From NCBI RefSeq assembly GCF_020991365.1, contig NZ_JAJLRA010000002.1, positions 186,001-250,000 on the forward strand: DNA of 64,000 bases, given 5' to 3'. Origin of the DNA: Streptacidiphilus sp. ASG 303. Its GTDB lineage: Bacteria > Actinomycetota > Actinomycetes > Streptomycetales > Streptomycetaceae. The notes beneath the pieces are model-generated. The model had not been told where the DNA came from. It worked only from the letters and a program-made list of their open reading frames with translations, and ran no database searches. Positions 1 through 64,000 of this stretch are shown here, piece by piece. Numbering within the stretch: position 1 is the first letter of the stretch; every line of letters begins with the position of its first letter. The position numbers and the translations under genes were made by a program.

Positions 1-578
1 TGGAGCGCGGCATGCTGGACCGCCCCGGGGGCCTGCTGGAGCTGTCGGCGGCCCTGGGCCGCGACGAGCAGGTCCGGCTGGTCGACTCGGTCCCCTCGAA
101 GCTGGTGGTGGCGGACCGCTCGGTGGCGCTGGTCCCGCTGACCGGCGGTTCGGCGTCGGCGGTGCCGTCCGCGCTGGTGGTGCACGCGAGCGGCCTCCTG
201 GAGGCCCTGGTGGGGCTCTTCGAGTCGGTGTGGGAGCAGGCGAGGCCGGTGCGGCTGGAGGGCGGCACGGCCGAGGTGTCCGACCCGGAGGGGCCGGACG
301 ACACCGACCTGCGGATCCTGTCGCTGCTGCTGGCCGGCCTGACCGACAGCAGTGTGGCCAAGCAGCTGGACCTGGGGCTGCGCACGGTGCAGCGTCGGGT
401 GAAGCGGCTGATGGACCTGGCCGCCGTCTCGACCAGGATGCAGCTGGGGTGGCACGCCTACGAGCGGGGATGGGTCCATCGGCAGCAGCCCGCGCAGTCG
501 GACGAGGCGCTGCGGGGCCCGGAGGTGGGGGTGCGGGATCCGTCTCACACCCGACCCCTCACCCGTTCGGCTGATTAA
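1..578 (+). CDS. LuxR-type HTH transcriptional regulator, 5' end outside window
   Basis: The reading frame is open to the left edge (first full codon at base 3), so only the C-terminal part, about 190 residues, is visible. The end carries a LuxR/GerE-like helix-turn-helix: DLRILSLLLAGLTDSSVAKQ followed by LGLRTVQRRVKRL, roughly the last 90 to 45 residues. The upstream part (SKLVVADRSVALVPL) resembles the effector domain of the TrmB/LuxR hybrid regulators common in Streptomyces, which bind DNA and often flank secondary-metabolite or lantibiotic-like genes; that match is from memory. Its target cannot be told from this window. The gene stops just before the next gene, with the stop codon inside the AT-rich promoter-like stretch of its neighbour. 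Confidence 0.8.
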   Translation, partial: ERGMLDRPGGLLELSAALGRDEQVRLVDSVPSKLVVADRSVALVPLTGGSASAVPSALVVHASGLLEALVGLFESVWEQARPVRLEGGTAEVSDPEGPDDTDLRILSLLLAGLTDSSVAKQLDLGLRTVQRRVKRLMDLAAVSTRMQLGWHAYERGWVHRQQPAQSDEALRGPEVGVRDPSHTRPLTRSAD

Positions 579-587
579 TATGTGCGC

Positions 588-1154
588 ATGACCGTCTCCG
601 TCCCCGTGCCCCGCCCGGCGCGGTCGGCCCCCCGGCCGACCCGGCCGGTGCGGACCCCGTGGACGGCGACGGCGTCGGGGACGGTGCGGGCCCTGCGCGC
701 CCTGCTCCTGGCCGTGCTGGTCGTCCTGGCCGCGCCCGCGGTCTCCTCGTACGCGGCGGCCTCCCCCGTCGGCCTGCCCCCGGCGGTGGCCGCGCACCAC
801 GGCAGCGCCCCGCACCCCGCCGCCGTCCCGCAGCACGGCCCCGCTGCCGCGCACACCGGACCGGCCGCCCGCCAGGGGCCGACGGCGACGCACGCCCCCG
901 CGGGGCCGCACCAGGACGGCCCCGCCCTGTGCCCCGTGTACGGGAGCGGAGGCGTCCCCGGCAGCGGCTGCTCCAGCCACCAGCACTGCCTGCAGGACGC
1001 GGTCCTGCCCGGCGGTCCGCCGCCGTGCCCGGCGGCGCCGGTCCTCGCGAGGCCGCTCGCGCCGCCTGCGGCGCCGGCCTCGGAGCGGCGCGGGCCGCTT
1101 CCCGGCAGCGACCGGGCCCCCGACCTCCATCTGCTCCAGGTCCAGCGGAACTGA
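588..1154 (+). CDS. DUF6153-like secreted or membrane protein
   Basis: A 188-residue protein with an Arg/Pro-rich start, one hydrophobic segment at about residues 35-60 (LLLAVLVVLAAPAVSSYAAA) that could be a signal or anchor, then a His/Pro/Ala-rich region and four cysteines (CPVY, GCSSHQHC, PPC). The tail ending LHLLQVQRN recalls the DUF6153 family, whose members end in a similar LxxLxxLR segment. Family function is unknown. ATG at 588 is chosen because a TTAATA -10-like box at 575-580 would place the transcript start at about that codon (leaderless); GTG at 582 is the alternative. It lies just upstream of DUF3105 and DUF305 genes, which suggests a shared, possibly metal-related role; that is inference. 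Confidence 0.55.
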   Translation: MTVSVPVPRPARSAPRPTRPVRTPWTATASGTVRALRALLLAVLVVLAAPAVSSYAAASPVGLPPAVAAHHGSAPHPAAVPQHGPAAAHTGPAARQGPTATHAPAGPHQDGPALCPVYGSGGVPGSGCSSHQHCLQDAVLPGGPPPCPAAPVLARPLAPPAAPASERRGPLPGSDRAPDLHLLQVQRN

Positions 1155-1265
1155 GCGGAACCCTCCCGGCCGCGCGCCCTGCCGCGTCCGGGCCGGTGCG
1201 GCGTCCCCACGGGACGCCGGGCCACCTGTCGACACCCCTCCGTGCACACAGAGAAGGACACATCC

Positions 1266-1958
1266 ATGGGTTCCGCTTCCAAGCAGGCCGCGGCCGCGCG
1301 CAGAGCGCGCATCGAGCAGCTGCGGCAGGAGGAGAAGCGCCGCGAGCGCCGCAACAAGGTGATCGCCTTCACGGCGGCCGGCGTGGTGCTGGCGGGCATG
1401 GTGGGCGGCGGCATCTGGATCGTCACCGACGCCAACAGCAAGGACGACGCCAAGAAGGCGCAGGCCGCCGCCTCGGCCTCCGCCCAGGCCGCGGCCAGGC
1501 AGGCGGCCGCGAAGACGGACATCCCCGGCGTGCGGACCTGGAAGAACCTCACCTTCAACCACGTCACCAAGAAGGTGGCCTACCCCATGACGCCGCCGGT
1601 CGGCGGCGACCACAACCCGCAGTGGCTGGACTGCGAGGGCAAGGTCTACGACAAGCCGGTGCCGAACGAGAACGCGGTGCACTCCCTGGAGCACGGCGCC
1701 GTCTGGGTCACCTACAACGGCAAGGCCACGCCGGCCGACATCAAGACCCTGTCCTCCAAGGTCTCCACCACGCCGTACTCCTTCATGAGCCCGTACCCCG
1801 ACGAGAAGGGCACCGTCACGCTCTCCGCCTGGGGCACCCAGCTGACCGTGGACAGCGCCAAGGACCCGCGGGTGAACCAGTTCTTCCTCAAGTACGTCCA
1901 GGGACCGCAGACCCGTGAGCCCGGCGCGTCCTGCAGCGACGTCGGGGTCATGCCGTGA
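1266..1958 (+). CDS. DUF3105 family membrane-anchored protein
   Basis: A 230-residue protein: a charged cytoplasmic start (EEKRRERRNK), one transmembrane helix at about residues 37-57, an Ala/Gln-rich linker, and an extracytoplasmic DUF3105 domain with its conserved HSLEHGAVWVTY segment and a GGDHNPQWLDC segment. The His and Cys residues could bind metal. ATG at 1266 follows a good GAGAAGGA ribosome-binding site at 1251-1258. Its stop codon overlaps the next start (GTGA at 1955-1958), so it is probably translationally coupled to the DUF305 gene. DUF3105 function is not established; pairing with DUF305 is common in actinobacteria as I recall it. Confidence 0.85.
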   Translation: MGSASKQAAAARRARIEQLRQEEKRRERRNKVIAFTAAGVVLAGMVGGGIWIVTDANSKDDAKKAQAAASASAQAAARQAAAKTDIPGVRTWKNLTFNHVTKKVAYPMTPPVGGDHNPQWLDCEGKVYDKPVPNENAVHSLEHGAVWVTYNGKATPADIKTLSSKVSTTPYSFMSPYPDEKGTVTLSAWGTQLTVDSAKDPRVNQFFLKYVQGPQTREPGASCSDVGVMP

Positions 1959-2680
1959 CCGGGGCGGAGGAGGACGGCCTGATGGGCGGTGGCACGGTGG
2001 ACGGCGGGGACACGGCGGCAGCCGGGCGACCCCGGCGGGGCATGTGGTGGCCCGCGGTGGTGGCGGGGTTCGCGGCGCTGTGCGTGGGCGCGCTGGCCCT
2101 GGTGGTCGGCACGTCCGGCGGGTCCCCCGCCTCGGCGGGGAGCCGGGCCGCGGCCGCGGTCCCGGCGGACGGCTCCCCCGACGCCGGCTTCGCCCGGGAC
2201 ATGTCGGTCCACCACCAGCAGGCGGTGAACATGTCGTTCATCGTCCGGGACCGCACCAAGGACCCCGAGGTGCGGCTGCTGGCCTTCGACATCATCAACA
2301 CCCAGGCCAACCAGCGCGGCATGATGACCGGCTGGCTCGACCAGTGGGGCCTGTCGCAGACCTCCGCGGCGAAGCCGATGGCGTGGATGCACATGGGCCA
2401 CGACTACCAGGCCCACGACGGCTCGCTGATGCCCGGGATGGCGACCAACGCCGACCTGGACCGGCTGCGCAAGGCGGACGGCAAGGCCGCCGAGGTGCTG
2501 TTCCTGCAGCTGATGATCGAGCACCACAGGGGCGGCGTCGACATGGCCCGCGGCTACCTCGGGATGAGCGGCAACCCGGTGGAGAAGCGGCTGGCCGAGA
2601 CGATGGTGGCCGGGCAGACCTCCGAGATCAAGCTGATGACGGACATGCTCGCCGCACGCGGGGCGAAGCCGCTGGGCTGA
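1955..2680 (+). CDS. DUF305 family protein, probable metal-binding four-helix protein
   Basis: A 241-residue protein with an N-terminal transmembrane helix (residues about 30-52) and an exported DUF305 domain. The two hallmark His-rich helices are present: MSVHHQQAVNMS and MIEHHRGGVDMARGYL. DUF305 proteins are ferritin-like helical bundles and are often found beside copper-handling genes, so copper or other metal binding at the cell surface is the usual suggestion. The GTG start overlaps the stop of the DUF3105 gene; ATG at 1982 is an alternative start. A strong stem-loop just downstream (2699-2750) ends this gene group. Confidence 0.88.
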   Translation: MTGAEEDGLMGGGTVDGGDTAAAGRPRRGMWWPAVVAGFAALCVGALALVVGTSGGSPASAGSRAAAAVPADGSPDAGFARDMSVHHQQAVNMSFIVRDRTKDPEVRLLAFDIINTQANQRGMMTGWLDQWGLSQTSAAKPMAWMHMGHDYQAHDGSLMPGMATNADLDRLRKADGKAAEVLFLQLMIEHHRGGVDMARGYLGMSGNPVEKRLAETMVAGQTSEIKLMTDMLAARGAKPLG

Positions 2681-2698
2681 CGCGCCCGGCGGGCCCGC

Positions 2699-2750
2699 CC
2701 GGGGGGCGGGGGCACGGCGGTCCGCAGGACCGTCCGCCCCCGCCCCCCGG
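2699..2750 (+). terminator. Stem-loop terminator after the DUF305 gene
   Basis: Perfect 14-bp arms, CCGGGGGGCGGGGG at 2699-2712 and its complement at 2737-2750. An inner stem (CGGTCC/GGACCG) lies within the loop. There is no U-tract, as is usual for Streptomyces terminators. Confidence 0.75.
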
Positions 2751-2800
2751 CGCGTCGCGGAGGGGGCGGCCGCACGACGGGCACGGGTGCCGCCCCGGGG

Positions 2801-2873
2801 GCCGGCGGCGAAGGGGTCGGCCGTGCGCAGGCCGGCGGCGGACGGGTCGGCCGTGCGCAGGTCGGCGGCGGTA
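2801..2873. repeat. 30-bp direct repeats upstream of the marR-type gene
   Basis: Two tandem 30-bp copies (2814-2843 and 2844-2873) differ at only two positions, and a third partial copy of about 13 bp starts at 2801. The core is GGTCGGCCGTGCGCAGG. The last copy runs into a TACGCT -10-like box at 2872-2877, seven bases before the marR start, so the repeats occupy the promoter and may be binding sites for the regulator. Confidence 0.7.
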
Positions 2874-2884
2874 CGCTGTGCGCC

Positions 2885-3475
2885 ATGCCGCAGCCCGAGG
2901 AGCAGCACCAGGACCGCCCCGCGCCCTCCGGCCCCGACACCGGCAGCGGCCCCGGCCCCGGTCCCGGCAGCGGGGCGGACACGGACTCCGAGGCCGCGGT
3001 GGCGGCACGGCAGGCGCGGCGGCTGACCGACGTGGTCACCCGGCTGCGCCGGGCGCTGCGCAGCAGCATCCGCACCGACTACCCGTGGGAGTCGCTGCCG
3101 ATGGCCCAGGTGGAACTGCTGCAGACGCTGGCCGCGGCACCGCTGCGGGTGGGCGAGCTCGCCGCGCGGCAGCGGCTGGCGCCGAACACGGTGAGCGGCC
3201 TGGTCGGCAGGCTGCTGGAGGCCGGGTTCGTCGACCGGCAGCCCGACCCCGGCGACCGCCGTACCGCGCGGATCGCCCTGACCGAGGCCGGCCACCGGCA
3301 GCTCGCGGACTGGCAGCGCGCCCACGAGCGGCGGATGGCCGCCGCGCTGGCGTCGCTCTCCCCCGCCGACCGCGGCCTGGTGATGCAGGCGCTGCCGGGC
3401 CTGGAGCACCTCGCCGACGCGCTGGGCGACCCGGTCGAGGAGCCGGCCGGGCGCCGGTCGGCCGCCGGCGCCTGA
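2885..3475 (+). CDS. MarR family transcriptional regulator
   Basis: A 196-residue protein with a disordered Gly/Pro-rich start (about 40 residues) followed by a MarR winged-helix domain: LPMAQVELLQTLAAAPLRVGELA, then the recognition helix region NTVSGLVGRLLEAGFVDR and the wing DPGDRRTARIALTEAG. MarR proteins are dimeric repressors released by small ligands. The ATG lies only seven bases after a TACGCT -10-like box, so the mRNA is probably leaderless. The 30-bp direct repeats immediately upstream suggest autoregulation. No divergent target gene is adjacent; the controlled genes may be the metal-linked trio or lie elsewhere. Confidence 0.88.
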   Translation: MPQPEEQHQDRPAPSGPDTGSGPGPGPGSGADTDSEAAVAARQARRLTDVVTRLRRALRSSIRTDYPWESLPMAQVELLQTLAAAPLRVGELAARQRLAPNTVSGLVGRLLEAGFVDRQPDPGDRRTARIALTEAGHRQLADWQRAHERRMAAALASLSPADRGLVMQALPGLEHLADALGDPVEEPAGRRSAAGA

Positions 3476-3513
3476 CCGGCGGACCGGCGGACCGGCTGAC
3501 CGGCTGACCGCCC
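3474..3513. repeat. Octamer repeat at the 3' end of the MarR gene
   Basis: Five tandem copies of an 8-bp unit (GACCGGCG/GACCGGCT) start inside the stop codon of the MarR gene. No stem-loop role is obvious. The region to 3718 separates two convergent genes and otherwise shows nothing recognisable. Confidence 0.6.
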
Positions 3514-3718
3514 CGGGAGGTACCGGACAGCACCAGGGCCGGCCGAGGGCGCCGTACGGGTGGCAACGGGTCGTCCCTGACCGGTCCCGCGGGCCGCAGT
3601 CCCGCACGAACCCACGGACCCACGGGCTCACGCGAGCGGCTCTCGCACGCCGGCCGCCGGGACCGTGCCGGTGCGGTGCGGTGCGGTTCGGTGCAGGGCG
3701 GGCCCGGACCGGAACCCG

Positions 3719-5218
3719 TCAGTCCGCCGCCGAGGCCGCCCTCCAGAGGTGGTGGACGGCGTAGGAGCGCCAGGGCGTCCATGCCTCCGCCGCTCGCACC
3801 GCCGAGGCGGGGTCGCCCGGGAGGCCGAGGCGGAGCAGGCCGTGCCGCACGCCCGCGTCGCCCGGGAGCAGCACGTCGGGATCGGCGAAGGCCCGCATGC
3901 GGATGTACCCGGCCGTCCAGGGGCCGATGCCGGGCAGGTCGAGGAGGGCGCGGGCGGCCTCCTCCCGCTCGACCCCGGCGTCGACCCGGACCCGGCCGTC
4001 GGCCAGGGCGGCGGCCAGGCCCAGGAGGGCGCGGCGGCGGGCCGCGGGCATGGCGAGGTCCTCGGGTGCGGCGCCGGCCAGCGTCTCCGCCGCGGGGAAG
4101 AGGACGGACAGTCCCCCGCTGGGGGCGGGCAGCGGCTTGCCGTACCGGGCCGCGAGCCGCCCGGCGAGGGTGCGGGCGGCGGCCACCGACACCTGCTGGC
4201 CCAGGACCGCCCGCACCGCGAGCTCGTGCGGGTCGACGTGGCCGGGCGAGCGCAGTCCGGGGCGGCCGCGCACGAGGGGGCCGAGGACCGGGTCGGCGCC
4301 GAGCTGCCCGTCGACGGCCTCCGGGTCGGCGTCGAGGTCGAAGAGGGCGCGCAGCCGCTGGACGGCCGTGGTGAGGTCGCGCAGGTCGGAGAGGTGGAGG
4401 CGGCAGTCCAGCCAGCCGCGCCCCGCGGGCGCGCCGCGCGCGGGGCCGTCGACCTCGGCGACGGCGTGGCCGTGCGGCAGGGCGAGGGTCCGGCGGTAGG
4501 TGCGGGTGCCGCGGGCGGCACCGGGGACGACCTCCTCCACCCCGGGCACGGCGCGGACCGCCAGGAAGTCCAAGAGGTGCCCGGCGTCGAGGGCGCCCCG
4601 GTGGGCGAGGCGCAGGGCGATGCCGCCGCCCTCGGCGGCGCGGGCGCGGCGGGCGGGGCTGACCTCGGCGCGGAGCGCGGTGGGGTTGCGGTCGTGGACG
4701 GCCCGGACGGTGTCGTTGAACTGCCGGACGCTGGAGAAGCCGGCGGCGAAGGCGACGTCGGTCACCGGCAGGTCCGTGGTCTGCAGCAGGATGCGGGCGG
4801 TGTGGGCACGCTGGGCGCGGGCCAGCGCGACGGGGCCCGCGCCGAGTTCGGCGGTGAGCTGGCGGCCGAGCTGGCGGGTGCTGTAGCCGAGGCGGGCGGC
4901 GAGGCCGGTGACGCCCTCGCGGTCCACCACGCCGTCGCGGATGAGCCGCATGGCCCGGCCGACGAGGTCGGCGCGGGTGTTCCAGTCCGGGGAGCCCGGC
5001 ACCGCGTCGGGGCGGCAGCGGCGGCAGGCGCGGTAGCCGGCGGCCTGGGCGGCCGCGGCTGAGGGGTAGAAGCGGACGTTGGCGCGCTTGGGCGTCACAG
5101 CCGGGCAACTGGGCCGGCAGTAGATGCGGGTGGTGGAGACGGCGGTGAAGAACACGCCGTCGAAGCGGCCGTCGCGGCTGCTCAGGGCCCGGTATCGGGC
5201 GTCGTCGTCCTCGGTCAC
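3719..5218 (-). CDS. alkA: Ada-type DNA-binding / AlkA 3-methyladenine DNA glycosylase fusion
   Basis: A 499-residue repair protein. It starts with an Ada-type methyl-phosphotriester domain, with zinc ligands C34, C38, C65 and C68 (YCRPSC and CRRC). An AraC-type helix-turn-helix follows (about residues 85-180; LAARLGYSTRQLGRQL). The rest is an AlkA N-terminal domain and a HhH-GPD glycosylase domain with the hairpin LPGIGPWTAGY and the catalytic-aspartate region LLPGDAGV. Such fusions combine sensing of methylated DNA with excision of alkylated purines. There is no C-terminal O6-methylguanine methyltransferase domain, so this is not a full Ada. GTG at 5218 is chosen because the frame upstream runs through tandem repeats. 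The fusion type is common in actinobacteria. Confidence 0.92.
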   Translation of the reverse strand: MTEDDDARYRALSSRDGRFDGVFFTAVSTTRIYCRPSCPAVTPKRANVRFYPSAAAAQAAGYRACRRCRPDAVPGSPDWNTRADLVGRAMRLIRDGVVDREGVTGLAARLGYSTRQLGRQLTAELGAGPVALARAQRAHTARILLQTTDLPVTDVAFAAGFSSVRQFNDTVRAVHDRNPTALRAEVSPARRARAAEGGGIALRLAHRGALDAGHLLDFLAVRAVPGVEEVVPGAARGTRTYRRTLALPHGHAVAEVDGPARGAPAGRGWLDCRLHLSDLRDLTTAVQRLRALFDLDADPEAVDGQLGADPVLGPLVRGRPGLRSPGHVDPHELAVRAVLGQQVSVAAARTLAGRLAARYGKPLPAPSGGLSVLFPAAETLAGAAPEDLAMPAARRRALLGLAAALADGRVRVDAGVEREEAARALLDLPGIGPWTAGYIRMRAFADPDVLLPGDAGVRHGLLRLGLPGDPASAVRAAEAWTPWRSYAVHHLWRAASAAD

Positions 5219-5294
5219 GCTCCCAGTGTGCGCCGTCGCCCGGGGCGCGACCGGCGGGAATCGGACACGGACGCGGACGCGGGCAGGAGAAGGA

Positions 5295-5421
5295 CGGGGC
5301 CGGGGCCGGGGACCGCTGCACCGGGGCCGGGGCCGGGGACCGCTGCACCGAAGCCGGGGCCGGGGACCGCTGCACCGGGGCCGGGGCCGGGGCCGGGGAC
5401 CGCTGCACCGAAGCCGGGGCC
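5295..5421. repeat. GC-rich tandem repeats upstream of the Ada-AlkA gene
   Basis: The 341-bp gap between the Ada-AlkA start and the DUF4230 gene holds four copies of a unit built around GGGGACCGCTGCACCG, separated by variable numbers of GGGGCC blocks (periods about 26-34 bp). Copy number would be expected to vary between strains. No gene or stem-loop is evident in the rest of the gap. Confidence 0.75.
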
Positions 5422-5559
5422 GTGGCGCGGACCCCGGGGGCGGTGCCGTGCGCGGCCACAGTCCGCCGCCGCCACGCCCCTCCCGCCGGGTGCAGCCGGA
5501 GGCAAGGGGGCGGGGCGGCGGCGGACGGGGCCGCGCGACGCGCCGCTCCGCGACGGGCG

Positions 5560-6336
5560 TCAGCCGAAGCGGACGTCCACGCTGGTGAAGCCCAGCGACT
5601 TCAGCAGGCCCTGCAGCATGGACCGGGTGTTCTGCTCGGCGCGCGCGTCGAGGTCGCTCTGCCGGGCGGCGTCCTGGATCTTCCTGGCGGCCAGGACGTT
5701 CAGCTCGTGCTCGTTGCCCGGGTTGTCGCCGAAGAAGTCGCCGAACCGGTCGAACAGCCCGCGCTCCTTGGTGAAGACGTACGACCGCTTGGGGTCGAGC
5801 GCCGCCTGGTCGAGCTGGGCGTGGGGCAGCCGGAGGACCGCGCTGCGGCGGTCGGACGAGACGGTGACGCCGTCCTTCCCGACCCGGCCCAGGTCCACGT
5901 ACGCGCCGACGCTGCCGGCGCCCACGTAGAGGGTGCGGCTGCCGCGGATCGCGCTGGGCAGGAACTTGGCGTCCTTCTCCAGGTCGACGATCACCTGGTA
6001 GTTGCCGGTCGCGGCCTGGTAGCGGCTCATGTCCTGGATGGACTTGAGCACCGCCGGGCCGCTGCGGTCCTTGGTCTCGGTGCCGAAGAGGTCGGGCAGG
6101 CCGGGCAGCCAGTCGAGCTTGAAGGCGGCCAGGAAGAGCGCCGCGATGACCGCCAGGGTGACCGGCAGGCCGACGTACCAGGGCACCCGCCGCCGCTCGC
6201 GGCGGTAGCCGCCGCCGGGGCCGTCCGGCGCCGTGCGGCCGCCGCGGTCGTGCTCCTCGACCGCGGTGCGGCTCGGCTCGTCGTCCATCCGGCCGCCACT
6301 CCTCTTCGCTTCGTGTGCCTCTCCGTGGGGCGGCAT
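5560..6336 (-). CDS. DUF4230 family membrane protein
   Basis: A 258-residue protein: about 50 charged, disordered N-terminal residues, one transmembrane helix (WYVGLPVTLAVIAALFLAAF), then a DUF4230 domain (VLKSIQDMSRYQAATGNYQVIVDLE through FTSVDVRFG). DUF4230 proteins are small anchored proteins of unknown function. ATG at 6336 is chosen because GGGAGGTG lies eight bases before it on the coding strand (6345-6352); a GTG nine codons upstream and an ATG 16 codons downstream are weaker choices. It stands alone between the repair gene and a divergently read region. Confidence 0.88.
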   Translation of the reverse strand: MPPHGEAHEAKRSGGRMDDEPSRTAVEEHDRGGRTAPDGPGGGYRRERRRVPWYVGLPVTLAVIAALFLAAFKLDWLPGLPDLFGTETKDRSGPAVLKSIQDMSRYQAATGNYQVIVDLEKDAKFLPSAIRGSRTLYVGAGSVGAYVDLGRVGKDGVTVSSDRRSAVLRLPHAQLDQAALDPKRSYVFTKERGLFDRFGDFFGDNPGNEHELNVLAARKIQDAARQSDLDARAEQNTRSMLQGLLKSLGFTSVDVRFG

Positions 6337-6769
6337 GTCGAAGACACCTCCCGTCGCCCGCACCGGGGGGCCCTTCCCCCCGTGCGCTTATGCCCCGTCC
6401 TGCGCCGGTGCATGGCGGGGCCGCGGGATCGTGACGGTCCCGGTACGGCGCCGCGGCGGGCGTGGGCGCTGCGGACGGCCGGTCCGCCCTGCGCCCTCGC
6501 CTGCCGCGCCGCACCCTACCGGCAGGGTCCGACAGTGCTGACGGCCCGTCCGCATCCCGGCGGCCCGCCCCCGGCGGGGGCGCGACGCGGAGCGACGCGA
6601 GGGGGACGCGAGGGGGACGCGAGGGGGACGCGCACCGCCTTCTCCCTGACGGGACGGTGAACTGAAACAGAATCAGCTTCACGCGAACGGCGGCACCACG
6701 GGGTGTGAGGATCCGGCCGTACGGGCAGATCGGAGGTACCGCACCGTCCGACGACCGGAGGTCCCCGCC
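6337..6769. other. Divergent intergenic region with an 11-bp tandem repeat
   Basis: This 433-bp stretch separates the DUF4230 gene from the small plus-strand membrane gene and must hold both promoters. It contains three tandem copies of GAGGGGGACGC at about 6600-6632 and a GC-rich inverted repeat near 6565-6583. The segment 6660-6690 is locally AT-rich. No convincing -35/-10 pair was identified and no further gene was seen. Confidence 0.5.
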
Positions 6770-6898
6770 ATGGTCGGCGTCGTCATCCTGGGCATCGTCA
6801 TCGTGGCCCTGGGCATCGCAAGCGTGTTCCTCACGCTCTGGAACGAGGGCGAGAAGCTGCCCGGCCGCCTGCGCCGCCGCCCGCCGCGGGCAGGGTAG
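6770..6898 (+). CDS. Small single-span membrane protein, 42 residues
   Basis: A short gene with an excellent ribosome-binding site (GGAGG at 6757-6761, eight bases before ATG). The product begins MVGVVILGIVIVALGIASVF, a single transmembrane helix, followed by LTLWNEGEKLPGRLRRRPPR, so the basic tail should be cytoplasmic. It ends 30 bases before a strong stem-loop terminator. No known family is recognised. Small membrane proteins of this kind often modulate larger membrane complexes, but no partner is evident here. Confidence 0.65.
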   Translation: MVGVVILGIVIVALGIASVFLTLWNEGEKLPGRLRRRPPRAG

Positions 6899-6927
6899 GC
6901 CCTGCCCGCGCCGGGCTCCCCGACGAG

Positions 6928-6970
6928 GCCGTGCGGTTCCCCCGGGTCCGGCCCGGGGGAACCGCACGGC
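6928..6970. terminator. Bidirectional stem-loop between convergent genes
   Basis: A perfect 19-bp inverted repeat with a 5-base loop: arms 6928-6946 and 6952-6970. It lies between the 3' ends of the small membrane gene (plus) and rsgA (minus), so it can serve both. Confidence 0.85.
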
Positions 6971-7000
6971 CCGTCCGCGGCCGCGGCGGGCGGCGTCCCG

Positions 7001-8236
7001 TCAGCGGCGGCGCGTCACCCCGGCGTCGCGCACCGACTTCTGGACGATCTTCCACTGGCGGCGGCGCTCGGCGGCGAGGCGCGCATCGCCGCGCGCCTCG
7101 ATCCAGGCGTTCTCCCGCTGGAGCTTGCGGTAGCTCTCCCAGCGCCGCACCGGCAGGGTGCCCTCCTCCAGGGCCGCCGCGACCGCACAGCCGGGCTCGG
7201 TGCGGTGGGCGCAGTCGTCGAAGCGGCACTGCGCCGCCAGCTCCTCGACGTCGGAGAACGCGTGGCCGAGGCCCTCGGCGCCCCCGAGGAGGCCGACGCC
7301 GCGCAGACCCGGCGTGTCGATCAGGACGCCGCCGCCCGGCAGCGGCAGCAGCTCGCGGGTGGTCGTGGTGTGCCGGCCCTTGCCGTCGCTGTCGCGGACG
7401 TGCCGGACGGCCATCACCTCGGCCCCGGCGAGCGCGTTGGCAAGGGTGGACTTCCCGGCGCCCGACTGGCCGACGAGCGCGGTCGTGCCGTCCAGGCAGG
7501 CCGCGAGCACGTCCATGCCCTCCCCCGTCGCGGCCGAGACGGCCAGGACGGTCGCGCCCGGCGCCACCGCCTCGACGTCGTCGCGGATGTGTCCGGCGTC
7601 GGCGGCCACATCGGCCTTGGTGAGCACCACCAGGGGCTGGGCGCCGCTCTCCCAGGCGAGGGCGAGGAAGCGCTCGACGCGGCCGAGGTCGGGCTCGGCG
7701 GCGAGGGAGACGGCGATCAGCACGGTGTCCACGTTGGCGGCGAGGACCTGCCCCTCGGAGCGGCGGGAGGCGCTGCTGCGGACGACGGCGGTGCTGCGGG
7801 GCAGCAGCGCCCGGACGGCCGGGAGCGGGACCGCCTCCGGGTCCACGGCGGCCCAGTCGCCGGTGCAGGGGCACCGGACGGGGTCCGGGTGGCCGACCGG
7901 CCCGGTGTCGGCGCGCAGGGTGCGCAGGCCGGGGAGCGGGGAGGCGGCGCCGGAGGGGCCGCCGCCGTCCGGGTGGGGTCCGGCGGTGCCCGCACCGGAG
8001 GGACGGGCGGGATCGGCGACGACCACGTCGCAGCGGCCCCGGTCGACCCGGGTGATGCGGCCGGGGACGAGGCCGGCGGCGCGGTGGGGGGCGAAGAGCT
8101 CGTCGAGCCCGGGGGTCCAGCCGTAGGCGGCCAGGGGGTCCGGCCCGGGGGCCGGGGTCGCGGGGACTGGCGGGACGGCCGGCCGCGCGGGGGTGTGCGG
8201 TGCGGAGGTCTGCTGTGTGCGGGTCGCGTCGGACAA
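7001..8236 (-). CDS. rsgA: Ribosome small-subunit-dependent GTPase A
   Basis: A 411-residue member of the circularly permuted GTPases that check 30S subunit maturation. After an OB-fold region, the GTPase motifs appear in permuted order: TKAD (G4), SAATGEG (G5), GQSGAGKSTL (G1), and DTPGLRG (G3). A zinc-finger-like segment follows (CRFDDCAHRTEPGC), typical of the C-terminal domain. The start is a TTG at 8236 with GAAGGG nine bases upstream; the N-terminus is longer and more Pro-rich than in enterobacterial RsgA. A 22-codon micro-ORF with a near-perfect ribosome-binding site sits 60 bases upstream. Confidence 0.95.
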   Translation of the reverse strand: MSDATRTQQTSAPHTPARPAVPPVPATPAPGPDPLAAYGWTPGLDELFAPHRAAGLVPGRITRVDRGRCDVVVADPARPSGAGTAGPHPDGGGPSGAASPLPGLRTLRADTGPVGHPDPVRCPCTGDWAAVDPEAVPLPAVRALLPRSTAVVRSSASRRSEGQVLAANVDTVLIAVSLAAEPDLGRVERFLALAWESGAQPLVVLTKADVAADAGHIRDDVEAVAPGATVLAVSAATGEGMDVLAACLDGTTALVGQSGAGKSTLANALAGAEVMAVRHVRDSDGKGRHTTTTRELLPLPGGGVLIDTPGLRGVGLLGGAEGLGHAFSDVEELAAQCRFDDCAHRTEPGCAVAAALEEGTLPVRRWESYRKLQRENAWIEARGDARLAAERRRQWKIVQKSVRDAGVTRRR

Positions 8237-8296
8237 CGCAGGAAGCCCTTCGGGGAGAACGGTTCCCGGCCGGGCGCGGTACGGCGGTCCGTACGG

Positions 8297-8365
8297 TCAG
8301 GCGGCGGCCGGAAGGAGGCGGGAACGGGGGCTGCCGGGGGCAGCCGTGACGGCGGTGACGGCCAT
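8297..8365 (-). CDS. Possible 22-residue leader ORF upstream of rsgA
   Basis: On the minus strand AGGAGGTG lies six bases before an ATG that opens a 22-codon frame (MAVTAVTAAPGSPRSRLLP and three Ala). The ribosome-binding site is better than that of rsgA itself, which starts 60 bases beyond this stop. It could be a translated leader or simply a small peptide. The sequence shows no run of a single amino acid that would indicate classical attenuation, so function is unknown. Confidence 0.4.
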   Translation of the reverse strand: MAVTAVTAAPGSPRSRLLPAAA

Positions 8366-8540
8366 CGGGCCCACCTCCTCTCCTCGTCTCCGGCCCCTGG
8401 ACGGGGCGCGCGTGCACAGCGGTCCGCGCGGCCGGAGCGGACCGGCGGCGCGACGGCACGAGTCTAGGGGCGCCCGGGTCCGGTCCGCACCCGGTTTTCC
8501 GGCCGCCCGGCACGGCACCGGTCGAGCGGGACGGCAGGCC

Positions 8541-8590
8541 CCGTCCGGCCCGAGGCGGCCCGAGGCGGCCCGAACCGGCCCGCGCCGGCC
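8541..8590. repeat. Decamer repeat between rsgA and the YihY gene
   Basis: Five consecutive 10-bp units of the form CGnnnCGGCC, in perfect 10-base register. It lies just downstream of the YihY/BrkB gene's stop codon. Confidence 0.6.
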
Positions 8591-8615
8591 CGCGGCCGCG
8601 CGCTGCGGCGCCCGC

Positions 8616-10010
8616 TCAGCCGCGCGGGGTGCGGTGGACCGGGGGGCGGCCAGGCGGGGGGTCGCTGTCCGGGGGCGGGGGGGCGGAGCGGCGGCGGGTG
8701 CCGCGGCCGCCGAGGCGGCCGCGCACGTCGCCCGGGGGCAGCAGGTCGGCCCAGCGCTCCGGGTACTCGGACGGCGCGTGGCCGCCCGGGTCGTCGTCGG
8801 GTCCGCCGTCGTCCGACCCGTCCCAGTCCTCCCCGTCCCAGTCCTCCCCGTCCCGGTCCGGGCCGTCCCAGCCCTCCCCGTCCCGGCCCTGTCCGCCGCC
8901 GCCCGGGGGGCCGTACGGGCGGCCGCCCGCCGCACCGCCGGACCGGGGCCCGGGGGACGTGGGCGGGCGCTGGGCGGGGGTGCGCCCGGTGGCGGCCCGG
9001 TCGGCGGCCCGGTCGGCGGCCGCACGTTCGGACTCGGCCCGGGCGGCGTCGTGGCGCGCCGTGGCGGCGCGGGCCTCCGCGGTCTGCGGGCTGGGCCAGC
9101 GGCGGTCGACGGCGGTGTTCATCGCCGCGCCGATCAGCACGGCCAGCGCGACCACGAAGATCCACAGCAGGACCGCGACGGGGGCGGCCAGCGACCCGTA
9201 GACGGTGGGTCCCTCGACCGAGCTGACCAGGTAGACCCGGAGGACCACGCTGCAGACCACGAGGACGACCAGGGCGACCAGGGCGCCGGGGATGTCCTCG
9301 CGCCACGGCGTCCGGACGGGGACGGAGACATGGTAGAGGGTGGTGAGGGAGACGATCAGCAGCAGGATCGCGACCGGCCAGTACAGCGCGGTGACCAGCC
9401 CGGCGACGCCGGGCAGGGCCGCGACCACCATGCCGGGGCCGGCCACCAGCAGCGGCAGCACCAGGGAGCCGATGACGAGCGCGGCGAGGTAGAGGCCGAG
9501 GGAGAGCGCGCGGGTGGCGACGATGCCGCGCTTGCCGTCCAGGCCGTACATCACGGTGATGGTGTCGATGAAGATGTACAGCGCGCGGGAGCCCGACCAC
9601 AGGGAGAGCAGGAAGCCGATCGAGATCAGGTCCGGGCGGCCGCCGTCGAAGACGCTCTTCAGCAGCGGCCGGACGATCTGGTCGACGGACTCGCCGGACA
9701 GCACGGTGCCCGAGGCGTCGATGATGTCCTGCTGCAGGTTGTCGATGGTGCCGGCGCCCACGATGTCGTCGAGGTAGCCGAGGGTGCCCGCCAGGCACAG
9801 GAGCAGCGGCGGGATGGAGAGCAGCGTGAAGAAGGCGGCCTCCGCGGCGAGGCCGGTGACCCGGTACTCGACGCAGGTGCTGGTGGTCTCCTTCACCAGC
9901 GCCCAGGCCGTGGCCCGCCACGAGCCGCCCACGGGACGCCGCGCCGCGCGCCGGGTGCCCTTCGCCCGGTGCCTGGGGGTCTTCCGCGGGGTTTCGCCTG
10001 CTGGTTGCAC
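8616..10010 (-). CDS. YihY/BrkB family inner membrane protein
   Basis: A 464-residue protein. About six transmembrane helices occupy residues 45-320, starting with the family signature region YRVTGLAAEAAFFTLLSIPP. The C-terminal 130 residues are a disordered acidic/Gly/Pro tail with short repeats (GEDWDGEDWDG). YihY/BrkB proteins were once called ribonuclease BN by mistake; their transport or other role is unresolved. GTG at 10010 (VQPAGETPRKT) is chosen because recalled Streptomyces relatives begin similarly; ATG at 10046 in the same frame is an alternative. It is read divergently from the sulfur-assimilation operon. Confidence 0.9.
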   Translation of the reverse strand: MQPAGETPRKTPRHRAKGTRRAARRPVGGSWRATAWALVKETTSTCVEYRVTGLAAEAAFFTLLSIPPLLLCLAGTLGYLDDIVGAGTIDNLQQDIIDASGTVLSGESVDQIVRPLLKSVFDGGRPDLISIGFLLSLWSGSRALYIFIDTITVMYGLDGKRGIVATRALSLGLYLAALVIGSLVLPLLVAGPGMVVAALPGVAGLVTALYWPVAILLLIVSLTTLYHVSVPVRTPWREDIPGALVALVVLVVCSVVLRVYLVSSVEGPTVYGSLAAPVAVLLWIFVVALAVLIGAAMNTAVDRRWPSPQTAEARAATARHDAARAESERAAADRAADRAATGRTPAQRPPTSPGPRSGGAAGGRPYGPPGGGGQGRDGEGWDGPDRDGEDWDGEDWDGSDDGGPDDDPGGHAPSEYPERWADLLPPGDVRGRLGGRGTRRRSAPPPPDSDPPPGRPPVHRTPRG

Positions 10011-10163
10011 GTCACCACCGTATCCGGCGGCGGGCCGCACCCTCATGTCCCGGCCGGGCGGCCGCGACGGGTGCCACCTCCCCCGTCTCACCTGGTGAGG
10101 ACTTTCTGTCCACATCGCGGACTGGGATGGACCGCCGGGAGATCCTCGTGGGAATCTCTTGCC

Positions 10164-10247
10164 ATGTCCGGTGCCGGAGCAACCCTGGTCGGTCGACTCC
10201 ACGTCGACCTGCTTCGCGTGTCCAGCGCCATCTGTCCGGTGACCTGA
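10164..10247 (+). CDS. Sulfur-assimilation leader peptide, 27 residues
   Basis: The short frame reads MSGAGATLVGRLHVDLLRVS followed by SAICPVT. It matches the conserved pattern (RxHVDLxRVxSAxC) of the putative leader peptides that precede sulfite or sulfate assimilation genes in Streptomyces. A cysteine codon lies four codons from the end. It is placed 179 bases upstream of the sulfite reductase start. Such peptides are thought to sense cysteine supply through translation; the mechanism has not been shown for this sequence. No hairpin competing with the peptide was worked out. Confidence 0.85.
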   Translation: MSGAGATLVGRLHVDLLRVSSAICPVT

Positions 10248-10426
10248 CCCCCTGCCGCCCCTCGATCCGGCGCCACTCCCCGCCCGTTCCCGCCGACGCG
10301 GACGCGCGGGCGCCCCCGGCCAGGTCACTGCCTCCCGTCCTCGCACATCAGCAGGTCAACGCAGTGCTGCGCCCGGAAGCCGCCCGTGTGCCGACGCACG
10401 CCACCCCCTGCCGAAGGACGCACCCC

Positions 10427-12154
10427 ATGGCCAGCACCCCCGCCCCCGACCGGTCGGCGCCCGAGCCGGACGCCGCCCCCGCGCGCCGTCCCGCCGCCCG
10501 TAAGGCGACCCGCCACCGCGGCGAGGGGCAGTGGGCGATGGGGCACTTCACGCCGCTCAACGCCAACGAGCAGTCCAAGAAGGACGACGACGGTCTCAAC
10601 GTGCGGACACGCATTGAGACGGTCTACGCCCACCGCGGCTTCGACTCCATCGACCCGGCCGACCTGCGCGGGCGGATGCGCTGGTGGGGCCTGTACACCC
10701 AGCGGCGGCCCGGGATCGACGGCGGGAAGACCGCGATCCTGGAGCCGGAGGAGCTGGACGACGAGTACTTCATGATGCGGGTGCGCATCGACGGCGGCCG
10801 GCTCACCACCGAGCAGCTGCGCACCGTCGGCGAGGTCTCGCAGGCCTACGCCCGCGGCACCGCCGACATCACCGACCGGCAGAACATCCAGCTGCACTGG
10901 GTCCGGATCGAGGACGTCCCGGCGATCTGGGAGCGGCTGGAGGCGGTGGGCCTGTCCACCACCGAGGCCTGCGGCGACGTGCCGCGCGTCGTCATCGGCT
11001 CGCCGGTCGCCGGCGTGGCCGCGGACGAGATCATCGACGGCACCCCCGCGATCGAGGAGATCCACCGCCGCTACATCGGCAGCAGGGAGTTCTCCAACCT
11101 CCCCCGCAAGTTCAAGAGCGCGGTCTCCGGCTCGCCGCTGCTGGACGTCGTCCACGAGATCAACGACGTGGCCTTCGTCGGCGTCGTCCACCCCGAGCAC
11201 GGCCCCGGCTTCGACCTGTGGGTCGGCGGCGGCCTCTCCACCAACCCGAAATTCGGCGTGCGGCTCGGCGCCTGGGTTCCGCTGGACGAGGTCCCGGACG
11301 TCTGGGCGGGCGTCATCTCGGTCTTCCGCGACTACGGCTACCGGCGGCTGCGCAACCGGGCCCGGCTGAAGTTCCTCGTCGCCGACTGGGGTGCCGAAAG
11401 GTTCCGCCAGGTCCTGGAGGACGAGTACCTGAAGCGCCCCCTGCTCGACGGCCCCGCCCCCGAGCAGCCCCCGGGGCGGTGGCGCGACCACGTCGGCGTC
11501 CACCGGCAGCGCGACGGCCGCTTCTACGTCGGCTTCGCCCCCCGCGTCGGCCGCGTGGACGGCGCCCTGCTCACCAAGGTCGCCGACCTCGCCGAGGCGC
11601 ACGGCTCCGGCCGGCTGCGGACCACCGTCGAGCAGAAGATGCTGGTCCTGGACGTCCCCGAGGACCAGGTGGACGCGCTGGTCACCGGCCTGGAGGCCCT
11701 GGGCCTGCGGGTCACGCCGTCCCCGTTCCGGCGCGGCACCATGGCCTGCACCGGCATCGAGTTCTGCAAGCTCGCCATCGTCGAGACCAAGGAGCGCGGC
11801 CGCTCCCTGATCGACGAGCTGGAGCGGCGGCTGCCGGACTTCGACGAGCCGCTGAGCATCAACGTCAACGGCTGCCCCAACGCCTGCGCCCGGATCCAGA
11901 CCGCCGACATCGGCCTCAAGGGCCAGCTGGTCACCGACGCCGACGGCAACCAGGTGGAGGGCTTCCAGGTGCACCTGGGCGGCGCCCTCGGCCTGGACCC
12001 GTCCTTCGGCCGCAAGGTCCGCGGCCTCAAGGTCACCTCGGCCGAGCTGCCGGACTACGTCGAGCGCGTGCTGCGCCGCTTCCGGGAGGAGCGGACCGCG
12101 GGCGAGCGGTTCGCCCAGTGGGCGGCGCGGGCCTCCGAGGAGGCGCTGTCGTGA
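10427..12154 (+). CDS. Assimilatory ferredoxin-type sulfite reductase (nitrite/sulfite reductase family)
   Basis: A 575-residue siroheme/4Fe-4S enzyme that reduces sulfite to sulfide. The cluster and siroheme ligands are visible: C441 and C447 in CTGIEFC, C483 and C487 in NGCPNAC. It has the duplicated ferrodoxin-like/half-domain layout of the family. The first 35 residues are a variable, Ala/Pro-rich extension. ATG at 10427 is preceded by GAAGGA. Its stop overlaps the next start (GTGA). The family also includes nitrite reductases, but the surrounding cys genes and the leader peptide argue for sulfite. Confidence 0.93.
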   Translation: MASTPAPDRSAPEPDAAPARRPAARKATRHRGEGQWAMGHFTPLNANEQSKKDDDGLNVRTRIETVYAHRGFDSIDPADLRGRMRWWGLYTQRRPGIDGGKTAILEPEELDDEYFMMRVRIDGGRLTTEQLRTVGEVSQAYARGTADITDRQNIQLHWVRIEDVPAIWERLEAVGLSTTEACGDVPRVVIGSPVAGVAADEIIDGTPAIEEIHRRYIGSREFSNLPRKFKSAVSGSPLLDVVHEINDVAFVGVVHPEHGPGFDLWVGGGLSTNPKFGVRLGAWVPLDEVPDVWAGVISVFRDYGYRRLRNRARLKFLVADWGAERFRQVLEDEYLKRPLLDGPAPEQPPGRWRDHVGVHRQRDGRFYVGFAPRVGRVDGALLTKVADLAEAHGSGRLRTTVEQKMLVLDVPEDQVDALVTGLEALGLRVTPSPFRRGTMACTGIEFCKLAIVETKERGRSLIDELERRLPDFDEPLSINVNGCPNACARIQTADIGLKGQLVTDADGNQVEGFQVHLGGALGLDPSFGRKVRGLKVTSAELPDYVERVLRRFREERTAGERFAQWAARASEEALS

Positions 12155-12366
12155 GCGAGCGCGCCGCCCCCTTCCACTGCCCGTACTGCGGCGACGAGGA
12201 CCTGCGCCCGTCGGAGGCCGGCGGGCACGGCGCCTGGGAGTGCGCCGCCTGCGCCCGCGCCTTCCGGCTGCAGTTCCTGGGCCTGGTGGCGCGGTCCGAC
12301 CGCACCGCGACGGGCCCCGGCACGGCCGGCCCGGACACGACCGAACCCGGGAGGAGCACGGCATGA
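12151..12366 (+). CDS. Small zinc-ribbon protein in the sulfur operon
   Basis: A 71-residue protein with two CxxC knuckles: FHCPYCGDEDLRP and WECAACARAFRLQFLGL, a classic zinc ribbon, then a disordered tail. It overlaps the sulfite reductase stop by GTGA and its own stop overlaps the cysH start by ATGA, so it is translationally embedded in the operon. Equivalent small proteins sit between the reductase and cysH in other Streptomyces, as I recall. Function is unknown; a rubredoxin-like or metal/redox helper for the reductases is possible but not shown. Confidence 0.85.
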   Translation: MSERAAPFHCPYCGDEDLRPSEAGGHGAWECAACARAFRLQFLGLVARSDRTATGPGTAGPDTTEPGRSTA

Positions 12367-13094
12367 GCAACACCGGAACCGGAACCGGCACCGGCACCGG
12401 CCGCCGCAGCGCCGAGGAGCTGGAGGCGCTGGCCCTGCGGGCCGGCCGCGACCTGGAGGAGGCCTCCCCGCAGGAGGTGCTGCGCTGGGCCGCCGGCACC
12501 TTCGGCCGGCGGCTGTGCGTCACCTCCTCCATGGAGGACGCGGTCGTCGCGCACCTGGCGTCCACGGCCCTGCCGGGCATCGACGTGGTCTTCCTGGACA
12601 CCGGCTACCACTTCCCCGAGACCATCGGCACCCGGGACGCGGTGGCGGCGGTGATGCCGGTCAACGTGGTCACGCTGACCCCCCGGCGGACCGTGGCCGA
12701 GCAGGACGCCGAGCACGGCCCGCGGCTGCACGACCGCGACCCCGACCTGTGCTGCGCGCTGCGCAAGGTCGAACCGCTGGAGCGCGGCCTCGCCGCGTAC
12801 GACGCGTGGGCGACCGGGCTGCGCCGCGACGAGTCCCCCACCCGGGCGGGCACCCCGGTCGTGGGCTGGGACCCGAAGCGGCGCAAGGTCAAGGTCGCCC
12901 CGATCGCCCGCTGGACCCAGGACGACGTGGACGCCTACGTCGCCGAGCACGGCGTGCTGCTGAACCCGCTGCTGTGGGACGGCTACTCCTCCGTCGGCTG
13001 CGCCCCCTGCACACGCCGGACCGCCGACGGCGAGGACGCCCGCGCCGGCCGCTGGGCGGGCACCGGCAAGACCGAGTGCGGCCTGCACACCTGA
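12363..13094 (+). CDS. cysH: Phosphoadenylyl-sulfate / adenylyl-sulfate reductase
   Basis: A 243-residue reductase that converts activated sulfate to sulfite. It has the pyrophosphatase-like SSMEDAVVAHLAS loop. The cysteines C130-C131 and C213/C216 (CC and CAPC) are the four ligands of the 4Fe-4S cluster that marks the APS-type enzyme, and C239 in TECGLH is the catalytic cysteine. The presence of a separate cysC shows PAPS can also be made, so substrate preference is open. The start follows GGGAGGAG. The first 13 residues are a Thr-Gly repeat (encoded by ACCGGN repeats) probably of no functional weight. Confidence 0.93.
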   Translation: MSNTGTGTGTGTGRRSAEELEALALRAGRDLEEASPQEVLRWAAGTFGRRLCVTSSMEDAVVAHLASTALPGIDVVFLDTGYHFPETIGTRDAVAAVMPVNVVTLTPRRTVAEQDAEHGPRLHDRDPDLCCALRKVEPLERGLAAYDAWATGLRRDESPTRAGTPVVGWDPKRRKVKVAPIARWTQDDVDAYVAEHGVLLNPLLWDGYSSVGCAPCTRRTADGEDARAGRWAGTGKTECGLHT

Positions 13095-13140
13095 CCCTCC
13101 TCCCTGCACCCCCCTGCACCACGGACCTGGAGCGGACCAC

Positions 13141-13731
13141 GTGACCACCACAGCCGACGGGACGGCAGCCCCGCAGCACACCGCGGCCGCCGCGCAGCAG
13201 CGCGGCGCCACGGTGTGGCTGACCGGGCTGCCCAGCGCGGGCAAGACCACCATCGCGTACGCGCTGGCCGAGCGGCTGCGCGCCGAGGGCCGCCGCGTGG
13301 AGGTGCTGGACGGCGACGAGATCCGCACCTTCCTCTCCGCCGGCCTCGGCTTCTCCCGCGAGGACCGGCATACCAACGTCACCCGGATCGGCTTCGTCGC
13401 CGAGCTGCTCGCCTCGCACGGGGTGACGGTGCTGGTCCCGGTGATCGCCCCGTACGCGGCCTCGCGGGCGGCGGTGCGCGAGCGCCACGAGGAGGCCGGG
13501 ACGGAGTTCGTCGAGGTGCACGTGGCGACGCCGGTCGAGGTCTGCTCGGTCCGCGACGTCAAGGGCCTGTACGCGAGGCAGGCCGCCGGGGAGCTCTCCG
13601 GCCTCACCGGCGTGGACGACCCGTACGAGGCGCCCGAGGCGCCCGACCTGCGGCTGGAGACGCACCACCGGTCGGTGGCCGAGTCGGCCGCCGACCTGCA
13701 CGCCCTGCTGACGACGAGGGGACTGGCATGA
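13141..13731 (+). CDS. cysC: Adenylyl-sulfate kinase
   Basis: A 196-residue APS kinase (APS + ATP to PAPS). The P-loop is GLPSAGKTT at about residues 29-37. It continues with VEVLDGDEIRTFLSAGLGFSRED, the family signature, and DVKGLYARQAAGELSGLTGVDDPYEAP. The GTG start has GGAG nearby upstream. The stop overlaps the cysD start (ATGA), so kinase and adenylyltransferase are coupled. The free-standing kinase agrees with a CysN of only 459 residues that lacks a kinase domain. Confidence 0.95.
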   Translation: MTTTADGTAAPQHTAAAAQQRGATVWLTGLPSAGKTTIAYALAERLRAEGRRVEVLDGDEIRTFLSAGLGFSREDRHTNVTRIGFVAELLASHGVTVLVPVIAPYAASRAAVRERHEEAGTEFVEVHVATPVEVCSVRDVKGLYARQAAGELSGLTGVDDPYEAPEAPDLRLETHHRSVAESAADLHALLTTRGLA

Positions 13732-14669
13732 CGACGGCGACACACCCGCGGCACACCCGAGGCACCCGCGCCCCTCACGCGCTCTCCCACCTGGACGCCC
13801 TGGAGGCGGAGTCGGTCCACGTCTTCCGGGAGGTGGCGGGCGAGTTCGAGCGCCCGGTGCTGCTCTTCTCCGGCGGCAAGGACTCCATCCTGATGCTGCA
13901 CCTGGCGCTGAAGGCGTTCGCGCCCGCACCGGTGCCCTTCGGGCTGCTGCACGTGGACACCGGGCACAACTTCCCCGAGGTGCTGGAGTACCGCGACCGG
14001 GTGGCCGCCGAGCACTCCCTGCGGCTGCACGTGGCCTCCGTGCAGGAGTACATCGACTCCGGGCGGCTGCGGGAGCGCCCCGACGGCACCCGCAACCCGC
14101 TGCAGACCGTGCCGCTGACCGAGGCGATCCAGCGGGAGCGGTTCGACGCGGTCTTCGGCGGCGGCCGCCGCGACGAGGAGAAGGCCCGCGCCAAGGAGCG
14201 GGTGTTCTCCCTCCGCGACGAGTTCTCCCAGTGGGACCCGCGCCGCCAGCGCCCCGAGCTGTGGGAGCTGTACAACGGCCGGCACGCCCCCGGCGAGCAC
14301 GTCCGGGTCTTCCCGCTCTCCAACTGGACCGAGCTGGACGTGTGGCAGTACATCGAGCGGGAGCGCATCGCGCTGCCGGAGATCTACTTCGCCCACGAGC
14401 GCGAGGTGTTCCGGCGGAACGGCATGTGGCTGACCGCGGGCGGGTGGGGCGGCCCCCGGGAGGACGAGCCCGTGGAGCGGCGCCTGGTGCGCTACCGCAC
14501 CGTCGGCGACATGTCCTGCACCGGCGCCGTCGACTCCGACGCCGTCACGGTCGCGGACGTCATCACCGAGATCGCCGCCTCCCGCCTCACGGAGCGGGGC
14601 GCGACGCGCGCCGACGACAGGCTCTCCGAGGCCGCCATGGAGGACCGCAAGCGCGAGGGGTACTTCTAG
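13728..14669 (+). CDS. cysD: Sulfate adenylyltransferase small subunit
   Basis: A 313-residue ATP-pyrophosphatase-fold subunit that makes APS from sulfate and ATP together with CysN. The PP-loop SGGKDSILMLHLALKAF is at about residues 46-62. Other family segments are GGGRRDEEKARAKER, SNWTELDVWQYI, and the C-terminal RLTERGATR and MEDRKREGYF. It overlaps cysC by four bases and lies two bases from cysN. Confidence 0.96.
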   Translation: MTTATHPRHTRGTRAPHALSHLDALEAESVHVFREVAGEFERPVLLFSGGKDSILMLHLALKAFAPAPVPFGLLHVDTGHNFPEVLEYRDRVAAEHSLRLHVASVQEYIDSGRLRERPDGTRNPLQTVPLTEAIQRERFDAVFGGGRRDEEKARAKERVFSLRDEFSQWDPRRQRPELWELYNGRHAPGEHVRVFPLSNWTELDVWQYIERERIALPEIYFAHEREVFRRNGMWLTAGGWGGPREDEPVERRLVRYRTVGDMSCTGAVDSDAVTVADVITEIAASRLTERGATRADDRLSEAAMEDRKREGYF

Positions 14670-14671
14670 AC

Positions 14672-16051
14672 ATGCCGACCGACCTGCACAGCGACAGCCC
14701 CGCGGGGAAGAGCCCCGCGCCCGCCGGGAACCCCTTCGGGGAGGCCGCGGCCACCGCGCTGCTGCGCTTCGCCACCGCCGGAAGCGTGGACGACGGCAAG
14801 TCCACCCTCGTCGGACGGCTGCTGCACGACTCCAAGTCGGTGCTGGCCGACCAGCTGGAGGCCGTCGAGCACGCCTCCCGCCGCCGCGGCCAGGACGCCC
14901 CGGACCTCGCGCTGCTCACCGACGGCCTGCGCGCCGAGCGGGAGCAGGGCATCACCATCGACGTGGCCTACCGGTACTTCGCCACCCCCCGGCGCCGGTT
15001 CATCCTCGCCGACACCCCCGGCCACGTGCAGTACACCCGCAACATGGTCACCGGCGCCTCGACCGCCGAACTCGCCGTGGTGCTCGTCGACGCCCGCAAC
15101 GGCGTCGTCGAGCAGACCCGCCGGCACGCGGCCGTCGCCGCGCTGCTGCGGGTGCCGCACGTGGTGCTCGCGGTCAACAAGATGGACCTGGTGGAGTACG
15201 CGGAGCCCGTCTTCGCCGCCATCGCCGGGGAGTTCACCGCGTACGCGGCCTCCCTCGGCGTGCCCGAGGTCACCGCGATCCCGATCTCGGCGCTGGCCGG
15301 CGACAACGTGGTGGAGCCCTCCGCCCGCATGGACTGGTACGGCGGCCCGACCCTGCTGGAGCACCTGGAGACGGTGCCGGTCGGCACCGACCCCGCGGCG
15401 GAGCCGGTCCGGTTCCCCGTGCAGTACGTGATCCGCCCGCAGTCGGAGGAGCACCGGGACTACCGCGGCTACGCCGGGCGGCTCGCCTCCGGGGTGCTGC
15501 GCACCGGCGACCCGGTCACCGTGCTGCCGTCCGGGATCACCACCACCGTCGCCGGCATCGACGCCCTCGGGGAGGAGACCGACGTCGCCTGGGCGCCGCA
15601 GTCCGTCACCGTGCGGCTCACCGACGACGTCGACGTCTCCCGCGGCGACCTGATCGCCGCCGGAGCCGTGCCGGAGCCGGTCAGGGACGTCGAGGCGACC
15701 GTCTGCCACCTGCACGAGCGTCCGCTGCGGGTCGGCGACCGGGTCCTGCTCAAGCACACCACGCGCACCGTGCGGGCGCTGGTCAAGGACATCCCGTACC
15801 GCGTCGACATCGACGGCCTGGAGCGGCGCTCCGCCGCGGAGGGCCTGTCGGTCAACGACATCGGCACGGTGGTGCTGCGCACCGCCGAGCCGCTGGCGCT
15901 GGACGCGTACGCGGACAACCGTCACACCGGGTCGTTCCTGCTGATCGACCCGGCCGACGGCACCACCCTCACCGCCGGGATGGCGGGCGGGGCGTTCGGG
16001 TCCGCCCTGCGCGACGCGCAGGACGGCGACGAGGGGGAGGACTGGGTCTGA
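14672..16051 (+). CDS. cysN: Sulfate adenylyltransferase large (GTPase) subunit
   Basis: A 459-residue EF-Tu-like GTPase that drives the CysD reaction. Motifs: P-loop GSVDDGKSTLVGRLL at about residues 34-48, DTPGHVQYTRNM, and NKMDLVEY. Two beta-barrel domains follow (FPVQYVIRPQ and HERPLRVGDRVLLKHTTRTV). The length matches stand-alone CysN. The TGA stop shares its A with the ATG of a small ORF (TGATG at 16049-16053). Confidence 0.96.
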   Translation: MPTDLHSDSPAGKSPAPAGNPFGEAAATALLRFATAGSVDDGKSTLVGRLLHDSKSVLADQLEAVEHASRRRGQDAPDLALLTDGLRAEREQGITIDVAYRYFATPRRRFILADTPGHVQYTRNMVTGASTAELAVVLVDARNGVVEQTRRHAAVAALLRVPHVVLAVNKMDLVEYAEPVFAAIAGEFTAYAASLGVPEVTAIPISALAGDNVVEPSARMDWYGGPTLLEHLETVPVGTDPAAEPVRFPVQYVIRPQSEEHRDYRGYAGRLASGVLRTGDPVTVLPSGITTTVAGIDALGEETDVAWAPQSVTVRLTDDVDVSRGDLIAAGAVPEPVRDVEATVCHLHERPLRVGDRVLLKHTTRTVRALVKDIPYRVDIDGLERRSAAEGLSVNDIGTVVLRTAEPLALDAYADNRHTGSFLLIDPADGTTLTAGMAGGAFGSALRDAQDGDEGEDWV

Positions 16052-16164
16052 TGTCCGGCGAGGCGTTCTCCGGCATGGACAAGGAAGGCGGCCGCATCGG
16101 CAGCGGCGCCCTCGGCAGCGGCCGGGGCGGCATGACGCGATGTGCGTGCGGACGGGGGCGCTGA
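16051..16164 (+). CDS. Small ORF coupled to cysN with a Cys-Ala-Cys end
   Basis: This 37-codon frame begins inside the cysN stop (TGATG) and ends MTRCACGRGR. The internal ATG at 16132 could also start a 10-residue peptide containing two cysteine codons. The position, between cysN and a sulfur-source transporter, fits a cysteine-sensing leader for the transporter genes, but no ribosome-binding site or hairpin makes this firm. It may be non-coding. Confidence 0.35.
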   Translation: MSGEAFSGMDKEGGRIGSGALGSGRGGMTRCACGRGR

Positions 16165-16292
16165 ACCGAGGTTCGGCACCGGATCCCCGTCACCCGGGAC
16201 GCCGCCCGCCCGCAGCGGCGGCGCCCCGGTCCGCACCGGCCCCGCGCCGGACGTCACCGCACTTCCGATTCCCAGCAGTGAGGACACCTCCC

Positions 16293-17456
16293 GTGGCACC
16301 TGCCCGCCCGTACTCCGACGCACCCGCCCGCCCCGGCTCCGGCCGGACCAGACGCGCCGCCGCGGCGGCCGCCGCCGGCCTGACTGCCGCCGCCCTGCTC
16401 ACCGCCTGCGGCTACGGCTCGAAGAGCACCGACGACGGCTCCGGCTCCACCCCGGCCGCCGCCACCGGCGCCGCGGCCGGGAAGAAGCTCTCCGCGGGCA
16501 CGGTGCGGATCGGCTACTTCGCCAACCTCACCCACGGCACCGCCCTGGTCGGCCTCAAGGAGGGCCTGTTCCAGAAGGAGCTCGGCGGCACGCAGGTCAA
16601 GACCCAGGTCTTCAACGCCGGCCCGTCCGAGATCGAGGCGCTGAACGCCGGCTCCGTCGACATCGGCTGGATCGGCCCCTCCCCCTCGGTCAACGGCTAC
16701 GTCAAGTCGGGCGGCCGGAGCCTGCGGATCATCTCCGGCTCGGCCTCCGGCGGCGTGAAGCTCGTCGTCGACGGCAAGAAGATCAAGAAGCCCGAGGACC
16801 TCAAGGGCCGGCGGATCGCCACGCCGCAGCTCGGCAACACCCAGGACGTCGCCCTGCTGAACTACATCGCCGAGAAGGGCTGGAAGGTCGACGCCCAGAC
16901 CGGCAAGGGCGACGTCTCCGTCGTCCGGCTGGACAACAAGGAGACCCCGGCGGCCTTCAAGTCCGGCTCGATCGACGGCGCCTGGGTGCCCGAGCCGACG
17001 GCGTCCAAGCTCGTCTCCGAGGGCGGGAAGGTCCTCGTCGACGAGAAGGACCTGTGGCCGGACAAGAAGTTCGTGATCACCAACGTGATCGTGTCGCAGA
17101 CCTTCCTCAAGCAGCACCCGGACGTGGTGGAGGCCGTGCTCAGGGGCTCGGTGGCCACCAACGCCTGGATCAGGGCCAACCCCGGCAAGGCCAAGGCCGA
17201 CGCCAACGCCGAACTCGACCGCCTCTCCGGCAAGGCCCTGCCGGCGGACGTCCTCGACGCGGCCTGGTCCTCGATCGACTTCACCGACGACCCGGTGGCG
17301 TCGTCCCTGCGGACCAGCGCCGACCACGCGGTGAAGGCGGGCCTGCTGGACGGCGGGGCCGACCTCGGGGGGATCTACGACCTGAAGCCGCTCGACGCGG
17401 TGCTCAAGGCCGCCGGCCGGCCCGCGTACGAGGACGCCGGGCTCGGCGTCCGGTAG
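16293..17456 (+). CDS. ssuA: Sulfonate/sulfate ABC transporter substrate-binding lipoprotein
   Basis: A 387-residue exported binding protein. After a basic start it has a hydrophobic signal (AAAAAAAGLTAAALLTAC) with a lipobox LLTAC at about residue 41, so it should be membrane-anchored through a lipid. The mature part has the SsuA/NrtA fold: VRIGYFANLTHGTALVGLKEG, IGWIGPSPSVNGY, and a GAWVPEPTASKLV segment. The family binds aliphatic sulfonates or similar oxyanions; the neighbouring cys genes support a sulfur source. The GTG start is preceded by TGAGGA. A strong stem-loop separates it from the ATPase gene. Confidence 0.92.
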   Translation: MAPARPYSDAPARPGSGRTRRAAAAAAAGLTAAALLTACGYGSKSTDDGSGSTPAAATGAAAGKKLSAGTVRIGYFANLTHGTALVGLKEGLFQKELGGTQVKTQVFNAGPSEIEALNAGSVDIGWIGPSPSVNGYVKSGGRSLRIISGSASGGVKLVVDGKKIKKPEDLKGRRIATPQLGNTQDVALLNYIAEKGWKVDAQTGKGDVSVVRLDNKETPAAFKSGSIDGAWVPEPTASKLVSEGGKVLVDEKDLWPDKKFVITNVIVSQTFLKQHPDVVEAVLRGSVATNAWIRANPGKAKADANAELDRLSGKALPADVLDAAWSSIDFTDDPVASSLRTSADHAVKAGLLDGGADLGGIYDLKPLDAVLKAAGRPAYEDAGLGVR

Positions 17457-17467
17457 CCCCACCCGCT

Positions 17468-17527
17468 CCGGGTTCCGCCCCCGCCTCCCGTCGATGCCCT
17501 TCCCGGAAGGGCGGGGGCGGAACCCGG
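17468..17527 (+). terminator. Strong stem-loop between ssuA and ssuB
   Basis: Perfect 18-bp arms (CCGGGTTCCGCCCCCGCC at 17468-17485, complement at 17510-17527) with a 24-base loop that itself can pair (CCTTCCCGGAAGG). It is followed by an 18-bp direct repeat CCCGTACCGGCAGCACCC. Within an operon this could be a partial terminator or an mRNA stabiliser giving more binding protein than ATPase and permease. Confidence 0.8.
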
Positions 17528-17597
17528 CACCCCGTACCGGCAGCACCCCCGTACCGGCAGCACCCCAGCCCGTCCCCGTACCCCAGGAGGTGACCCG

Positions 17598-18437
17598 ATG
17601 GCCCCCACCACACTGACCGCCGCGGAGCAGGACGGCACGGCCGTCACCGCACCGTCCGGCGGCGCGCCCGCGGTCCGGATCGAGCACGTCCACAAGTCCT
17701 TCGGCCGCCCCGGCGCCGCGACCCCGGTCCTGGACGACATCAGCCTGACCGTGGCCCCGGGCGAGTTCGTCTGCCTGCTGGGCGCCTCCGGCTGCGGCAA
17801 GTCGACCCTGCTCAACCTCGTCGCCGGGCTGGACCGGCCCACCTCCGGCACCATCGAGGTCACCGGCGGCCGCCCGGCGCTGATGTTCCAGGAGCACGCC
17901 CTCTTCCCGTGGCTGACGGCCGGGCGCAACGTCGAGCTGGCGCTGCGGCTGCGCGGCGTCCCGCGGGCCGAGCGGCGCGGCGAGGCCGAGCGGCTGCTGG
18001 AGCTGGTCCGCCTCAAGGGCGCGTACGGCAAGCGCGTGCACGAGCTCTCCGGCGGCATGCGGCAGCGCGTCGCGATGGCCCGCGCCCTCGCCCAGCAGTC
18101 CTCGGTGCTGCTGATGGACGAGCCGTTCGCCGCACTCGACGCCATCACCCGGGACGTCCTGCACGAGGAGCTCACCCGCATCTGGACCGACTGCAACCAG
18201 CCGGCGGGCTCCGAGCGGGGCGGCCTCTCGGTCGTCTTCGTCACCCACAACGTCCGTGAGGCCGTGCGGCTGGCGCAGCGGGTCGTCCTGCTGACCTCCC
18301 GTCCCGGCCGGATCGCCCGCGAGTGGCGGATCGCCCTGCCCCAGCCCCGCCGGATCGAGTCCGCGGGCGTGGCCGGGCTCTCCGTCGAGATCACCGACGA
18401 ACTGCGCAAGGAGATCCGCCGCCATGGCCAGCACTGA
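17598..18437 (+). CDS. ssuB: Sulfonate/sulfate ABC transporter ATP-binding protein
   Basis: A 279-residue ATPase of the SsuB/NrtD/TauB type. Walker A GASGCGKST (about residues 64-72), Q-loop MFQEHALFPWL, signature LSGGMRQRVAMARAL, Walker B SSVLLMDEPFAALD, and the switch His in VFVTHNVREAVRLA are all present. An AGGAGGTGA ribosome-binding site at 17585-17593 fixes the ATG. Its 3' end overlaps the permease start by 14 bases. Confidence 0.95.
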   Translation: MAPTTLTAAEQDGTAVTAPSGGAPAVRIEHVHKSFGRPGAATPVLDDISLTVAPGEFVCLLGASGCGKSTLLNLVAGLDRPTSGTIEVTGGRPALMFQEHALFPWLTAGRNVELALRLRGVPRAERRGEAERLLELVRLKGAYGKRVHELSGGMRQRVAMARALAQQSSVLLMDEPFAALDAITRDVLHEELTRIWTDCNQPAGSERGGLSVVFVTHNVREAVRLAQRVVLLTSRPGRIAREWRIALPQPRRIESAGVAGLSVEITDELRKEIRRHGQH

Positions 18438-19476
18438 GACGGCCGGCTCCCCGAGGGCCGGGACCGCGGACGCGGGAAGGGGCCCGTCCGCCGGGTCCGG
18501 CCTCCGCGGGACGGCGCCCGCCGACGCGCCGGCGGAGCACACCGGGCACACGGAGCACACGGAGCACACCGAGCACAGCGGGCACAGCGGGCACACCGAC
18601 GGCGGCGACCCGGCCGGCGGCGACCTGGCCGGCGTCGAGGCGGGCCTGGACGCGCTGGAGGCCGTCCCCGTCCGCCGCGTCCCGCTCTCCCAGGTGCTGC
18701 GCGACAAGGTGCTGCCCCCGGTCCTGGCCGTGGTGCTGGTGCTGGCGCTCTGGCAGGGCGTGCACGCGGCCGGGGTCTTCCCGGACTACAAGTTCCCCGG
18801 CCCCGGCGCGGTGGGGGACAGCTTCCTGGACCTCTGGTACCGGGGCGAGGTGTTCTCGGTGCTGTGGACCAGCGTCTCGCGCGGCCTCCTCGGCTTCGCG
18901 GCCTCGCTCGCCATCGGCACGCCCCTCGGGCTGCTGGTGGCGCGGGTCCGGCCCGTGCGGGCGGCCCTGGGCCCGGTCCTGTCGGGCCTGCAGTCGCTGC
19001 CGTCGGTCGCCTGGGTGCCCGCCGCGATCATCTGGCTCGGCCTGGACAGCAGGGCCATGTACGCGGTGATCCTGCTCGGCGCCGTCCCCTCCATCGCCAA
19101 CGGCCTGGTGTCCGGCGTCGACCAGGTGCCGCCGCTGTACCTGCGCGCCGGGCGCACGCTGGGCGCGACGGGCCTGGCGGGCGCCCGGCACGTGCTGCTG
19201 CCCGCCGCCCTGCCCGGCTACCTGGCCGGGCTCAAGCAGGGCTGGGCGTTCTCCTGGCGCTCGCTGATGGCGGCCGAGCTCATCGCCAGCTCCCCCGACC
19301 TGGGCCTGGGCCTGGGCCAGCTGCTGGAGAACGGCCGGGTCGCCTCCGACATGGCCCGCGTCGAACTGGCCATCCTGCTCATCCTGGTCGTGGGGATCGC
19401 GATCGACCTGCTGGTCTTCTCGCCCCTGGAGCGGCGGGTGCTGCGCAGCCGGGGGCTGCTCGTCACGGCCCGCTGA
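18424..19476 (+). CDS. ssuC: Sulfonate/sulfate ABC transporter permease with His-repeat N-terminus
   Basis: A 350-residue permease. The transmembrane part (residues about 95-345) includes VLAVVLVLALWQGVHAAG and the EAA-like loop AGRTLGATGLAGARHVLLPAALPGYLAGLKQG. It is preceded by an unusually long 90-residue cytoplasmic extension holding seven His residues spaced exactly three apart (H39 to H57, units of EHT/GHT/GHS). That extension is not part of the usual family and could bind metal or be neutral repeat expansion. The ATG lies inside the end of ssuB, implying coupling. Confidence 0.93.
   Translation: MASTETAGSPRAGTADAGRGPSAGSGLRGTAPADAPAEHTGHTEHTEHTEHSGHSGHTDGGDPAGGDLAGVEAGLDALEAVPVRRVPLSQVLRDKVLPPVLAVVLVLALWQGVHAAGVFPDYKFPGPGAVGDSFLDLWYRGEVFSVLWTSVSRGLLGFAASLAIGTPLGLLVARVRPVRAALGPVLSGLQSLPSVAWVPAAIIWLGLDSRAMYAVILLGAVPSIANGLVSGVDQVPPLYLRAGRTLGATGLAGARHVLLPAALPGYLAGLKQGWAFSWRSLMAAELIASSPDLGLGLGQLLENGRVASDMARVELAILLILVVGIAIDLLVFSPLERRVLRSRGLLVTAR
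18535..18597. repeat. Seven in-frame 9-bp repeats encoding a His repeat in SsuC
   Basis: Seven consecutive nonamers of the form GRGCACASS (for example GAGCACACC, GGGCACAGC) in perfect register, each coding Glu/Gly-His-Thr/Ser. As the unit is a multiple of three, copy-number change keeps the frame. Confidence 0.85.
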
Positions 19477-19630
19477 CGCGCCCCGGCCCGCCGGGCGCGC
19501 CCGCCGGGCACATCCGCCGGGGGCATCCGGCGGGCGCATCCGGCGGGCGCCGCGCCGCCGAACCAGGGGGACCGCACGGCGGACCGGCCGTCCGCGACCG
19601 TCCGCGACCATCCGCCACGGAGCCGCACCG

Positions 19631-20434
19631 ATGACCATCCGCCACGCGACGGGACGCAGCCCGCAGGACGGCAGGACCGGGGGCAGCCCGGCCCGCCCCG
19701 GCCCGCCCGTCCTGCTGCTGATCGCCCACGGCAGCCGCGACCCGCGCCACGCGGCGACCGTGGAGGCGCTGGTCGGCCTGGTCCGGGAGCTGCGGCCCGG
19801 TACGCCCGCCGCCACCGCCTACCTGGACCACTGCGCCCCGCGCATCCCGCAGGTCGTGCAGCGCCTGGCCGCCGCCGGCACCCCGGCGGTGGCGGTGCCG
19901 CTGCTGCTCGGCCGCGCCTACCACGCGAAGACCGACATCCCCGGTGCGCTGCGGGGCAGCGGCCTGCCGGTGGCGGACGTCCTCGGGCCCTCGCCGCTGC
20001 TGCTCGCGGCGCTGGACCGCCGCCTGGCCGAGGCGGGCCTCAACACGGTCTCCCCTGCCGGGCGGGCCCGCACCGGCGTGGTGCTGGCGGCGGCGGGCTC
20101 CTCCGACCCGGCCGCCAACGCCGGGCTGCGGGCGGTGGCCGCGGAGTGGCGGCGGACCCGCGGCTGGGCCTCGGTGGAGGTGGCCCACGCCTCCGCCGTC
20201 CCGCCGCACGTGCCGCAGGCGGTGGCGTCGCTGCGGGCGGCCGGCGCGGAGCGGATCGCCGTCGCGCCGTACCTGGTCGCGCCCGGCCTGCTCCCGGACC
20301 GGATCGCTGCGGCCGCCGCGGAGGCGGGCGCCGACCTGGTCGCCCCCGTCCTGGGCGCCGCGCCCGAACTGGCCCGCCTGCTCCTCCACCGCTACGACAC
20401 CGCCGCCTCCGCGGCCCGCGCCCTCTCGGCCTGA
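19631..20434 (+). CDS. Sirohydrochlorin chelatase / CbiX-type protein
   Basis: A 267-residue two-domain chelatase of the SirB/CbiX superfamily that would insert iron into sirohydrochlorin to make siroheme for the sulfite reductase. Domain 1 starts VLLLIAHGSRDPRHAATVEAL, with the catalytic His in AHGSRDP. A second metal-site His lies in LLGRAYHAKTDIPGAL. The duplicated second half starts GVVLAAAGSSDPAAN, in which the catalytic His is replaced by Ala-Gly. ATG at 19631 follows CACGGAG. It is last in the sulfur locus, 154 bases from ssuC across a repeat-rich gap, so it may have its own promoter. Confidence 0.9.
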   Translation: MTIRHATGRSPQDGRTGGSPARPGPPVLLLIAHGSRDPRHAATVEALVGLVRELRPGTPAATAYLDHCAPRIPQVVQRLAAAGTPAVAVPLLLGRAYHAKTDIPGALRGSGLPVADVLGPSPLLLAALDRRLAEAGLNTVSPAGRARTGVVLAAAGSSDPAANAGLRAVAAEWRRTRGWASVEVAHASAVPPHVPQAVASLRAAGAERIAVAPYLVAPGLLPDRIAAAAAEAGADLVAPVLGAAPELARLLLHRYDTAASAARALSA

Positions 20435-20453
20435 CCGGCCCCGGCGGCCGGCC

Positions 20454-21698
20454 TCACCCGCCGGGGGCGGCGCGGGCGGCCCGGTCCAGGAGCAGCTCCC
20501 GCTCCCGGGCGTTGCGGGCCAGGGACGCCGCCCGGGCGAACTCCGCCCGGGCCTCCTCCCCGCGCCCGAGGCGCTCCAGCAGGTCGCCCCGGGCGCTCGG
20601 CAGCAGGTGGTAGCCCTTCAGGGCCGGTTCGTCCGCCAGGGCGTCCAGCAGCTCCAGCCCGGCGGCCGGGCCCTGGGCCATGGAGACGGCGACGGCCCGG
20701 TTGAGCTCCACCACGGGCGACGGGGCCACCGCCCCCAGCCGCCCGTAGAGGACCGCGATGGCCGCCCAGTCGGTGTCCTCGTAGCGGAGCGCCCGCGCGT
20801 GGTGGGCGGCGATGGCGGCCTGGAGGGAGTACGGGCCCCGGCCCGAGCGGGCCAGGGCCTCGACGCCGCGGCGGAGCAGCACGCGGTTCCACCGGGAGCG
20901 GTCCTGGTCGGCGAGGAGCACCGGCGCGCCGTCCGGCCCCGTGCGGGCCGGGATGCGGGAGGCCTGGAACTCCAGGAGCGCGGCCAGGCCGTGGACCTCG
21001 GCCTCCCCGGGCATCAGGCCCTGCAGGACGCGGACCAGGCGGAGCGCGTCCTCGCACAGGGCGGGCCGCACCAGGTCGTCGCCGGCCGTCGCGGCGTAGC
21101 CCTCGTTGAAGACGAGGTAGACGACCTCCAGGACCGACGGGAGGCGTGCGGCCCTGTCCTCGCCGTACGGGGCCTCGAAGGGGACCCCGGCCCGGGCGAG
21201 CGTGCGCTTGGCGCGGACGATGCGCTGGGCGACGGTCGGCTCCGGCACCAGGAAGGCCCGGGCGATCTCCGCCGTCGTCAGCCCGCCGAGCAGCCGGAGG
21301 ACGAGCGCGATCCGGCCCTCCGGCGGCAGCACGGGGTGGCAGGCGGTGAAGACCAGCCGCAGCAGGTCGTCGTCGATGCCGTCCGGCTCCGGGGGCTCGG
21401 GCGGCGGCATGTCCTCCAGGGTCCGCCCGACCTCGGCCAGCTTGCGGGCGTACACCTCCCGGCGGCGGACCAGGTCGACGGCGCGGCGGCCGGCGACGGC
21501 CGTGAGCCAGGCGCCCGGCCGGTCCGGGACGCCTGACTCCGGCCACTGCTCCAGTGCGGCGACCAGGGCGTCCTGCGCGATCTCCTCCGCGATGCCGACG
21601 TCCCGCACGATGCGGGCGGCGCTCGCGACGACGCGCGCGGACTCGATCCTGAACACCGCTTCGACCGCCCGGGCCGCTGCTGCCTCCGTCACGGCCAC
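20454..21698 (-). CDS. ECF42-type RNA polymerase sigma factor with C-terminal TPR-like extension
   Basis: A 414-residue protein: sigma-2 region at about residues 10-75 (ESARVVASAARIVRDVGIAEE, DRPGAWLTAVAGRRAVDLVRR), sigma-4 at about 110-165 (GGLTTAEIARAFLVPEPTVAQRIVRAK), then about 230 residues of helical repeats (LNRAVAVSMAQGPAAGLELLD, RLGRGEEARAEFARA). This is the layout of group ECF42, which lacks an anti-sigma factor and is linked to YCII/DGPF proteins. The adjacent upstream gene is exactly such a protein. The C-terminal extension is thought to control activity. GTG at 21698 is used; GTG at 21692 is possible. Confidence 0.92.
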   Translation of the reverse strand: MAVTEAAAARAVEAVFRIESARVVASAARIVRDVGIAEEIAQDALVAALEQWPESGVPDRPGAWLTAVAGRRAVDLVRRREVYARKLAEVGRTLEDMPPPEPPEPDGIDDDLLRLVFTACHPVLPPEGRIALVLRLLGGLTTAEIARAFLVPEPTVAQRIVRAKRTLARAGVPFEAPYGEDRAARLPSVLEVVYLVFNEGYAATAGDDLVRPALCEDALRLVRVLQGLMPGEAEVHGLAALLEFQASRIPARTGPDGAPVLLADQDRSRWNRVLLRRGVEALARSGRGPYSLQAAIAAHHARALRYEDTDWAAIAVLYGRLGAVAPSPVVELNRAVAVSMAQGPAAGLELLDALADEPALKGYHLLPSARGDLLERLGRGEEARAEFARAASLARNARERELLLDRAARAAPGG

Positions 21699-21740
21699 CC
21701 ATCAGAGCAGCCGTGCGGGGGCGGGGCAAGCACCGGCGGG

Positions 21741-22097
21741 TCAGGACCCGTCGATCTCGCGGACCTCGGCGCTCACGGTCCACTCCTCCCCGTGGACCTG
21801 CAGGAACCGCCGGGTCCACTCCAGGGCCTCGGCCTTGTCCTTGGCCTGCAGGATGGCGTAGCCGCCGACGACCTCCTTGGTCTCGGTGAAGGGGCCGTCG
21901 GTCGAGCTGAGGCGGCCGCCGGACCAGGTGAGCCGGGTGCCCTGGGCACTGGGGGTGAGCCCGGCCGTGTCCAGCATGACCCCGGCCCGGGTGATCTCCT
22001 CCAGCAGCTCGCCCATGCGCTTCTGCAGGTCGGGGCTGACACCCTCGGCGGGGACGTCCTTCTCGTCGATGCGGATCATGCTCAGGTAGCGCGGCAC
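21741..22097 (-). CDS. YCII-related (DGPF-domain) protein
   Basis: A 118-residue YCII-fold protein with YLSMIRIDEKDVP at the start and the diagnostic SSTDGPFTETKEVVGGYAIL motif, followed by KDKAEALEWTRRF. DGPF proteins are encoded next to ECF41/42 sigma factors and are usually their main targets; enzymatic function is unknown. The sigma gene follows 42 bases downstream on the same strand. GTG at 22097 has GAGGAG five bases upstream on the coding strand. Confidence 0.92.
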   Translation of the reverse strand: MPRYLSMIRIDEKDVPAEGVSPDLQKRMGELLEEITRAGVMLDTAGLTPSAQGTRLTWSGGRLSSTDGPFTETKEVVGGYAILQAKDKAEALEWTRRFLQVHGEEWTVSAEVREIDGS

Positions 22098-22339
22098 GGT
22101 GACTCCTCGGTCGGGAGGGCGGGGGCTCTCCCCGCCTCTCACCCGTACGTCGAACGGGGGGCGGCCGGATCGACAGCCCGCCCGGACCTTCTTGCGGACC
22201 TTCTTCCGGGCCATGGTCCGGACGGCTCTCCGGGCGCCGCGTCCGCGGCCGGCGGCCCGGGGGGCAAGGGGACGGGCGGGGACGGGCGGGCAGGGGGACG
22301 GGCGGGCGGGGCGGCGGGGCGCCGGCGGGGCCGGACCGG

Positions 22340-22900
22340 TCAGCCGCGCGGGGCGGAGAGGCCGGCGAGGAAGACCTCCAGCCAGCGGGCGCGGACCTCG
22401 GCGGGCCGGTCGGTGGGGGCGGTGGTGATCAGGAGGGCGACGTCGGCGGTGGTGACGTCGGGGCGCAGGCCGCCCTCCGCCTTGGCCGCCGCGACGATCC
22501 GGGCGGCGGCGGCGAGGGCGCGCTCCTCCAGGTCGCCGTGGTCGGTGGCGCCGAGGACGGCGGCGGCGGCCTTGACGGCGCGGTCCTCGGCCATGCCGTC
22601 GACGATGCGGACCAGCAGGGCGCGGAGCTCCGGCACCGCCGGGCGGCCGGCCTCCACCCGCGCGGCCGTGTCGGCGACGTCCCGGACCATGGCCTCGCCG
22701 TGCTCCAGGACGACCGCCCCGACCAGGTCGGCCTTGGTGGGGAAGTGCCGGTAGAGGGTGCCGACCGCGACCCCGGCCGCGGCGGCGATGGCCTCCATGG
22801 CGACCTCGGGGCCGTGCGCGGTGACCTGCTCCCGGGCGGCTTCCATGATCTTCTGCCGGTTGCGGACGGCGTCGGCGCGCAGTTGGCGGGGCTGGGGCAT
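22340..22900 (-). CDS. TetR family transcriptional regulator
   Basis: A 186-residue repressor-type protein. The N-terminal helix-turn-helix is clear: [44 protein letters not shown]. The C-terminal part is the variable ligand-binding domain. It is transcribed divergently from a short-chain dehydrogenase gene, with ATGAA/TTCAT inverted repeats in the shared promoter region, so it probably represses both itself and the dehydrogenase. Confidence 0.94.
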
Positions 22901-22929
22901 GGGGCGGTCCCTCTCGTGGTTGCAGCAAG

Positions 22930-22971
22930 ATGAATACTAGTTCATGATGAAGATGAGCAGTGATTCATCTT
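22930..22971. promoter_or_regulatory. Candidate TetR operators in the TetR-SDR divergent promoter
   Basis: Four half-sites alternate in this AT-richer island: ATGAA-N6-TTCAT at 22930-22945, then ATGAA (22947-22951) and TTCAT (22964-22968). Outer arms AAGATGAA (22927-22934) and TTCATCTT (22964-22971) are also complementary. The site lies 26 bases from the SDR start and about 30 from the TetR start. Confidence 0.7.
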
Positions 22972-22993
22972 GTTCGCCCCCGGAGGAGCACCC

Positions 22994-23953
22994 ATGCCCG
23001 CCCAGCCCAAGGACATCCCCGTCCCCGACCGGAGCGGCACGCTCGCGGTCGTCACCGGGGCCAACAGCGGCATCGGCTTCGAGACCGCCCGCCGCCTGGC
23101 GCGGGCGGGGGCCGAGGTGGTGCTGGCCGTCCGCAACGCGGCGAAGGGCGCCGAGGCCGTCGACCGGATCCGCCGGGAGCACCCGGACGCCGCCGTCTCC
23201 GCCGAGCCGCTGGACCTCGCCGACCTCGGCTCGGTGTCCGCCTTCGCCCGCCTGCTGCTCGACCGCGACCGCCCCCTCGACCTGCTGGTCAACAACGCCG
23301 GGATCATGGCGGTGCCCACCCGCCACACCACGGCCGACGGCTTCGAGCTGCAGTTCGGCACCAACCACCTGGGGCACTTCGCCCTCACCGGCCGGCTGCT
23401 GCCGCTGCTGGTGCGCGGCCGCTCGCCGCGGGTGGTCACCGTCAGCAGCCTCGCCCACTTCATCGGCCGCCTGGACTTCGGCGACCTGCAGGCCGAGCGC
23501 TCGTACGGCGCCTGGCGCGCCTACGGGGCCTCCAAGCTCGCCAACCTGCTCTTCGCCAAGGAGCTGCAGCGGCGCAGCGACCGCGGCGGCTGGGGACTGC
23601 TCAGCGCGGCCGCCCACCCCGGCTCCACCGTGACCAACCTGCAGCACGCCGGGCCCAACCTGGGCACGGGGAGGGAGGGGGGCGGCATGAGCGCCCTGGT
23701 CATGTCGCTGCCCGGCGCGGCGCAGCAGCCGGAGCAGGGCGCGCTCCCCACCCTGTACGCGGCGACCGGGCCGGACGCCGCGGGCGGCGGCTACTACGGT
23801 CCGGACGGCGTGTTCGGCACCACCGGCGGGCCCGCCCCCGCCCGGGCGAGCCGTCGCGCGCAGGACGAGGGGACCGCCGCCCGGCTCTGGGACGTGTCCG
23901 AGCAGCTGACGGGCGTCCGGTACGACCACCCGGCCCCCGCGGAGCGCCCCTGA
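22994..23953 (+). CDS. Short-chain dehydrogenase/reductase, retinol-dehydrogenase-like
   Basis: A 319-residue Rossmann-fold oxidoreductase. The nucleotide site is [16 protein letters not shown], followed by [18 protein letters not shown], a catalytic Ser in VSSLAHF, and the YGASK active-site pair. Length and sequence are typical of the RDH/WWOX-like SDR group that uses NADP(H); the real substrate is unknown. ATG at 22994 is preceded by GGAGGAG. It is controlled, most probably, by the divergent TetR regulator. Confidence 0.93.
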
Positions 23954-24072
23954 CGCCGCCCGCCGCCGGCAGCCCGCCGCCCGGCCCCCGTCGCACGGCC
24001 CCGCCGCACCTCGCCCCTGACGCACCTCGCCCCCTGAGCCGTCCCGCCCCGCCCCGCCCGGAGGACCCGCCC

Positions 24073-25218
24073 GTGCCCCGCACCACTCCCCCGTCCCGCC
24101 TCGCCCGCCTGCTGCGGCCCGCCGCGCTCGGCGGCATCCCCACCGGGGAGCGGCTGGAGCGCATCCTCGCCTCGCCGCACCACGCCGACGGGACCTTCCG
24201 CAACCCGGCGGCCCCCGACATCCCCGTGCCGGCCGGCGGCCGGACGGAGCTGCTGCGGAGCATGCTGCGCCGCGCCGACCGCGTGCGCCGCTCGCCCGCC
24301 GCACCGGTCCCGCTGCACCGGGAGGCCCCGTCCGGTCCGCCCGCCTCCGGACTGCGGCTCACCTGGCTCGGCCACTCCACGGTGCTGGCCGAGATCGACG
24401 GCGCCCGGGTGCTCTTCGACCCGGTGTGGGGCGAGCGCTGCTCGCCCGTGCGGTTCGCCGGGCCGCGCCGGCTGCACCCGGTGCCGCTGCCGCTCGACGG
24501 GCTGGGCCCGCTGGACGCCGTCGTGATCTCCCACGACCACTACGACCACCTGGACATGCCGACCGTCCGCGCCCTGGCGGGCAGCGGCGCCCTGTTCGCC
24601 GTACCGCTGGGGGTGGGCGCGCACCTGGAGCGGTGGGGCGTGCCGGCCGGCCGGATCGCCGAGCTGGACTGGCACGAGTCGGTCGGGGCCGCCGGGCTGA
24701 CGCTCACCGCGACCCCGGCCCGCCACTTCTGCGGGCGGGGACTGCGCCGCCGCACCCTGTGGGCGTCGTGGGCGGTGGCGGGGCCGCGGCACCGGGTCTT
24801 CCACAGCGGCGACACCGGCTACTTCCCGGGGTTCGCGGAGATCGGCGCGGCCCACGGGCCGTTCGACGCGACGATGGTGCAGATCGGCGCGTACAGCGAG
24901 TTCTGGCCGGACATCCACATGACGCCGGAGGAGGGGCTCCGGGCCCACGCCGACCTGGGCGGCGGGGTGCTGCTGCCGATCCACTGGGGGACGTTCAACC
25001 TGGCGCCGCACCCGTGGGACGAGCCGGCCGAGCGCACCCTGGCCGCGGCGGAGGCGGCGGGTGCCGAGGTGGCGGTGCCGGTGCCGGGACGCCCGTTCGA
25101 ACCGGGCGGCGAGCTGCCGCGCGAGCCCTGGTGGCGGTCGGCGGCCGTCCCCGCGCCCGGCGCGGCCCGGGCCGGCGGCGCGGCCGCGGCGCCCGTCACG
25201 GCGGGCCTGGAGGGGTAG
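24073..25218 (+). CDS. Metallo-beta-lactamase-fold hydrolase (UlaG/NAPE-PLD-like)
   Basis: A 381-residue protein. The metal-binding motif is VISHDHYDHLDMPT, with further ligands likely in PARHFCGRG, FHSGDTGYFPGF, and LLPIHWGTFNL. The fold starts with LTWLGHSTVLAEIDGARVLFDP. This arrangement is that of the UlaG/NAPE-PLD group (phosphodiesterase or lactonase) rather than beta-lactamases. The first 90 residues and last 40 are less conserved. GTG at 24073 follows GGAGGA. It lies 120 bases after the SDR gene on the same strand and may be co-transcribed. Confidence 0.9.
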   Translation: MPRTTPPSRLARLLRPAALGGIPTGERLERILASPHHADGTFRNPAAPDIPVPAGGRTELLRSMLRRADRVRRSPAAPVPLHREAPSGPPASGLRLTWLGHSTVLAEIDGARVLFDPVWGERCSPVRFAGPRRLHPVPLPLDGLGPLDAVVISHDHYDHLDMPTVRALAGSGALFAVPLGVGAHLERWGVPAGRIAELDWHESVGAAGLTLTATPARHFCGRGLRRRTLWASWAVAGPRHRVFHSGDTGYFPGFAEIGAAHGPFDATMVQIGAYSEFWPDIHMTPEEGLRAHADLGGGVLLPIHWGTFNLAPHPWDEPAERTLAAAEAAGAEVAVPVPGRPFEPGGELPREPWWRSAAVPAPGAARAGGAAAAPVTAGLEG

Positions 25219-25255
25219 GCGGGACCGCCCGGACACGCCCGTCCCCGGACACGCG

Positions 25256-25285
25256 AAGGGCCCGCGCCGTACGGCGCGGGCCCTT
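25256..25285. terminator. Perfect 30-bp palindrome between convergent genes
   Basis: AAGGGCCCGCGCCGT and its complement are joined without a spacer. It lies between the hydrolase gene (plus) and the cold-shock gene (minus) and can end both transcripts. Confidence 0.85.
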
Positions 25286-25303
25286 GCGGACATCCCGAGG
25301 GTG

Positions 25304-25507
25304 TCAGAGCGGACGGATGTTCTCCGCCTGGGGGCCCTTCTGGCCCTGGGTGACGTCGAACTCGACCTTCTGGCCCTCGAACAGCTCACGGAAGCCCTGA
25401 GCCGCGATGTTCGAGTAGTGGGCGAAGACGTCGGCGCCGCCGCCGTCCTGCTCGATGAAGCCGAAGCCCTTCTCGCTGTTGAACCACTTCACGGTACCGG
25501 TGGCCAT
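25304..25507 (-). CDS. Cold-shock-domain RNA chaperone (CspA family)
   Basis: A 67-residue protein that is a single cold-shock domain: [20 protein letters not shown] at the start with RNP1 (KGFGFI) and RNP2 (VFAHYS), ending [10 protein letters not shown]. It binds single-stranded RNA and DNA and melts secondary structure. GAAGGAGG lies six bases before the ATG on the coding strand. The gene has a long structured leader with an attenuator-like hairpin (see the adjacent regulatory entry). Confidence 0.97.
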
Positions 25508-25671
25508 AGCCGCCTCCTTCTGGGGCAGAGTCAGGATCCGCACCTCGCGGACCCCACGTCGCCGCGATCCCCATCCGGATGACACCGGGCAAACAAAAGT
25601 GCGCCTGTGGTTGGACCAGCAGGCGCACACAAGAGTTCTTGGGAACCAAAACTGCAACAAGAACGACCGTA
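25508..25671 (-). promoter_or_regulatory. Cold-shock gene promoter and structured 5' leader with U-tract hairpin
   Basis: Read on the minus strand, a TACGGT -10 box (25666-25671) precedes a leader of about 150 bases. The leader can form a 7-bp helix (25635-25641 with 25658-25664). It can also form a longer hairpin at 25599-25628: nine pairs GTGCGCCTG/CAGGCGCAC, a bulged C, then TGGT/ACCA around a 3-base loop. The hairpin is followed directly by TTTTGTTT (25598-25591), which is an intrinsic-terminator layout and stands out in this GC-rich genome. A similar leader is, from memory, conserved before Streptomyces cold-shock genes. Confidence 0.75.
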
Positions 25672-25725
25672 GCACGGCCGGGGGGAACGGGCCAGCAATA
25701 TCCGCTCCCCCCGGCCGTGTCGGCG

Positions 25726-27153
25726 TCAGCTGCGGCTGACCGCCGGGTCGGGCGCGGCCTCGCCGGCCGTCTCCGGACCCGCCGCGTCCGGCGCCGCGCC
25801 GGCCCGCGGGCCGTCCCCGTGGCCCGGCCACCAGGCGGCGTGCCCGATGAGCGCGGTGAGCGCGGGGGTGAAGAAGAGGGCCATCACGAAGGCGGCGACC
25901 ACGATGCCGAAGGCGACCGCGAAGCCCATCTGGGTGAAGAAGGAGTTGCCCGCCAGCATCAGGGTGGCGAAGGAGGCCGCCAGGATGAAGCCGGCGGCGG
26001 CCACCGTCGGACCGCTGTGCCGGACGGCCATGCTCGCCGCCTCGCGCGGGGACCGGCCCTCACGGGCCTCCTCCCGCAGGCGGGCGATCATCAGGATGTT
26101 GTAGTCGGTGCCGATGGCGACGACGAACAGGTAGACGATGATCGGCAGCATGAACATCAGGCCGGCCTCGCCCTGCACCTTCTGGAAGAGCAGGGTGGTG
26201 GCGCCGAGCGTGGCGCCGAAGCCGAGCCCCACCGAAGCCATCAGGTACCAGGGCGCCACGACGCTGCGGAGCAGCAGGCCCAGGATCACCATGATCACCA
26301 TGATCAGGATCGCGGCGACGGGGAAGACCAGCCGGTAGTCGTGGTCCATCGCCAGGTTGATGTCCTTGTAGACGGCGGTGATGCCGCCGACCAGGGCGGT
26401 GGTCCCGGCGGGGGCCGAGGCGTGCGCAGTGCCGCGCAGCCGGTCCACGGTGTCGATCGCGGCGCCGGAGGCCGGGGCGTCCTTGAGCAGGACGGTGAAG
26501 TCGGCGGTCGACCCGTCCCTGCTCAGGCCGGTCCGCGGGTCCACGGCTGCCGCGGCGACGCCGGGCACGGCCTGGAGCTTCCGCTGGAACGCGGGGAGGG
26601 CGGCCCGGTCGAGCTGCCCGCCGGCCCTGACCAGGTAGACGTGGGTGGGCTCGGCGGCGCCGGCCGAGTACGCCTTCATCATCGTGTCCTGGACGACCAT
26701 CGACTCCTTGTCCTTGGGCATGGAGCCGGAGGCCAGGTCGAAGGTGCCGGTGAAGCCGAACGCGGCGGCGGCCAGCGCCGCCATGACCGCGCCGGAGACG
26801 CCGGCCACCAGGCCGGGGCGCCGCCCGGTGGTGGCGCCGAACGCGGCGAAGCGGGCGCCGCTCGGCTCCCGCTGCCAGTTCCGGGACGGCCAGAAGAGGA
26901 CGCGCGGGCTGAAGAGCGAGAGCACGGCCGGGAAGAGGGTGAGCGCGGCCAGCAGCGTCACGGCGACGGCGATGGCGAGGGACGGCCCGAGGGAGCGGAA
27001 CATGCCCAGCGAGGAGAGGACCAGCGCCATGAAGGCGATGATCACCGCGCCGGCGGCGGAGGCGATGGCCTCGCCGACCCGGCCGACCGCGTTGACCATG
27101 GCCTCCCTGCGCTCGTCCCCGGCGCGCAGCCGCTCCCGGTAGCGGAACATCAA
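25726..27153 (-). pseudogene. MMPL family transporter lacking its N-terminal part
   Basis: A 475-residue frame that corresponds only to the C-terminal two thirds of an MMPL/RND permease (normally 700-750 residues). It opens at MMFRYRERLRAGDERREAMV, the loop that follows transmembrane helix 4 in intact relatives. The first helix, the first extracytoplasmic domain and helices 2-4, about 250 residues, are absent. Helices 5 onward, the second extracytoplasmic domain (residues about 125-235) and the six C-terminal helices with [20 protein letters not shown] are intact. An in-frame TAG lies five codons before the TTG/ATG start. It is divergent from an intact MMPL gene. Either a decayed gene or an expressed half-transporter; the former is more likely. 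Confidence 0.75.
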
Positions 27154-27165
27154 GTACGCAGCGGC

Positions 27166-27196
27166 ATCCTAGGAAGCTTGCTTGCCGCCCGGCAAG
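27166..27196 (-). promoter_or_regulatory. Promoter-operator directly upstream of the truncated MMPL gene
   Basis: On the minus strand TTGCCG (27190-27195), an 18-base spacer, and TAGGAT (27166-27171) make a plausible sigma-70-type promoter. The -35 box overlaps an inverted repeat CTTGCCG-CC-CGGCAAG (27181-27196), of the kind bound by TetR or MarR repressors of MMPL genes. It lies only about 13 bases before the remaining coding sequence. The rest of 27197-27492 holds the promoter region of the divergent MMPL gene and no recognisable gene. Confidence 0.55.
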
Positions 27197-27492
27197 TTGG
27201 TTTCGACCTCCCCGGATGCCGCACCCATCCTCCCGCGGCCGGAGGCCCCGCCGTCTCCTGCGCGGGGTGGATCCGCCTCCACCTGCGGGAGGAGCCACCG
27301 CCCCCGACAGCCCCTCAGGGGCGCCCGTAGGGAGAACCCCACCCCCCTCCTGGGGCCAGGACCAGGGTCGGGTCGGCCGCTGGCCGGATGTCCGCCCCGG
27401 CGCCGGATCCCTAGCGTCGTGGACAGCGCCGCAGCGAGCGGCGGCACCGATTCCGGCGGCCCGCACCGCCGTCTTCCCGAGGGGGACCCGAC

Positions 27493-29760
27493 GTGTCACA
27501 CCGACCAGGCCTCGCCGCCGCCATGGGCGGCTGGAGCGCCCGGCACCGCTGGGCCGCCGTCACCGGCTGGCTGCTCTTCGTCGTCCTCGCCGCCTGGCTC
27601 GGCGGCGTCGCCGGCAGCGTGAGGATCGACGACTCCGAGCAGATGCCCGGGCAGGTCGCCCGCGCGCACCGGATCCTCGCCGACGCCGGGATCGAGCGGC
27701 CCTCCGGCGAGAGCGTCGTCGTGCAGAGCCCGTCCCTGACCGCCGCCGACCCGGCCTTCCGCAGCGCGGTCGCCGACGTGGTCCGCACGGTGCGCGCCAC
27801 CGGCCTGGTCTCCGGCGTGCGGTCCCCGTACGACGGCGGGGCGGTCTCCGCGGACCGCCGCACGGCGCTGGTGGCCTTCACGATGACCGACGCCCGCGGG
27901 AAGGGGACCGACGCGGAGGTCGCCACCGTGCTGGACGCGGTCGCCGGGGTGCAGGCGCGCCACCGCGGCCTGGTGGTGGAGGAGTTCGGCGACGCCAGTG
28001 CCCACCGGTGGTTCCAGGACCAGTTCAGCCACGACTTCAAGCGCGCCGAGTGGACCGCCGTGCCGCTGGCGCTGGGCATCCTGCTGGTCGCCTTCGGCGC
28101 CCTGGTCGCGGCGGTGCTGCCGGTCGTCCTCGCCCTCACCGCCTTCGTCGCCGCCGGCGGCCTGGTCGCGCTCTCCAGCCACCTGCTGCACACCAGCGAC
28201 GACGCGAGCTCGGTGATGCTGCTGGTCGGCCTCGCCGTCGGCGTCGACTACTGCCTGTTCTACCTGCGCCGCGAGCGCGAGGAGCGCGCCGCCGGGCACG
28301 ACCCGGCGACGGCGCTGCGGATCGCCGCCGCCACCTCGGGCCGGGCTGTCCTGGTCTCCGGCCTCACGGTGGTGGTCGCGATGGCCGGCATGTTCCTCAC
28401 CGGCATCGCCGACTTCCGGGCCATGGCTGCGGGCACCATCGTGGTCGTCGTCACCGCCGTCCTGGGGTCGCTCACCGTGCTGCCCGCCCTGCTCTCCCTC
28501 CTCGGCGACCGCGTCGAGAGGGGCCGCGTGCCGCTGCTCGGCCGGCTGCGCCGCGCCGGCACCGCCGAGGGCGGCCGCTTCTGGAACGCGGTGCTCACCC
28601 CCGTGCTGCGCCGGCCGCTCGCCGCCGCCCTGCTCTCCACCGGCGTCCTGCTGGCCCTCGCCGCCCCGCTGCTGACCCTGCACACCGCGAACCTCACCTT
28701 CGAGCAGCAGATCCCCCGGGGCAACGCCCTGGTGACGACGTACCAGCGGATCCAGGCGGCCTTCCCCGGCGACCCGGCCCCCGCCACCGTCGTGGTCAAG
28801 GCGGCCGACATCGACTCCCCGCGGATGCGGCGGGCCGTCGCCGACTTCCGGCGGGCCGCCGTCGCCACGGGCCGCATGCACGAGCCGATCCGGGTCGAGA
28901 CGCACTCCGCGCAGGACGTCGCCGTGATCAGCGTCCCGCTGGCGGGCTCGGGCAACGACGCCGCCAGCGACGAGGCCCTGCGGACCCTCCGCGAGGAGGT
29001 CGTCCCGCACACCCTCGGCGCGGTCCCCGGCACCGAGGCGCCCGTCACCGGCGAGACGGCCGGAAGCCACGACTTCAACCGGCAGATGTCCGACAGCCTG
29101 CTGCCCGTCCTCGGCTTCGTGACCGCCTTCGCCTTCCTGCTCATGCTGCTCTTCTTCCGCTCCCTGACGGTCGCGGCGACCGCGGTGGCGCTCAACCTGC
29201 TCTCGGTCGCCGCCGCCTACGGCGTGCTGGCGCTGGTCTTCCAGCACGGCGTCGGGGCCTCGCTGCTCGGCACGGCGGGGGTCGGCGCGGTGGAGTCGTG
29301 GGTGCCGCTCTTCCTCTTCGTGATCCTCTTCGGCCTGTCGATGGACTACCACGTCTTCGTGGTCTCCCGGATCAAGGAGGCCCGCGACCGGGGCATGGAC
29401 ACCCGCTCCGCCGTCTCGTACGGCATCCGCAGCACCGCGGGCGTGGTGACCAGCGCGGCCGTGATCATGGTGGCGGTGTTCTCGGTGTTCGGCACGCTCT
29501 CCGTGCAGTCGATGAAGCAGATGGGCGTGGGGCTGGCCGTGGCCGTCCTGGTGGACGCCACCGTCATCCGCGGGGTGCTGCTGCCCTCGGTGATGAGCCT
29601 GCTGGGCGAGCGCAACTGGTACCTGCCGCGGTGGCTGCGCCGCCTGCCGGAGCTCTCGCACGGCGGCCCCGTGCCCCCGGCGCCCGCGTCCGCCCCGCTG
29701 CCGTACCTCGTCGGCGGCGAGGACGACCCGAGGCGCGAGCGGACCGCCGCCGAGGTGTGA
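27493..29760 (+). CDS. MMPL family transporter, intact
   Basis: A 755-residue RND-superfamily permease. N-terminal helix (WLLFVVLAAWLGGVAGSV), extracytoplasmic domain 1 (about 45-190), helices 2-6 including LVGLAVGVDYCLFYLRREREERAAG, extracytoplasmic domain 2 (about 390-535), and six further helices with FGLSMDYHVFVVSRIKEARD. The charged Asp-Tyr pairs of helices 4 and 10, thought to relay protons, are present in both halves. Substrates of actinobacterial MMPL proteins are lipids, siderophores or drugs and cannot be told here. GTG at 27493 has a GAGGGGGA site. A Ser/Arg-rich tail ends the protein. Confidence 0.93.
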   Translation: MSHRPGLAAAMGGWSARHRWAAVTGWLLFVVLAAWLGGVAGSVRIDDSEQMPGQVARAHRILADAGIERPSGESVVVQSPSLTAADPAFRSAVADVVRTVRATGLVSGVRSPYDGGAVSADRRTALVAFTMTDARGKGTDAEVATVLDAVAGVQARHRGLVVEEFGDASAHRWFQDQFSHDFKRAEWTAVPLALGILLVAFGALVAAVLPVVLALTAFVAAGGLVALSSHLLHTSDDASSVMLLVGLAVGVDYCLFYLRREREERAAGHDPATALRIAAATSGRAVLVSGLTVVVAMAGMFLTGIADFRAMAAGTIVVVVTAVLGSLTVLPALLSLLGDRVERGRVPLLGRLRRAGTAEGGRFWNAVLTPVLRRPLAAALLSTGVLLALAAPLLTLHTANLTFEQQIPRGNALVTTYQRIQAAFPGDPAPATVVVKAADIDSPRMRRAVADFRRAAVATGRMHEPIRVETHSAQDVAVISVPLAGSGNDAASDEALRTLREEVVPHTLGAVPGTEAPVTGETAGSHDFNRQMSDSLLPVLGFVTAFAFLLMLLFFRSLTVAATAVALNLLSVAAAYGVLALVFQHGVGASLLGTAGVGAVESWVPLFLFVILFGLSMDYHVFVVSRIKEARDRGMDTRSAVSYGIRSTAGVVTSAAVIMVAVFSVFGTLSVQSMKQMGVGLAVAVLVDATVIRGVLLPSVMSLLGERNWYLPRWLRRLPELSHGGPVPPAPASAPLPYLVGGEDDPRRERTAAEV

Positions 29761-30126
29761 GCGGCCGTGCCGCCCGCGTGCGGCGCCGGGTCCCGCGGCG
29801 TGCGGGGCCCGGCGCCGCACGGCCGTCCCCGGGGCTGTCCCGGGGACGGCCCCGGAGCGCGGCGGGAGCGGGCACGGAGGCGTGCGGCCCGGCCGGTCCG
29901 GGCACGCGCCGCCCCGATCGGCGCACCGGCCGCTCCCCCGACCGGGGCGCCCCCGGACAGGGCTGCCACCGGACAGGGCTGCCACCGGGCAGGGCGCCCC
30001 GGGACGAGAAGCCTGGGACAGGTCTGCCACCGGGGGCCGGGCCGTCCGGCCGGGACGCCGACGCGGCCCGGCCGTCTGCGAGACTGGCCGGACCCGTACC
30101 GCCGCAGACCGGAGCACCGCCGCCGC
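29761..30126. other. Intergenic region with 16-bp tandem repeat
   Basis: This 366-bp gap holds two exact tandem copies of CCGGACAGGGCTGCCA (29953-29984), a third degenerate copy, and a fourth related copy near 30010-30030. GC-rich inverted segments follow the MMPL gene at about 29770-29850. No additional gene was recognised. Confidence 0.55.
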
Positions 30127-31023
30127 ATGAACAGCCTCCCCTTCGACGAGAGCCGCGCCCGCACCGTCCTGGAGGCCGCCTGCGCCCGCGCCGGACTGCC
30201 CTCCCCCGCCGGCGCGCGCCTGCTCGCCCTCGGCGAGAACGCGGTCCTCGCCGTCGACCACGTGGTGGTGAAGATCGGCCGGGATGCCGGCCTCGCCGAG
30301 CGGGCCGAGCGGGAGCTGCGCGTCGCGGAGTGGCTCGCCGGGCAGGGCGTGCCCGCGCCGCGGCCGGCCGCCGCTCTGCCCGACGGCCGGCCGCTGGTCG
30401 TGGACGGCCACCCGGTGACCGTCTGGGAGCGGCTGCCGGACGCCGTGCGCCCCGCCGGACCGGCCGACCTGGCCGAGCTGCTGCGGGCCGTGCACCGGCT
30501 GCCCGCCCCGCCGGTGCCGCTGCCGCGCCGCGACCTGCTCTCCGGGGTGGAGCGCTGGCTGCTCGCCGCGGAGGGGCACATCGACCCGGCCGACGCCGCC
30601 TACCTGCGGTCCCGACGCGACGGGTTCGCGGAGGCCGCGGCGGAGCTGGTGCCGCACCTGCCGCCCGGCCCGATCCACGGCGACGCCCTGACCCGCAACG
30701 TCCACATCGGGCCGGACGGACCGGTCCTGCTGGACCTGGAGACCTTCTCCGGCGACCTGCGGGAGCACGACCTGGTGGTGATGGCGCTGAGCCACGACCG
30801 CTACGGCGTGCCCGCCGCCGCCTACCGCGCGTTCACCGGGACCTACGGGTGGGACGTGCGGGACTGGGAGGGGTGCGCGGTGCTGCGGGGCGCCCGGGAG
30901 ACCGCGAGCGCCTCCTGGGTCGCGCAGCACGTGCCGGGCAACCCGGCGGCACGCGCCGAGTTCCGCCGCCGGGTGGAGTCGCTGCGCGCGGGCGACGCCT
31001 CCGTGCGCTGGTACCCCTTCTGA
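30127..31023 (+). CDS. Aminoglycoside-phosphotransferase-fold (APH family) protein
   Basis: A 298-residue kinase-like protein. It has the LGENAVLAVDHVVVKIGRD nucleotide-binding region and the Brenner-type catalytic motif GPIHGDALTRNV, followed by the metal-binding segment VLLDLETFSGDLREHDLV. The family covers aminoglycoside and macrolide kinases, choline and homoserine kinases, and many of unknown substrate; nothing here points to antibiotic resistance. ATG at 30127 is the first strong start after the repeat region. It converges on the exonuclease gene. Confidence 0.88.
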   Translation: MNSLPFDESRARTVLEAACARAGLPSPAGARLLALGENAVLAVDHVVVKIGRDAGLAERAERELRVAEWLAGQGVPAPRPAAALPDGRPLVVDGHPVTVWERLPDAVRPAGPADLAELLRAVHRLPAPPVPLPRRDLLSGVERWLLAAEGHIDPADAAYLRSRRDGFAEAAAELVPHLPPGPIHGDALTRNVHIGPDGPVLLDLETFSGDLREHDLVVMALSHDRYGVPAAAYRAFTGTYGWDVRDWEGCAVLRGARETASASWVAQHVPGNPAARAEFRRRVESLRAGDASVRWYPF

Positions 31024-31054
31024 GGGCAGCGGCTGCGGCGGCCGCGCGCCCGGG

Positions 31055-31765
31055 TCACGGACGCCGCAGCGGCCACCGGCCGTCCACCACGGCCCGGGGG
31101 TCCTTCTCCCGCCGCAGCCACGCCTGGAAGTCCTCCGCCCAGGCGGCGTACCAGCCGACCTGCTGCGTGTGGAGGTCGGACGGGTGCGGCTCCCCCACCT
31201 GGCGCGGGTAGCGTTCGGCCAGCCGGACGGCGACCCGCACCGCGGCCAGGGCGTCGCTGCCCGCCTCGTGGGCGTCGGCCAGCTCCACGCCGTAGACCCC
31301 GCAGACGCTCTGCAGGCTGCGTGAGCCGCGGCGGTAGCGGTCGACCGAGCGGTCCACCACCAGCGGGTCGAGGACCGGTCCCACCGGGCGGCCCCCCAGC
31401 CGCTCCTCCAGGGAGGGCAGGCCGTGGCGGCGCAGCTCGGCGTCGAGCAGGCTGAGGTCGAAGGGCGCGTTGAAGGCCACCACCGGCACCCCGGTCTCCA
31501 GGCGGCGGCAGAGCAGCTCGGCGATCTCCCCGACCGCGCCGGGCGCCGGGCGCCCCTCGGCGGCGGCCCGCTCGGTGCTGATGCCGTGGATGGCCGCGGC
31601 CTCGGACGGTATGGGCACGCCCGGGTCGACGAGCCAGGCGGTGGTGTGCACCGGCTCGCCGCCCTTGGTGTCCACCAGTGCGGCGGTGACGATGCGTGAT
31701 GTGTCCGGGTCCGTCCCCGTCGTCTCCAGGTCGAACCCGACCAGCGGCTCGTGCCACCAGCTCAT
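31055..31765 (-). CDS. DEDDh 3'-5' exonuclease (DnaQ/epsilon-like)
   Basis: A 236-residue nuclease. The DEDDh residues are visible: Exo I in LVGFDLETTGTDPDTSRIVT (D, E), Exo II in VPVVAFNAPFDLSLLDAELR (D), and Exo III in ADAHEAGSDALAAVRV (H, D). Stand-alone proteins of this type trim RNA or DNA and are common in Streptomyces. GGAGGAGAGG precedes the ATG on the coding strand by about seven bases. The C-terminal 60 residues (QQVGWYAAWAEDFQAWLR) are a conserved actinobacterial extension. Confidence 0.92.
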   Translation of the reverse strand: MSWWHEPLVGFDLETTGTDPDTSRIVTAALVDTKGGEPVHTTAWLVDPGVPIPSEAAAIHGISTERAAAEGRPAPGAVGEIAELLCRRLETGVPVVAFNAPFDLSLLDAELRRHGLPSLEERLGGRPVGPVLDPLVVDRSVDRYRRGSRSLQSVCGVYGVELADAHEAGSDALAAVRVAVRLAERYPRQVGEPHPSDLHTQQVGWYAAWAEDFQAWLRREKDPRAVVDGRWPLRRP

Positions 31766-32084
31766 GTGCGGCGTCCTCTCCTCCGGCCCCCGTGAGGCGT
31801 CCATCATCCCGTGCGCCTCTGACAAGCGGACGCGGGACCCGGCGGCGGCCCGGGCCGCGGACCGGGGCCGCGGCACCGGCGGGGCCGGGGGCCGGGGCGT
31901 GCGGCGCCCGGTGCACAGGGCCCCGTCGGGGAGGCGGCCGCCCGGGGGCCGGTGCGCGCCGGGGGTCCGCGCGGCCCGGGCCGCGGGACGCGCGCGGGCG
32001 GGCGGGGCGGGGCGCGGCGGAGAACCGGACCGGACGGGCAGGACGGCCAGGACGGGCAGGACGGCCAGGACGGGGCCCGGCGCG
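31766..32084. other. Intergenic region with 9-bp repeats downstream of the HEPN gene
   Basis: In this 319-bp gap, five nonamers alternate GGACGGGCA and GGACGGCCA in register at 32032-32076, ending eight bases before the stop codon of the SAV2148-type gene. The rest is GC-rich without a recognisable gene. It must contain the exonuclease promoter. Confidence 0.55.
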
Positions 32085-33311
32085 TCAGGAGACCGGCCGG
32101 GAGTCGGCCCAGCTCCCCTCGAACTCCTCGCGGTAGACGTCCAGCAGCCCCGGCTCCCCGCCGGCCGCCTCCGGGTCGCGGGCGGTGCCGCGCAGCACCA
32201 GGGCGGGCGACTCGGCGCCGCGGGAGCGCCTCAGGTAGGGCTGGACCACGGCGAGGCCCTGCGGGCGGCCGCCCTCGACCAGGTAGGCGGTGAAGCGGGG
32301 CGTCTCGTCGAAGACCCGGATCTCGAAGCCGCGGGGATCGCGCAGCCGGGCCCGGACCCGGCGCACGTGCATGATGTTGGCCTCCACCGACCGGGCCAGT
32401 TCGCCGCGCCCCAGGCCGAGCTCCCGCTCGCGGCGGCGCACCGCGCTGCTGGCGGGGTTGAGGAAGAGCAGGCGCGTCCGGCAGCCGCCGGCGGCCAGCC
32501 GGACCAGGCGCCTGCCGGTGAAGTTCTGGCAGAGCAGGGAGAGCCCTATGCCGACGGCGTCCAGCCGCTGCGCCCCGGCCAGCAGCTCCTCCACCGGCAG
32601 GTCGCGCTGGAGGCGGACCCGGTCGGAGTGGACCGAGGAGACGTCGGCGTAGCGGTCGCCGACGAGCTCCTCGACGACGTCGCCGGGGGTGCCGGGCACG
32701 GCCGCCCGGCCGCCGTCCAGCAGGGCCAGCAGGCGGGCGGCGGCCCGCTCCGCCTGGGCGAGGACCGTCTCGGACAGCGCCCGGTTGCGGGAGACGACGT
32801 GCCGGGCCACCTCCAGCTCGTCCAGGGCCAGCTCCACCTCGCGCCGGTCTGCGAGGTGCGGCTCGAAGCAGGGCCAGTGCTGCACCATGAGCTCGCGCAG
32901 CTGCGGGAGGGTCAGGAAGACGACCAGCCGGTCGTCGGCGGGGTCGAGCAGGTAGCCCTTGCGGCGGCTGACCTCGCGGACCGCCCCGGCGCGGTGGGCC
33001 CACTCCTCGCCGGCGGGGCCGGCCGCGGCGGTGACCCAGTCCTCGCCGTGGGCGGGCTCGTACACGGGGCGCAGCACGTCGGAGACGAGGGCGCGCATCC
33101 GCTGCTCGACGAGGTTGAGCCAGACGTACGCGCGGCCGGCGCGGCGCACCCGGCGACGGGCCTCCTCCCAGGCGTCCGGCCCCCAGACGGGCCCGGCCTC
33201 CGGGCTCCCGCCCTGGCGGGGCACGGTTCGGCCGGCGGCCGCCCTCCCGGCGGCGGGCGCGTCTCCGCGCACCGTGCCTCCCGCGGCACCCCCGTCGGCG
33301 GGGACCACCAT
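32085..33311 (-). CDS. SAV2148 family HEPN-domain protein
   Basis: A 408-residue protein that matches the Streptomyces SAV2148 family over its length, ending DVYREEFEGSWADSRPVS. The start MVVPADGG follows GTGAGG and is preferred over upstream GTG codons; the first 45 residues are variable. Conserved stretches include RAYVWLNLVEQRMRALV, SRRKGYLLDPADDRLVVFLT, LNPASSAVRRRERELGL and IRVFDETPRFTAYLV. R81-x6-H88 (RPVYEPAH) fits the Rx4-6H motif of HEPN ribonucleases. The C-terminal half resembles a phospholipase-D-like or nucleotide-sensing fold only loosely. The role is unknown; it is single-copy and conserved in the genus as I recall. Confidence 0.85.
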   Translation of the reverse strand: MVVPADGGAAGGTVRGDAPAAGRAAAGRTVPRQGGSPEAGPVWGPDAWEEARRRVRRAGRAYVWLNLVEQRMRALVSDVLRPVYEPAHGEDWVTAAAGPAGEEWAHRAGAVREVSRRKGYLLDPADDRLVVFLTLPQLRELMVQHWPCFEPHLADRREVELALDELEVARHVVSRNRALSETVLAQAERAAARLLALLDGGRAAVPGTPGDVVEELVGDRYADVSSVHSDRVRLQRDLPVEELLAGAQRLDAVGIGLSLLCQNFTGRRLVRLAAGGCRTRLLFLNPASSAVRRRERELGLGRGELARSVEANIMHVRRVRARLRDPRGFEIRVFDETPRFTAYLVEGGRPQGLAVVQPYLRRSRGAESPALVLRGTARDPEAAGGEPGLLDVYREEFEGSWADSRPVS

Positions 33312-33731
33312 GGAGTACCTCACCCTCCCCTGCCGATCCGGACGATCAAGGGTACTTCGCCACCGCCCGCCCCGCACGCGGATCGGCGGCCCGGACGTGC
33401 GTCCGAGGGCGCGACACGCGGGGGCGGTGCCGGGTCGCGCCCGGTTGCGGCGGTTTTCCGCCGGATAAGACACCCGTTCGGGCGAAGAAGTCACGAAAGG
33501 GCATCAGGACGACCTTCCGGTCGGCAAGTATGCGGGGGAGGGACGCCGCAGGACCGCCGGCCGGAGAGGCGGCGGGAGAGGCCGAGGGGAGGGCCGGAAG
33601 GGAGGGCCCGAGGGTGCCGCGCCCCGGGGAGACATGGCGCCCGGCCCCACCGGGCATACGGCACGCATCGGCGGCGTGCCCAGGCACGGTCCGGGCAGCC
33701 GCCCGCCGCGACGACGGGAAGATGAGGGACG
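33312..33731. other. Divergent promoter region between the HEPN gene and glgX
   Basis: This 420-bp stretch separates two divergent genes. It is less GC-rich around 33340-33360 and 33440-33540, where promoters are likely, but no -35/-10 pair could be assigned with confidence. GAGGGACG just before 33732 is the glgX ribosome-binding site. No small gene was recognised. Confidence 0.4.
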
Positions 33732-35918
33732 ATGCAGGTCTGGCCGGGACACCCGTACCCCCTCGGTGCCACCTACGACGGGGCCGGAACCAACTTCGCG
33801 GTCTTCTCGGAGGCCGCCGACCGGATCGAGCTCTGCCTGATCGGCGACGACGGGTCGGAGACCGCGGTGGAGCTGCGGGAGACCGACGCCTTCGTGCGCC
33901 ACGCCTACCTGCCCGGGGTCCAGCCCGGCCAGCGGTACGGCTTCCGGGTGCACGGCCCGTACGACCCGGAGCAGGGGCACCGCTGCAACAGCGCCAAGCT
34001 GCTGCTCGACCCGTACGCGAAGGCGATGAGCGGGTCGATCGACTGGCACGAGTCCGTGTACGGGTACCACTTCGGCGCCCCGGAGCGGCGCAACGACCTG
34101 GACTCCGCCCCGCACACCATGCACTCGGTGGTGATCAACCCCTACTTCGACTGGGGCAACGACCGGCCGCCGCGCACCGACTACCACCGCACCGTGCTGT
34201 ACGAGGCCCACGTGAAGGGGCTCACCAAGCTGCACCCCGGCATCCCGGAGGAGATCCGCGGCACCTATGCGGGCATCGCCCACCCGGCCGTGGTCGAGCA
34301 CCTGGTGGACCTCGGGGTGACTGCGATCGAGCTGATGCCGGTGCACCAGTTCGTCCACGACCACCGCCTGGCGGACATGGGCCTGTCGAACTACTGGGGC
34401 TACAACACCATCGGGTTCTTCGCCCCGCACTGCTCCTACTCCTCGGTCGGGGACCGCGGGCAGCAGGTGCAGGAGTTCAAGTCGATGGTCAAGGCCCTGC
34501 ACGCGGCCGGCATCGAGGTCATCCTCGACGTGGTCTACAACCACACCGCGGAGGGCAACCACCTCGGCCCGACCCTCTCCTTCCGCGGCCTGGACAACGA
34601 CAACTACTACCGGCTGGTCGGCGACGACAAGCGGTACTACGAGGACACCACCGGCACAGGCAACTCCCTGCTGATGCGCAGCCCCCACGTGCTGCAGCTG
34701 ATCATGGACTCGCTGCGCTACTGGGTCACCGACATGCACGTCGACGGCTTCCGCTTCGACCTGGCCGCCACCCTGGCGCGGCAGTTCCACGAGGTGGACC
34801 GGCTGTCGTCCTTCTTCGACCTCGTGCAGCAGGACCCGGTGGTCTCCCAGGTCAAGCTGATCGCCGAGCCGTGGGACGTCGGCGAGGGCGGCTACCAGGT
34901 GGGCAACTTCCCGCCGCTGTGGACCGAGTGGAACGGCAAGTACCGCGACACCGTGCGCGACCTGTGGCGCGGGGAGAACGCCACGCTCGCCGAGTTCGGC
35001 TCCCGGCTGACCGGCTCCTCCGACCTCTACCAGGACGACGGCCGCCGGCCGATCGCGTCCATCAACTTCGTCACCTGCCACGACGGCTTCACCCTGCGCG
35101 ACCTGGTCTCGTACAACGAGAAGCACAACGAGGCCAACGGCGAGGACAACCGCGACGGCGAGAGCCACAACCGCTCGTGGAACTGCGGGGCCGAGGGCGA
35201 GACCGACGACGAGGGCGTGCAGGAGCTGCGCGCCCGCCAGCAGCGGAACTTCATCGCCACCCTCATGCTCTCCCAGGGCGTGCCGATGCTCTCCCACGGC
35301 GACGAGCTGGGCCGCACCCAGCAGGGCAACAACAACGCCTACTGCCAGGACAGCGAGCTGGCCTGGGTGCACTGGCCGAAGGCCGCCGCCCAGACCCCGC
35401 CCGCGAGCACCGGCGGCCTGCCGCACGGCACGGCGCAGCCGGAGGACGCGGCCGAACCGGCGGCGCAGCTGCTGGAGTTCACCCGGTCCATGGTGTGGCT
35501 GCGCCGCGACCACCCGGTCTTCCGCCGTCGGCGCTTCTTCCACGGCCGGCCCGTCTCCGGCACCCACGACGACCTCTCCGACATCGCCTGGTTCACCCCC
35601 GACGGCCGGGAGATGACCGACGACGACTGGAGCGCCTCGTACGCCAAGTCGATGACGGTCTTCCTCAACGGCTACGCCATCTCCGAGCCCGACCGGCGCG
35701 GCGGGAAGATCGTGGACGACTCCTTCCTGCTGATGTTCAACGCCCACTACGAGCCGCTGGACTTCGTGGTGCCGGTGAACCACGGCCGCGAGTGGCAGGT
35801 GGTGGTGGACACCGCCCTGCCCAGGACGATCACGCCGGGCACGGGGGCGCGGGTGAAGGCGGGAGACCGGCTGCGGCTGGCCGACCGCTCGCTGATCGTG
35901 CTCCAGCGTCCCGCCTAG
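33732..35918 (+). CDS. glgX: Glycogen debranching enzyme GlgX (isoamylase-type, TreX)
   Basis: A 728-residue GH13 isoamylase-type enzyme. An N-terminal CBM48 domain (about residues 10-110; YPLGATYDGAGTNFAVFSEAAD) precedes the barrel. Catalytic segments are visible: DVVYNHTAEGN, the nucleophile in DGFRFDLAATLA, the acid in KLIAEPWDVGEGGYQVG, and VTCHDGFTLRDLV. It hydrolyses alpha-1,6 branches of glycogen to release linear maltooligosaccharides. These are the substrate of TreY, encoded 7.6 kb further on, so the three genes make trehalose from glycogen. It ends at two consecutive strong stem-loops. Confidence 0.97.
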   Translation: MQVWPGHPYPLGATYDGAGTNFAVFSEAADRIELCLIGDDGSETAVELRETDAFVRHAYLPGVQPGQRYGFRVHGPYDPEQGHRCNSAKLLLDPYAKAMSGSIDWHESVYGYHFGAPERRNDLDSAPHTMHSVVINPYFDWGNDRPPRTDYHRTVLYEAHVKGLTKLHPGIPEEIRGTYAGIAHPAVVEHLVDLGVTAIELMPVHQFVHDHRLADMGLSNYWGYNTIGFFAPHCSYSSVGDRGQQVQEFKSMVKALHAAGIEVILDVVYNHTAEGNHLGPTLSFRGLDNDNYYRLVGDDKRYYEDTTGTGNSLLMRSPHVLQLIMDSLRYWVTDMHVDGFRFDLAATLARQFHEVDRLSSFFDLVQQDPVVSQVKLIAEPWDVGEGGYQVGNFPPLWTEWNGKYRDTVRDLWRGENATLAEFGSRLTGSSDLYQDDGRRPIASINFVTCHDGFTLRDLVSYNEKHNEANGEDNRDGESHNRSWNCGAEGETDDEGVQELRARQQRNFIATLMLSQGVPMLSHGDELGRTQQGNNNAYCQDSELAWVHWPKAAAQTPPASTGGLPHGTAQPEDAAEPAAQLLEFTRSMVWLRRDHPVFRRRRFFHGRPVSGTHDDLSDIAWFTPDGREMTDDDWSASYAKSMTVFLNGYAISEPDRRGGKIVDDSFLLMFNAHYEPLDFVVPVNHGREWQVVVDTALPRTITPGTGARVKAGDRLRLADRSLIVLQRPA

Positions 35919-35986
35919 CCCGCTCGGCCCGCGCAGCACGCTCGGCCCGCGCAGTCCGGCCGGGTCCCGTACGACGGGGCGCGGCG

Positions 35987-36035
35987 GCAGCCGTCCGCCC
36001 CTCCCGGATGCTCCCCGGGAGGGGCGGACGGCTGC
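35987..36035 (+). terminator. First strong terminator after glgX
   Basis: A perfect 21-bp inverted repeat (35987-36007 with 36015-36035) around a 7-base loop. Confidence 0.9.
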
Positions 36036-36040
36036 GTCAC

Positions 36041-36088
36041 GGCCGCCGGTGACGGGCGGCCTCGCACGGCCGCCCGTCACCGGCGGCC
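36041..36088. terminator. Second strong terminator, back to back with the first
   Basis: Another perfect 21-bp inverted repeat (36041-36061 with 36068-36088) and a 6-base loop, five bases beyond the first. Its arms share no sequence with the first one. Confidence 0.9.
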
Positions 36089-36099
36089 GCACGAGGGGT

Positions 36100-36132
36100 G
36101 CCCCGCCGGGAACGGCGCGCCCCCGGCGGGGC
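36100..36132 (-). terminator. Third stem-loop, downstream of the lipoprotein gene
   Basis: Perfect 11-bp arms (GCCCCGCCGGG at 36100-36110, complement at 36122-36132), 14 bases after the stop of the minus-strand lipoprotein gene. Confidence 0.75.
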
Positions 36133-36146
36133 GGAGGGCGGCCGGC

Positions 36147-36974
36147 TCAGCGGAAGGACGGGTGGATCTCGGCGGCCTTGTCGTCGCAGATCGCGAAGAC
36201 CTGCGCGGGCGGCAGCAGGGCGAAGTCGGTCGCCCGGACCAGGCCGCGCGAGTACTTGGCCCGCACCACCTTGGTCTGGGACAGGCCGCCGTACACGTCC
36301 CTGACCGCGCCCTGCACGGTCAGCACCACCGAGCCGTAGGCGAACGACGAGTCCCGCACCACGCCCAGCACGGCCAGGGCGTCGCGCCGGGCACGGTCCC
36401 GGGCCCCCCGGTCGGCGAGTGCGGAGCTGACCGTCCAGGTGACCGACAGCTGGTTGCCGCCGTGCGCGCTGAACGCCGTCCTCAGGTGGGCCGGCGGGTG
36501 GCCGCCGCGCTCCACGGCGGCGGAGAGCCGGGCGGTGAGGCGCACCAGCGCGGCGTCGGTCGCCGCCCGGGCGGACCCGGCGCCGCCGCCGGGCGCCGAC
36601 GGCCGGCCGCCCCCGCCCGGCGTCGCGGTCGCGGCCGGGTCGTAGACGCCGGACGCGGCGGCGGTGGGCAGCTGGTCGCCGGGCACGGCGGTCTGCGGAC
36701 CGACCTTGGCGGGGTCGGCGCCGTACCGCTGGGCGGGTCCGCTCGCGCAGCCCGCGGCGGCCAGGACCGGCAGCAGGACCGCGGCGACCGACCCGGCGGC
36801 CAGCGCCCGCCGACGTCCGGGGGTCCGCCCCGGGCCGGCGGCGGACGCCGCGGGCAGGGCGGACGCCGCGGGCGGGGCGGACGCCGCGCGGACCGCGGCC
36901 TCCGGGCGGGGGCCGGCCGCGGGAGCCGGGCCCGCCTCCCGCCCGCGCCCCCGGCGGGGGCCGGGGCCCGTCAC
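36147..36974 (-). CDS. Hypothetical lipoprotein of the beta-helix/GT2 locus
   Basis: A 275-residue protein starting GTG inside the ugd stop codon (GTGA), so coupled to it. A Pro/Ala/Arg-rich stretch of about 45 residues precedes a signal peptide with lipobox LAAAGC (VAAVLLPVLAAAGCASG), so the mature protein should be anchored outside the membrane. The mature part has a disordered linker and then a conserved-looking domain (DALVRLTARLSAAVERGG through LLPPAQVFAICDDKAAEIHP). I do not recognise a family. As the last gene of the operon it may help export, anchor or stabilise the polymer. Confidence 0.75.
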   Translation of the reverse strand: MTGPGPRRGRGREAGPAPAAGPRPEAAVRAASAPPAASALPAASAAGPGRTPGRRRALAAGSVAAVLLPVLAAAGCASGPAQRYGADPAKVGPQTAVPGDQLPTAAASGVYDPAATATPGGGGRPSAPGGGAGSARAATDAALVRLTARLSAAVERGGHPPAHLRTAFSAHGGNQLSVTWTVSSALADRGARDRARRDALAVLGVVRDSSFAYGSVVLTVQGAVRDVYGGLSQTKVVRAKYSRGLVRATDFALLPPAQVFAICDDKAAEIHPSFR

Positions 36975-38314
36975 GGACGTCCGAGCGCCCGGTACTCCCA
37001 CCCGGCGGCGCGCCACCGGGCGGGGTCCAGGGCGTGCCGTCCGTCGACGATGCGGCGCCCGGCGACCACCGCGCCCATCGCCTCGGGGTCGATCTCGCGG
37101 AACTCGGTCCACTCGGTGAGCAGCGCCACCACGTCCGCCCCGGCGGCGACGTCCAGCGCGCTCTCCCCGTAGACGAGCTGCGGGTAGGAGCGCCGGGCGT
37201 TGTCCATGCCCGCCGGGTCGAAGACGCGGACCTCGGCGCCGGCCCGCTGGAGTGCGGCGGCCACGTCGAGGGCGGGGGCGTCGCGGATGTCGTCGGAGTT
37301 CGGCTTGAAGGTGGCGCCGAGGGCGGCGATCCGCACCCCGTCCAGCGAGCCGCCGGCCAGCTCCCGGACCAGGTCCACGGTGCGGGCGCGGCGGCGCTGG
37401 TTGATGGCGTCGACCTCGCGGAGGAAGGCCACCGCCTGGCCGACGCCGAGCTCCTCCGCCCGGTGCTTGAACGCCCGGATGTCCTTGGGCAGGCAGCCGC
37501 CGCCGAAGCCGAGGCCCGGCTTGAGGAACCGGCCGCCGATGCGGTCGTCGTAGGCCAGCGCCTCGGCGAGGCGGGTGACGTCCGCGCCGGTGGCCTCGCA
37601 GACCTCGGCCATGGCGTTGATGTAGGAGATCTTGGTGGCCAGGAAGGAGTTGGCGGCGACCTTGACCAGTTCGGCGGTGGGCAGGTCGGTGACCACCACC
37701 GGCGAGCCCTGCGCGATGACGGGCGCGAAGGCGGCGCGCAGCCGCTGCTCGGCCCAGTCGGAGGCCACGCCGAAGACGAGCCGGTCGGGCCGCATGGTGT
37801 CGTCGACGGCGAAGCCCTCGCGGAGGAACTCGGGGTTCCAGGCGAGCTCGACCTCCTCCCGGGCGGGGGCGACGGCCTGCACGAGCGCGGTGAGGCGGGC
37901 GGCGGTGCCCACGGGCACGGTGGACTTGCCGACGATGAGGGAGCGCCGGTCCAGGTGGGCGGCGAGCGCCCGGACGGCGCCGTCGACGTAGCTGAGGTCG
38001 GCGGCCTGGGAGCCCTTCTGCTGCGGGGTGCCGACGCAGACGAAGTGCACGTCGCCGAAGGCGGCGGCCTCCTCGAAGGAGGTGGTGAAGGAGAGCCGGC
38101 CGGACTCCAGCGCCTTGGCGAGGAGTTCGGGCAGGCCGGGTTCGAAGAAGGGCACCTCGCCGGAGGCCAGCCGCTCGATCTTGCGCTCGTCCACGTCGAC
38201 GCCGAGCACCTCGAAGCCGAGGACGGCCATGCAGACGGCGTGGGTGGCACCGAGGTAGCCGGTGCCGATCACGGTGAGGCGGGGCGGTCTGTGCGGGTCG
38301 CTGTGCAGGTCCAT
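36971..38314 (-). CDS. ugd: UDP-glucose 6-dehydrogenase (nucleotide-sugar dehydrogenase)
   Basis: A 447-residue NAD-dependent enzyme that oxidises UDP-glucose to UDP-glucuronate. Rossmann motif VIGTGYLGATHAVCMA at about residues 15-30, GKSTVPVGTA, NPEFLREG, and the catalytic cysteine C274 in GFGGGCLPKD are all present. It is placed between a beta-helix gene (11 bases upstream) and the lipoprotein gene. The product would supply a uronic-acid precursor for the GT2 synthase of the same operon. A GDP-mannose or UDP-ManNAc dehydrogenase role cannot be ruled out from sequence alone. Confidence 0.92.
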   Translation of the reverse strand: MDLHSDPHRPPRLTVIGTGYLGATHAVCMAVLGFEVLGVDVDERKIERLASGEVPFFEPGLPELLAKALESGRLSFTTSFEEAAAFGDVHFVCVGTPQQKGSQAADLSYVDGAVRALAAHLDRRSLIVGKSTVPVGTAARLTALVQAVAPAREEVELAWNPEFLREGFAVDDTMRPDRLVFGVASDWAEQRLRAAFAPVIAQGSPVVVTDLPTAELVKVAANSFLATKISYINAMAEVCEATGADVTRLAEALAYDDRIGGRFLKPGLGFGGGCLPKDIRAFKHRAEELGVGQAVAFLREVDAINQRRRARTVDLVRELAGGSLDGVRIAALGATFKPNSDDIRDAPALDVAAALQRAGAEVRVFDPAGMDNARRSYPQLVYGESALDVAAGADVVALLTEWTEFREIDPEAMGAVVAGRRIVDGRHALDPARWRAAGWEYRALGRP

Positions 38315-38325
38315 GGAGTCCCCCT

Positions 38326-39540
38326 CTAGGAGCAGGTGCCGTTGGTGAGGCCCTTGGCGGCGGCGGTCGCCTTGTTGCTGCAGGCCACGGTGTTGCTGTC
38401 CGGCGACTGGACGTTGAAGCCGTAGCCCGGCCCGTCGACCTGGGCGGTGTTGTCCTTGAAGACGTTGCCCTTGCCCCAGCCGTCGACGACCTGGTGCGTC
38501 TGGAAGCCGTCGGCGAGGCTGTGGGTGCCGGTGTTGCCCTGGATCAGCCAGTCGTTGCCCTTGACGTCGACCCAGGAGTCGTTGTGGCTGCCCTTGAGCT
38601 TCGAGCCGTCGAAGGTGTTGTCCTCGAGGACGCCGTGCGAGGTGCCCTCCTTGATGTCGACGGACTCGGCGGTGGTGCCGCTGATGTGGTTGCCGCGGAC
38701 GGTGTTGCGGTCGCTGTTGTCGGGCCTGCCGCCGCTGACGGTGGGCCAGTTGCTGACCGCGCTGCCGATGTAGATCCCCTCGCCGAACTTGTCGCGGCGC
38801 AGCCCGGTGTCGCTGACGGTGTTGCCCTCCACCGTGTTGTCGCTGGAGAAGTTGCGCAGGTGGATGGCCTCGTCACCGATCTGCGTGACCGTCAGGCCCT
38901 TGATGAGGGTGTGCTGGACCTTGTCCGCCATCACGCCCTTCTGGCTGTTGCGGACGGTGAAGCCGATCACCCGCCACCAGCTGGCCCCGTCGAGGTGGAG
39001 GGCGTAGCCCTTCTTGACGCCGCCGCCGTCGATGACCGCGCCGGGTCCGCCGCACAGCACGATCGGCTGCTGCTCGGTGCCGGGCGTCTTCGCGGTGAAC
39101 TTGCCGGTGTAGGTGCCGTCGGCGATCTGGATGACGTCGCCGGGCTTGGCGTCGGTGAGCGCCCGCTGGAGGCCGTCGGCGTCCTGCACGGTGGTGGTGG
39201 CGACGGGGCACGCGTCCGAGCCCGGGGCGGGCGGCGCGGACGCGCCGTCGGAGGCGGACGGCGCGTCGGAGGGCTCCCCGGTGCCGGGCGCCGGGGAGGC
39301 CGGGGCGTCCGACGGGGTGCCGGTGGAGAGGGTGGGGCCGACCTGCCCGGTGGCACCGGCGCCCGCGACCCGCTGCCCGCCGCCGTCGCCGCCGCCGGAC
39401 AGGGCGACGACCAGGGCGACGAGGGCGATCAGGAAGGCACCGCCGGCCAGCCAGACCGCGGGGCCGCGCATCCACTCCGGGCGGCCGCCGCCCGGCGGGG
39501 GCGTGGGCGGGCTGGTCGGCATGGGCGGTGTCTCGGACAT
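38326..39540 (-). CDS. Membrane-anchored right-handed parallel beta-helix protein, lyase/epimerase-like
   Basis: A 404-residue protein. A short Pro-rich cytoplasmic start is followed by one transmembrane helix (GPAVWLAGGAFLIALVALVVAL, about residues 29-50), a Ser/Pro/Asp linker, and a parallel beta-helix from about residue 110 to the end. The helix opens like polysaccharide lyases (LQRALTDAKPGDVIQIADGTYTG) and has SVDIKEGTSHGVLEDNTFDG and NDSWVDVKGNDWLIQGNTG coils, which resemble pectate- and chondroitin/alginate-lyase-type helices. It could cut or epimerise the polymer made by the GT2 enzyme. Start ATG at 39540 has GAGGA upstream. Confidence 0.8.
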   Translation of the reverse strand: MSETPPMPTSPPTPPPGGGRPEWMRGPAVWLAGGAFLIALVALVVALSGGGDGGGQRVAGAGATGQVGPTLSTGTPSDAPASPAPGTGEPSDAPSASDGASAPPAPGSDACPVATTTVQDADGLQRALTDAKPGDVIQIADGTYTGKFTAKTPGTEQQPIVLCGGPGAVIDGGGVKKGYALHLDGASWWRVIGFTVRNSQKGVMADKVQHTLIKGLTVTQIGDEAIHLRNFSSDNTVEGNTVSDTGLRRDKFGEGIYIGSAVSNWPTVSGGRPDNSDRNTVRGNHISGTTAESVDIKEGTSHGVLEDNTFDGSKLKGSHNDSWVDVKGNDWLIQGNTGTHSLADGFQTHQVVDGWGKGNVFKDNTAQVDGPGYGFNVQSPDSNTVACSNKATAAAKGLTNGTCS

Positions 39541-39664
39541 CGGGATCCTCGGTGGGTGCGGTTCGGGACGGACGGGGCGGAGCTGCCGGACGGGACGGGC
39601 CGGCCGGTGCGGGATCCTCTCACGGGCGGATCCCGCGCCGGACCGGGCCGGGGCGCCGCGGAGG

Positions 39665-39682
39665 CGGCCGTGCACACGGCCG
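39665..39682. repeat. Inverted repeat between the two beta-helix genes
   Basis: CGGCCGTG-CA-CACGGCCG lies in the 225-bp gap between the two beta-helix genes. The gap also carries GC-rich partly complementary segments near 39720-39765. It may act as an intra-operon terminator or be incidental. Confidence 0.45.
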
Positions 39683-39765
39683 GGACCGGTGCGGGCCGGC
39701 GGGATGCCCGGCCCGGTGCGCCGGTCCCGCGGGCGGACCGGCCGGGGCCGGCCCGCCGGCCGGGC

Positions 39766-41691
39766 TCAGTGCGCCGGGGCGGGCCCGGTCTCGCCGCCGG
39801 ACGTCCGGCGGTCGCCGCGGCGCAGCGCCCAGGACCGGCCGCCCAGCGGGCGCTTGTCGGTGTACGGGTGCGCGCCGAGGACCCGCTGTCCGCGCTTCCG
39901 TCCCCGCAGCGCGGCGAACAGGATGAGCAGCAGGATCGCGGTCCACAGCATCGTCATGGGGCTCATGTAGTGCCGGAACCGGACCCAGAAGGAGCTGGTG
40001 TCGTGCCAGGCGAAGGTCTGGTTCTCCTTCACCGTGGCCCCGCCGTGGGAGCGGGAGGTGTCGATGGCGCTGGGTCCGACGCCGGCGACCACGTTGTAGC
40101 TGACCAGCGAGCCGGCGGTGTCCCCGACGAGGCTGACGCCGTGGTTGCCGGCGCCCTGCACGGTGTTGCCGCGGACCTCGGCCCGCGAGTCGCGGACGTA
40201 GATCGCGGTGTCGCTGTCCTCGACCACGTTGCCGGTGACGGTGGCGTCCCGGACGGCGTCGCGGACCGCGATGCCCTGCCGCCGCTGCCCGGTGACCTGG
40301 TTGCCCGTGATGGAGACCTTCTCGACCCGCTGGCGGGCGACGATGCCCATGTCGCTGCCCTCGACGCGGTTGTTCTGCACGCCGATGTCGGTGCCGCCGA
40401 CGACCTCGATGCCGTAGTGGCCGTTGTTGCGGGCCACGCTGTTGGAGACCGAGTTGGAGCCGTACTTGTCGACGGACTCGCCCGAGGCGGACGGTCCCTC
40501 GGCGAGGGGCTGGCCGCTGAGGGTGAAGCCGTTGCCCCCGTTGTCGGCCGCGGTGGAGCCGCTGATGCGGACCTCCTCGGTGGCGCGGGCGAGGACGAAG
40601 CCGTCGCCGCCGTTGTGCCGGGAGGTGGTGCGCTCGACGACGGTGCTGGAGGCGAAGCGGTGCAGCACCAGGCCGTGCTCCAGGCTGTCCTCGATGGTGG
40701 AGTCGCTGACGGAGACGCCGTTGGCGCTGGAGATGAAGAGGCCGAAGGCGTTGCCGCGCAGCGTGGAGTGGGCGACCTTGGCGGAGACGTAGCTCTGGCC
40801 CGGCACCGAGAAGCGGGCGTCGGGGGTGCCGAGGGGGCCGGCGGGGCTGGCCTGCACGTCGCCGCTGCTGAGCGGGGTGCCCGAGCTGGCCGGACCGCCT
40901 CCGGAGAGCCGGTCGGCCTTGGCCTGGTGGCGCTCGTCCTTGGTCACGTGCTGCGAGGTCTCGACGTTGCCCGTGTTGGGGCGGTCGGTGCCGGTGAGGC
41001 TGAGGCCGCCGGTGCGGCCGGACCAGAAGCCCAGGCCGGTGATGTCCGCGTACTCCATGTCGAAGGTGCCGCCGATGGCGCGGATGTAGGCGCGGCCGTC
41101 GGCCACCTCGGTGTCGGACCGGCCGGTCCGCGGGTCCCAGCTGGTGATCTGCGCCGGGGCCTGGGGGGTGCCGGCGATGGTGAGGGTGCCGCCGAAGGAG
41201 ACGATGGAGACGAAGCCGCGGTCGTTGCTGGCGAGGCGCAGCTTGAGTCCGCCGGGGTTGGAGAGCTTCAGCTTGGCGCCGGAGTTGAGGTAGAGGTTCT
41301 CCGTCAGCAGGTAGGAGCCGTCCCGCTGCCGGGTGAACGTCTGCGGGGCGAGGGTGAGCAGGTCCGCGACGGTGTAGGGGGCGCTGCGCTGGGTGAGGAC
41401 CAGGGTGTAGCCGCCGCCGGTGTCCAGCCGGTAGGGCCTGGTCCAGGTCCGGCCGCGCAGGGGGGCGACGGCGGCCACCGAGCGGACCTCGATGAGCCGG
41501 CGGTCCTCCTCCGCGACGAGGGCGGCCTCCCGCTCGGCCGTCTGCGGCGAGGTCGTGGAGGGCCTCGCCGTGTCGGCGGCGGCCGGGGTCGCGGCGGCGA
41601 CCGGCAGCAGGGCGGCGCCGGCGAGGGCGGCGAGCAGGGTCGCGGGGACCGCGCGGCGCGATGACGCGCCGCGCACGGGGGTGCGGGTCAC
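39766..41691 (-). CDS. Exported right-handed parallel beta-helix protein with C-terminal membrane anchor
   Basis: A 641-residue protein. A signal peptide (TLLAALAGAALLPVAAATPAAADT, cleavage about residue 41) leads into an N-terminal domain with RSAPYTVADLLTLAPQTF and a beta-helix that spans about residues 130-570. The helix coils are typical PbH1 repeats (SVSDSTIEDSLEHGLVLHRF, NNGHYGIEVVGGTDIGVQNN, VTGNVVEDSDTAIYVRDSRA). It closes with a transmembrane helix (MTMLWTAILLLILFAALRG) and a basic tail. The GTG start is inside the GT2 stop codon (GTGA), so the two are translationally coupled. Such NosD/AlgG-like helices act on periplasmic polysaccharide. Confidence 0.85.
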   Translation of the reverse strand: MTRTPVRGASSRRAVPATLLAALAGAALLPVAAATPAAADTARPSTTSPQTAEREAALVAEEDRRLIEVRSVAAVAPLRGRTWTRPYRLDTGGGYTLVLTQRSAPYTVADLLTLAPQTFTRQRDGSYLLTENLYLNSGAKLKLSNPGGLKLRLASNDRGFVSIVSFGGTLTIAGTPQAPAQITSWDPRTGRSDTEVADGRAYIRAIGGTFDMEYADITGLGFWSGRTGGLSLTGTDRPNTGNVETSQHVTKDERHQAKADRLSGGGPASSGTPLSSGDVQASPAGPLGTPDARFSVPGQSYVSAKVAHSTLRGNAFGLFISSANGVSVSDSTIEDSLEHGLVLHRFASSTVVERTTSRHNGGDGFVLARATEEVRISGSTAADNGGNGFTLSGQPLAEGPSASGESVDKYGSNSVSNSVARNNGHYGIEVVGGTDIGVQNNRVEGSDMGIVARQRVEKVSITGNQVTGQRRQGIAVRDAVRDATVTGNVVEDSDTAIYVRDSRAEVRGNTVQGAGNHGVSLVGDTAGSLVSYNVVAGVGPSAIDTSRSHGGATVKENQTFAWHDTSSFWVRFRHYMSPMTMLWTAILLLILFAALRGRKRGQRVLGAHPYTDKRPLGGRSWALRRGDRRTSGGETGPAPAH

Positions 41692-43127
41692 GCTCCGATG
41701 ACCTCTTCCTGGTGAACGGGGGTGTCGTGGACCGGGGTGCCGTGGGCCGGGGTGCCGTGGCCGGTGCCGCCGGCGGTGCGCTGGTGCGGCAGGGCGGCGT
41801 CCTGGCGGGGGGCGCCGGGCGCCTCGGCGGCCGGGGCGGCCTCGGCCAGCAGGTCGAGGGAGACGCCGGACGGCGGGGCGAGGGTGGCGGCGGTCTGCCC
41901 CTCGCCGCCGATCCGGTCGGCGCTGCGGGTGAGCCAGCCCTGCTTGTTCATGGTGACGAAGGCGTACAGCTTGACGGGCAGCGAGATCATGATGACGACC
42001 ACGGCCAGCAGCGGCAGGATCAGCAGGTCCTTCGGGTGCCGCCGCAGGTGCGAGTAGCCGCGCACGCCGCGGCCCAGCAGCAGCCAGACGAGGACCATGG
42101 CCGCGCTGCGCGGGGTCATCTCCAGGCGGCTGAGCAGCAGGTAGCCGACGGCCATGCCCATGGTGACGGGGGTGAGCAGGATCTGCAGCACCGTCACCTT
42201 GGTGACGAGCGGGGTCCGCCACAGCCAGCCCTTGGCGACGGCGGTGAGGTAGCAGCGGTAGGAGTTGCGGCTCCAGCGGACCCGCTGCTTGACGAAGGCC
42301 CGGAAGGAGTCCGGGAACATCGACACCGCGCGGGCGGAGGACTGGTGGACGGTCCGGTAGCCCTGGGCGAGGACCAGCCAGGTGAGCCGGCCGTCGTCGC
42401 CGGCGACGCAGCGGCGGCCGAGGAAGAACTCGTTCTCCAGGTTCTCCACGACCGGGAGGATCGCGGAGCGGCGGTAGGCGGCGGTGCGGCCGGAGAGGCA
42501 GGCGACGCCGCCGTACTTGCCCATGGCGGGCACGTAGTCGTAGTAGCGCAGGTTGACCAGCCAGTCGGCGATGCGGCGCCAGACGCTGGTCTCGCGCTGG
42601 TACACGTTCTGCTGGGTGCCCACGCCGCCCACGCCGGGGTCGGCGAAGGGCATCTGGACGGCGGCGAGCAGTCCGGGCGTCCAGCGGGTGTCGGAGTCGG
42701 CGAAGACGACGATCTCGCCGACGGCGGCGCGGATGCCGACGCCGAGGGCGGAGCGCTTCCCCGCGTGCTCGAAGACGATCACCCGGAGCCGGGGGTCCGC
42801 CACCTCGGCGAGCCGGCGCTGGACCTCGGTGTCGGCCACGTCGGGCACGACGATGACCTCGGTGGGGTCCTGCTCCAGCCAGGTGGCCAGACACTCCATG
42901 AGGATGTCCGGGTCCTCCCGGTAGGACGGCACGACCACCGAGGTGGTCGTGCGGAAGTCGTTGACCACGGGCTTGTTGAAGCGCGACACGACGGCGCGCA
43001 CCAGCCACAGGGCCCAGACGAAGACGCCGGCGACGCCGAGCGGCATCACGTCGCGCCAGGAGGTCTCGGCGGTCGCCTGCACGACCCAGGACCAGACGCT
43101 GTCGGCGATTTCCGAAACGGAAGACAC
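41688..43127 (-). CDS. Processive family 2 glycosyltransferase, hyaluronan/cellulose-synthase-like
   Basis: A 479-residue membrane glycosyltransferase. Helix 1 is at about residues 29-48. The GT-A domain has VVVPSYRED, D144-S-D146, the catalytic GDD (243-245) and Q281-R-V-R-W285, the QxxRW motif of processive synthases. Four or more C-terminal helices (about 305-400) would form the export channel. The QNVYQRET, GVACLSGRTAAYRR and AGDDGRLTWLVL blocks look more like hyaluronan synthases than Alg8. The last 80 residues are disordered with TPAH/TPVH repeats. GTG at 43127 has GGGAGGGT just upstream. With ugd next door, the likely product is a uronate-containing polysaccharide. Confidence 0.88.
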   Translation of the reverse strand: MSSVSEIADSVWSWVVQATAETSWRDVMPLGVAGVFVWALWLVRAVVSRFNKPVVNDFRTTTSVVVPSYREDPDILMECLATWLEQDPTEVIVVPDVADTEVQRRLAEVADPRLRVIVFEHAGKRSALGVGIRAAVGEIVVFADSDTRWTPGLLAAVQMPFADPGVGGVGTQQNVYQRETSVWRRIADWLVNLRYYDYVPAMGKYGGVACLSGRTAAYRRSAILPVVENLENEFFLGRRCVAGDDGRLTWLVLAQGYRTVHQSSARAVSMFPDSFRAFVKQRVRWSRNSYRCYLTAVAKGWLWRTPLVTKVTVLQILLTPVTMGMAVGYLLLSRLEMTPRSAAMVLVWLLLGRGVRGYSHLRRHPKDLLILPLLAVVVIMISLPVKLYAFVTMNKQGWLTRSADRIGGEGQTAATLAPPSGVSLDLLAEAAPAAEAPGAPRQDAALPHQRTAGGTGHGTPAHGTPVHDTPVHQEEVIGA

Positions 43128-43281
43128 GCACCCTCCCCGCACACCGCGCGCCGTACGGCGCGCAGCCACCCCTCGCACTTCGGCCACATGTGCGGCCGGG
43201 GGACACACTAGCGACAAATTTTGGCCGCAGAACCGTCAGAAGTCCTCGGTAACTAGGGTTTCACCAGGTCGTCATACGAGC

Positions 43282-43300
43282 GGATGAATCGGATTCGTCC
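43282..43300. promoter_or_regulatory. Operator-like palindrome upstream of the GT2 operon and treY
   Basis: GGATGAATCGGATTCGTCC: core GAATC-G-GATTC is perfect, the outer bases nearly so. It lies about 155 bases from the GT2 start. A second, GC-rich inverted repeat ACCCCCG/CGGGGGT follows at about 43302-43322. Confidence 0.5.
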
Positions 43301-43394
43301 ACCCCCGTCGATCGGCGGGGGTCATGACAACGATGACGCGGCCGCCTCAGGACGTCCGCCCGCCGAGCGCCGGCAGCTGCCGGCACTGCCGGCC

Positions 43395-43457
43395 CGGACG
43401 GCGGACGGCGGACGGCGGACGGCGGACGGCGGACGGCGGACGGCGGACGGCGGACGG
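43395..43457. repeat. Nine perfect copies of a heptanucleotide upstream of treY
   Basis: CGGACGG repeated nine times without a mismatch (63 bp), ending 60 bases before the treY start. Because the unit is seven bases, changes in copy number would shift promoter spacing, and shift the reading frame of anything translated through it. Confidence 0.92.
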
Positions 43458-43517
43458 ATTCGCCCTCACGCCCGCGCCCGGATGTGCACCGCGCCTCCAC
43501 CGGGTAGGCATGGGCAC

Positions 43518-46109
43518 ATGACAGCCGCCGCACCCGACCGCACCGGGCCGACCGCCGACCGTCCCCGGCCGACCGCCACCTACCGGCTCCAGCTGCAGCC
43601 CGGTTTCACCCTCCACGACGCGGCGGCGGCCGTCCCCCACCTCGCCGCCCTCGGCGTCTCCCACCTGCACCTCTCCCCGCTGCTGGAGGCGGCACCGGGC
43701 TCCGCCCACGGCTACGACACCGTCGACCACACCCGGATCAGCGAGCAGCTCGGCGGCGAGCCCGCCCTGCGCACCCTCGCGGAGCGCGCCCGCGCCCACG
43801 GCCTGCGGCTGGTCGCCGACACCGTGCCCAACCACATGGCGCTCCCCGTCCCCGAGCACCTGAACCACCCGCTGTGGCACGTCCTGCGTGAGGGGCCCGA
43901 CTCCCCGTACGCCCGCTGGTTCGACATCGACTGGACCGCCCAGACCGGCCCCGCCGACGCCCCCCACCGCGGCCGGGTGCTGCTGCCGCTCCTCGGTGAC
44001 CGCCTCGGCGCCGTCCTGGACCAGCTCTCCCCCGGCAAGGCCGCCGTGCGGCACCCCGAGACCGGCGACGCGCCCGCCGAGCCCGTCCTGCGCTACCACG
44101 ACCACGTCCTGCCGCTGCGGCCCGGCACCGAGCACCTGCCGCTGCCCGAGCTGCTCGACCACCAGTGGTACCGGCTCGCGTGGTGGCGGCTGGCCCGCAC
44201 CGACCTCAACTACCGCCGGTTCTTCACCGTCAACGACCTCATCGCGGTCCGCGCCGAGGACCCCGAGGTCTTCCGCGCCACCCACGGCGTGCTGCTGCGG
44301 CTGTACGAGGAAGGGGTGCTCGACGGCTTCCGCATCGACCACCCGGACGGCCTCGCCGACCCCCGCGGCTACCTGCGCCGGCTCGCGGAGGCCACCGGCG
44401 GCGCCTGGACGGTCGTGGAGAAGATCCTCACCGGCGACGAGCGGCTGCCCGAGGACTGGCCCTGCGCCGGCACCACCGGCTACGACGCGCTGCTGCACGT
44501 CGACGGGGTGCTCACCGACCCCGACGGCGTGCGGCGGATCGCCGAGGACGCCGCCGGCCTGCTCACCCCCTCCCCCGGCGCGCCCCCGGCCGACGCCGCC
44601 GACCCGTCCGCCGTCTACCGGCGGGCCGCCGCCGACGCCCGGCGCGAGGTCGTCCGCCGCGAGCTGGCCGCGGAGATCGCACGCCTGGGCCGCACCGCCG
44701 CCCGTGCCTGCGACGAGACCCCCGACGCCGGGGTCGCCGCCCACCGCGACCACCCCGACTGGGCGCTGACCGAGGCCGCCGCCCAGCTCGTCGCGGCCCA
44801 CCCCGTCTACCGGCCCTACGTCGTGCCCGGCGAGCCCGCGCCCGGCGAGGCCGCCCGGGAGCTGACCGCGCTCGCCGACGCCGCCCCCGCGCCCGGCGCG
44901 CCGCTCACCGTCCCGGCCGAGCCCGTGCCCGCCCCCTCCGACGCCGAGCAGCTCGCCGCCGCGCTGGAGACCGTCCGGGACCTCGCCCTGGGCCGGCTCG
45001 GGCGCGGCCCGGCCCGCGACGAGTTCGCCGCCCGCTTCGCCCAGACCTGCTCCGCAGCGGCGGCCAAGGGCCTGGAGGACAAGGCGTTCTACCGCTGGTA
45101 CCCGCTGCTGTCGGTCAACGAGGTCGGCGGCGACCCCGGCCATCCGGGCACCGCGCCCGACCGGTTCCACGCCTGGTGCGCGCACGTCCGGCGGCACTGG
45201 CCCGCCGGGCTCACCGCGCTCTCCACCCACGACACCAAGCGCAGCGCCGACGCCCGGGCCCGGCTCGCCGTGCTCGCCGAGACGCCCGGCACCTGGGCCG
45301 CCGCCCACCGCGCCTGGTCGCGGGCGGCCGCCCGGCACCGCACCGGCCCGCACCCGGGGCCCGCCGCCGAGTACCTCCTGTGGCAGACCCTCGCCGCCGC
45401 CTGGCCGATCGACGGCGACCGGCTGGTCGGGGCGCTGCTGAAGTCCGTCCGCGAGGCCGACCTGCAGACCTCCTGGACCGAGCCCGACCCCGGCTTCGAG
45501 GAGGCCCTGGAGCGGTACGCCCGCGCGGTGCTGGACGACCCCGAGGTCACCGGTCCCGTCGCGGCGTTCGTCGAGGCCCACGCCCCGTACGCGCGCAGCA
45601 ACACCCTCGCCGCGGCGCTGCTGCACCTCACCGTCCCCGGCGTCCCCGACCTGTACCAGGGCAGCGAGGAGCCGCTGTACACCCTGGTCGACCCCGACAA
45701 CCGCCGCCCCGTCGACCTCGCCGCCATGGGCCGCCGTCTGGCCGCCCTCGACGCCGGGGCGGCCCCGGACGGCCTCGCGGCCGAGAAGCTGCGCCTCACC
45801 GCCGCGGCGCTGCGGCTGCGCCGCGACCGGCCCGGCTCCTTCGCGGGCGGGTACACGCCGCTCGCCGCCCGCGGCACCGCGGCGGAGCACCTGCTGGCCC
45901 ACGTGCGCGGCGACGACGTGCTGGCCGCCGCCACCCGCCTGCCGTACGGGCTGGAGCGGGACGGGGGCTGGGCGGACACCTCGCTGGAGCTGCCCGGCTG
46001 CCCCGCCGGACGCTGGACCGACCTGCTCACCGGCCGCACCTTCGCCCCCGGCGTGCTGCCGGTCGCCGAGCTGCTGGAGCACCTGCCGGTGGCGCTGCTG
46101 GCCGGCTGA
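43518..46109 (+). CDS. treY: Malto-oligosyltrehalose synthase
   Basis: An 863-residue GH13 enzyme that turns the reducing-end alpha-1,4 bond of maltooligosaccharides into the alpha-1,1 bond of trehalose. Segments typical of TreY: TYRLQLQPGFTLHDAAAAVP near the start, GSAHGYDTVDHTRISEQLGG, the nucleophile region DGFRIDHPDGLADPRGYL, VVEKILTGDERLP, LEDKAFYRWYPLLSVNEVGG and LSTHDTKRSADARARL. ATG at 43518 is chosen as the start just before the conserved N-terminus; no strong ribosome-binding site is visible. TreZ follows 177 bases downstream. Confidence 0.96.
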   Translation: MTAAAPDRTGPTADRPRPTATYRLQLQPGFTLHDAAAAVPHLAALGVSHLHLSPLLEAAPGSAHGYDTVDHTRISEQLGGEPALRTLAERARAHGLRLVADTVPNHMALPVPEHLNHPLWHVLREGPDSPYARWFDIDWTAQTGPADAPHRGRVLLPLLGDRLGAVLDQLSPGKAAVRHPETGDAPAEPVLRYHDHVLPLRPGTEHLPLPELLDHQWYRLAWWRLARTDLNYRRFFTVNDLIAVRAEDPEVFRATHGVLLRLYEEGVLDGFRIDHPDGLADPRGYLRRLAEATGGAWTVVEKILTGDERLPEDWPCAGTTGYDALLHVDGVLTDPDGVRRIAEDAAGLLTPSPGAPPADAADPSAVYRRAAADARREVVRRELAAEIARLGRTAARACDETPDAGVAAHRDHPDWALTEAAAQLVAAHPVYRPYVVPGEPAPGEAARELTALADAAPAPGAPLTVPAEPVPAPSDAEQLAAALETVRDLALGRLGRGPARDEFAARFAQTCSAAAAKGLEDKAFYRWYPLLSVNEVGGDPGHPGTAPDRFHAWCAHVRRHWPAGLTALSTHDTKRSADARARLAVLAETPGTWAAAHRAWSRAAARHRTGPHPGPAAEYLLWQTLAAAWPIDGDRLVGALLKSVREADLQTSWTEPDPGFEEALERYARAVLDDPEVTGPVAAFVEAHAPYARSNTLAAALLHLTVPGVPDLYQGSEEPLYTLVDPDNRRPVDLAAMGRRLAALDAGAAPDGLAAEKLRLTAAALRLRRDRPGSFAGGYTPLAARGTAAEHLLAHVRGDDVLAAATRLPYGLERDGGWADTSLELPGCPAGRWTDLLTGRTFAPGVLPVAELLEHLPVALLAG

Positions 46110-46201
46110 ACCCACCCGTCCGGCGCCGCGGGGGCATGCCCGGCGGCGCCGGGCGGGTACGCCTGTCCGTGGGCCCGGCCCGTCCGCCCGGACCGCCCGG
46201 A

Positions 46202-46221
46202 CCGCCCGTACGTACGGGCGG
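46202..46221. repeat. Perfect 20-bp palindrome between treY and treZ
   Basis: CCGCCCGTAC joined to its exact complement. It is preceded by short CGGACCGCC repeats. It could be a processing or attenuation hairpin between the two trehalose genes, or a protein-binding site 65 bases before treZ. Confidence 0.6.
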
Positions 46222-46286
46222 ACGGACGGTGCAGGACGCCGGCCGGGCCCCGCGCCGATCCGCCCGACGCATCCGAGGAGTCCCGC

Positions 46287-48116
<1,830 letters not shown>

Positions 48117-48190
48117 GCGGTCCGCTCCGGAGCGCGGCGTCCGTGGACGGTCCGGCCCGTCCACGTCCCGTCCACGGCCCGGGACCGTCC

Positions 48191-48290
48191 GGCTCGGCAC
48201 TGCTCGGCACTGCTCGGCACGGCTCGGCACGGCCCGGTGCAACACGGCACGGCCCGGGACGGATCGGGACGGCCCGGGACAGGCCGCCGA
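48191..48290. repeat. Decamer repeat tract between treZ and a methyltransferase gene
   Basis: Four near-identical 10-bp units (GGCTCGGCAC/TGCTCGGCAC, 48191-48230) continue as six degenerate 10-bp units ending GGCAC or GGGAC, all in the same register. It fills much of the 296-bp gap after treZ. Confidence 0.65.
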
Positions 48291-48412
48291 GGGGCCGGGT
48301 GGCCGGAAACTACCCGCTGGTAGCGGGATCTGACGGGGCGGCGGCATCCGGAGCGGGCCGCCGCCCTATCCTGCACGCACACGAAGGAGACCGACCCTCC
48401 CGGGGAGATGCG

Positions 48413-49252
48413 ATGAGCCAGGGCCAGCAGTGGATGCACGCGGACGAGGACGGCGTCCGGCCTCCCACCGACCTGCGGACCGACATCCCGCACCCGGCAC
48501 GGATGTACGACTACTTCCTGGGCGGCAAGGACAACTTCCCCGCCGACCGCGAGGCCGCCGAGCAGGCCCTGCGGATCAGCCCCGAGTTCCGCACCGGCGC
48601 GCTCGCCAACCGCGCCTTCCTGCAGCGGGCGGTGCGGCACGTCGCACGCGAGGGCGTGCGGCAGTTCCTGGACATCGGCACCGGCATCCCCACCGCGGGC
48701 TCCACCCACCAGATCGCCGCCGAGGTCGCCCCCGACGTGCGGGTGGCCTACCTCGACAACGACCCCATCGTGTTGGTGCACGGCCGCGCCCTGCTGGCGG
48801 CCGCCGGCCGGGGCAACGCCACCGTGATCCAGGCCGACCTGCGGGATCCGGAGAAGATCCTCGCCGACGAGGAGGTCCGCGCCGTCCTGGACTTCGACCG
48901 GCCGATCGCGCTGATGCTGGTGTCCGTCCTGCACTTCCTCGGCGACGACCAGGACCCGGTGGGCATCGTCCGCCGCCTCACCGAGGCCCTGCCCTCCGGC
49001 AGCCGCCTGGTGCTCTCCCACGCCACCGGCGACTTCGCGACGCCCGAGCAGGTGGACCGGGCCCGCGCCCTGTACGCGAACTCCACCGCGCCGCTCGTCC
49101 CGCGGACCCGCGAGCAGGTCGCCGCCTTCTTCGAGGGGCTGGACCTGGAGGAGCCGGGCCTGGTCACCACCCCGCTGTGGCGCCCCGACGGGCCCCTCCA
49201 GGACGGCGACGACCGCGCGCCCGGCTACGCGGCGGTCGGCGTCAAGCCGTAG
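48413..49252 (+). CDS. SAM-dependent methyltransferase, DUF574/actinobacterial type
   Basis: A 279-residue Rossmann-type methyltransferase of the group much expanded in Streptomyces. Its typical start TDIPHPARMYDYFLGGKDNFPADR is present, followed by the SAM motif FLDIGTGIPTAGSTHQ, VAYLDNDPIVLVHGRALL and ADLRDPEKIL. Substrates are unknown for the family. GGGGAG lies eight bases before the ATG. Confidence 0.92.
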   Translation: MSQGQQWMHADEDGVRPPTDLRTDIPHPARMYDYFLGGKDNFPADREAAEQALRISPEFRTGALANRAFLQRAVRHVAREGVRQFLDIGTGIPTAGSTHQIAAEVAPDVRVAYLDNDPIVLVHGRALLAAAGRGNATVIQADLRDPEKILADEEVRAVLDFDRPIALMLVSVLHFLGDDQDPVGIVRRLTEALPSGSRLVLSHATGDFATPEQVDRARALYANSTAPLVPRTREQVAAFFEGLDLEEPGLVTTPLWRPDGPLQDGDDRAPGYAAVGVKP

Positions 49253-49270
49253 TCCCGGGCCGCCGCACCG

Positions 49271-49306
49271 GCGTCCCCGGCACCCCTCGGCGGGCGTCGG
49301 GGACGC
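49271..49306. terminator. Stem-loop between convergent methyltransferase and MerR genes
   Basis: Perfect 9-bp arms (GCGTCCCCG at 49271-49279, complement at 49298-49306), five bases from the MerR stop. Confidence 0.65.
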
Positions 49307-49311
49307 ACCCC

Positions 49312-49755
49312 TCAGGCCGAGCGCCCCAACCCCGGCCGCGCTGGGCCTGCGGCATCGGCCTCGGCAAGGGCGGCAGCGCCGTCGAGGGCGTCCTCGTACA
49401 CCCTCACCTTGTGATCGACGATCTCCCGGCACCGCCGGAGCTGCTCCATCTGCGCGTCCACCGCCTCCCGGTGCCGCAGCAGCAGCGCGAGGCGGTCCCG
49501 CTCGGTACCGGGCCCCTGCCGGGCGAGCTCGGTGTAACGGCGGATCTCCGGCAGGGGCATGCCGGACCCCCGCAGGACGACGCAGAGGTTCAGCCAGCCC
49601 ACGTCCTGCTCCCCGTACACGCGCCGACCGCCAGGACCGCGCCGCACCGGGCCGAACATCACCCCTTCCTGCTCGTAGAAGCGCAGCGCGTGCACGCTCA
49701 GTCCGGTGCGCTCCGCAACCTGACCGATACTCAGGTCCTGCTCCCGCTCAGCCAT
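49312..49755 (-). CDS. MerR family transcriptional regulator
   Basis: A 147-residue MerR protein: winged helix (LSIGQVAERTGLSVHALRFYEQEG, VRRGPGGRRVYGEQDVGWLN) followed by a dimerisation coiled coil (RDRLALLLRHREAVDAQMEQLRRC). It lacks the paired cysteines expected of metal sensors, so it more likely responds to a small molecule or redox state. It is read divergently from an aldo/keto reductase gene, whose promoter has the 19-bp spacer that MerR regulators need. Two in-frame ATGs are close to the start; the first is used. Confidence 0.94.
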   Translation of the reverse strand: MAEREQDLSIGQVAERTGLSVHALRFYEQEGVMFGPVRRGPGGRRVYGEQDVGWLNLCVVLRGSGMPLPEIRRYTELARQGPGTERDRLALLLRHREAVDAQMEQLRRCREIVDHKVRVYEDALDGAAALAEADAAGPARPGLGRSA

Positions 49756-49772
49756 CCCGCCAGCCTAGAGGC

Positions 49773-49803
49773 TTGATCTCGAGTCGACTCGAACTCCTAG
49801 GGT
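49773..49803 (+). promoter_or_regulatory. MerR-type promoter of the aldo/keto reductase gene
   Basis: TTGATC (49773-49778), a 19-base spacer, and TAGGGT (49798-49803). The spacer begins with a perfect 14-bp palindrome TCGAGTCGACTCGA (49779-49792). Long spacing with a palindrome between the boxes is the hallmark of MerR-activated promoters. The AKR start lies 39 bases beyond the -10 box. Confidence 0.85.
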
Positions 49804-49841
49804 GCACAGCGCACCGCACCCACCGGCAAAGGAGCAGCACC

Positions 49842-50891
49842 ATGCGCTATCGCGTCCTCGGCGGCACCGGCATCGAGGTGAGCACGCACTGCCTTGGCAC
49901 CATGATGTTCGGCGCCGTGGGGAACCCCGACCACGACGCGTGCGTCCGCATCGTCCACGCGGCCCTCGACGCGGGCGTCAACGTCGTGGACACCGCCGAC
50001 ATGTACTCGGCGGGCGAGTCCGAGGAGATCACCGGCAAGGCGCTCCTGGGGCGCCGCGACGACGTGGTCCTCGCCACCAAGGTGCACTTCCCGCTCACGG
50101 AGGGCCGCAACCGCGGCGGCAACTCGCGGCGCTGGATCCTGCGCGCCGTGGAGGACAGCCTCCGGCGGCTGCGGACCGACTGGATCGACCTCTACCAGAT
50201 CCACCGGCCCGACCACACCACCGACATCGAGGAGACGCTCGGGGTCCTGGGCGACCTGGTGCGGGCGGGGAAGATCCGCGCCTTCGGCTGCTCGACCTTC
50301 CCGGCCGAGGACGTCGTGGAGGCCCACCACGTCGCCGAACGCCGCGGCCTGCAGCGCTTCAGGACCGAGCAGCCGCCCTACTCGCTGCTGGCCCGCGGGG
50401 TCGAGTCCTCGGTGCTGCCCACTTGCCGCCGCCTCGGCATGGGCGTCCTGACCTGGGGCCCGCTGGCCTCCGGCTTCCTGTCCGGCGCGTACCGGCAGGG
50501 CCGCCCCGTCGACCTCTCCACCGGGCGGGCCCGGCTCACCCCGCACCGCTTCGACCCGGCGGTCCCCGGGAACGCCGCCAAGCTGGCCGCAGCCGAGCAG
50601 TTGGCCGGCCTGGCCGACGAGCTCGGCTGCTCGCTCCCCCAGCTCGCGGTGGCCTTCCCCGCGGCACACCCCGCCGTCACCTCGGTCATCATCGGACCCC
50701 GCACCGCCGAGCAACTGGAGCACCTCCTCGCCGGGGCGTCGCTGGTGCTCGACGATTCCGCGCTCGACCGGATCGACGCGATCGTCCCGCCGGGGACCGA
50801 CCTGTACCGGGCAGACGGGGCCTGGCGTCCTCCGGCGCTCGACGACGCCCTGTCCCGCCGCCGCCCGGCTGCGGACCGGGCCGCCGCGTAG
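49842..50891 (+). CDS. Aldo/keto reductase
   Basis: A 349-residue NADPH-dependent (alpha/beta)8 reductase. The catalytic tetrad can be seen: Asp and Tyr in NVVDTADMYSAGESEE, Lys in VLATKVHFPL, His in YQIHRPDHTTD. Cofactor-binding C-terminal region: TSVIIGPRTAEQLEHLLAG. AAAGGAG precedes the ATG. The MerR regulator next door should control it, which suggests a detoxification role for reactive aldehydes or ketones. Confidence 0.95.
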   Translation: MRYRVLGGTGIEVSTHCLGTMMFGAVGNPDHDACVRIVHAALDAGVNVVDTADMYSAGESEEITGKALLGRRDDVVLATKVHFPLTEGRNRGGNSRRWILRAVEDSLRRLRTDWIDLYQIHRPDHTTDIEETLGVLGDLVRAGKIRAFGCSTFPAEDVVEAHHVAERRGLQRFRTEQPPYSLLARGVESSVLPTCRRLGMGVLTWGPLASGFLSGAYRQGRPVDLSTGRARLTPHRFDPAVPGNAAKLAAAEQLAGLADELGCSLPQLAVAFPAAHPAVTSVIIGPRTAEQLEHLLAGASLVLDDSALDRIDAIVPPGTDLYRADGAWRPPALDDALSRRRPAADRAAA

Positions 50892-50922
50892 GAGAGCCGC
50901 GACAGGGCACGCCACCGAAGGA

Positions 50923-50955
50923 GCCTCCCGGACGCGCCTGTCCCGTCCGGGAGGC
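50923..50955 (+). terminator. Terminator of the aldo/keto reductase gene
   Basis: Perfect 12-bp arms (GCCTCCCGGACG at 50923-50934, complement at 50944-50955) and a 9-base loop, 32 bases after the stop. Confidence 0.85.
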
Positions 50956-51215
50956 CCGTCGCGCCCCGCACCGGGAGTCGGGCCGGGGCCGCCCCCGGTG
51001 CTGCTTCCGTTCGGTGCGCAGCCCAGGGCGCCAGGGCCTGTTATCCCGACGAATCCGGCCGAACACACCGGGCCGAGCGTGTTCCCGCCGTGGACACCCG
51101 CGGCGGGCCCCGGTGGCTCCAGGGGCCGGACCTCGGTCCGGGAGGGACCGGGAACGGCGCGAGACGTCCGGCGGCACCAGCTCCCTGTCCGACACCGCTG
51201 CGGCCCGGGAGGAAC
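50956..51215. other. Spacer between convergent AKR and coaE transcripts
   Basis: Together with its two flanking terminators this is a 366-bp gene-free stretch. It is GC-rich with no recognisable gene, promoter or repeat, and may be a remnant of a lost gene. Confidence 0.4.
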
Positions 51216-51240
51216 GGGCCCGGGACGCGCTCCCGGGCCC
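51216..51240 (-). terminator. Terminator of coaE
   Basis: Perfect 10-bp arms (GGGCCCGGGA at 51216-51225, complement at 51231-51240) with a 5-base loop, 17 bases after the coaE stop on the minus strand. Confidence 0.8.
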
Positions 51241-51257
51241 GACGGGGCCGCAAAGCC

Positions 51258-51860
51258 TCAGGAGGCGGCGGCCCGCTCCCGCAGCCGCTCCCACACCTCG
51301 CGGACCCGCGGCTCCAGGTCGGCGAGCGGGCCGCCGTTGTCGACGACCAGGTCGGCGGCGGCCAGCCGCTCCTCCCGGCCGGCCTGGGCCGCCATCCGGG
51401 CGCGGGCCTCGTCCTCGTCCATGCCGCGCAGCCGCACGAGGCGGTCGAGGCGCACGTCGTCCGGCGCGTCCACGACGACCACGACGTCGAAGAGCGTCCC
51501 CAGCCCGTTCTCGACGAGCAGCGGGATGTCCTGGACCACGACGTCCCCCGGTCCCGCGCCGGCCTCCAGCTCGGCGGACCGCTCCCGGACCAGCGGGTGG
51601 ACGATCGCGTTGAGCGCGGCCAGCCGCCCGGGGTCGGAGAAGACGAGCGCGCCGAGGGCCGGCCGGTCCAGCGCGCCGTCCGGCCGCAGCACCCCCTCGC
51701 CGAACTCGGCGGCGACCGCCGCCAGGCCGGGGGTGCCGGGCTCGACGACCTCCCGGGCGATCAGGTCCGCGTCGACGAGGACCGCGCCCCAGGACGCGAG
51801 CAGCCGGGACACCTCGCTCTTGCCGGCGCCGATGCCGCCGGTCAGGCCCACTCTCAGCAT
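51258..51860 (-). CDS. coaE: Dephospho-CoA kinase
   Basis: A 200-residue P-loop kinase for the last step of coenzyme A synthesis. Walker [18 protein letters not shown] is at the very start; [33 protein letters not shown] and [20 protein letters not shown] follow. Length is normal for actinobacteria without the extra C-terminal UPF0157 domain. It begins nine bases after the HxlR gene on the same strand. In Streptomyces coaE usually lies near rpsA and polA, as here. Confidence 0.96.
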
Positions 51861-51869
51861 CGGGCCAGG

Positions 51870-52406
51870 CTACCGCCGCGCCGCCGCGGAGGCCGAGGCG
51901 GGCGGTTCGGGCGGGACGGCCCGCCGCAGCTCGGTGACGGCGGGCTCCGGCGGCCGGGCGTCGTAGGCGGCCCGGGCGGCGTCGACGGCGTCGCGGTGGC
52001 GGTCGGTCCAGTCCCGGACGGCGGCCAGCGGCTCGGCGAGGGTGCGGCCGAGCGGGGTGAGGGCGTACCGGACCCGCAGCACCGGCCCGGGCTCGACCTC
52101 GCGGTCCACCAGGCCGTCGCGCTCCAGGGCGCGCAGGGTCCGGGTGAGGACCTGGCGGCTCACCTCGCCGCCCATGGCCCGGCGCAGCCCGCCGTGGTAC
52201 TCGGGCCCCTCGTGGAGGACGCACAGGGCGAGCGCGGACCAGCGGTCGCCGAGGCGGTCCAGCAGGAGGCGGCAGGGGCAGAGGTCGCCGTCGTCGGGCG
52301 CGGTGGGGGCGGCCGCGAGGCGCGGGCGCCGGGGGCGCTCGCCGGGGCGGCCCGGCCCTGCGGGGTCCGTGCGTCGTGCCGGGTCCGTGCGTCGTGCGGG
52401 GTCCAT
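51870..52406 (-). CDS. HxlR family winged-helix regulator
   Basis: A 178-residue protein with an HxlR domain: CPCRLLLDRLGDRWSALALCVL, EYHGGLRRAMGGEVSRQVLT, ALERDGLVDREVEPGPVLRV and YALTPLGRTLAEPLAAVRDW. The CPC near the start is the cysteine position used by quinone- or aldehyde-sensing members such as YodB and HypR. The first 30 residues contain DPARRT repeats and no good ribosome-binding site precedes the ATG, so the start is uncertain. It is divergent from a quinone-oxidoreductase gene with palindromes between them, the usual YodB-like arrangement. Confidence 0.88.
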   Translation of the reverse strand: MDPARRTDPARRTDPAGPGRPGERPRRPRLAAAPTAPDDGDLCPCRLLLDRLGDRWSALALCVLHEGPEYHGGLRRAMGGEVSRQVLTRTLRALERDGLVDREVEPGPVLRVRYALTPLGRTLAEPLAAVRDWTDRHRDAVDAARAAYDARPPEPAVTELRRAVPPEPPASASAAARR

Positions 52407-52449
52407 GCGGGGGGCAACGGCGGCGGGGCGGGCGGGTGTTCCCGGGGCA

Positions 52450-52477
52450 GGCACTCTGGAGTGCCGTCTACCGGCAC
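52450..52477. promoter_or_regulatory. Candidate HxlR operators in the divergent promoter
   Basis: Two overlapping inverted repeats: GGCACTC-TG-GAGTGCC (52450-52465) and GTGCCG-TCTAC-CGGCAC (52461-52477). They lie 44 bases from the HxlR start and about 87 from the oxidoreductase start. Confidence 0.7.
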
Positions 52478-52563
52478 GCCCTCCCCCGGTCCAGGGTGGA
52501 CGGTGGCAGACGCCGCACGGCGGGGACGACCGGCGCGGCGCACACGACGAAGGAGAGCAGGGC

Positions 52564-53520
52564 ATGACTGCGCGGATGCAGGCGGTGGTCCAGGACCGCT
52601 TCGGCGGCCCCGAGGTGCTGCGGACGGCGGAGGTGGACCGCCCGGAGCCGATCCCCACCGAGGTGCTGGTGCGGGTGCACGCGGCCGGGGTGAACCCGGT
52701 GGACGCCAAGACCCGGGCCGGGGCCGGCATGGCGGGGGTGCTGGGGGCGCCGCCGTTCGTGCTCGGCTGGGACGTGTCCGGGGTGGTGGAGGAGGTCGGC
52801 TTCGGCGTGACGACCCTGAAGCCGGGCGACGAGGTGTTCGGCATGCCGTGGTTCCCGCGGGCCGCCGGCGCGTTCGCCGAGTACGTGACCGCGCCGTCCC
52901 GGCACTTCGCGCCCAAGCCCGCCGGGCTCTCCCACACCGAGGCGGCGGCGCTGCCGCTGGCCGGGCTCACCGCCTGGCAGATCCTGGTCGACACCGCGCG
53001 GGTGGAGGCGGGGCAGCGGGTGCTGGTGCACGCCGCCGCGGGCGGGGTGGGGCACCTGGCGGTGCAGATCGCCAAGGCCCGCGGCGCGTACGTGGTCGGC
53101 ACGGCCCGGGCCGCCAACCACGACCTCCTGCGGTCGCTGGGGGCGGACGAGGCGGTCGACTACACCGCCGTCCCCTTCGAGGAGGCGGTGCGGGACGTCG
53201 ACGTGGTGGTGGACAGCATCGGCACCCCCGACCACCTGCGCCGGTCGCTGCGCACCCTGCGGCCGGGCGGCCTGGTGGTCGCGGTGCCGTCGGGCAGCGA
53301 CCCGGCGGTGGCGCGGGAGGCCGAGGAGCGGGGCCTGCGGATGACCGGCTTCCTGGTGGAGCCGGACCTCGGCGGGCTGCTGGCGCTGAGGGCGCTGGTG
53401 GAGGAGGGGCGGCTGCGGCCGGTGGTGGAGAGCGTGCTGCCGCTGGCGGACGCGGCGAAGGCGCACGAGCTGGTGGAGGCGGGCCGCGTCCGGGGCAAGG
53501 TGGTGCTCGGCGTCGCCTGA
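52564..53520 (+). CDS. NADPH:quinone oxidoreductase-type medium-chain dehydrogenase
   Basis: A 318-residue zinc-free MDR enzyme. It starts MQAVVQDRFGGPEVLRTAEV, has the GroES-like fold with VHAAGVNPVDAKTR and LGWDVSGVVEEVG, and the NADP site VLVHAAAGGVGHLAVQIAKA. It lacks the catalytic and structural zinc ligands of alcohol dehydrogenases. Such enzymes reduce quinones or enones. GAAGGAG precedes the ATG. Control by the adjacent HxlR protein through the palindromes upstream is likely. Confidence 0.93.
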   Translation: MTARMQAVVQDRFGGPEVLRTAEVDRPEPIPTEVLVRVHAAGVNPVDAKTRAGAGMAGVLGAPPFVLGWDVSGVVEEVGFGVTTLKPGDEVFGMPWFPRAAGAFAEYVTAPSRHFAPKPAGLSHTEAAALPLAGLTAWQILVDTARVEAGQRVLVHAAAGGVGHLAVQIAKARGAYVVGTARAANHDLLRSLGADEAVDYTAVPFEEAVRDVDVVVDSIGTPDHLRRSLRTLRPGGLVVAVPSGSDPAVAREAEERGLRMTGFLVEPDLGGLLALRALVEEGRLRPVVESVLPLADAAKAHELVEAGRVRGKVVLGVA

Positions 53521-53540
53521 CGGGGCCGCCGGACCGCCGC

Positions 53541-53574
53541 CCGGTCCCCACCGCCCTGCGGCGGCGGGGACCGG
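53541..53574. terminator. Stem-loop between convergent oxidoreductase and MMPL genes
   Basis: Perfect 9-bp arms (CCGGTCCCC at 53541-53549, complement at 53566-53574), 20 bases after the oxidoreductase stop. Confidence 0.75.
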
Positions 53575-53619
53575 CGGGCCGCGGCCCGGAGCGGGGGGCG
53601 GCCCGCCGGTCCCCCGGCC

Positions 53620-56136
53620 CTACGGCTTGGCGGCTGCCGCCGGACGGGGCAGGCGGGGGTGCGGGAGCCGGGCGGCGAGGTGCGGCGGGAGCTGCGGGAT
53701 GGGCGGCAGCTGGGGCAGGGAGGACAGGGAGGACAGGGCCGGCAGCGAGGGCAGGTGCGGCCGGAGCGAGGGCAGCGGCGGCAGCACCACGTGCTCCCGC
53801 AGGCCGACCCGGCCGTGCAGCCGCTTCAGGGGGCGCGGCGCCCACCAGTTGAACTCGCCGAACAGGCTCATGGCGGCCGGTACCAGCAGGCAGCGGACCA
53901 GCGTGGCGTCGACCGCGACGGCGACGGCGAGCGCGATGCCCATCTCCTTGATCATCAGCATCTGCCCGGCGGCGAACCCGGCGAAGACGACCACCATCAG
54001 CAGGGCCGCGGAGTTGATGATCCGGCCGCTGCGCTGGAGGCCGAGCTCCACCGCGCGGGCGCTGCTGTGCCCCTCGTCCCGGAGCTCCTTGATCCGGGCG
54101 AGCAGGAAGACCTCGTAGTCCATGGAGAGGCCGAAGGCGAAGGCGAAGACCAGCACCGGCACGTAGCTCTCCAGGCCGCCCGTGGGCGTGAAGCCCAGCA
54201 GGCCGCTGAACCAGCCGTGCTGGAAGACCAGGGTGAGCGCGCCGAGGGAGCAGCCCAGCGACAGGACGTTCATCAGCAGGGCCTTGACGGGCACCACGAC
54301 CGAGCCGGTCATGAGGAAGAGCAGCAGCAGGGTGCCGACCGCGACCAGGGCGAAGGCGGGCGGCCCGCGGTGGGCGATCTCCTGCTTGAAGTCGACCACG
54401 GTGGCGGCGTCGCCGGTGACCCAGGTGCGCAGCCCGTCGCGGTGGCCGCGCAGCTCGCCGACGACCGACTGGGCCGCGCCTCCCTGGGGGTCCCCGGCGA
54501 CCATGACGTCGACGGTGCTCAGGCGGTCTCCGACCTGCTGGGCGGGGCGGACGCCGGCCACGCCGGGCAGGTCCGCGAGCGACCGTGCGTAGTCCTGCGC
54601 CCGCGCCTGCGGCGCCTCGACCACGACGGTGACCGGCGCCGGGGCCTGCTGCGGGAAGCGCTTCTCCACGGTGTCGGCGACCGCGCGGCTGGCGAAGGAG
54701 GCCGGCAGGACGTGGGCGCCGGCGCTCTGCGCGCGGGCGGTGAGGAACGGCGCGCCCGCGGCGGCCAGCAGGGCGACGGCCGCCAGTGCCACCGGCAGCG
54801 CCCGGCGCTGGACCAGCCGCACGGTGCGGGCGAAGAAGCCGTCGTCGGGCACCGGCCCGGCGGGCGCCTTGATGCGGTGCCCGGCGAACCCCAGCAGGGC
54901 GGGCACGAGGGTGAGGGCGGCCGCGACGGTGATCACCACGACGCTGACGCCGGCCGCGCCGACGGCGCGGAAGACGGGGCTGGTGAAGACGAAGAGGCCG
55001 GAGAGGGCGACGGCCACGGTCACACCGGAGAAGGCGACGGTCCGGCCCGCGGTGGCGCTGGTGCGCTCCACGGCGGCGGCGACGGAGGCGCCGCGGCCCC
55101 GCTCCTCGCGGAACCTGTTGACCATGAGCAGCGCGTAGTCGATCGAGAGGCCGAGACCGAGGACGGTGGCGATCGGCAGCACGCTGGTGTCCAGTGCCAT
55201 GATCCGGCTGAAGCCGAAGATCGACAGCAGGGCGCCGCCGACGGAGGCGACCGCGCCGATCAGGGGCAGGCTCGCCGCGGCGAAGCCGCCGAAGACCAGC
55301 ACCATGACGACGAGGGTGACCGGCAGGGTGACCAGTTCGCCGAACCGCGTGTCCCGGGCGGTCTGGTGCTTGACCTCCTGGGAGAGCACGAGGTCGCCGC
55401 CGACGGTGACGCGGGTGCCGGGGGCGGCCTGCTGGACCTCCTGGAGCCGCGCCGACACCGCGTCGACCTGCGCGTCGCCGGCGCTGTCGGCCATCCGGGC
55501 GACGACCAGGCTCGCCCGGCCGTCCTGCGACCGCAGGGCGGAGGCGGCCGGGCCGCTCCCGTAGGCGTCGGAGACGGAGGCGACGCCGGGGAGCGCGGAG
55601 ACGGCGCGCGCGGCGTCCGTCACGGCGGAGCGGACCGCGGGGTCGTCCACCCGGGGGCCGTCGACCACGGCGGTGACCGTGCCGGCGGCGGGGTCGGCGG
55701 CGGCGACCGCGGCGCTGCCCCGGGCGGACTCCGACCCGGCGGCCTGGGCGCCGGTGCCGGCGCTCTCGAAGACCCGTCCGCCGATCAGCACGCCCGCGGC
55801 CAGGACGACGGCCCACAGTGCCAGGACCCAGCGCCGGTGGCGGTGGGCGGTGCGGCCGACGGCGGCCAGGGTGCCGCCGCAGCGCGGCGCGCCGTCCTCC
55901 GCGCAGGGTCCGGACGGCGGCCCGCCGGCCGCGGGGGGCCTGCCGGGCACCGGGGAGGGGCGGCGGGAGGCCGAGGAGGAGCGGCGGGACACCGCCGGGG
56001 GCTGCCCGGGCGCCCCCTTCGTCCGGCGCAGTGAGCGGCCGCCGAGGACGGCGCCGGCGGTGGCGGCGAGGACGGGGAGGAGCAGGAGCAGGATGCGGCG
56101 CGGACGCGGCAGCAGCCCCAGGAGGGTGAGGAGCAT
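53620..56136 (-). CDS. MMPL family transporter with long N- and C-terminal extensions
   Basis: An 838-residue RND-type permease. The conserved core starts at about residue 92 (VGRTAHRHRRWVLALWAVVL) and shows both extracytoplasmic domains and twelve helices, with VLGLGLSIDYALLMVNRFRE and FAFGLSMDYEVFLLARIKEL. Before it are about 90 residues with an extra hydrophobic segment (RPRRILLLLLPVLAATAGAVL) and a Pro/Ser-rich stretch; these may not be translated if a start nearer the core is used. The last 70 residues are Pro/Leu/Ser repeats (LPSLPALSSLSSLPQLPPIP). The promoter region upstream is unusually AT-rich. Confidence 0.88.
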   Translation of the reverse strand: MLLTLLGLLPRPRRILLLLLPVLAATAGAVLGGRSLRRTKGAPGQPPAVSRRSSSASRRPSPVPGRPPAAGGPPSGPCAEDGAPRCGGTLAAVGRTAHRHRRWVLALWAVVLAAGVLIGGRVFESAGTGAQAAGSESARGSAAVAAADPAAGTVTAVVDGPRVDDPAVRSAVTDAARAVSALPGVASVSDAYGSGPAASALRSQDGRASLVVARMADSAGDAQVDAVSARLQEVQQAAPGTRVTVGGDLVLSQEVKHQTARDTRFGELVTLPVTLVVMVLVFGGFAAASLPLIGAVASVGGALLSIFGFSRIMALDTSVLPIATVLGLGLSIDYALLMVNRFREERGRGASVAAAVERTSATAGRTVAFSGVTVAVALSGLFVFTSPVFRAVGAAGVSVVVITVAAALTLVPALLGFAGHRIKAPAGPVPDDGFFARTVRLVQRRALPVALAAVALLAAAGAPFLTARAQSAGAHVLPASFASRAVADTVEKRFPQQAPAPVTVVVEAPQARAQDYARSLADLPGVAGVRPAQQVGDRLSTVDVMVAGDPQGGAAQSVVGELRGHRDGLRTWVTGDAATVVDFKQEIAHRGPPAFALVAVGTLLLLFLMTGSVVVPVKALLMNVLSLGCSLGALTLVFQHGWFSGLLGFTPTGGLESYVPVLVFAFAFGLSMDYEVFLLARIKELRDEGHSSARAVELGLQRSGRIINSAALLMVVVFAGFAAGQMLMIKEMGIALAVAVAVDATLVRCLLVPAAMSLFGEFNWWAPRPLKRLHGRVGLREHVVLPPLPSLRPHLPSLPALSSLSSLPQLPPIPQLPPHLAARLPHPRLPRPAAAAKP

Positions 56137-56336
56137 GAAGAGGGAGACCTTGCTTCCGGGGCCGGGTGGGGCCCGTTCAGGTGTCGCCTCTCCAACCTAG
56201 GCAAGGGGCGCAAAGGTTCCCATACCTATCCGCTTTGAAACAGATCACACTTTACGGATGATCTCCTTACTCTCCGCATACATCCCATGCATGACATGTC
56301 CGGCACATCGCTCTCCCCCCGCCGTCCGGAGACGCA
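56137..56336 (-). promoter_or_regulatory. AT-rich promoter region of the third MMPL gene
   Basis: The stretch 56200-56300 is the least GC-rich in the window. On the minus strand it holds AACCT and AGGTT arms flanking TTGCGCCCCTTGCCT at about 56196-56220, which could be a repressor site overlapping a promoter. A reliable -35/-10 pair was not assigned. Confidence 0.45.
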
Positions 56337-56374
56337 GCAGGGCCCCGAACCGGATGTCCGGTTCGGGGCCCTGC
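56337..56374 (-). terminator. rpsA terminator
   Basis: A perfect 18-bp inverted repeat (56337-56354 with 56357-56374) with only two bases between the arms, 32 bases after the rpsA stop. Confidence 0.88.
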
Positions 56375-56405
56375 TTCAGGCGTCTACCTGGTCGCTACCG
56401 CGCGA

Positions 56406-57893
56406 TCAGCTCTGGCCGCCGGCCAGCTTCTCGCGGAGCGCGGCGAGCGCCTCGTCCGACGCGAGGGCGCCGGAGCCCTCGTCGCTGGAGGAGGAGTACG
56501 AGCCGCCGGCGGCCGCGGCCACCGCGTCGCCGCCCTCGGCCGCAGCCTCGGCGTCGGCCTCGCGGCTCTTGATGACCTGGGCCTGGTGCTGCTCGAAGCG
56601 GGACTGCGCCTCGGCGTACTGGCGCTCCCACTCCTCGCGCTGCTTCTCGTAGCCGGGCAGCCAGTCGTTGGCCTCCGGGTCGAAGCCCTCGGGGTAGATG
56701 TAGTTGCCCTGGTCGTCGTAGGACGCCGCCATGCCGTACAGGGTCGGGTCGAACTCGACCGACGCCGGGTCGGCGCCGAAGGCCTCGTTGGCCTGCTTCA
56801 GCGAGAGGCTGATGCGGCGGCGCTCGAGGTCGATGTCGATGACCTTGACGAAGATCTCGTCGCCGACCTGGACGACCTGCTCCGGGATCTCCACGTGGCG
56901 CTCGGCCAGCTCGGAGATGTGGACCAGGCCCTCGATGCCCTCGTCCACGCGGACGAACGCACCGAACGGGACCAGCTTGGTGACCTTACCCGGGACGACC
57001 TGGCCGATCTGGTGGGTCCGGGCGAACTGCTGCCACGGGTCCTCCTGGGTCGCCTTCAGCGACAGGGAGACGCGCTCGCGGTCCATGTCGACGTCCAGGA
57101 CCTCGACCGTGACCTCCTGGCCGACCTCGACGACCTCGGACGGGTGGTCGATGTGCTTCCAGGACAGCTCGGAGACGTGGACGAGGCCGTCGACGCCGCC
57201 CAGGTCCACGAAGGCACCGAAGTTGACGATCGAGGAGACGACGCCGGAGCGCACCTGGCCCTTCTGCAGGGTGGTGAGGAAGGTCTGGCGGACCTCGCTC
57301 TGGGTCTGCTCCAGCCAGGCACGGCGGGACAGGACCACGTTGTTGCGGTTCTTGTCCAGCTCGATGATCTTGGCCTCGAGCTCCTTGCCCACGTAGGGCT
57401 GCAGGTCGCGGACGCGGCGCATCTCGACCAGGGAGGCGGGGAGGAAGCCGCGGAGGCCGATGTCGAGGATGAGACCACCCTTGACGACCTCGATGACGGT
57501 ACCGGTGACGATGCCGTCCTCTTCCTTGATCTTCTCGATGGTGCCCCAGGCGCGCTCGTACTGCGCCCGCTTCTTCGAGAGGATCAGGCGGCCCTCCTTG
57601 TCCTCCTTCTGGAGAACCAGGGCCTCGATGTTGTCGCCCACGGCGACGACCTCGTGCGGGTCGACGTCGTGCTTGATCGACAGCTCGCGGGAGGGGATGA
57701 CACCTTCGGTCTTGTAACCGATGTCGAGCAGGACCTCGTCCCGGTCGACCTTCACGATGACGCCGTCGACGATGTCGCCGTCGTTGAAGTACTTGATCGT
57801 CTCGTCGATCGCGGCGAGGAAGTCTTCCTCGGAACCGATGTCGTTGACCGCCACCTGCGGGGTGGTGCGGGAAGAGTCGGTGCTGCTCGTCAT
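56406..57893 (-). CDS. rpsA: 30S ribosomal protein S1
   Basis: A 495-residue S1 protein with four S1/OB RNA-binding domains, beginning about residues 36 (GDIVDGVIVKVDRDEVLLDI), 121 (DGIVTGTVIEVVKGGLILDI), 207 (KGQVRSGVVSSIVNFGAFVD) and 292 (IGQVVPGKVTKLVPFGAFVR). Actinobacterial S1 has four such domains rather than six as in enterobacteria, followed by a variable acidic/Ser-rich tail. It recruits mRNA to the 30S subunit. The ATG has GGAG eleven bases upstream, and a clear promoter lies about 215 bases upstream. Confidence 0.98.
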   Translation of the reverse strand: MTSSTDSSRTTPQVAVNDIGSEEDFLAAIDETIKYFNDGDIVDGVIVKVDRDEVLLDIGYKTEGVIPSRELSIKHDVDPHEVVAVGDNIEALVLQKEDKEGRLILSKKRAQYERAWGTIEKIKEEDGIVTGTVIEVVKGGLILDIGLRGFLPASLVEMRRVRDLQPYVGKELEAKIIELDKNRNNVVLSRRAWLEQTQSEVRQTFLTTLQKGQVRSGVVSSIVNFGAFVDLGGVDGLVHVSELSWKHIDHPSEVVEVGQEVTVEVLDVDMDRERVSLSLKATQEDPWQQFARTHQIGQVVPGKVTKLVPFGAFVRVDEGIEGLVHISELAERHVEIPEQVVQVGDEIFVKVIDIDLERRRISLSLKQANEAFGADPASVEFDPTLYGMAASYDDQGNYIYPEGFDPEANDWLPGYEKQREEWERQYAEAQSRFEQHQAQVIKSREADAEAAAEGGDAVAAAAGGSYSSSSDEGSGALASDEALAALREKLAGGQS

Positions 57894-58107
57894 TAGGAAA
57901 AGGGCTCCGGTACGGACATGAAGTCGTAGGTACTGCCACGCGGAGGGCCCGTATCGCTCCTACCGAGGGCCGGACAGCCAGGAGCCCGGCGCACCACCCC
58001 TCCTGGAGACCAGGAAGATCGGCACCCCGCCTGCGACCGTGGGGTCTTCGACAGATGCGAGCGCGACCTGCTCCGTCCGAGGCGCGCAGGCCCGCAGCGC
58101 AACTTGT

Positions 58108-58136
58108 AGCATACGGGGACAGCCGGGCACGGTCAA
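58108..58136 (-). promoter_or_regulatory. rpsA promoter with a long 5' leader
   Basis: On the minus strand TTGACC (58131-58136), exactly 17 bases, TATGCT (58108-58113): the best housekeeping-sigma match in the window. Transcription would start near 58100, giving a leader of about 205 bases before rpsA. Ribosomal protein leaders are often sites of feedback control, but no known motif was recognised. The remaining 58137-58335 is the upstream region of the divergent methyltransferase gene and shows nothing else. Confidence 0.88.
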
Positions 58137-58335
58137 CGCCGGATGGCGCAGGTCTGCCCAGGCCGGGATGGATCAGGCCATATCCTCCGACCACCGCCGG
58201 TCCCGCCGCACCGCGAGGTGCGCGGGACGGTGGCCGCAGGGGCCCACTCCCCGGATGCCGCAGCCGAGCCCGCCCGCTGACGGGCCGGATCGGGTGTGGC
58301 GCTTTCCGCACCCCCAACCCTACGCGATGGGCAGG

Positions 58336-59316
58336 ATGACGCAGCCGACCACCCCCTCAGAGAAGCCGTTCGGGGCGGATTTCGCCCTGCCGGGCGACAG
58401 CGGCGGCCCGGACGCCCCCGCGCACCCCGGCCGGACGGACCCCGACACGGCCCCCGACACGGCCCTCGGCGCGGAGCACGACACGGAGCACGGCGCGGAC
58501 CCCGGCGGGGAGGAGGCCGACGCCGTCCGCCGCTCCGCCGGGACCGGCGAGAGCAGCCGCGCCAGCCGCCACTGGTGGGACCGCAACGCCGACGAGTACC
58601 AGGAGGAGCACGGCTCCTTCCTCGGCGACGACCGGTTCGTCTGGGGTCCCGAGGGCCTGGACGAGGCCGACGCCCGGCTGCTCGGCGACCCGGCGGACCT
58701 GCCCGGCCGGCGGGTCCTGGAGATCGGCGCCGGGGCCGCGCAGTGCTCGCGCTGGCTCGCCGGCCGCGGCGCGGAGCCCGTCGCCCTGGACATCTCCTTC
58801 CGCCAGCTCCAGCACTCCCGGCGCATCGACGTGTCGCGCGGCGGCGCCCCCGTGCCGGTGGTGCAGGCGGACGCGGCCGTGCTGCCCTTCGCCGACGGCT
58901 CGTTCGACCTCGCCTGCTCCGCGTACGGAGCCGTGCCGTTCAGCGCCGACACCGCCCGGCTGATGCGCGAGGTGCACCGGGTGCTGCGGCCCGGCGGCCG
59001 GTGGGTCTTCTCGGTCACCCACCCGATCCGGTGGGCGTTCCCCGACGAACCGGGTCCCGAGGGCCTCACCGCGCTCTCCTCCTACTTCGACCGGCGCCCC
59101 TACGTGGAGGAGGACGAGCAGGGCCGCGCCGTCTACGTCGAGCACCACCGCACGCTCGGCGACCGGGTGTGGGAGCTGGTCGCGGCGGGCTTCCGGCTGG
59201 TGGACCTGGTGGAGCCGGAGTGGCCGGAGGGCCTGGAGCAGGAGTGGGGCGGCTGGAGCCCGCTGCGGGGGCGGCTGCTGCCCGGCACGGCGGTCTTCGT
59301 GTCGGTACGGGACTGA
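58336..59316 (+). CDS. Class I SAM-dependent methyltransferase
   Basis: A 326-residue protein: about 75 disordered acidic residues (AEHDTEHGADPGGEEADAV), then SRHWWDRNADEYQEEHGSFLGDD and a Rossmann methyltransferase with VLEIGAGAAQCSRWLA, ADAAVLPFADGSFDLACSAY, and VLRPGGRWVFSVTHPIRWAF. The segment GDDRFVWGPEGLDEADA is characteristic of an actinobacterial family next to rpsA. Substrate unknown. ATG at 58327 (MGRMTQ) is an equally possible start; neither has a good ribosome-binding site. Confidence 0.9.
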   Translation: MTQPTTPSEKPFGADFALPGDSGGPDAPAHPGRTDPDTAPDTALGAEHDTEHGADPGGEEADAVRRSAGTGESSRASRHWWDRNADEYQEEHGSFLGDDRFVWGPEGLDEADARLLGDPADLPGRRVLEIGAGAAQCSRWLAGRGAEPVALDISFRQLQHSRRIDVSRGGAPVPVVQADAAVLPFADGSFDLACSAYGAVPFSADTARLMREVHRVLRPGGRWVFSVTHPIRWAFPDEPGPEGLTALSSYFDRRPYVEEDEQGRAVYVEHHRTLGDRVWELVAAGFRLVDLVEPEWPEGLEQEWGGWSPLRGRLLPGTAVFVSVRD

Positions 59317-59580
59317 GGGCGGTCCGGGCCCGGGGCGGCGGTCCGGGGCCGGTCGGGCGGTCCGGCCCGGCGGTCCTGCGGGCGGGGCCGTCTCCCGCCC
59401 CTGCCAGGCCGTGCGGCGAGCCGCGCGGGCGGTCCGGCGGCGGATCCGCGGGCCGGGCCGCCGCGGACGGCGGCGGGACGGCGGCGACACCGCCCCGGGC
59501 GCGCCGCGCGCCTCCCGTCCGCACGGTACCGTCGCGGGCGGGCGGCAGGGCGCGGCCCCGGGTCCGGGAGACTGGTCGCC

Positions 59581-62391
59581 ATGCGCACCGACCCCCTCTG
59601 GGCCGACCTGCCCGTCCGGCACGCCGTGCCGGAGCTCCACGCCGCCCTCGACGCCCGGGGCGCGGCGGTGCTCGCCGCCCCGCCCGGCACCGGCAAGACC
59701 ACCCTGGTACCGCTCGCCCTCGCCGGCCTGGTCCCGGAGCTGCCGGGCGGCCCGACGGGGCCCCGCCGGGTCCTGGTGGCCGAGCCGCGGCGCCTGGCAG
59801 TGCGTGCGGCCGCCCGCCGGATGGCGTGGCTGCTGGGCGGGCGGCCCGGCGAGCGGGTGGGCTTCGCGCTGCGCGGCGAGCGGCGGGCCGGGCCGGACAC
59901 GCTGGTCGAGGTGGTCACCACCGGCGTCCTTCTGCAGCGGCTCCAGCGCGACCCGGAACTGGCCGGGGTCGACGCCGTGCTGCTGGACGAGTGCCACGAG
60001 CGGCACCTGGACGCGGACACCGCCCTGGCGTTCCTGCTGGACGTGCGGGCGGCGCTCCGGCCCGAGCTGCGGCTGGTGGCCGCCTCCGCCACCTCCGACA
60101 CCGCCGCGTGGGCGCGGCTGCTCGGCGGCGACGGCGGCCCGGCGCCGGTCGTGGAGGCGCACGGGACCTCCCACGAGGTGGCGGTGGTGTGGGCACCCCC
60201 GCCGCGCCCGGTGCGGCCGCCGCAGGGCACCCGGGTCGACCCGGCGCTGCTGGAGCACGTAGCGGCGACCGCCCGCCGGGCGCTCGCCGAGTGCCCGGGC
60301 GACGTCCTCTGCTTCCTGCCCGGGGCGGGGGAGATCGCCCGGGTGGCCGGGCTGCTCGGCGGCGCCGACGACCGGGACGGCACGGGCGGCGCGGACGGTG
60401 CGGGCGGCTTCGAGGTGCTGCAGGTCCACGGCCGGGCGCCGCAGGCGGTGCAGGACGCGGTGCTCTCCCCCGGCGGCGGGCGGCGGCGGGTGGTGCTGGC
60501 CACCTCGGTCGCCGAGTCCAGCCTGACCGTGCCCGGCGTGCGGGCGGTCGTCGACAGCGGCCTGGCCCGCGAGCCGCGCACCGACCATGCGCGCGGCCTG
60601 TCGGCACTGGTGACCGTGCGGGCGTCGCTGGCCGCCGCCCGGCAGCGGGCCGGGCGGGCCGGGCGCGAGGCGCCCGGGACGGTCTACCGGTGCTGGCAGC
60701 CCGTCGAGGACGCCCGCACCCCGCCGTGGCCGGCGCCGGAGATCGCCCTGGCCGACCTGTCGTCCTTCGCGCTGCAGGCCGCCTGCTGGGGCGACCCGGA
60801 CGCGTCCGGACTGGCCCTGCCGGACCCGCCGCCGGCCGGCGCGCTGGCCGCGGCCCGCGAGGTGCTGCGGGCGGTCGGCGCGGTGGGCGCCGACGGCCGG
60901 GTCACCGCCCGGGGCCGGGCGATGGCCGCGGTGGGCGTCCACCCGCGGCTGGCCAGGGCGCTGCTGGACGGCGCCGGGCAGGTCGGCGCGCGGCGGGCGG
61001 CGGAGGTGGTGGCGCTGCTCTCCGAGGAGCCGCCGCGGGCGCTGGGCGAGGACCTGGCGGCCGTGTGGCGGCAGGCCCGGGCGGGTGGCGGCGACCATCC
61101 CGGCTGGGCGGCCCGCTGGCGCGAGGAGGCGCGCCGGCTGCGGCGCGGCCTGGCGGCGGCCGGGGACACGGGAAACGGGGACACGGGGAGCGGCGACACG
61201 GGGAGCGGCGACACGGGGAGCGGGGCTGCCGCCCGGGGCGGTGCGGCCGGTACCGGTGCGGGGAGCGGCGCGGCGGACGGGGACGTGTCCGCCGCGGACC
61301 GGGGGGTGCCGGACGCGGCGGCGGCCGGGCTGGTCGTGGCGCTGGCGTTCCCCGAGCGGGTGGCCCGCGTGCGCGCCGGCCGGACGGCGGCCGGAGGGGC
61401 CGGGGGCGGGGCGGCGGCGGACGGCCGGGCCGGGGACCGGGCGCGCGGCGGGCCGGGCTCTGCCCGGCTCCCCTACCTGATGGCGTCGGGGACCGCCGCC
61501 GAGGTCGCGGCCGGCTCCCCGCTGGCGGGCGAACCGTGGCTGGCGGTCGCCGTCGCCGACCGCCCGGCCGGGTCGCCCTCGGCGCGGGTGCTGCGGGCGG
61601 CCGCGATCGGCGAGGACACGGCCCGGCGGGCGGCGGCACCGCTGCTGGCGGTGCGGGAGGAGGTGGGCTGGGCGGTGCCGGACGGCGCCCGGCGCGGCGA
61701 CGTGGCCGCGCGGCGGGTGGAGTCGCTGGGCGCGGTGGAGCTGTCGTCGGTGCCGCTGCGCGACCCGGACCCGGCGGCGGTGCGGGCCGCCCTGCTGGAG
61801 GGCCTGGCGCGGGAGGGGGTCCCGGCGCTGCTCGGGTGGGGGGAGTCCGCGCGGGGGCTGCGGGAACGGCTGGCGTTCCTGCACCGGGAGCTGGGCGACC
61901 CGTGGCCCGACGTGTCGGACGCGGCGCTGCTGGCGCGCGCGGAGGAGTGGCTGGGGCCGGAGCTGGACCGGGCGCGGCGCCGCGCCGACCTGGAGCGGAC
62001 GGACACGGCGGAGGCGCTGCGGCGGCTGCTGCCCTGGGCCGGCGGGGAGGCACTGCGCCTCGATCAGCTGGCGCCGGAACGGATCGAGGTGCCCAGCGGG
62101 TCGCGGATCCGGGTGGACTACTCCGGGGAGCGGCCGGTGCTGGCGGTGAAGCTGCAGGAGCTCTTCGGATGGGCCGCCGCCCCCGCACTGGCGGGCGGCC
62201 GGGTGCCGCTCACCGTGCACCTGCTCTCCCCCGCCGGACGGCCGGCGGCGGTCACCGGCGACCTGGCGTCCTTCTGGCGGGACGGCTACCGAGCGGTCCG
62301 CGCCGAGCTGCGCGGCCGCTACCCGCGCCATCCGTGGCCGGAGGACCCGTCCACCGCCGCGCCGACCCGGCGCACCAACCCCCGCCGGTAG
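59581..62391 (+). CDS. hrpB: ATP-dependent helicase HrpB (DEAH-box)
   Basis: A 936-residue superfamily 2 helicase. Motif I PPGTGKTTLVPLAL at about residues 36-49, motif II DECHERH, motif III ASATSD, and motif VI QRAGRAGREAPGTVYRC are present. The HA2-like region, and the HrpB-specific C-terminal domain (RIRVDYSGERPVLAVKLQELF), follow. A low-complexity insert of TGSGD repeats and Gly/Ala residues lies at about residues 520-580, where the family is variable. HrpB proteins act on RNA, but their role in actinobacteria is not known. Confidence 0.95.
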   Translation: MRTDPLWADLPVRHAVPELHAALDARGAAVLAAPPGTGKTTLVPLALAGLVPELPGGPTGPRRVLVAEPRRLAVRAAARRMAWLLGGRPGERVGFALRGERRAGPDTLVEVVTTGVLLQRLQRDPELAGVDAVLLDECHERHLDADTALAFLLDVRAALRPELRLVAASATSDTAAWARLLGGDGGPAPVVEAHGTSHEVAVVWAPPPRPVRPPQGTRVDPALLEHVAATARRALAECPGDVLCFLPGAGEIARVAGLLGGADDRDGTGGADGAGGFEVLQVHGRAPQAVQDAVLSPGGGRRRVVLATSVAESSLTVPGVRAVVDSGLAREPRTDHARGLSALVTVRASLAAARQRAGRAGREAPGTVYRCWQPVEDARTPPWPAPEIALADLSSFALQAACWGDPDASGLALPDPPPAGALAAAREVLRAVGAVGADGRVTARGRAMAAVGVHPRLARALLDGAGQVGARRAAEVVALLSEEPPRALGEDLAAVWRQARAGGGDHPGWAARWREEARRLRRGLAAAGDTGNGDTGSGDTGSGDTGSGAAARGGAAGTGAGSGAADGDVSAADRGVPDAAAAGLVVALAFPERVARVRAGRTAAGGAGGGAAADGRAGDRARGGPGSARLPYLMASGTAAEVAAGSPLAGEPWLAVAVADRPAGSPSARVLRAAAIGEDTARRAAAPLLAVREEVGWAVPDGARRGDVAARRVESLGAVELSSVPLRDPDPAAVRAALLEGLAREGVPALLGWGESARGLRERLAFLHRELGDPWPDVSDAALLARAEEWLGPELDRARRRADLERTDTAEALRRLLPWAGGEALRLDQLAPERIEVPSGSRIRVDYSGERPVLAVKLQELFGWAAAPALAGGRVPLTVHLLSPAGRPAAVTGDLASFWRDGYRAVRAELRGRYPRHPWPEDPSTAAPTRRTNPRR

Positions 62392-62470
62392 GCCGGGCCG
62401 GTCCGGTCCAGGGCGGGGCGGACGGGCACCGCAGCGGCACCGCACCGGCACCGGCAGCGGGTGGCCGTGC

Positions 62471-62514
62471 CCCGGGGGCGGGCGGGCACCCCACGGCGTC
62501 CGCCCGCCCCCGGG
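62471..62514. terminator. Bidirectional terminator between hrpB and polA
   Basis: Perfect 15-bp arms (CCCGGGGGCGGGCGG at 62471-62485, complement at 62500-62514) with a 14-base loop, nine bases from the polA stop. Confidence 0.88.
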
Positions 62515-62522
62515 AGCGCGGC

Positions 62523-64000
62523 TCAGTGCGCGGCGTCCTCCCAGTTCGGCCCGACGCCGACGGAGACGTCCAGCGGCGCCCGCAGCGGGTAGGCGGCGGC
62601 CATCTCGCGGCGCACCACCTCCTCCACGCGCTCCCGCTCGCCCGGGGCCAGCTCCAGCACGATCTCGTCGTGCACCTGGAGCAGCATCCGGGAGCGGAGC
62701 TGCTCCTTGGCCAGCCCCTCGTTGACCCGCAGCATGGCGATCTTGACGATGTCCGCGGCCGAGCCCTGGATCGGGGCGTTGAGCGCCATCCGCTCGGCCA
62801 TCTCCCGGCGCTGCCGGTTGTCGCTGGTGAGGTCGGGCAGGTACCGGCGGCGGCCGAGCACGGTCTCGGTGTACCCGGTGACGCGGGCCTCCTCGACGAC
62901 GCGGCGCAGGTAGTCCCGCACGCCGCCGAACCGCTCGAAGTAGTTCTCCATCAGCCGCCGGGCCTCGGCGGCGTCGATGCCGAGCTGCTGGGAGAGGCCG
63001 AACGCGGAGAGGCCGTAGGCCAGTCCGTAGGACATCGCCTTGATCTTGCGGCGCATCTCGGCGTCGACGGCGTCCTTGTCCACCTCGAAGACCTGGGAGG
63101 CGACGGTGGTGTGCAGGTCCTCGCCGGAGGTGAACGCCTCGATCAGCGCCTCGTCCTCCGACAGGTGGGCCATGATCCGCAGCTCGATCTGGGAGTAGTC
63201 CGCCGTCATGAGCGAGTCGTAGCCCTCGCCGACGACGAAGGCGCGGCGGATGGAGCGTCCCTCCTCGGTGCGCACCGGGATGTTCTGCAGGTTGGGGTCC
63301 TGCGAGGAGAGGCGGCCGGTGGCGGCGACCATCTGGTTGAAGGTGGTGTGGATCCGCCCGTCGTCCGCGACGGTCTTCACCAGGCCCTCGACGGTGGTGC
63401 GCAGCTTGGCCTGGTCGCGGTGGCGCAGCAGCACCACCGGCAGCGGGTGGTCGGTCTGCGCCGCGAGCCACAGCAGGGCGTCGGCGTCGGTGGTGTACCC
63501 GGTCTTGATCTTCTTGGTCCTCGGCAGCGCCAGCTCGCCGAAGAGGATCTCCTGGAGCTGCTTGGGCGATCCCAGGTTGAAGGGGTGTCCGACGGAGGCG
63601 TGGGCCTCCTCCACGGCCTGCTGCACGGCAGCGGCGAACCGCTCCTCCAGCGAGGAGAGCCAGGCCCGGTCGGCGGCGATGCCGGTGCGCTCCATGCGGG
63701 CCAGCAGGGCGGACAGCGGCAGCTCCACGTCGCGCATCAGCTCGACCGCGCCGTCCTTGGCCAGGCGCGCCTCGAAGACCTCGGCGAGGTCCAGCACCGT
63801 GCGGGCCTGCACCATGAGCGCCTGCGCGGCGGCCTCCGCGTCGTCCTCGCCGTCCCCGGAGGTGTCGAAGGACAGCTGGCCGCTCTCGGTCTCGGCCGCC
63901 GGCTGCAGGGAGCGGCCGAGGTACTCCTCGGCGAGCCCCTCCAGGGCGAAGGAGCGGCGGCCCGGCTTCTCCAGGTAGGCGGCGAGCGCCGAGTCGGCGG
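62523..64000 (-). CDS. polA: DNA polymerase I, C-terminal part (gene continues beyond window)
   Basis: The frame is open to the right edge, so the N-terminal portion including the 5'-nuclease domain is outside. The visible 491 residues contain the polymerase domain. Motif A DYSQIELRIMAHLSED, motif B RRKIKAMSYGLAYGLSAFG with the Lys and Tyr of the fingers, and motif C LQVHDEIVLEL are intact. The part nearest the edge (LEKPGRRSFALEGLAEEYLG) is the inactive or variable 3'-5' exonuclease-like region usual in actinobacterial Pol I. It fills gaps in repair and removes primers. Confidence 0.97.
   Translation of the reverse strand, partial: ADSALAAYLEKPGRRSFALEGLAEEYLGRSLQPAAETESGQLSFDTSGDGEDDAEAAAQALMVQARTVLDLAEVFEARLAKDGAVELMRDVELPLSALLARMERTGIAADRAWLSSLEERFAAAVQQAVEEAHASVGHPFNLGSPKQLQEILFGELALPRTKKIKTGYTTDADALLWLAAQTDHPLPVVLLRHRDQAKLRTTVEGLVKTVADDGRIHTTFNQMVAATGRLSSQDPNLQNIPVRTEEGRSIRRAFVVGEGYDSLMTADYSQIELRIMAHLSEDEALIEAFTSGEDLHTTVASQVFEVDKDAVDAEMRRKIKAMSYGLAYGLSAFGLSQQLGIDAAEARRLMENYFERFGGVRDYLRRVVEEARVTGYTETVLGRRRYLPDLTSDNRQRREMAERMALNAPIQGSAADIVKIAMLRVNEGLAKEQLRSRMLLQVHDEIVLELAPGERERVEEVVRREMAAAYPLRAPLDVSVGVGPNWEDAAH

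Follow-up and report, generated by a model that had tools for sequence, protein, structure and literature searches.

In the Pseudomonas alg operon, the synthase Alg8 is encoded together with the epimerase AlgG, the lyase AlgL and the GDP-mannose dehydrogenase AlgD, and in HasA/HasB a hyaluronan synthase (HAS) and a UDP-glucose dehydrogenase share one operon. For glucuronan, the extracts of a 2023 paper state that the biosynthesis genes are unknown (PMC10180729). Here, we describe a gene row in a 64,000-nucleotide stretch of DNA (the window) from Streptacidiphilus sp. ASG 303 that resembles each of these systems in part. Like the alg operon, it brings together a membrane synthase, an extracytoplasmic AlgG-fold protein, a uronate lyase and a nucleotide-sugar dehydrogenase; unlike the alg operon, its dehydrogenase is of the UDP-glucose type, its synthase is NodC/HAS-like, its lyase belongs to family PL31, its AlgG-fold protein is devoid of the DPHD motif, both beta-helix proteins carry membrane anchors, and the host is an actinomycete. 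It shares with HasA/HasB a processive HAS-like synthase and a UDP-glucose dehydrogenase, but adds the AlgG-fold protein and the PL31 lyase. With Sinorhizobium and Peteryoungia rosettiformans, it would have a beta-1,4-GlcA polymer, glucuronan, in common, as well as a lyase, since according to the same extracts a producer of glucuronan also makes a glucuronan lyase (PMC10180729); these producers are rhizobial, and the likeness proposed is one of polymer and lyase. A Curtobacterium plasmid operon (L083) has counterparts of the synthase (33%) and the dehydrogenase (56%) in one gene row, with a GH26-like protein instead of the AlgG-fold protein and the lyase.

Gene order and distribution

The row spans positions 36147-43127 of the window and consists of the following features.

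41688..43127, minus strand: GT2, membrane glycosyltransferase family 2, 479 aa, predicted processive polysaccharide synthase, NodC/HAS-like
39766..41691, minus strand: BH1, extracytoplasmic right-handed beta-helix, 641 aa, AlgG fold, C-terminal TM anchor
38326..39540, minus strand: BH2, extracytoplasmic PL31 polysaccharide lyase (activity predicted), 404 aa, N-terminal anchor
36971..38314, minus strand: UGD, nucleotide-sugar dehydrogenase, UDP-glucose 6-dehydrogenase type by sequence, 447 aa
36147..36974, minus strand: lipoprotein-like ORF, 275 aa, lineage-specific

All five reading frames are open, with GTGA overlaps at the GT2/BH1 and UGD/lipoprotein junctions, in agreement with an earlier note on this DNA. 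The motifs named there, in full D144-S-D146, G243-D-D and Q281-R-V-R-W285 in GT2 and the catalytic Cys, Cys274 (in GGGC), in UGD, are likewise present and conserved in relatives, and the anchors do lie at opposite ends of the beta-helix proteins (TM-like segments 577-595 in BH1 and 29-47 in BH2). Because ~225 nt separate BH1 from BH2, we only infer that the operon is read as one transcript.

Of the 62 loci that have enough flank to be testable, 55 share the order GT2-BH1-BH2-UGD, and all 62 have both BH1 and BH2 together with GT2; UGD is not downstream in seven, two of which carry it upstream. This conserved order, together with Pfam and NCBIfam matches of the window's proteins with E-values down to 8e-125, argues that the locus is not a chance assembly. 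Of the five-gene operon originally claimed, the first four genes thus co-occur in relatives, whereas the lipoprotein does not.

BH1 was found at E ≤ 1e-40 in 7 of 158 genomes of the class, all of them among the 14 with GT2 and with the two genes adjoining. From the seven class genomes with GT2 and no BH1 at this threshold, five were inspected (G019, G058, G102, G111 and G113; G074 and G144 were left out). Three of the five have a BH1 homologue at ~28%, four a BH2 at 45-50% and three a UGD at 62-69%; no BH1 was called in G058, and G102 has a distant GT2 only. At the genus level one genome of three is positive, the window's own, and at the family level 7 of 200 are, the window's own included. 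The six other family genomes carry GT2 (6/6) and BH1 (6/6), with BH2 nearby in five and UGD in four, one being without UGD nearby and another without both BH2 and UGD. The operon is therefore patchily distributed, given these 7/200 genomes and the incomplete sets in some. It is a real operon of scattered actinomycetes, with Actinoplanes and soil Streptomyces among the carriers, and a new gene combination; no description of this make-up was found among the literature matches listed, in which subscription journals and preprints are thinly covered, and two possible matches (PMC12691653 and PMC13118837) deal, in their extracts, with other gene clusters.

Two anchored beta-helix proteins

BH2 is, by family membership, an anchored PL31 polysaccharide lyase, with lyase activity predicted from sequence and model. 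Its family profile matches PsAly (PDB 6kfn, a PL31 member; PMC8618178), the sole PL31 enzyme met in the PDB search, at E 1.4e-67, with the next entry at 3.7e-05, and its predicted fold agrees with 6kfn (Foldseek E 3.5e-20, TM 0.89 on target, rmsd 1.8). The published extracts on PsAly give Tyr184/Lys221 as the catalytic residues, Glu181/Glu216/Asp219 as the first-site cation ligands, and Lys128/His154/Arg156/Asp250/Lys252 as conserved (PMC6796002). In the profile alignment with 6kfn (numbering offset of +34 counted by hand), the respective counterparts are Y257/K297, E254/E292/D295 and K201/H227/R229/D325/K327, all of which, as well as D321, are invariant in 55/55 BH2 sequences (54 of 67 usable loci plus the window). 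BH2 thus resembles PsAly in fold, in catalytic Tyr and Lys, in the first-site acids and in the Lys/His/Arg/Asp of the cleft. It differs in being anchored, in belonging to a synthesis operon, and in the second cation site, formed in PsAly by Tyr244/Asp246/Gln276 (PMC6796002, extracts): D321 is invariant and Q347 is present in at least 90% of sequences, but Tyr244 is without a counterpart in the aligned consensus. The suggestion of a beta-helix lyase is hence borne out for BH2 by profile, predicted fold and active-site residues. Assignment as chondroitinase B (PF14592) fell short of the gathering score (22 versus 24 bits), and a NosD-type copper protein, also among the Pfam matches, was dropped in favour of PL31.

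BH1, which has an N-terminal signal-like segment (14-32), adopts the AlgG fold. Its predicted structure (mean pLDDT 83) matches AlgG best, with Z 36.5 and rmsd 2.5 over 351 residues, followed by AlgE (32.2) and NosD (29.6); Foldseek gives E 2.6e-10 and TM 0.64 on target for AlgG, and hhalign a probability of 97.7 (E 2.4e-12) for AlgG-like proteins. The nearest relative differs by method, as the sequence-profile search places NosD first (E 2.4e-07) and AlgG behind (1.8e-05). For the same reason, setting aside a NosD-type copper role is less clear-cut here than for BH2.

AlgG-type C5 epimerases carry a DPHD motif, a catalytic His and a carboxylate-neutralising Arg. The DPHD motif is absent from all 49 aligned BH1 sequences (48 of 71 usable loci plus the window), and DPHDR is seen in the AlgG-like proteins of survey loci L085-L087, which lie on Rhizobium plasmids. 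BH1 accordingly shares the fold of these epimerases but not their motif. We therefore regard BH1, on sequence and model, as a possible C5-epimerase or a polymer-handling scaffold. The latter, in which BH1 would be a non-enzymatic scaffold for the emerging chain and BH2 the sole catalyst, is compatible with a synthase operon and is a serious contender, if somewhat short of an even chance. Besides the missing motif, it draws on the lead of NosD, a non-enzymatic beta-helix, in the profile search and on the divergent L091, which has Q and G at the counterparts of R345 and R369. Against it, H344, R345 and R369 are invariant in 49/49, structure ranks AlgG over NosD, and an ungapped scan of residues 302-349 sets H344 on AlgG His319 (score 15.4 versus -9.3 for the next register). 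When the scan is extended to 302-394, however, the alignment shifted by one coil comes out ahead (9.2 versus -15.1), and hhalign prefers this shifted alignment too.

Synthase, dehydrogenase and polymer

GT2 matches PF13641 (E 3e-29). Its best named NCBIfam profile is NodC, at 151.7 bits with the equivalog cut-off of 550 not reached, and in the PDB it hits hyaluronan synthases (E 1e-19 for the single sequence, 4e-25 for the profile). Both searches put cellulose synthase further away than NodC and the hyaluronan synthases. As regards the chitin/cellulose-type synthases that the earlier note wished to see distinguished, the outcome is therefore divided: cellulose synthase is the more distant, but the best named profile, below its cut-off, is a chitooligosaccharide synthase. 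The processive motifs DxD, GDD and QxxRW are all present; they also occur in NodC and chitin synthases and are not specific to class I hyaluronan synthase. In a tree built on 44 of 73 usable loci plus the window, the family is separate from four NodC sequences and one HAS1 fragment; branches are long for L083, L084 and HAS1, very long for the latter, and the product cannot be read from this tree. By a simple hydropathy scan GT2 has just three TM-like segments, fewer than hyaluronan synthases have, which makes self-translocation of the chain by GT2 uncertain.

UGD is, by sequence, of the UDP-glucose 6-dehydrogenase type and would supply UDP-GlcA. It has the nucleotide-sugar dehydrogenase domains, passes the TIGR03026 cut-off (416.8 versus 189.8 bits), stays below that of the TuaD equivalog (377.9 versus 700), and matches UDP-glucose dehydrogenase 4a7p best in the PDB (E 5e-105) as opposed to 1e-55 for GDP-mannose dehydrogenase 1mfz. 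It thus groups with uronate-forming UDP-glucose enzymes as the earlier note expected, and alginate proper is ruled out as the product, the dehydrogenase not being of the GDP-mannose type. A second UGD, 68% identical, is encoded elsewhere in the same genome, consistent with the operon's UGD being a dedicated copy.

We propose, with a probability of roughly 0.62, that the four genes form a synthase-dependent exopolysaccharide operon making a GlcA-rich chain that is exported and trimmed. UGD would convert UDP-glucose to UDP-glucuronate, which GT2 would polymerise on the cytoplasmic side of the membrane, passing the chain outward. Outside, anchored BH1 would bind the chain and perhaps C5-epimerise it, and anchored BH2 would cut it by beta-elimination, either to remove chains that have stalled or to control how long they become. 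The genes present, their synteny, the PL31 membership of BH2, the AlgG fold of BH1 and the class of UGD are computational results, whereas donor use, linkage, polymer identity, translocation and any catalysis by BH1 are inferred. The uronate exopolysaccharide of the earlier note is in this respect well matched by the dehydrogenase, synthase, lyase and AlgG-fold protein.

As for the polymer itself, a 1,4-linked, GlcA-rich chain of the glucuronan type is the likeliest, at slightly less than even odds. PL31, PL14 and PL7 lyases are known to act on contiguous uronates, and EC 4.2.2.14 denotes glucuronan lyase. Three divergent operons, L088-L090, retain homologues of GT2 and BH2, and in them a divergent UGD is followed by a PL14-type lipoprotein; a PL7 lyase lies near one distant relative, and the PL14 enzyme vAL-1 is listed as EC 4.2.2.14 (PMC8618178). 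As far as the extracted literature goes, polymannuronate is a reported substrate of PL31 enzymes and beta-1,4-glucuronan one by second-hand report, a GH5+PL31 enzyme being cited with both glucuronan and alginate lyase activity (PMC13235733). We therefore favour a chain of the glucuronan type, which may be C5-epimerised, over a hyaluronan-like polymer of alternating sugars. PsAly of Paenibacillus sp. FPU-7 cuts alginate but not pectin, heparin, xanthan or gellan, and the substrates listed in the extracts include neither glucuronan nor hyaluronan (PMC6796002). Counted for the proposed operon and its polymer were the synteny, the adjoining BH1 and GT2 genes of the class genomes, the PL31 evidence, the UGD class, the second UGD copy, the L088-L090 lipoprotein and the cited glucuronan lyase activities; counted against it were the alginate activity of PsAly, the missing Tyr244 counterpart, the UDP-GlcNAc-using kin of the synthase, its three TM segments and the exceptions for UGD and BH2.

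The synthase kin raise a different possibility, that a HAS-like GT2 of dual specificity makes an alternating polymer of GlcA and either an amino sugar or glucose (as in hyaluronan, heparosan or the pneumococcal type 3 polymer) and that PL31 has evolved to cut beside isolated GlcA. NodC and HAS, the nearest characterised synthases, use UDP-GlcNAc, which would suit such a polymer, as would the GT2 profile and PDB matches and a UGD inside the operon. The lyases met in and around these loci are, on the other hand, of the alginate/glucuronan-cleaving kind, so that a glycosaminoglycan-like product, suggested in the earlier note alongside polyglucuronate, is less favoured and we hold it to be unlikely, if worth keeping in mind. 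Very improbable is that the operon degrades external alginate or oxidised cellulose with GT2 and UGD as chance neighbours, since, even though PsAly breaks down alginate (PMC6796002, extracts) and a streptomycete PL31 was read as degradative and tied to cellouronate use (PMC8371330), none of the 62 loci separates GT2 from the AlgG-fold protein or the PL31 lyase, both beta-helix proteins are membrane-anchored, and the annotated representatives of eight neighbour clusters, each common to 9-20 loci, include no uronate catabolism gene. The single representatives annotated for these clusters beyond the operon are OmpA-like, an acyl-CoA dehydrogenase, Spo0M, two oxo-acid dehydrogenase parts, SMR, an MFS transporter and one without a match.

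If a GlcA-rich chain is made, the synthase operon proposed here would be a candidate for the missing bacterial glucuronan synthesis genes, and it opens a direct genetic test of the question raised in the extracts of PMC10180729. Such PL31 enzymes, of which a streptomycete example was read as degradative (PMC8371330), would then be recast as components of a synthesis machinery, a uronate polymer would join the known actinomycete surface glycans, and a candidate epimerase would be gained. More speculatively, and rather doubtfully, this could be the first recognisable beta-1,4-glucuronan biosynthetic locus with BH1 as a GlcA C5-epimerase, so that an alginate analogue containing iduronate would be made from UDP-GlcA; the alg plan of synthase, epimerase, lyase and dehydrogenase would have been reassembled with a synthase of the HAS-like kind and a lyase of family PL31.

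The fifth reading frame

The lipoprotein was rejected as a core component, as no homologue was found at E ≤ 1e-6 across 79 loci. It has no Pfam match at E ≤ 0.1 and one NCBIfam match below cut-off, and is not similar to the lipobox ORF of L019 or to the PL14 lipoproteins. Its lipobox Cys is residue 76, an unusually long lead that makes the start codon uncertain. With composition correction off, the search returned at least 40 matches (best E 2.6e-11); among the 40 listed, positions are scattered and none extends past residue 215 of 275. In a rough screen, a lipobox ORF directly follows UGD in 2 of 62 loci.

Organization and conservation of the operon

The five genes occupy 36147-43127 on the minus strand and are listed here with their flanks.

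33732-35918, plus strand: glgX/treX, flanking the operon on one side
36147-36974, minus strand: lipoprotein-like ORF
36971-38314, minus strand: UDP-glucose 6-dehydrogenase-type gene (UGD)
38326-39540, minus strand: anchored, predicted PL31 lyase (BH2)
39766-41691, minus strand: beta-helix protein with a predicted AlgG fold (BH1)
41688-43127, minus strand: membrane glycosyltransferase family 2, predicted processive polysaccharide synthase (GT2)
about 43518 to 46109, plus strand: treY, flanking the operon on the other side, with treZ next

The motifs and gene overlaps named in the earlier note were all found on checking the window sequence.

Scanning named genomes with GT2 yielded 79 loci, nearly all from actinomycetes of many genera, as judged by record titles. 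Seventeen loci with less than 8.5 kb of downstream sequence were left out of the synteny count. BH1 and BH2 homologues lie downstream of GT2 in all 62 counted loci, and the full order GT2-BH1-BH2-UGD is kept in 55; the other seven have no UGD in the standard place, and in two of these it lies upstream. Since GT2 was the sole criterion for choosing loci, the neighbouring genes are an independent result. The GT2-BH1 junctions (n=77), whose spacing rests on start codons picked by script, show a 4-nt overlap in 20 cases and spacing within 100 nt in 61. The BH1-BH2 distance exceeds 1.5 kb in 19 loci, mostly of Actinomadura and its kin; in the wide-gap loci examined in detail (e.g. L027, L033, L034, L036 and L045), the intervening gene belongs to the BH1 cluster, which comprises 75 ORFs across 56 loci. 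A BH2-UGD gap is present in eight loci, and the two inspected (L029 and L043) carry a second BH2-like gene inside it. Two contigs with actinomycete-type operon sequence are labelled Vibrio cholerae 35D (L057) and Stenotrophomonas maltophilia P13 (L065); these assemblies are probably contaminated or mislabelled. L057 was kept within the 62 loci, and L065 was excluded for too little flank.

In the class, GT2 was found in 14 of 158 genomes and BH1 (E<=1e-40) in seven, all among those 14 and with BH1 adjoining GT2. In the family, the operon is patchy (7/200 genomes). The source assembly totals about 7.0 Mb over 200 contigs. Here the operon lies between glgX/treX and treY-treZ of a trehalose/glycogen cluster (33732-48116), a setting that is local, since the available sequence of the 79 loci gave no match to the tre genes at E<=1e-30. 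Eight head-to-tail units of GGCGGAC lie between the operon and treY (43400-43455).

The two beta-helix proteins

Profile, fold model and active-site residues together place BH2 in the PL31 polysaccharide lyase family. Its profile (55 sequences) matches PDB 6kfn, the PL31 lyase PsAly of Paenibacillus sp. FPU-7, at E 1.4e-67 (runner-up entry, 3.7e-05). The structure model, with pLDDT of 93-99 across the helix domain, matches the same entry at E 3.5e-20 and TM 0.89 on target, followed by PL6 lyases at E near 1e-06 and TM under 0.4. PsAly is described as having catalytic Tyr184 and Lys221, first-cation residues Glu181, Glu216 and Asp219, and five more conserved residues (PMC6796002); the equivalents of all ten are invariant in BH2 (55/55 sequences). 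At the second cation site, the Asp246 equivalent is invariant and that of Gln276 near-invariant, and Tyr244 has no equivalent in the aligned BH2 consensus. A lone, N-terminal TM-like segment suggests that the lyase domain is exposed on the outside of the membrane. No second BH2 copy was found in the genome at E<=1e-5.

BH1, as modelled, has an AlgG fold. AlgG was the top match in VIA-align (Z 36.5 over 351 residues, rmsd 2.5 A), with AlgE (32), NosD (29.6) and phage tailspikes (28.6) scoring lower; Foldseek likewise put AlgG first (E 2.6e-10, TM 0.64 on target). The sequence profile ranks differently, with NosD (E 2.4e-07) ahead of AlgG (1.8e-05); against three AlgG-like Rhizobium-plasmid proteins it reaches 97.7% probability (E 2.4e-12, 352 columns). 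These long proteins retain DPHDR in a C-terminal AlgG-like domain (L085:2501-2851, L086:2501-2854, L087:2501-2851), a possible pointer toward polyuronate synthesis in rhizobia.

The AlgG signature DPHD is absent from all 49 BH1 sequences, in every one of which H344, R345 and R369 are invariant; the divergent BH1 of locus L091 retains the His and has lost both Arg. BH1 might act as an epimerase, hypothetically so because the register of H344 against the AlgG catalytic His differs between methods: an ungapped scan of residues 302-349 superposes the two, whereas a longer ungapped scan and hhalign favour a register shifted by one coil.

The probable polymer

A lyase of BH2's kind requires a 4-linked uronate. 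The UGD in the operon, which fits UDP-glucose dehydrogenases best, makes GlcA the likely sugar. Alginate lyase families include PL31, PL14 and PL7 (PMC8618178); glucuronan is also given as a substrate of PL31, partly second-hand (PMC13235733), and of one PL14, vAL-1, which carries EC 4.2.2.14 (PMC8618178). Lyases of these three families occur in this operon or near its divergent and distant relatives, as described below. We therefore consider, with moderate confidence, that the chain is more likely contiguous and of the glucuronan type than alternating. PsAly is reported as alginate-specific among the substrates tested (PMC6796002), which cautions against over-reading glucuronan for BH2.

Three divergent operons (L088-L090) retain GT2 and BH2 homologues, with UGD divergent in placement and followed by a PL14-type lipoprotein. 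A PF21294 scan of L088 and L090 matched at E 4.7e-25 and 3.5e-32, respectively, and the L089 lipoprotein is 72% like that of L088. Near a distant GT2 relative (L092), a PL7-type lyase lies about 3.6 kb off on the opposite strand, and further along comes a gene that is 31% like UGD; the tie to this operon type is weak.

By its sequence, GT2 appears to be of the processive type, near NodC and hyaluronan synthases. In the tree, the clade of this GT2 is separate from both and branches are long; the polymer product cannot be read from GT2 sequence or tree.

The components are already known, and their combination in one operon appears to be the new element: GT2-BH1-BH2-UGD was not apparent in the literature searched by title and abstract opening. 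Glucuronan biosynthesis loci are stated as unknown (PMC10180729), and a survey of synthase-dependent operons covers cellulose, PNAG, alginate and Pel, with no mention of the present type in its accessible text (PMC7112194, PMC7112168).

The C-terminal tail of GT2 (41688-41870) is His/Pro/Thr-rich, with HGTP-like repeats, and is weakly conserved among relatives. In L091, a second, larger protein, GT2-like by eye, lies immediately upstream of the operon GT2 (L091:5687-8041). A Curtobacterium plasmid (L083:7004-11575) carries in a row GT2, a GH26-like protein and a member of the UDP-glucose/GDP-mannose dehydrogenase family; in this sister arrangement a hydrolase stands where the window operon has a lyase.
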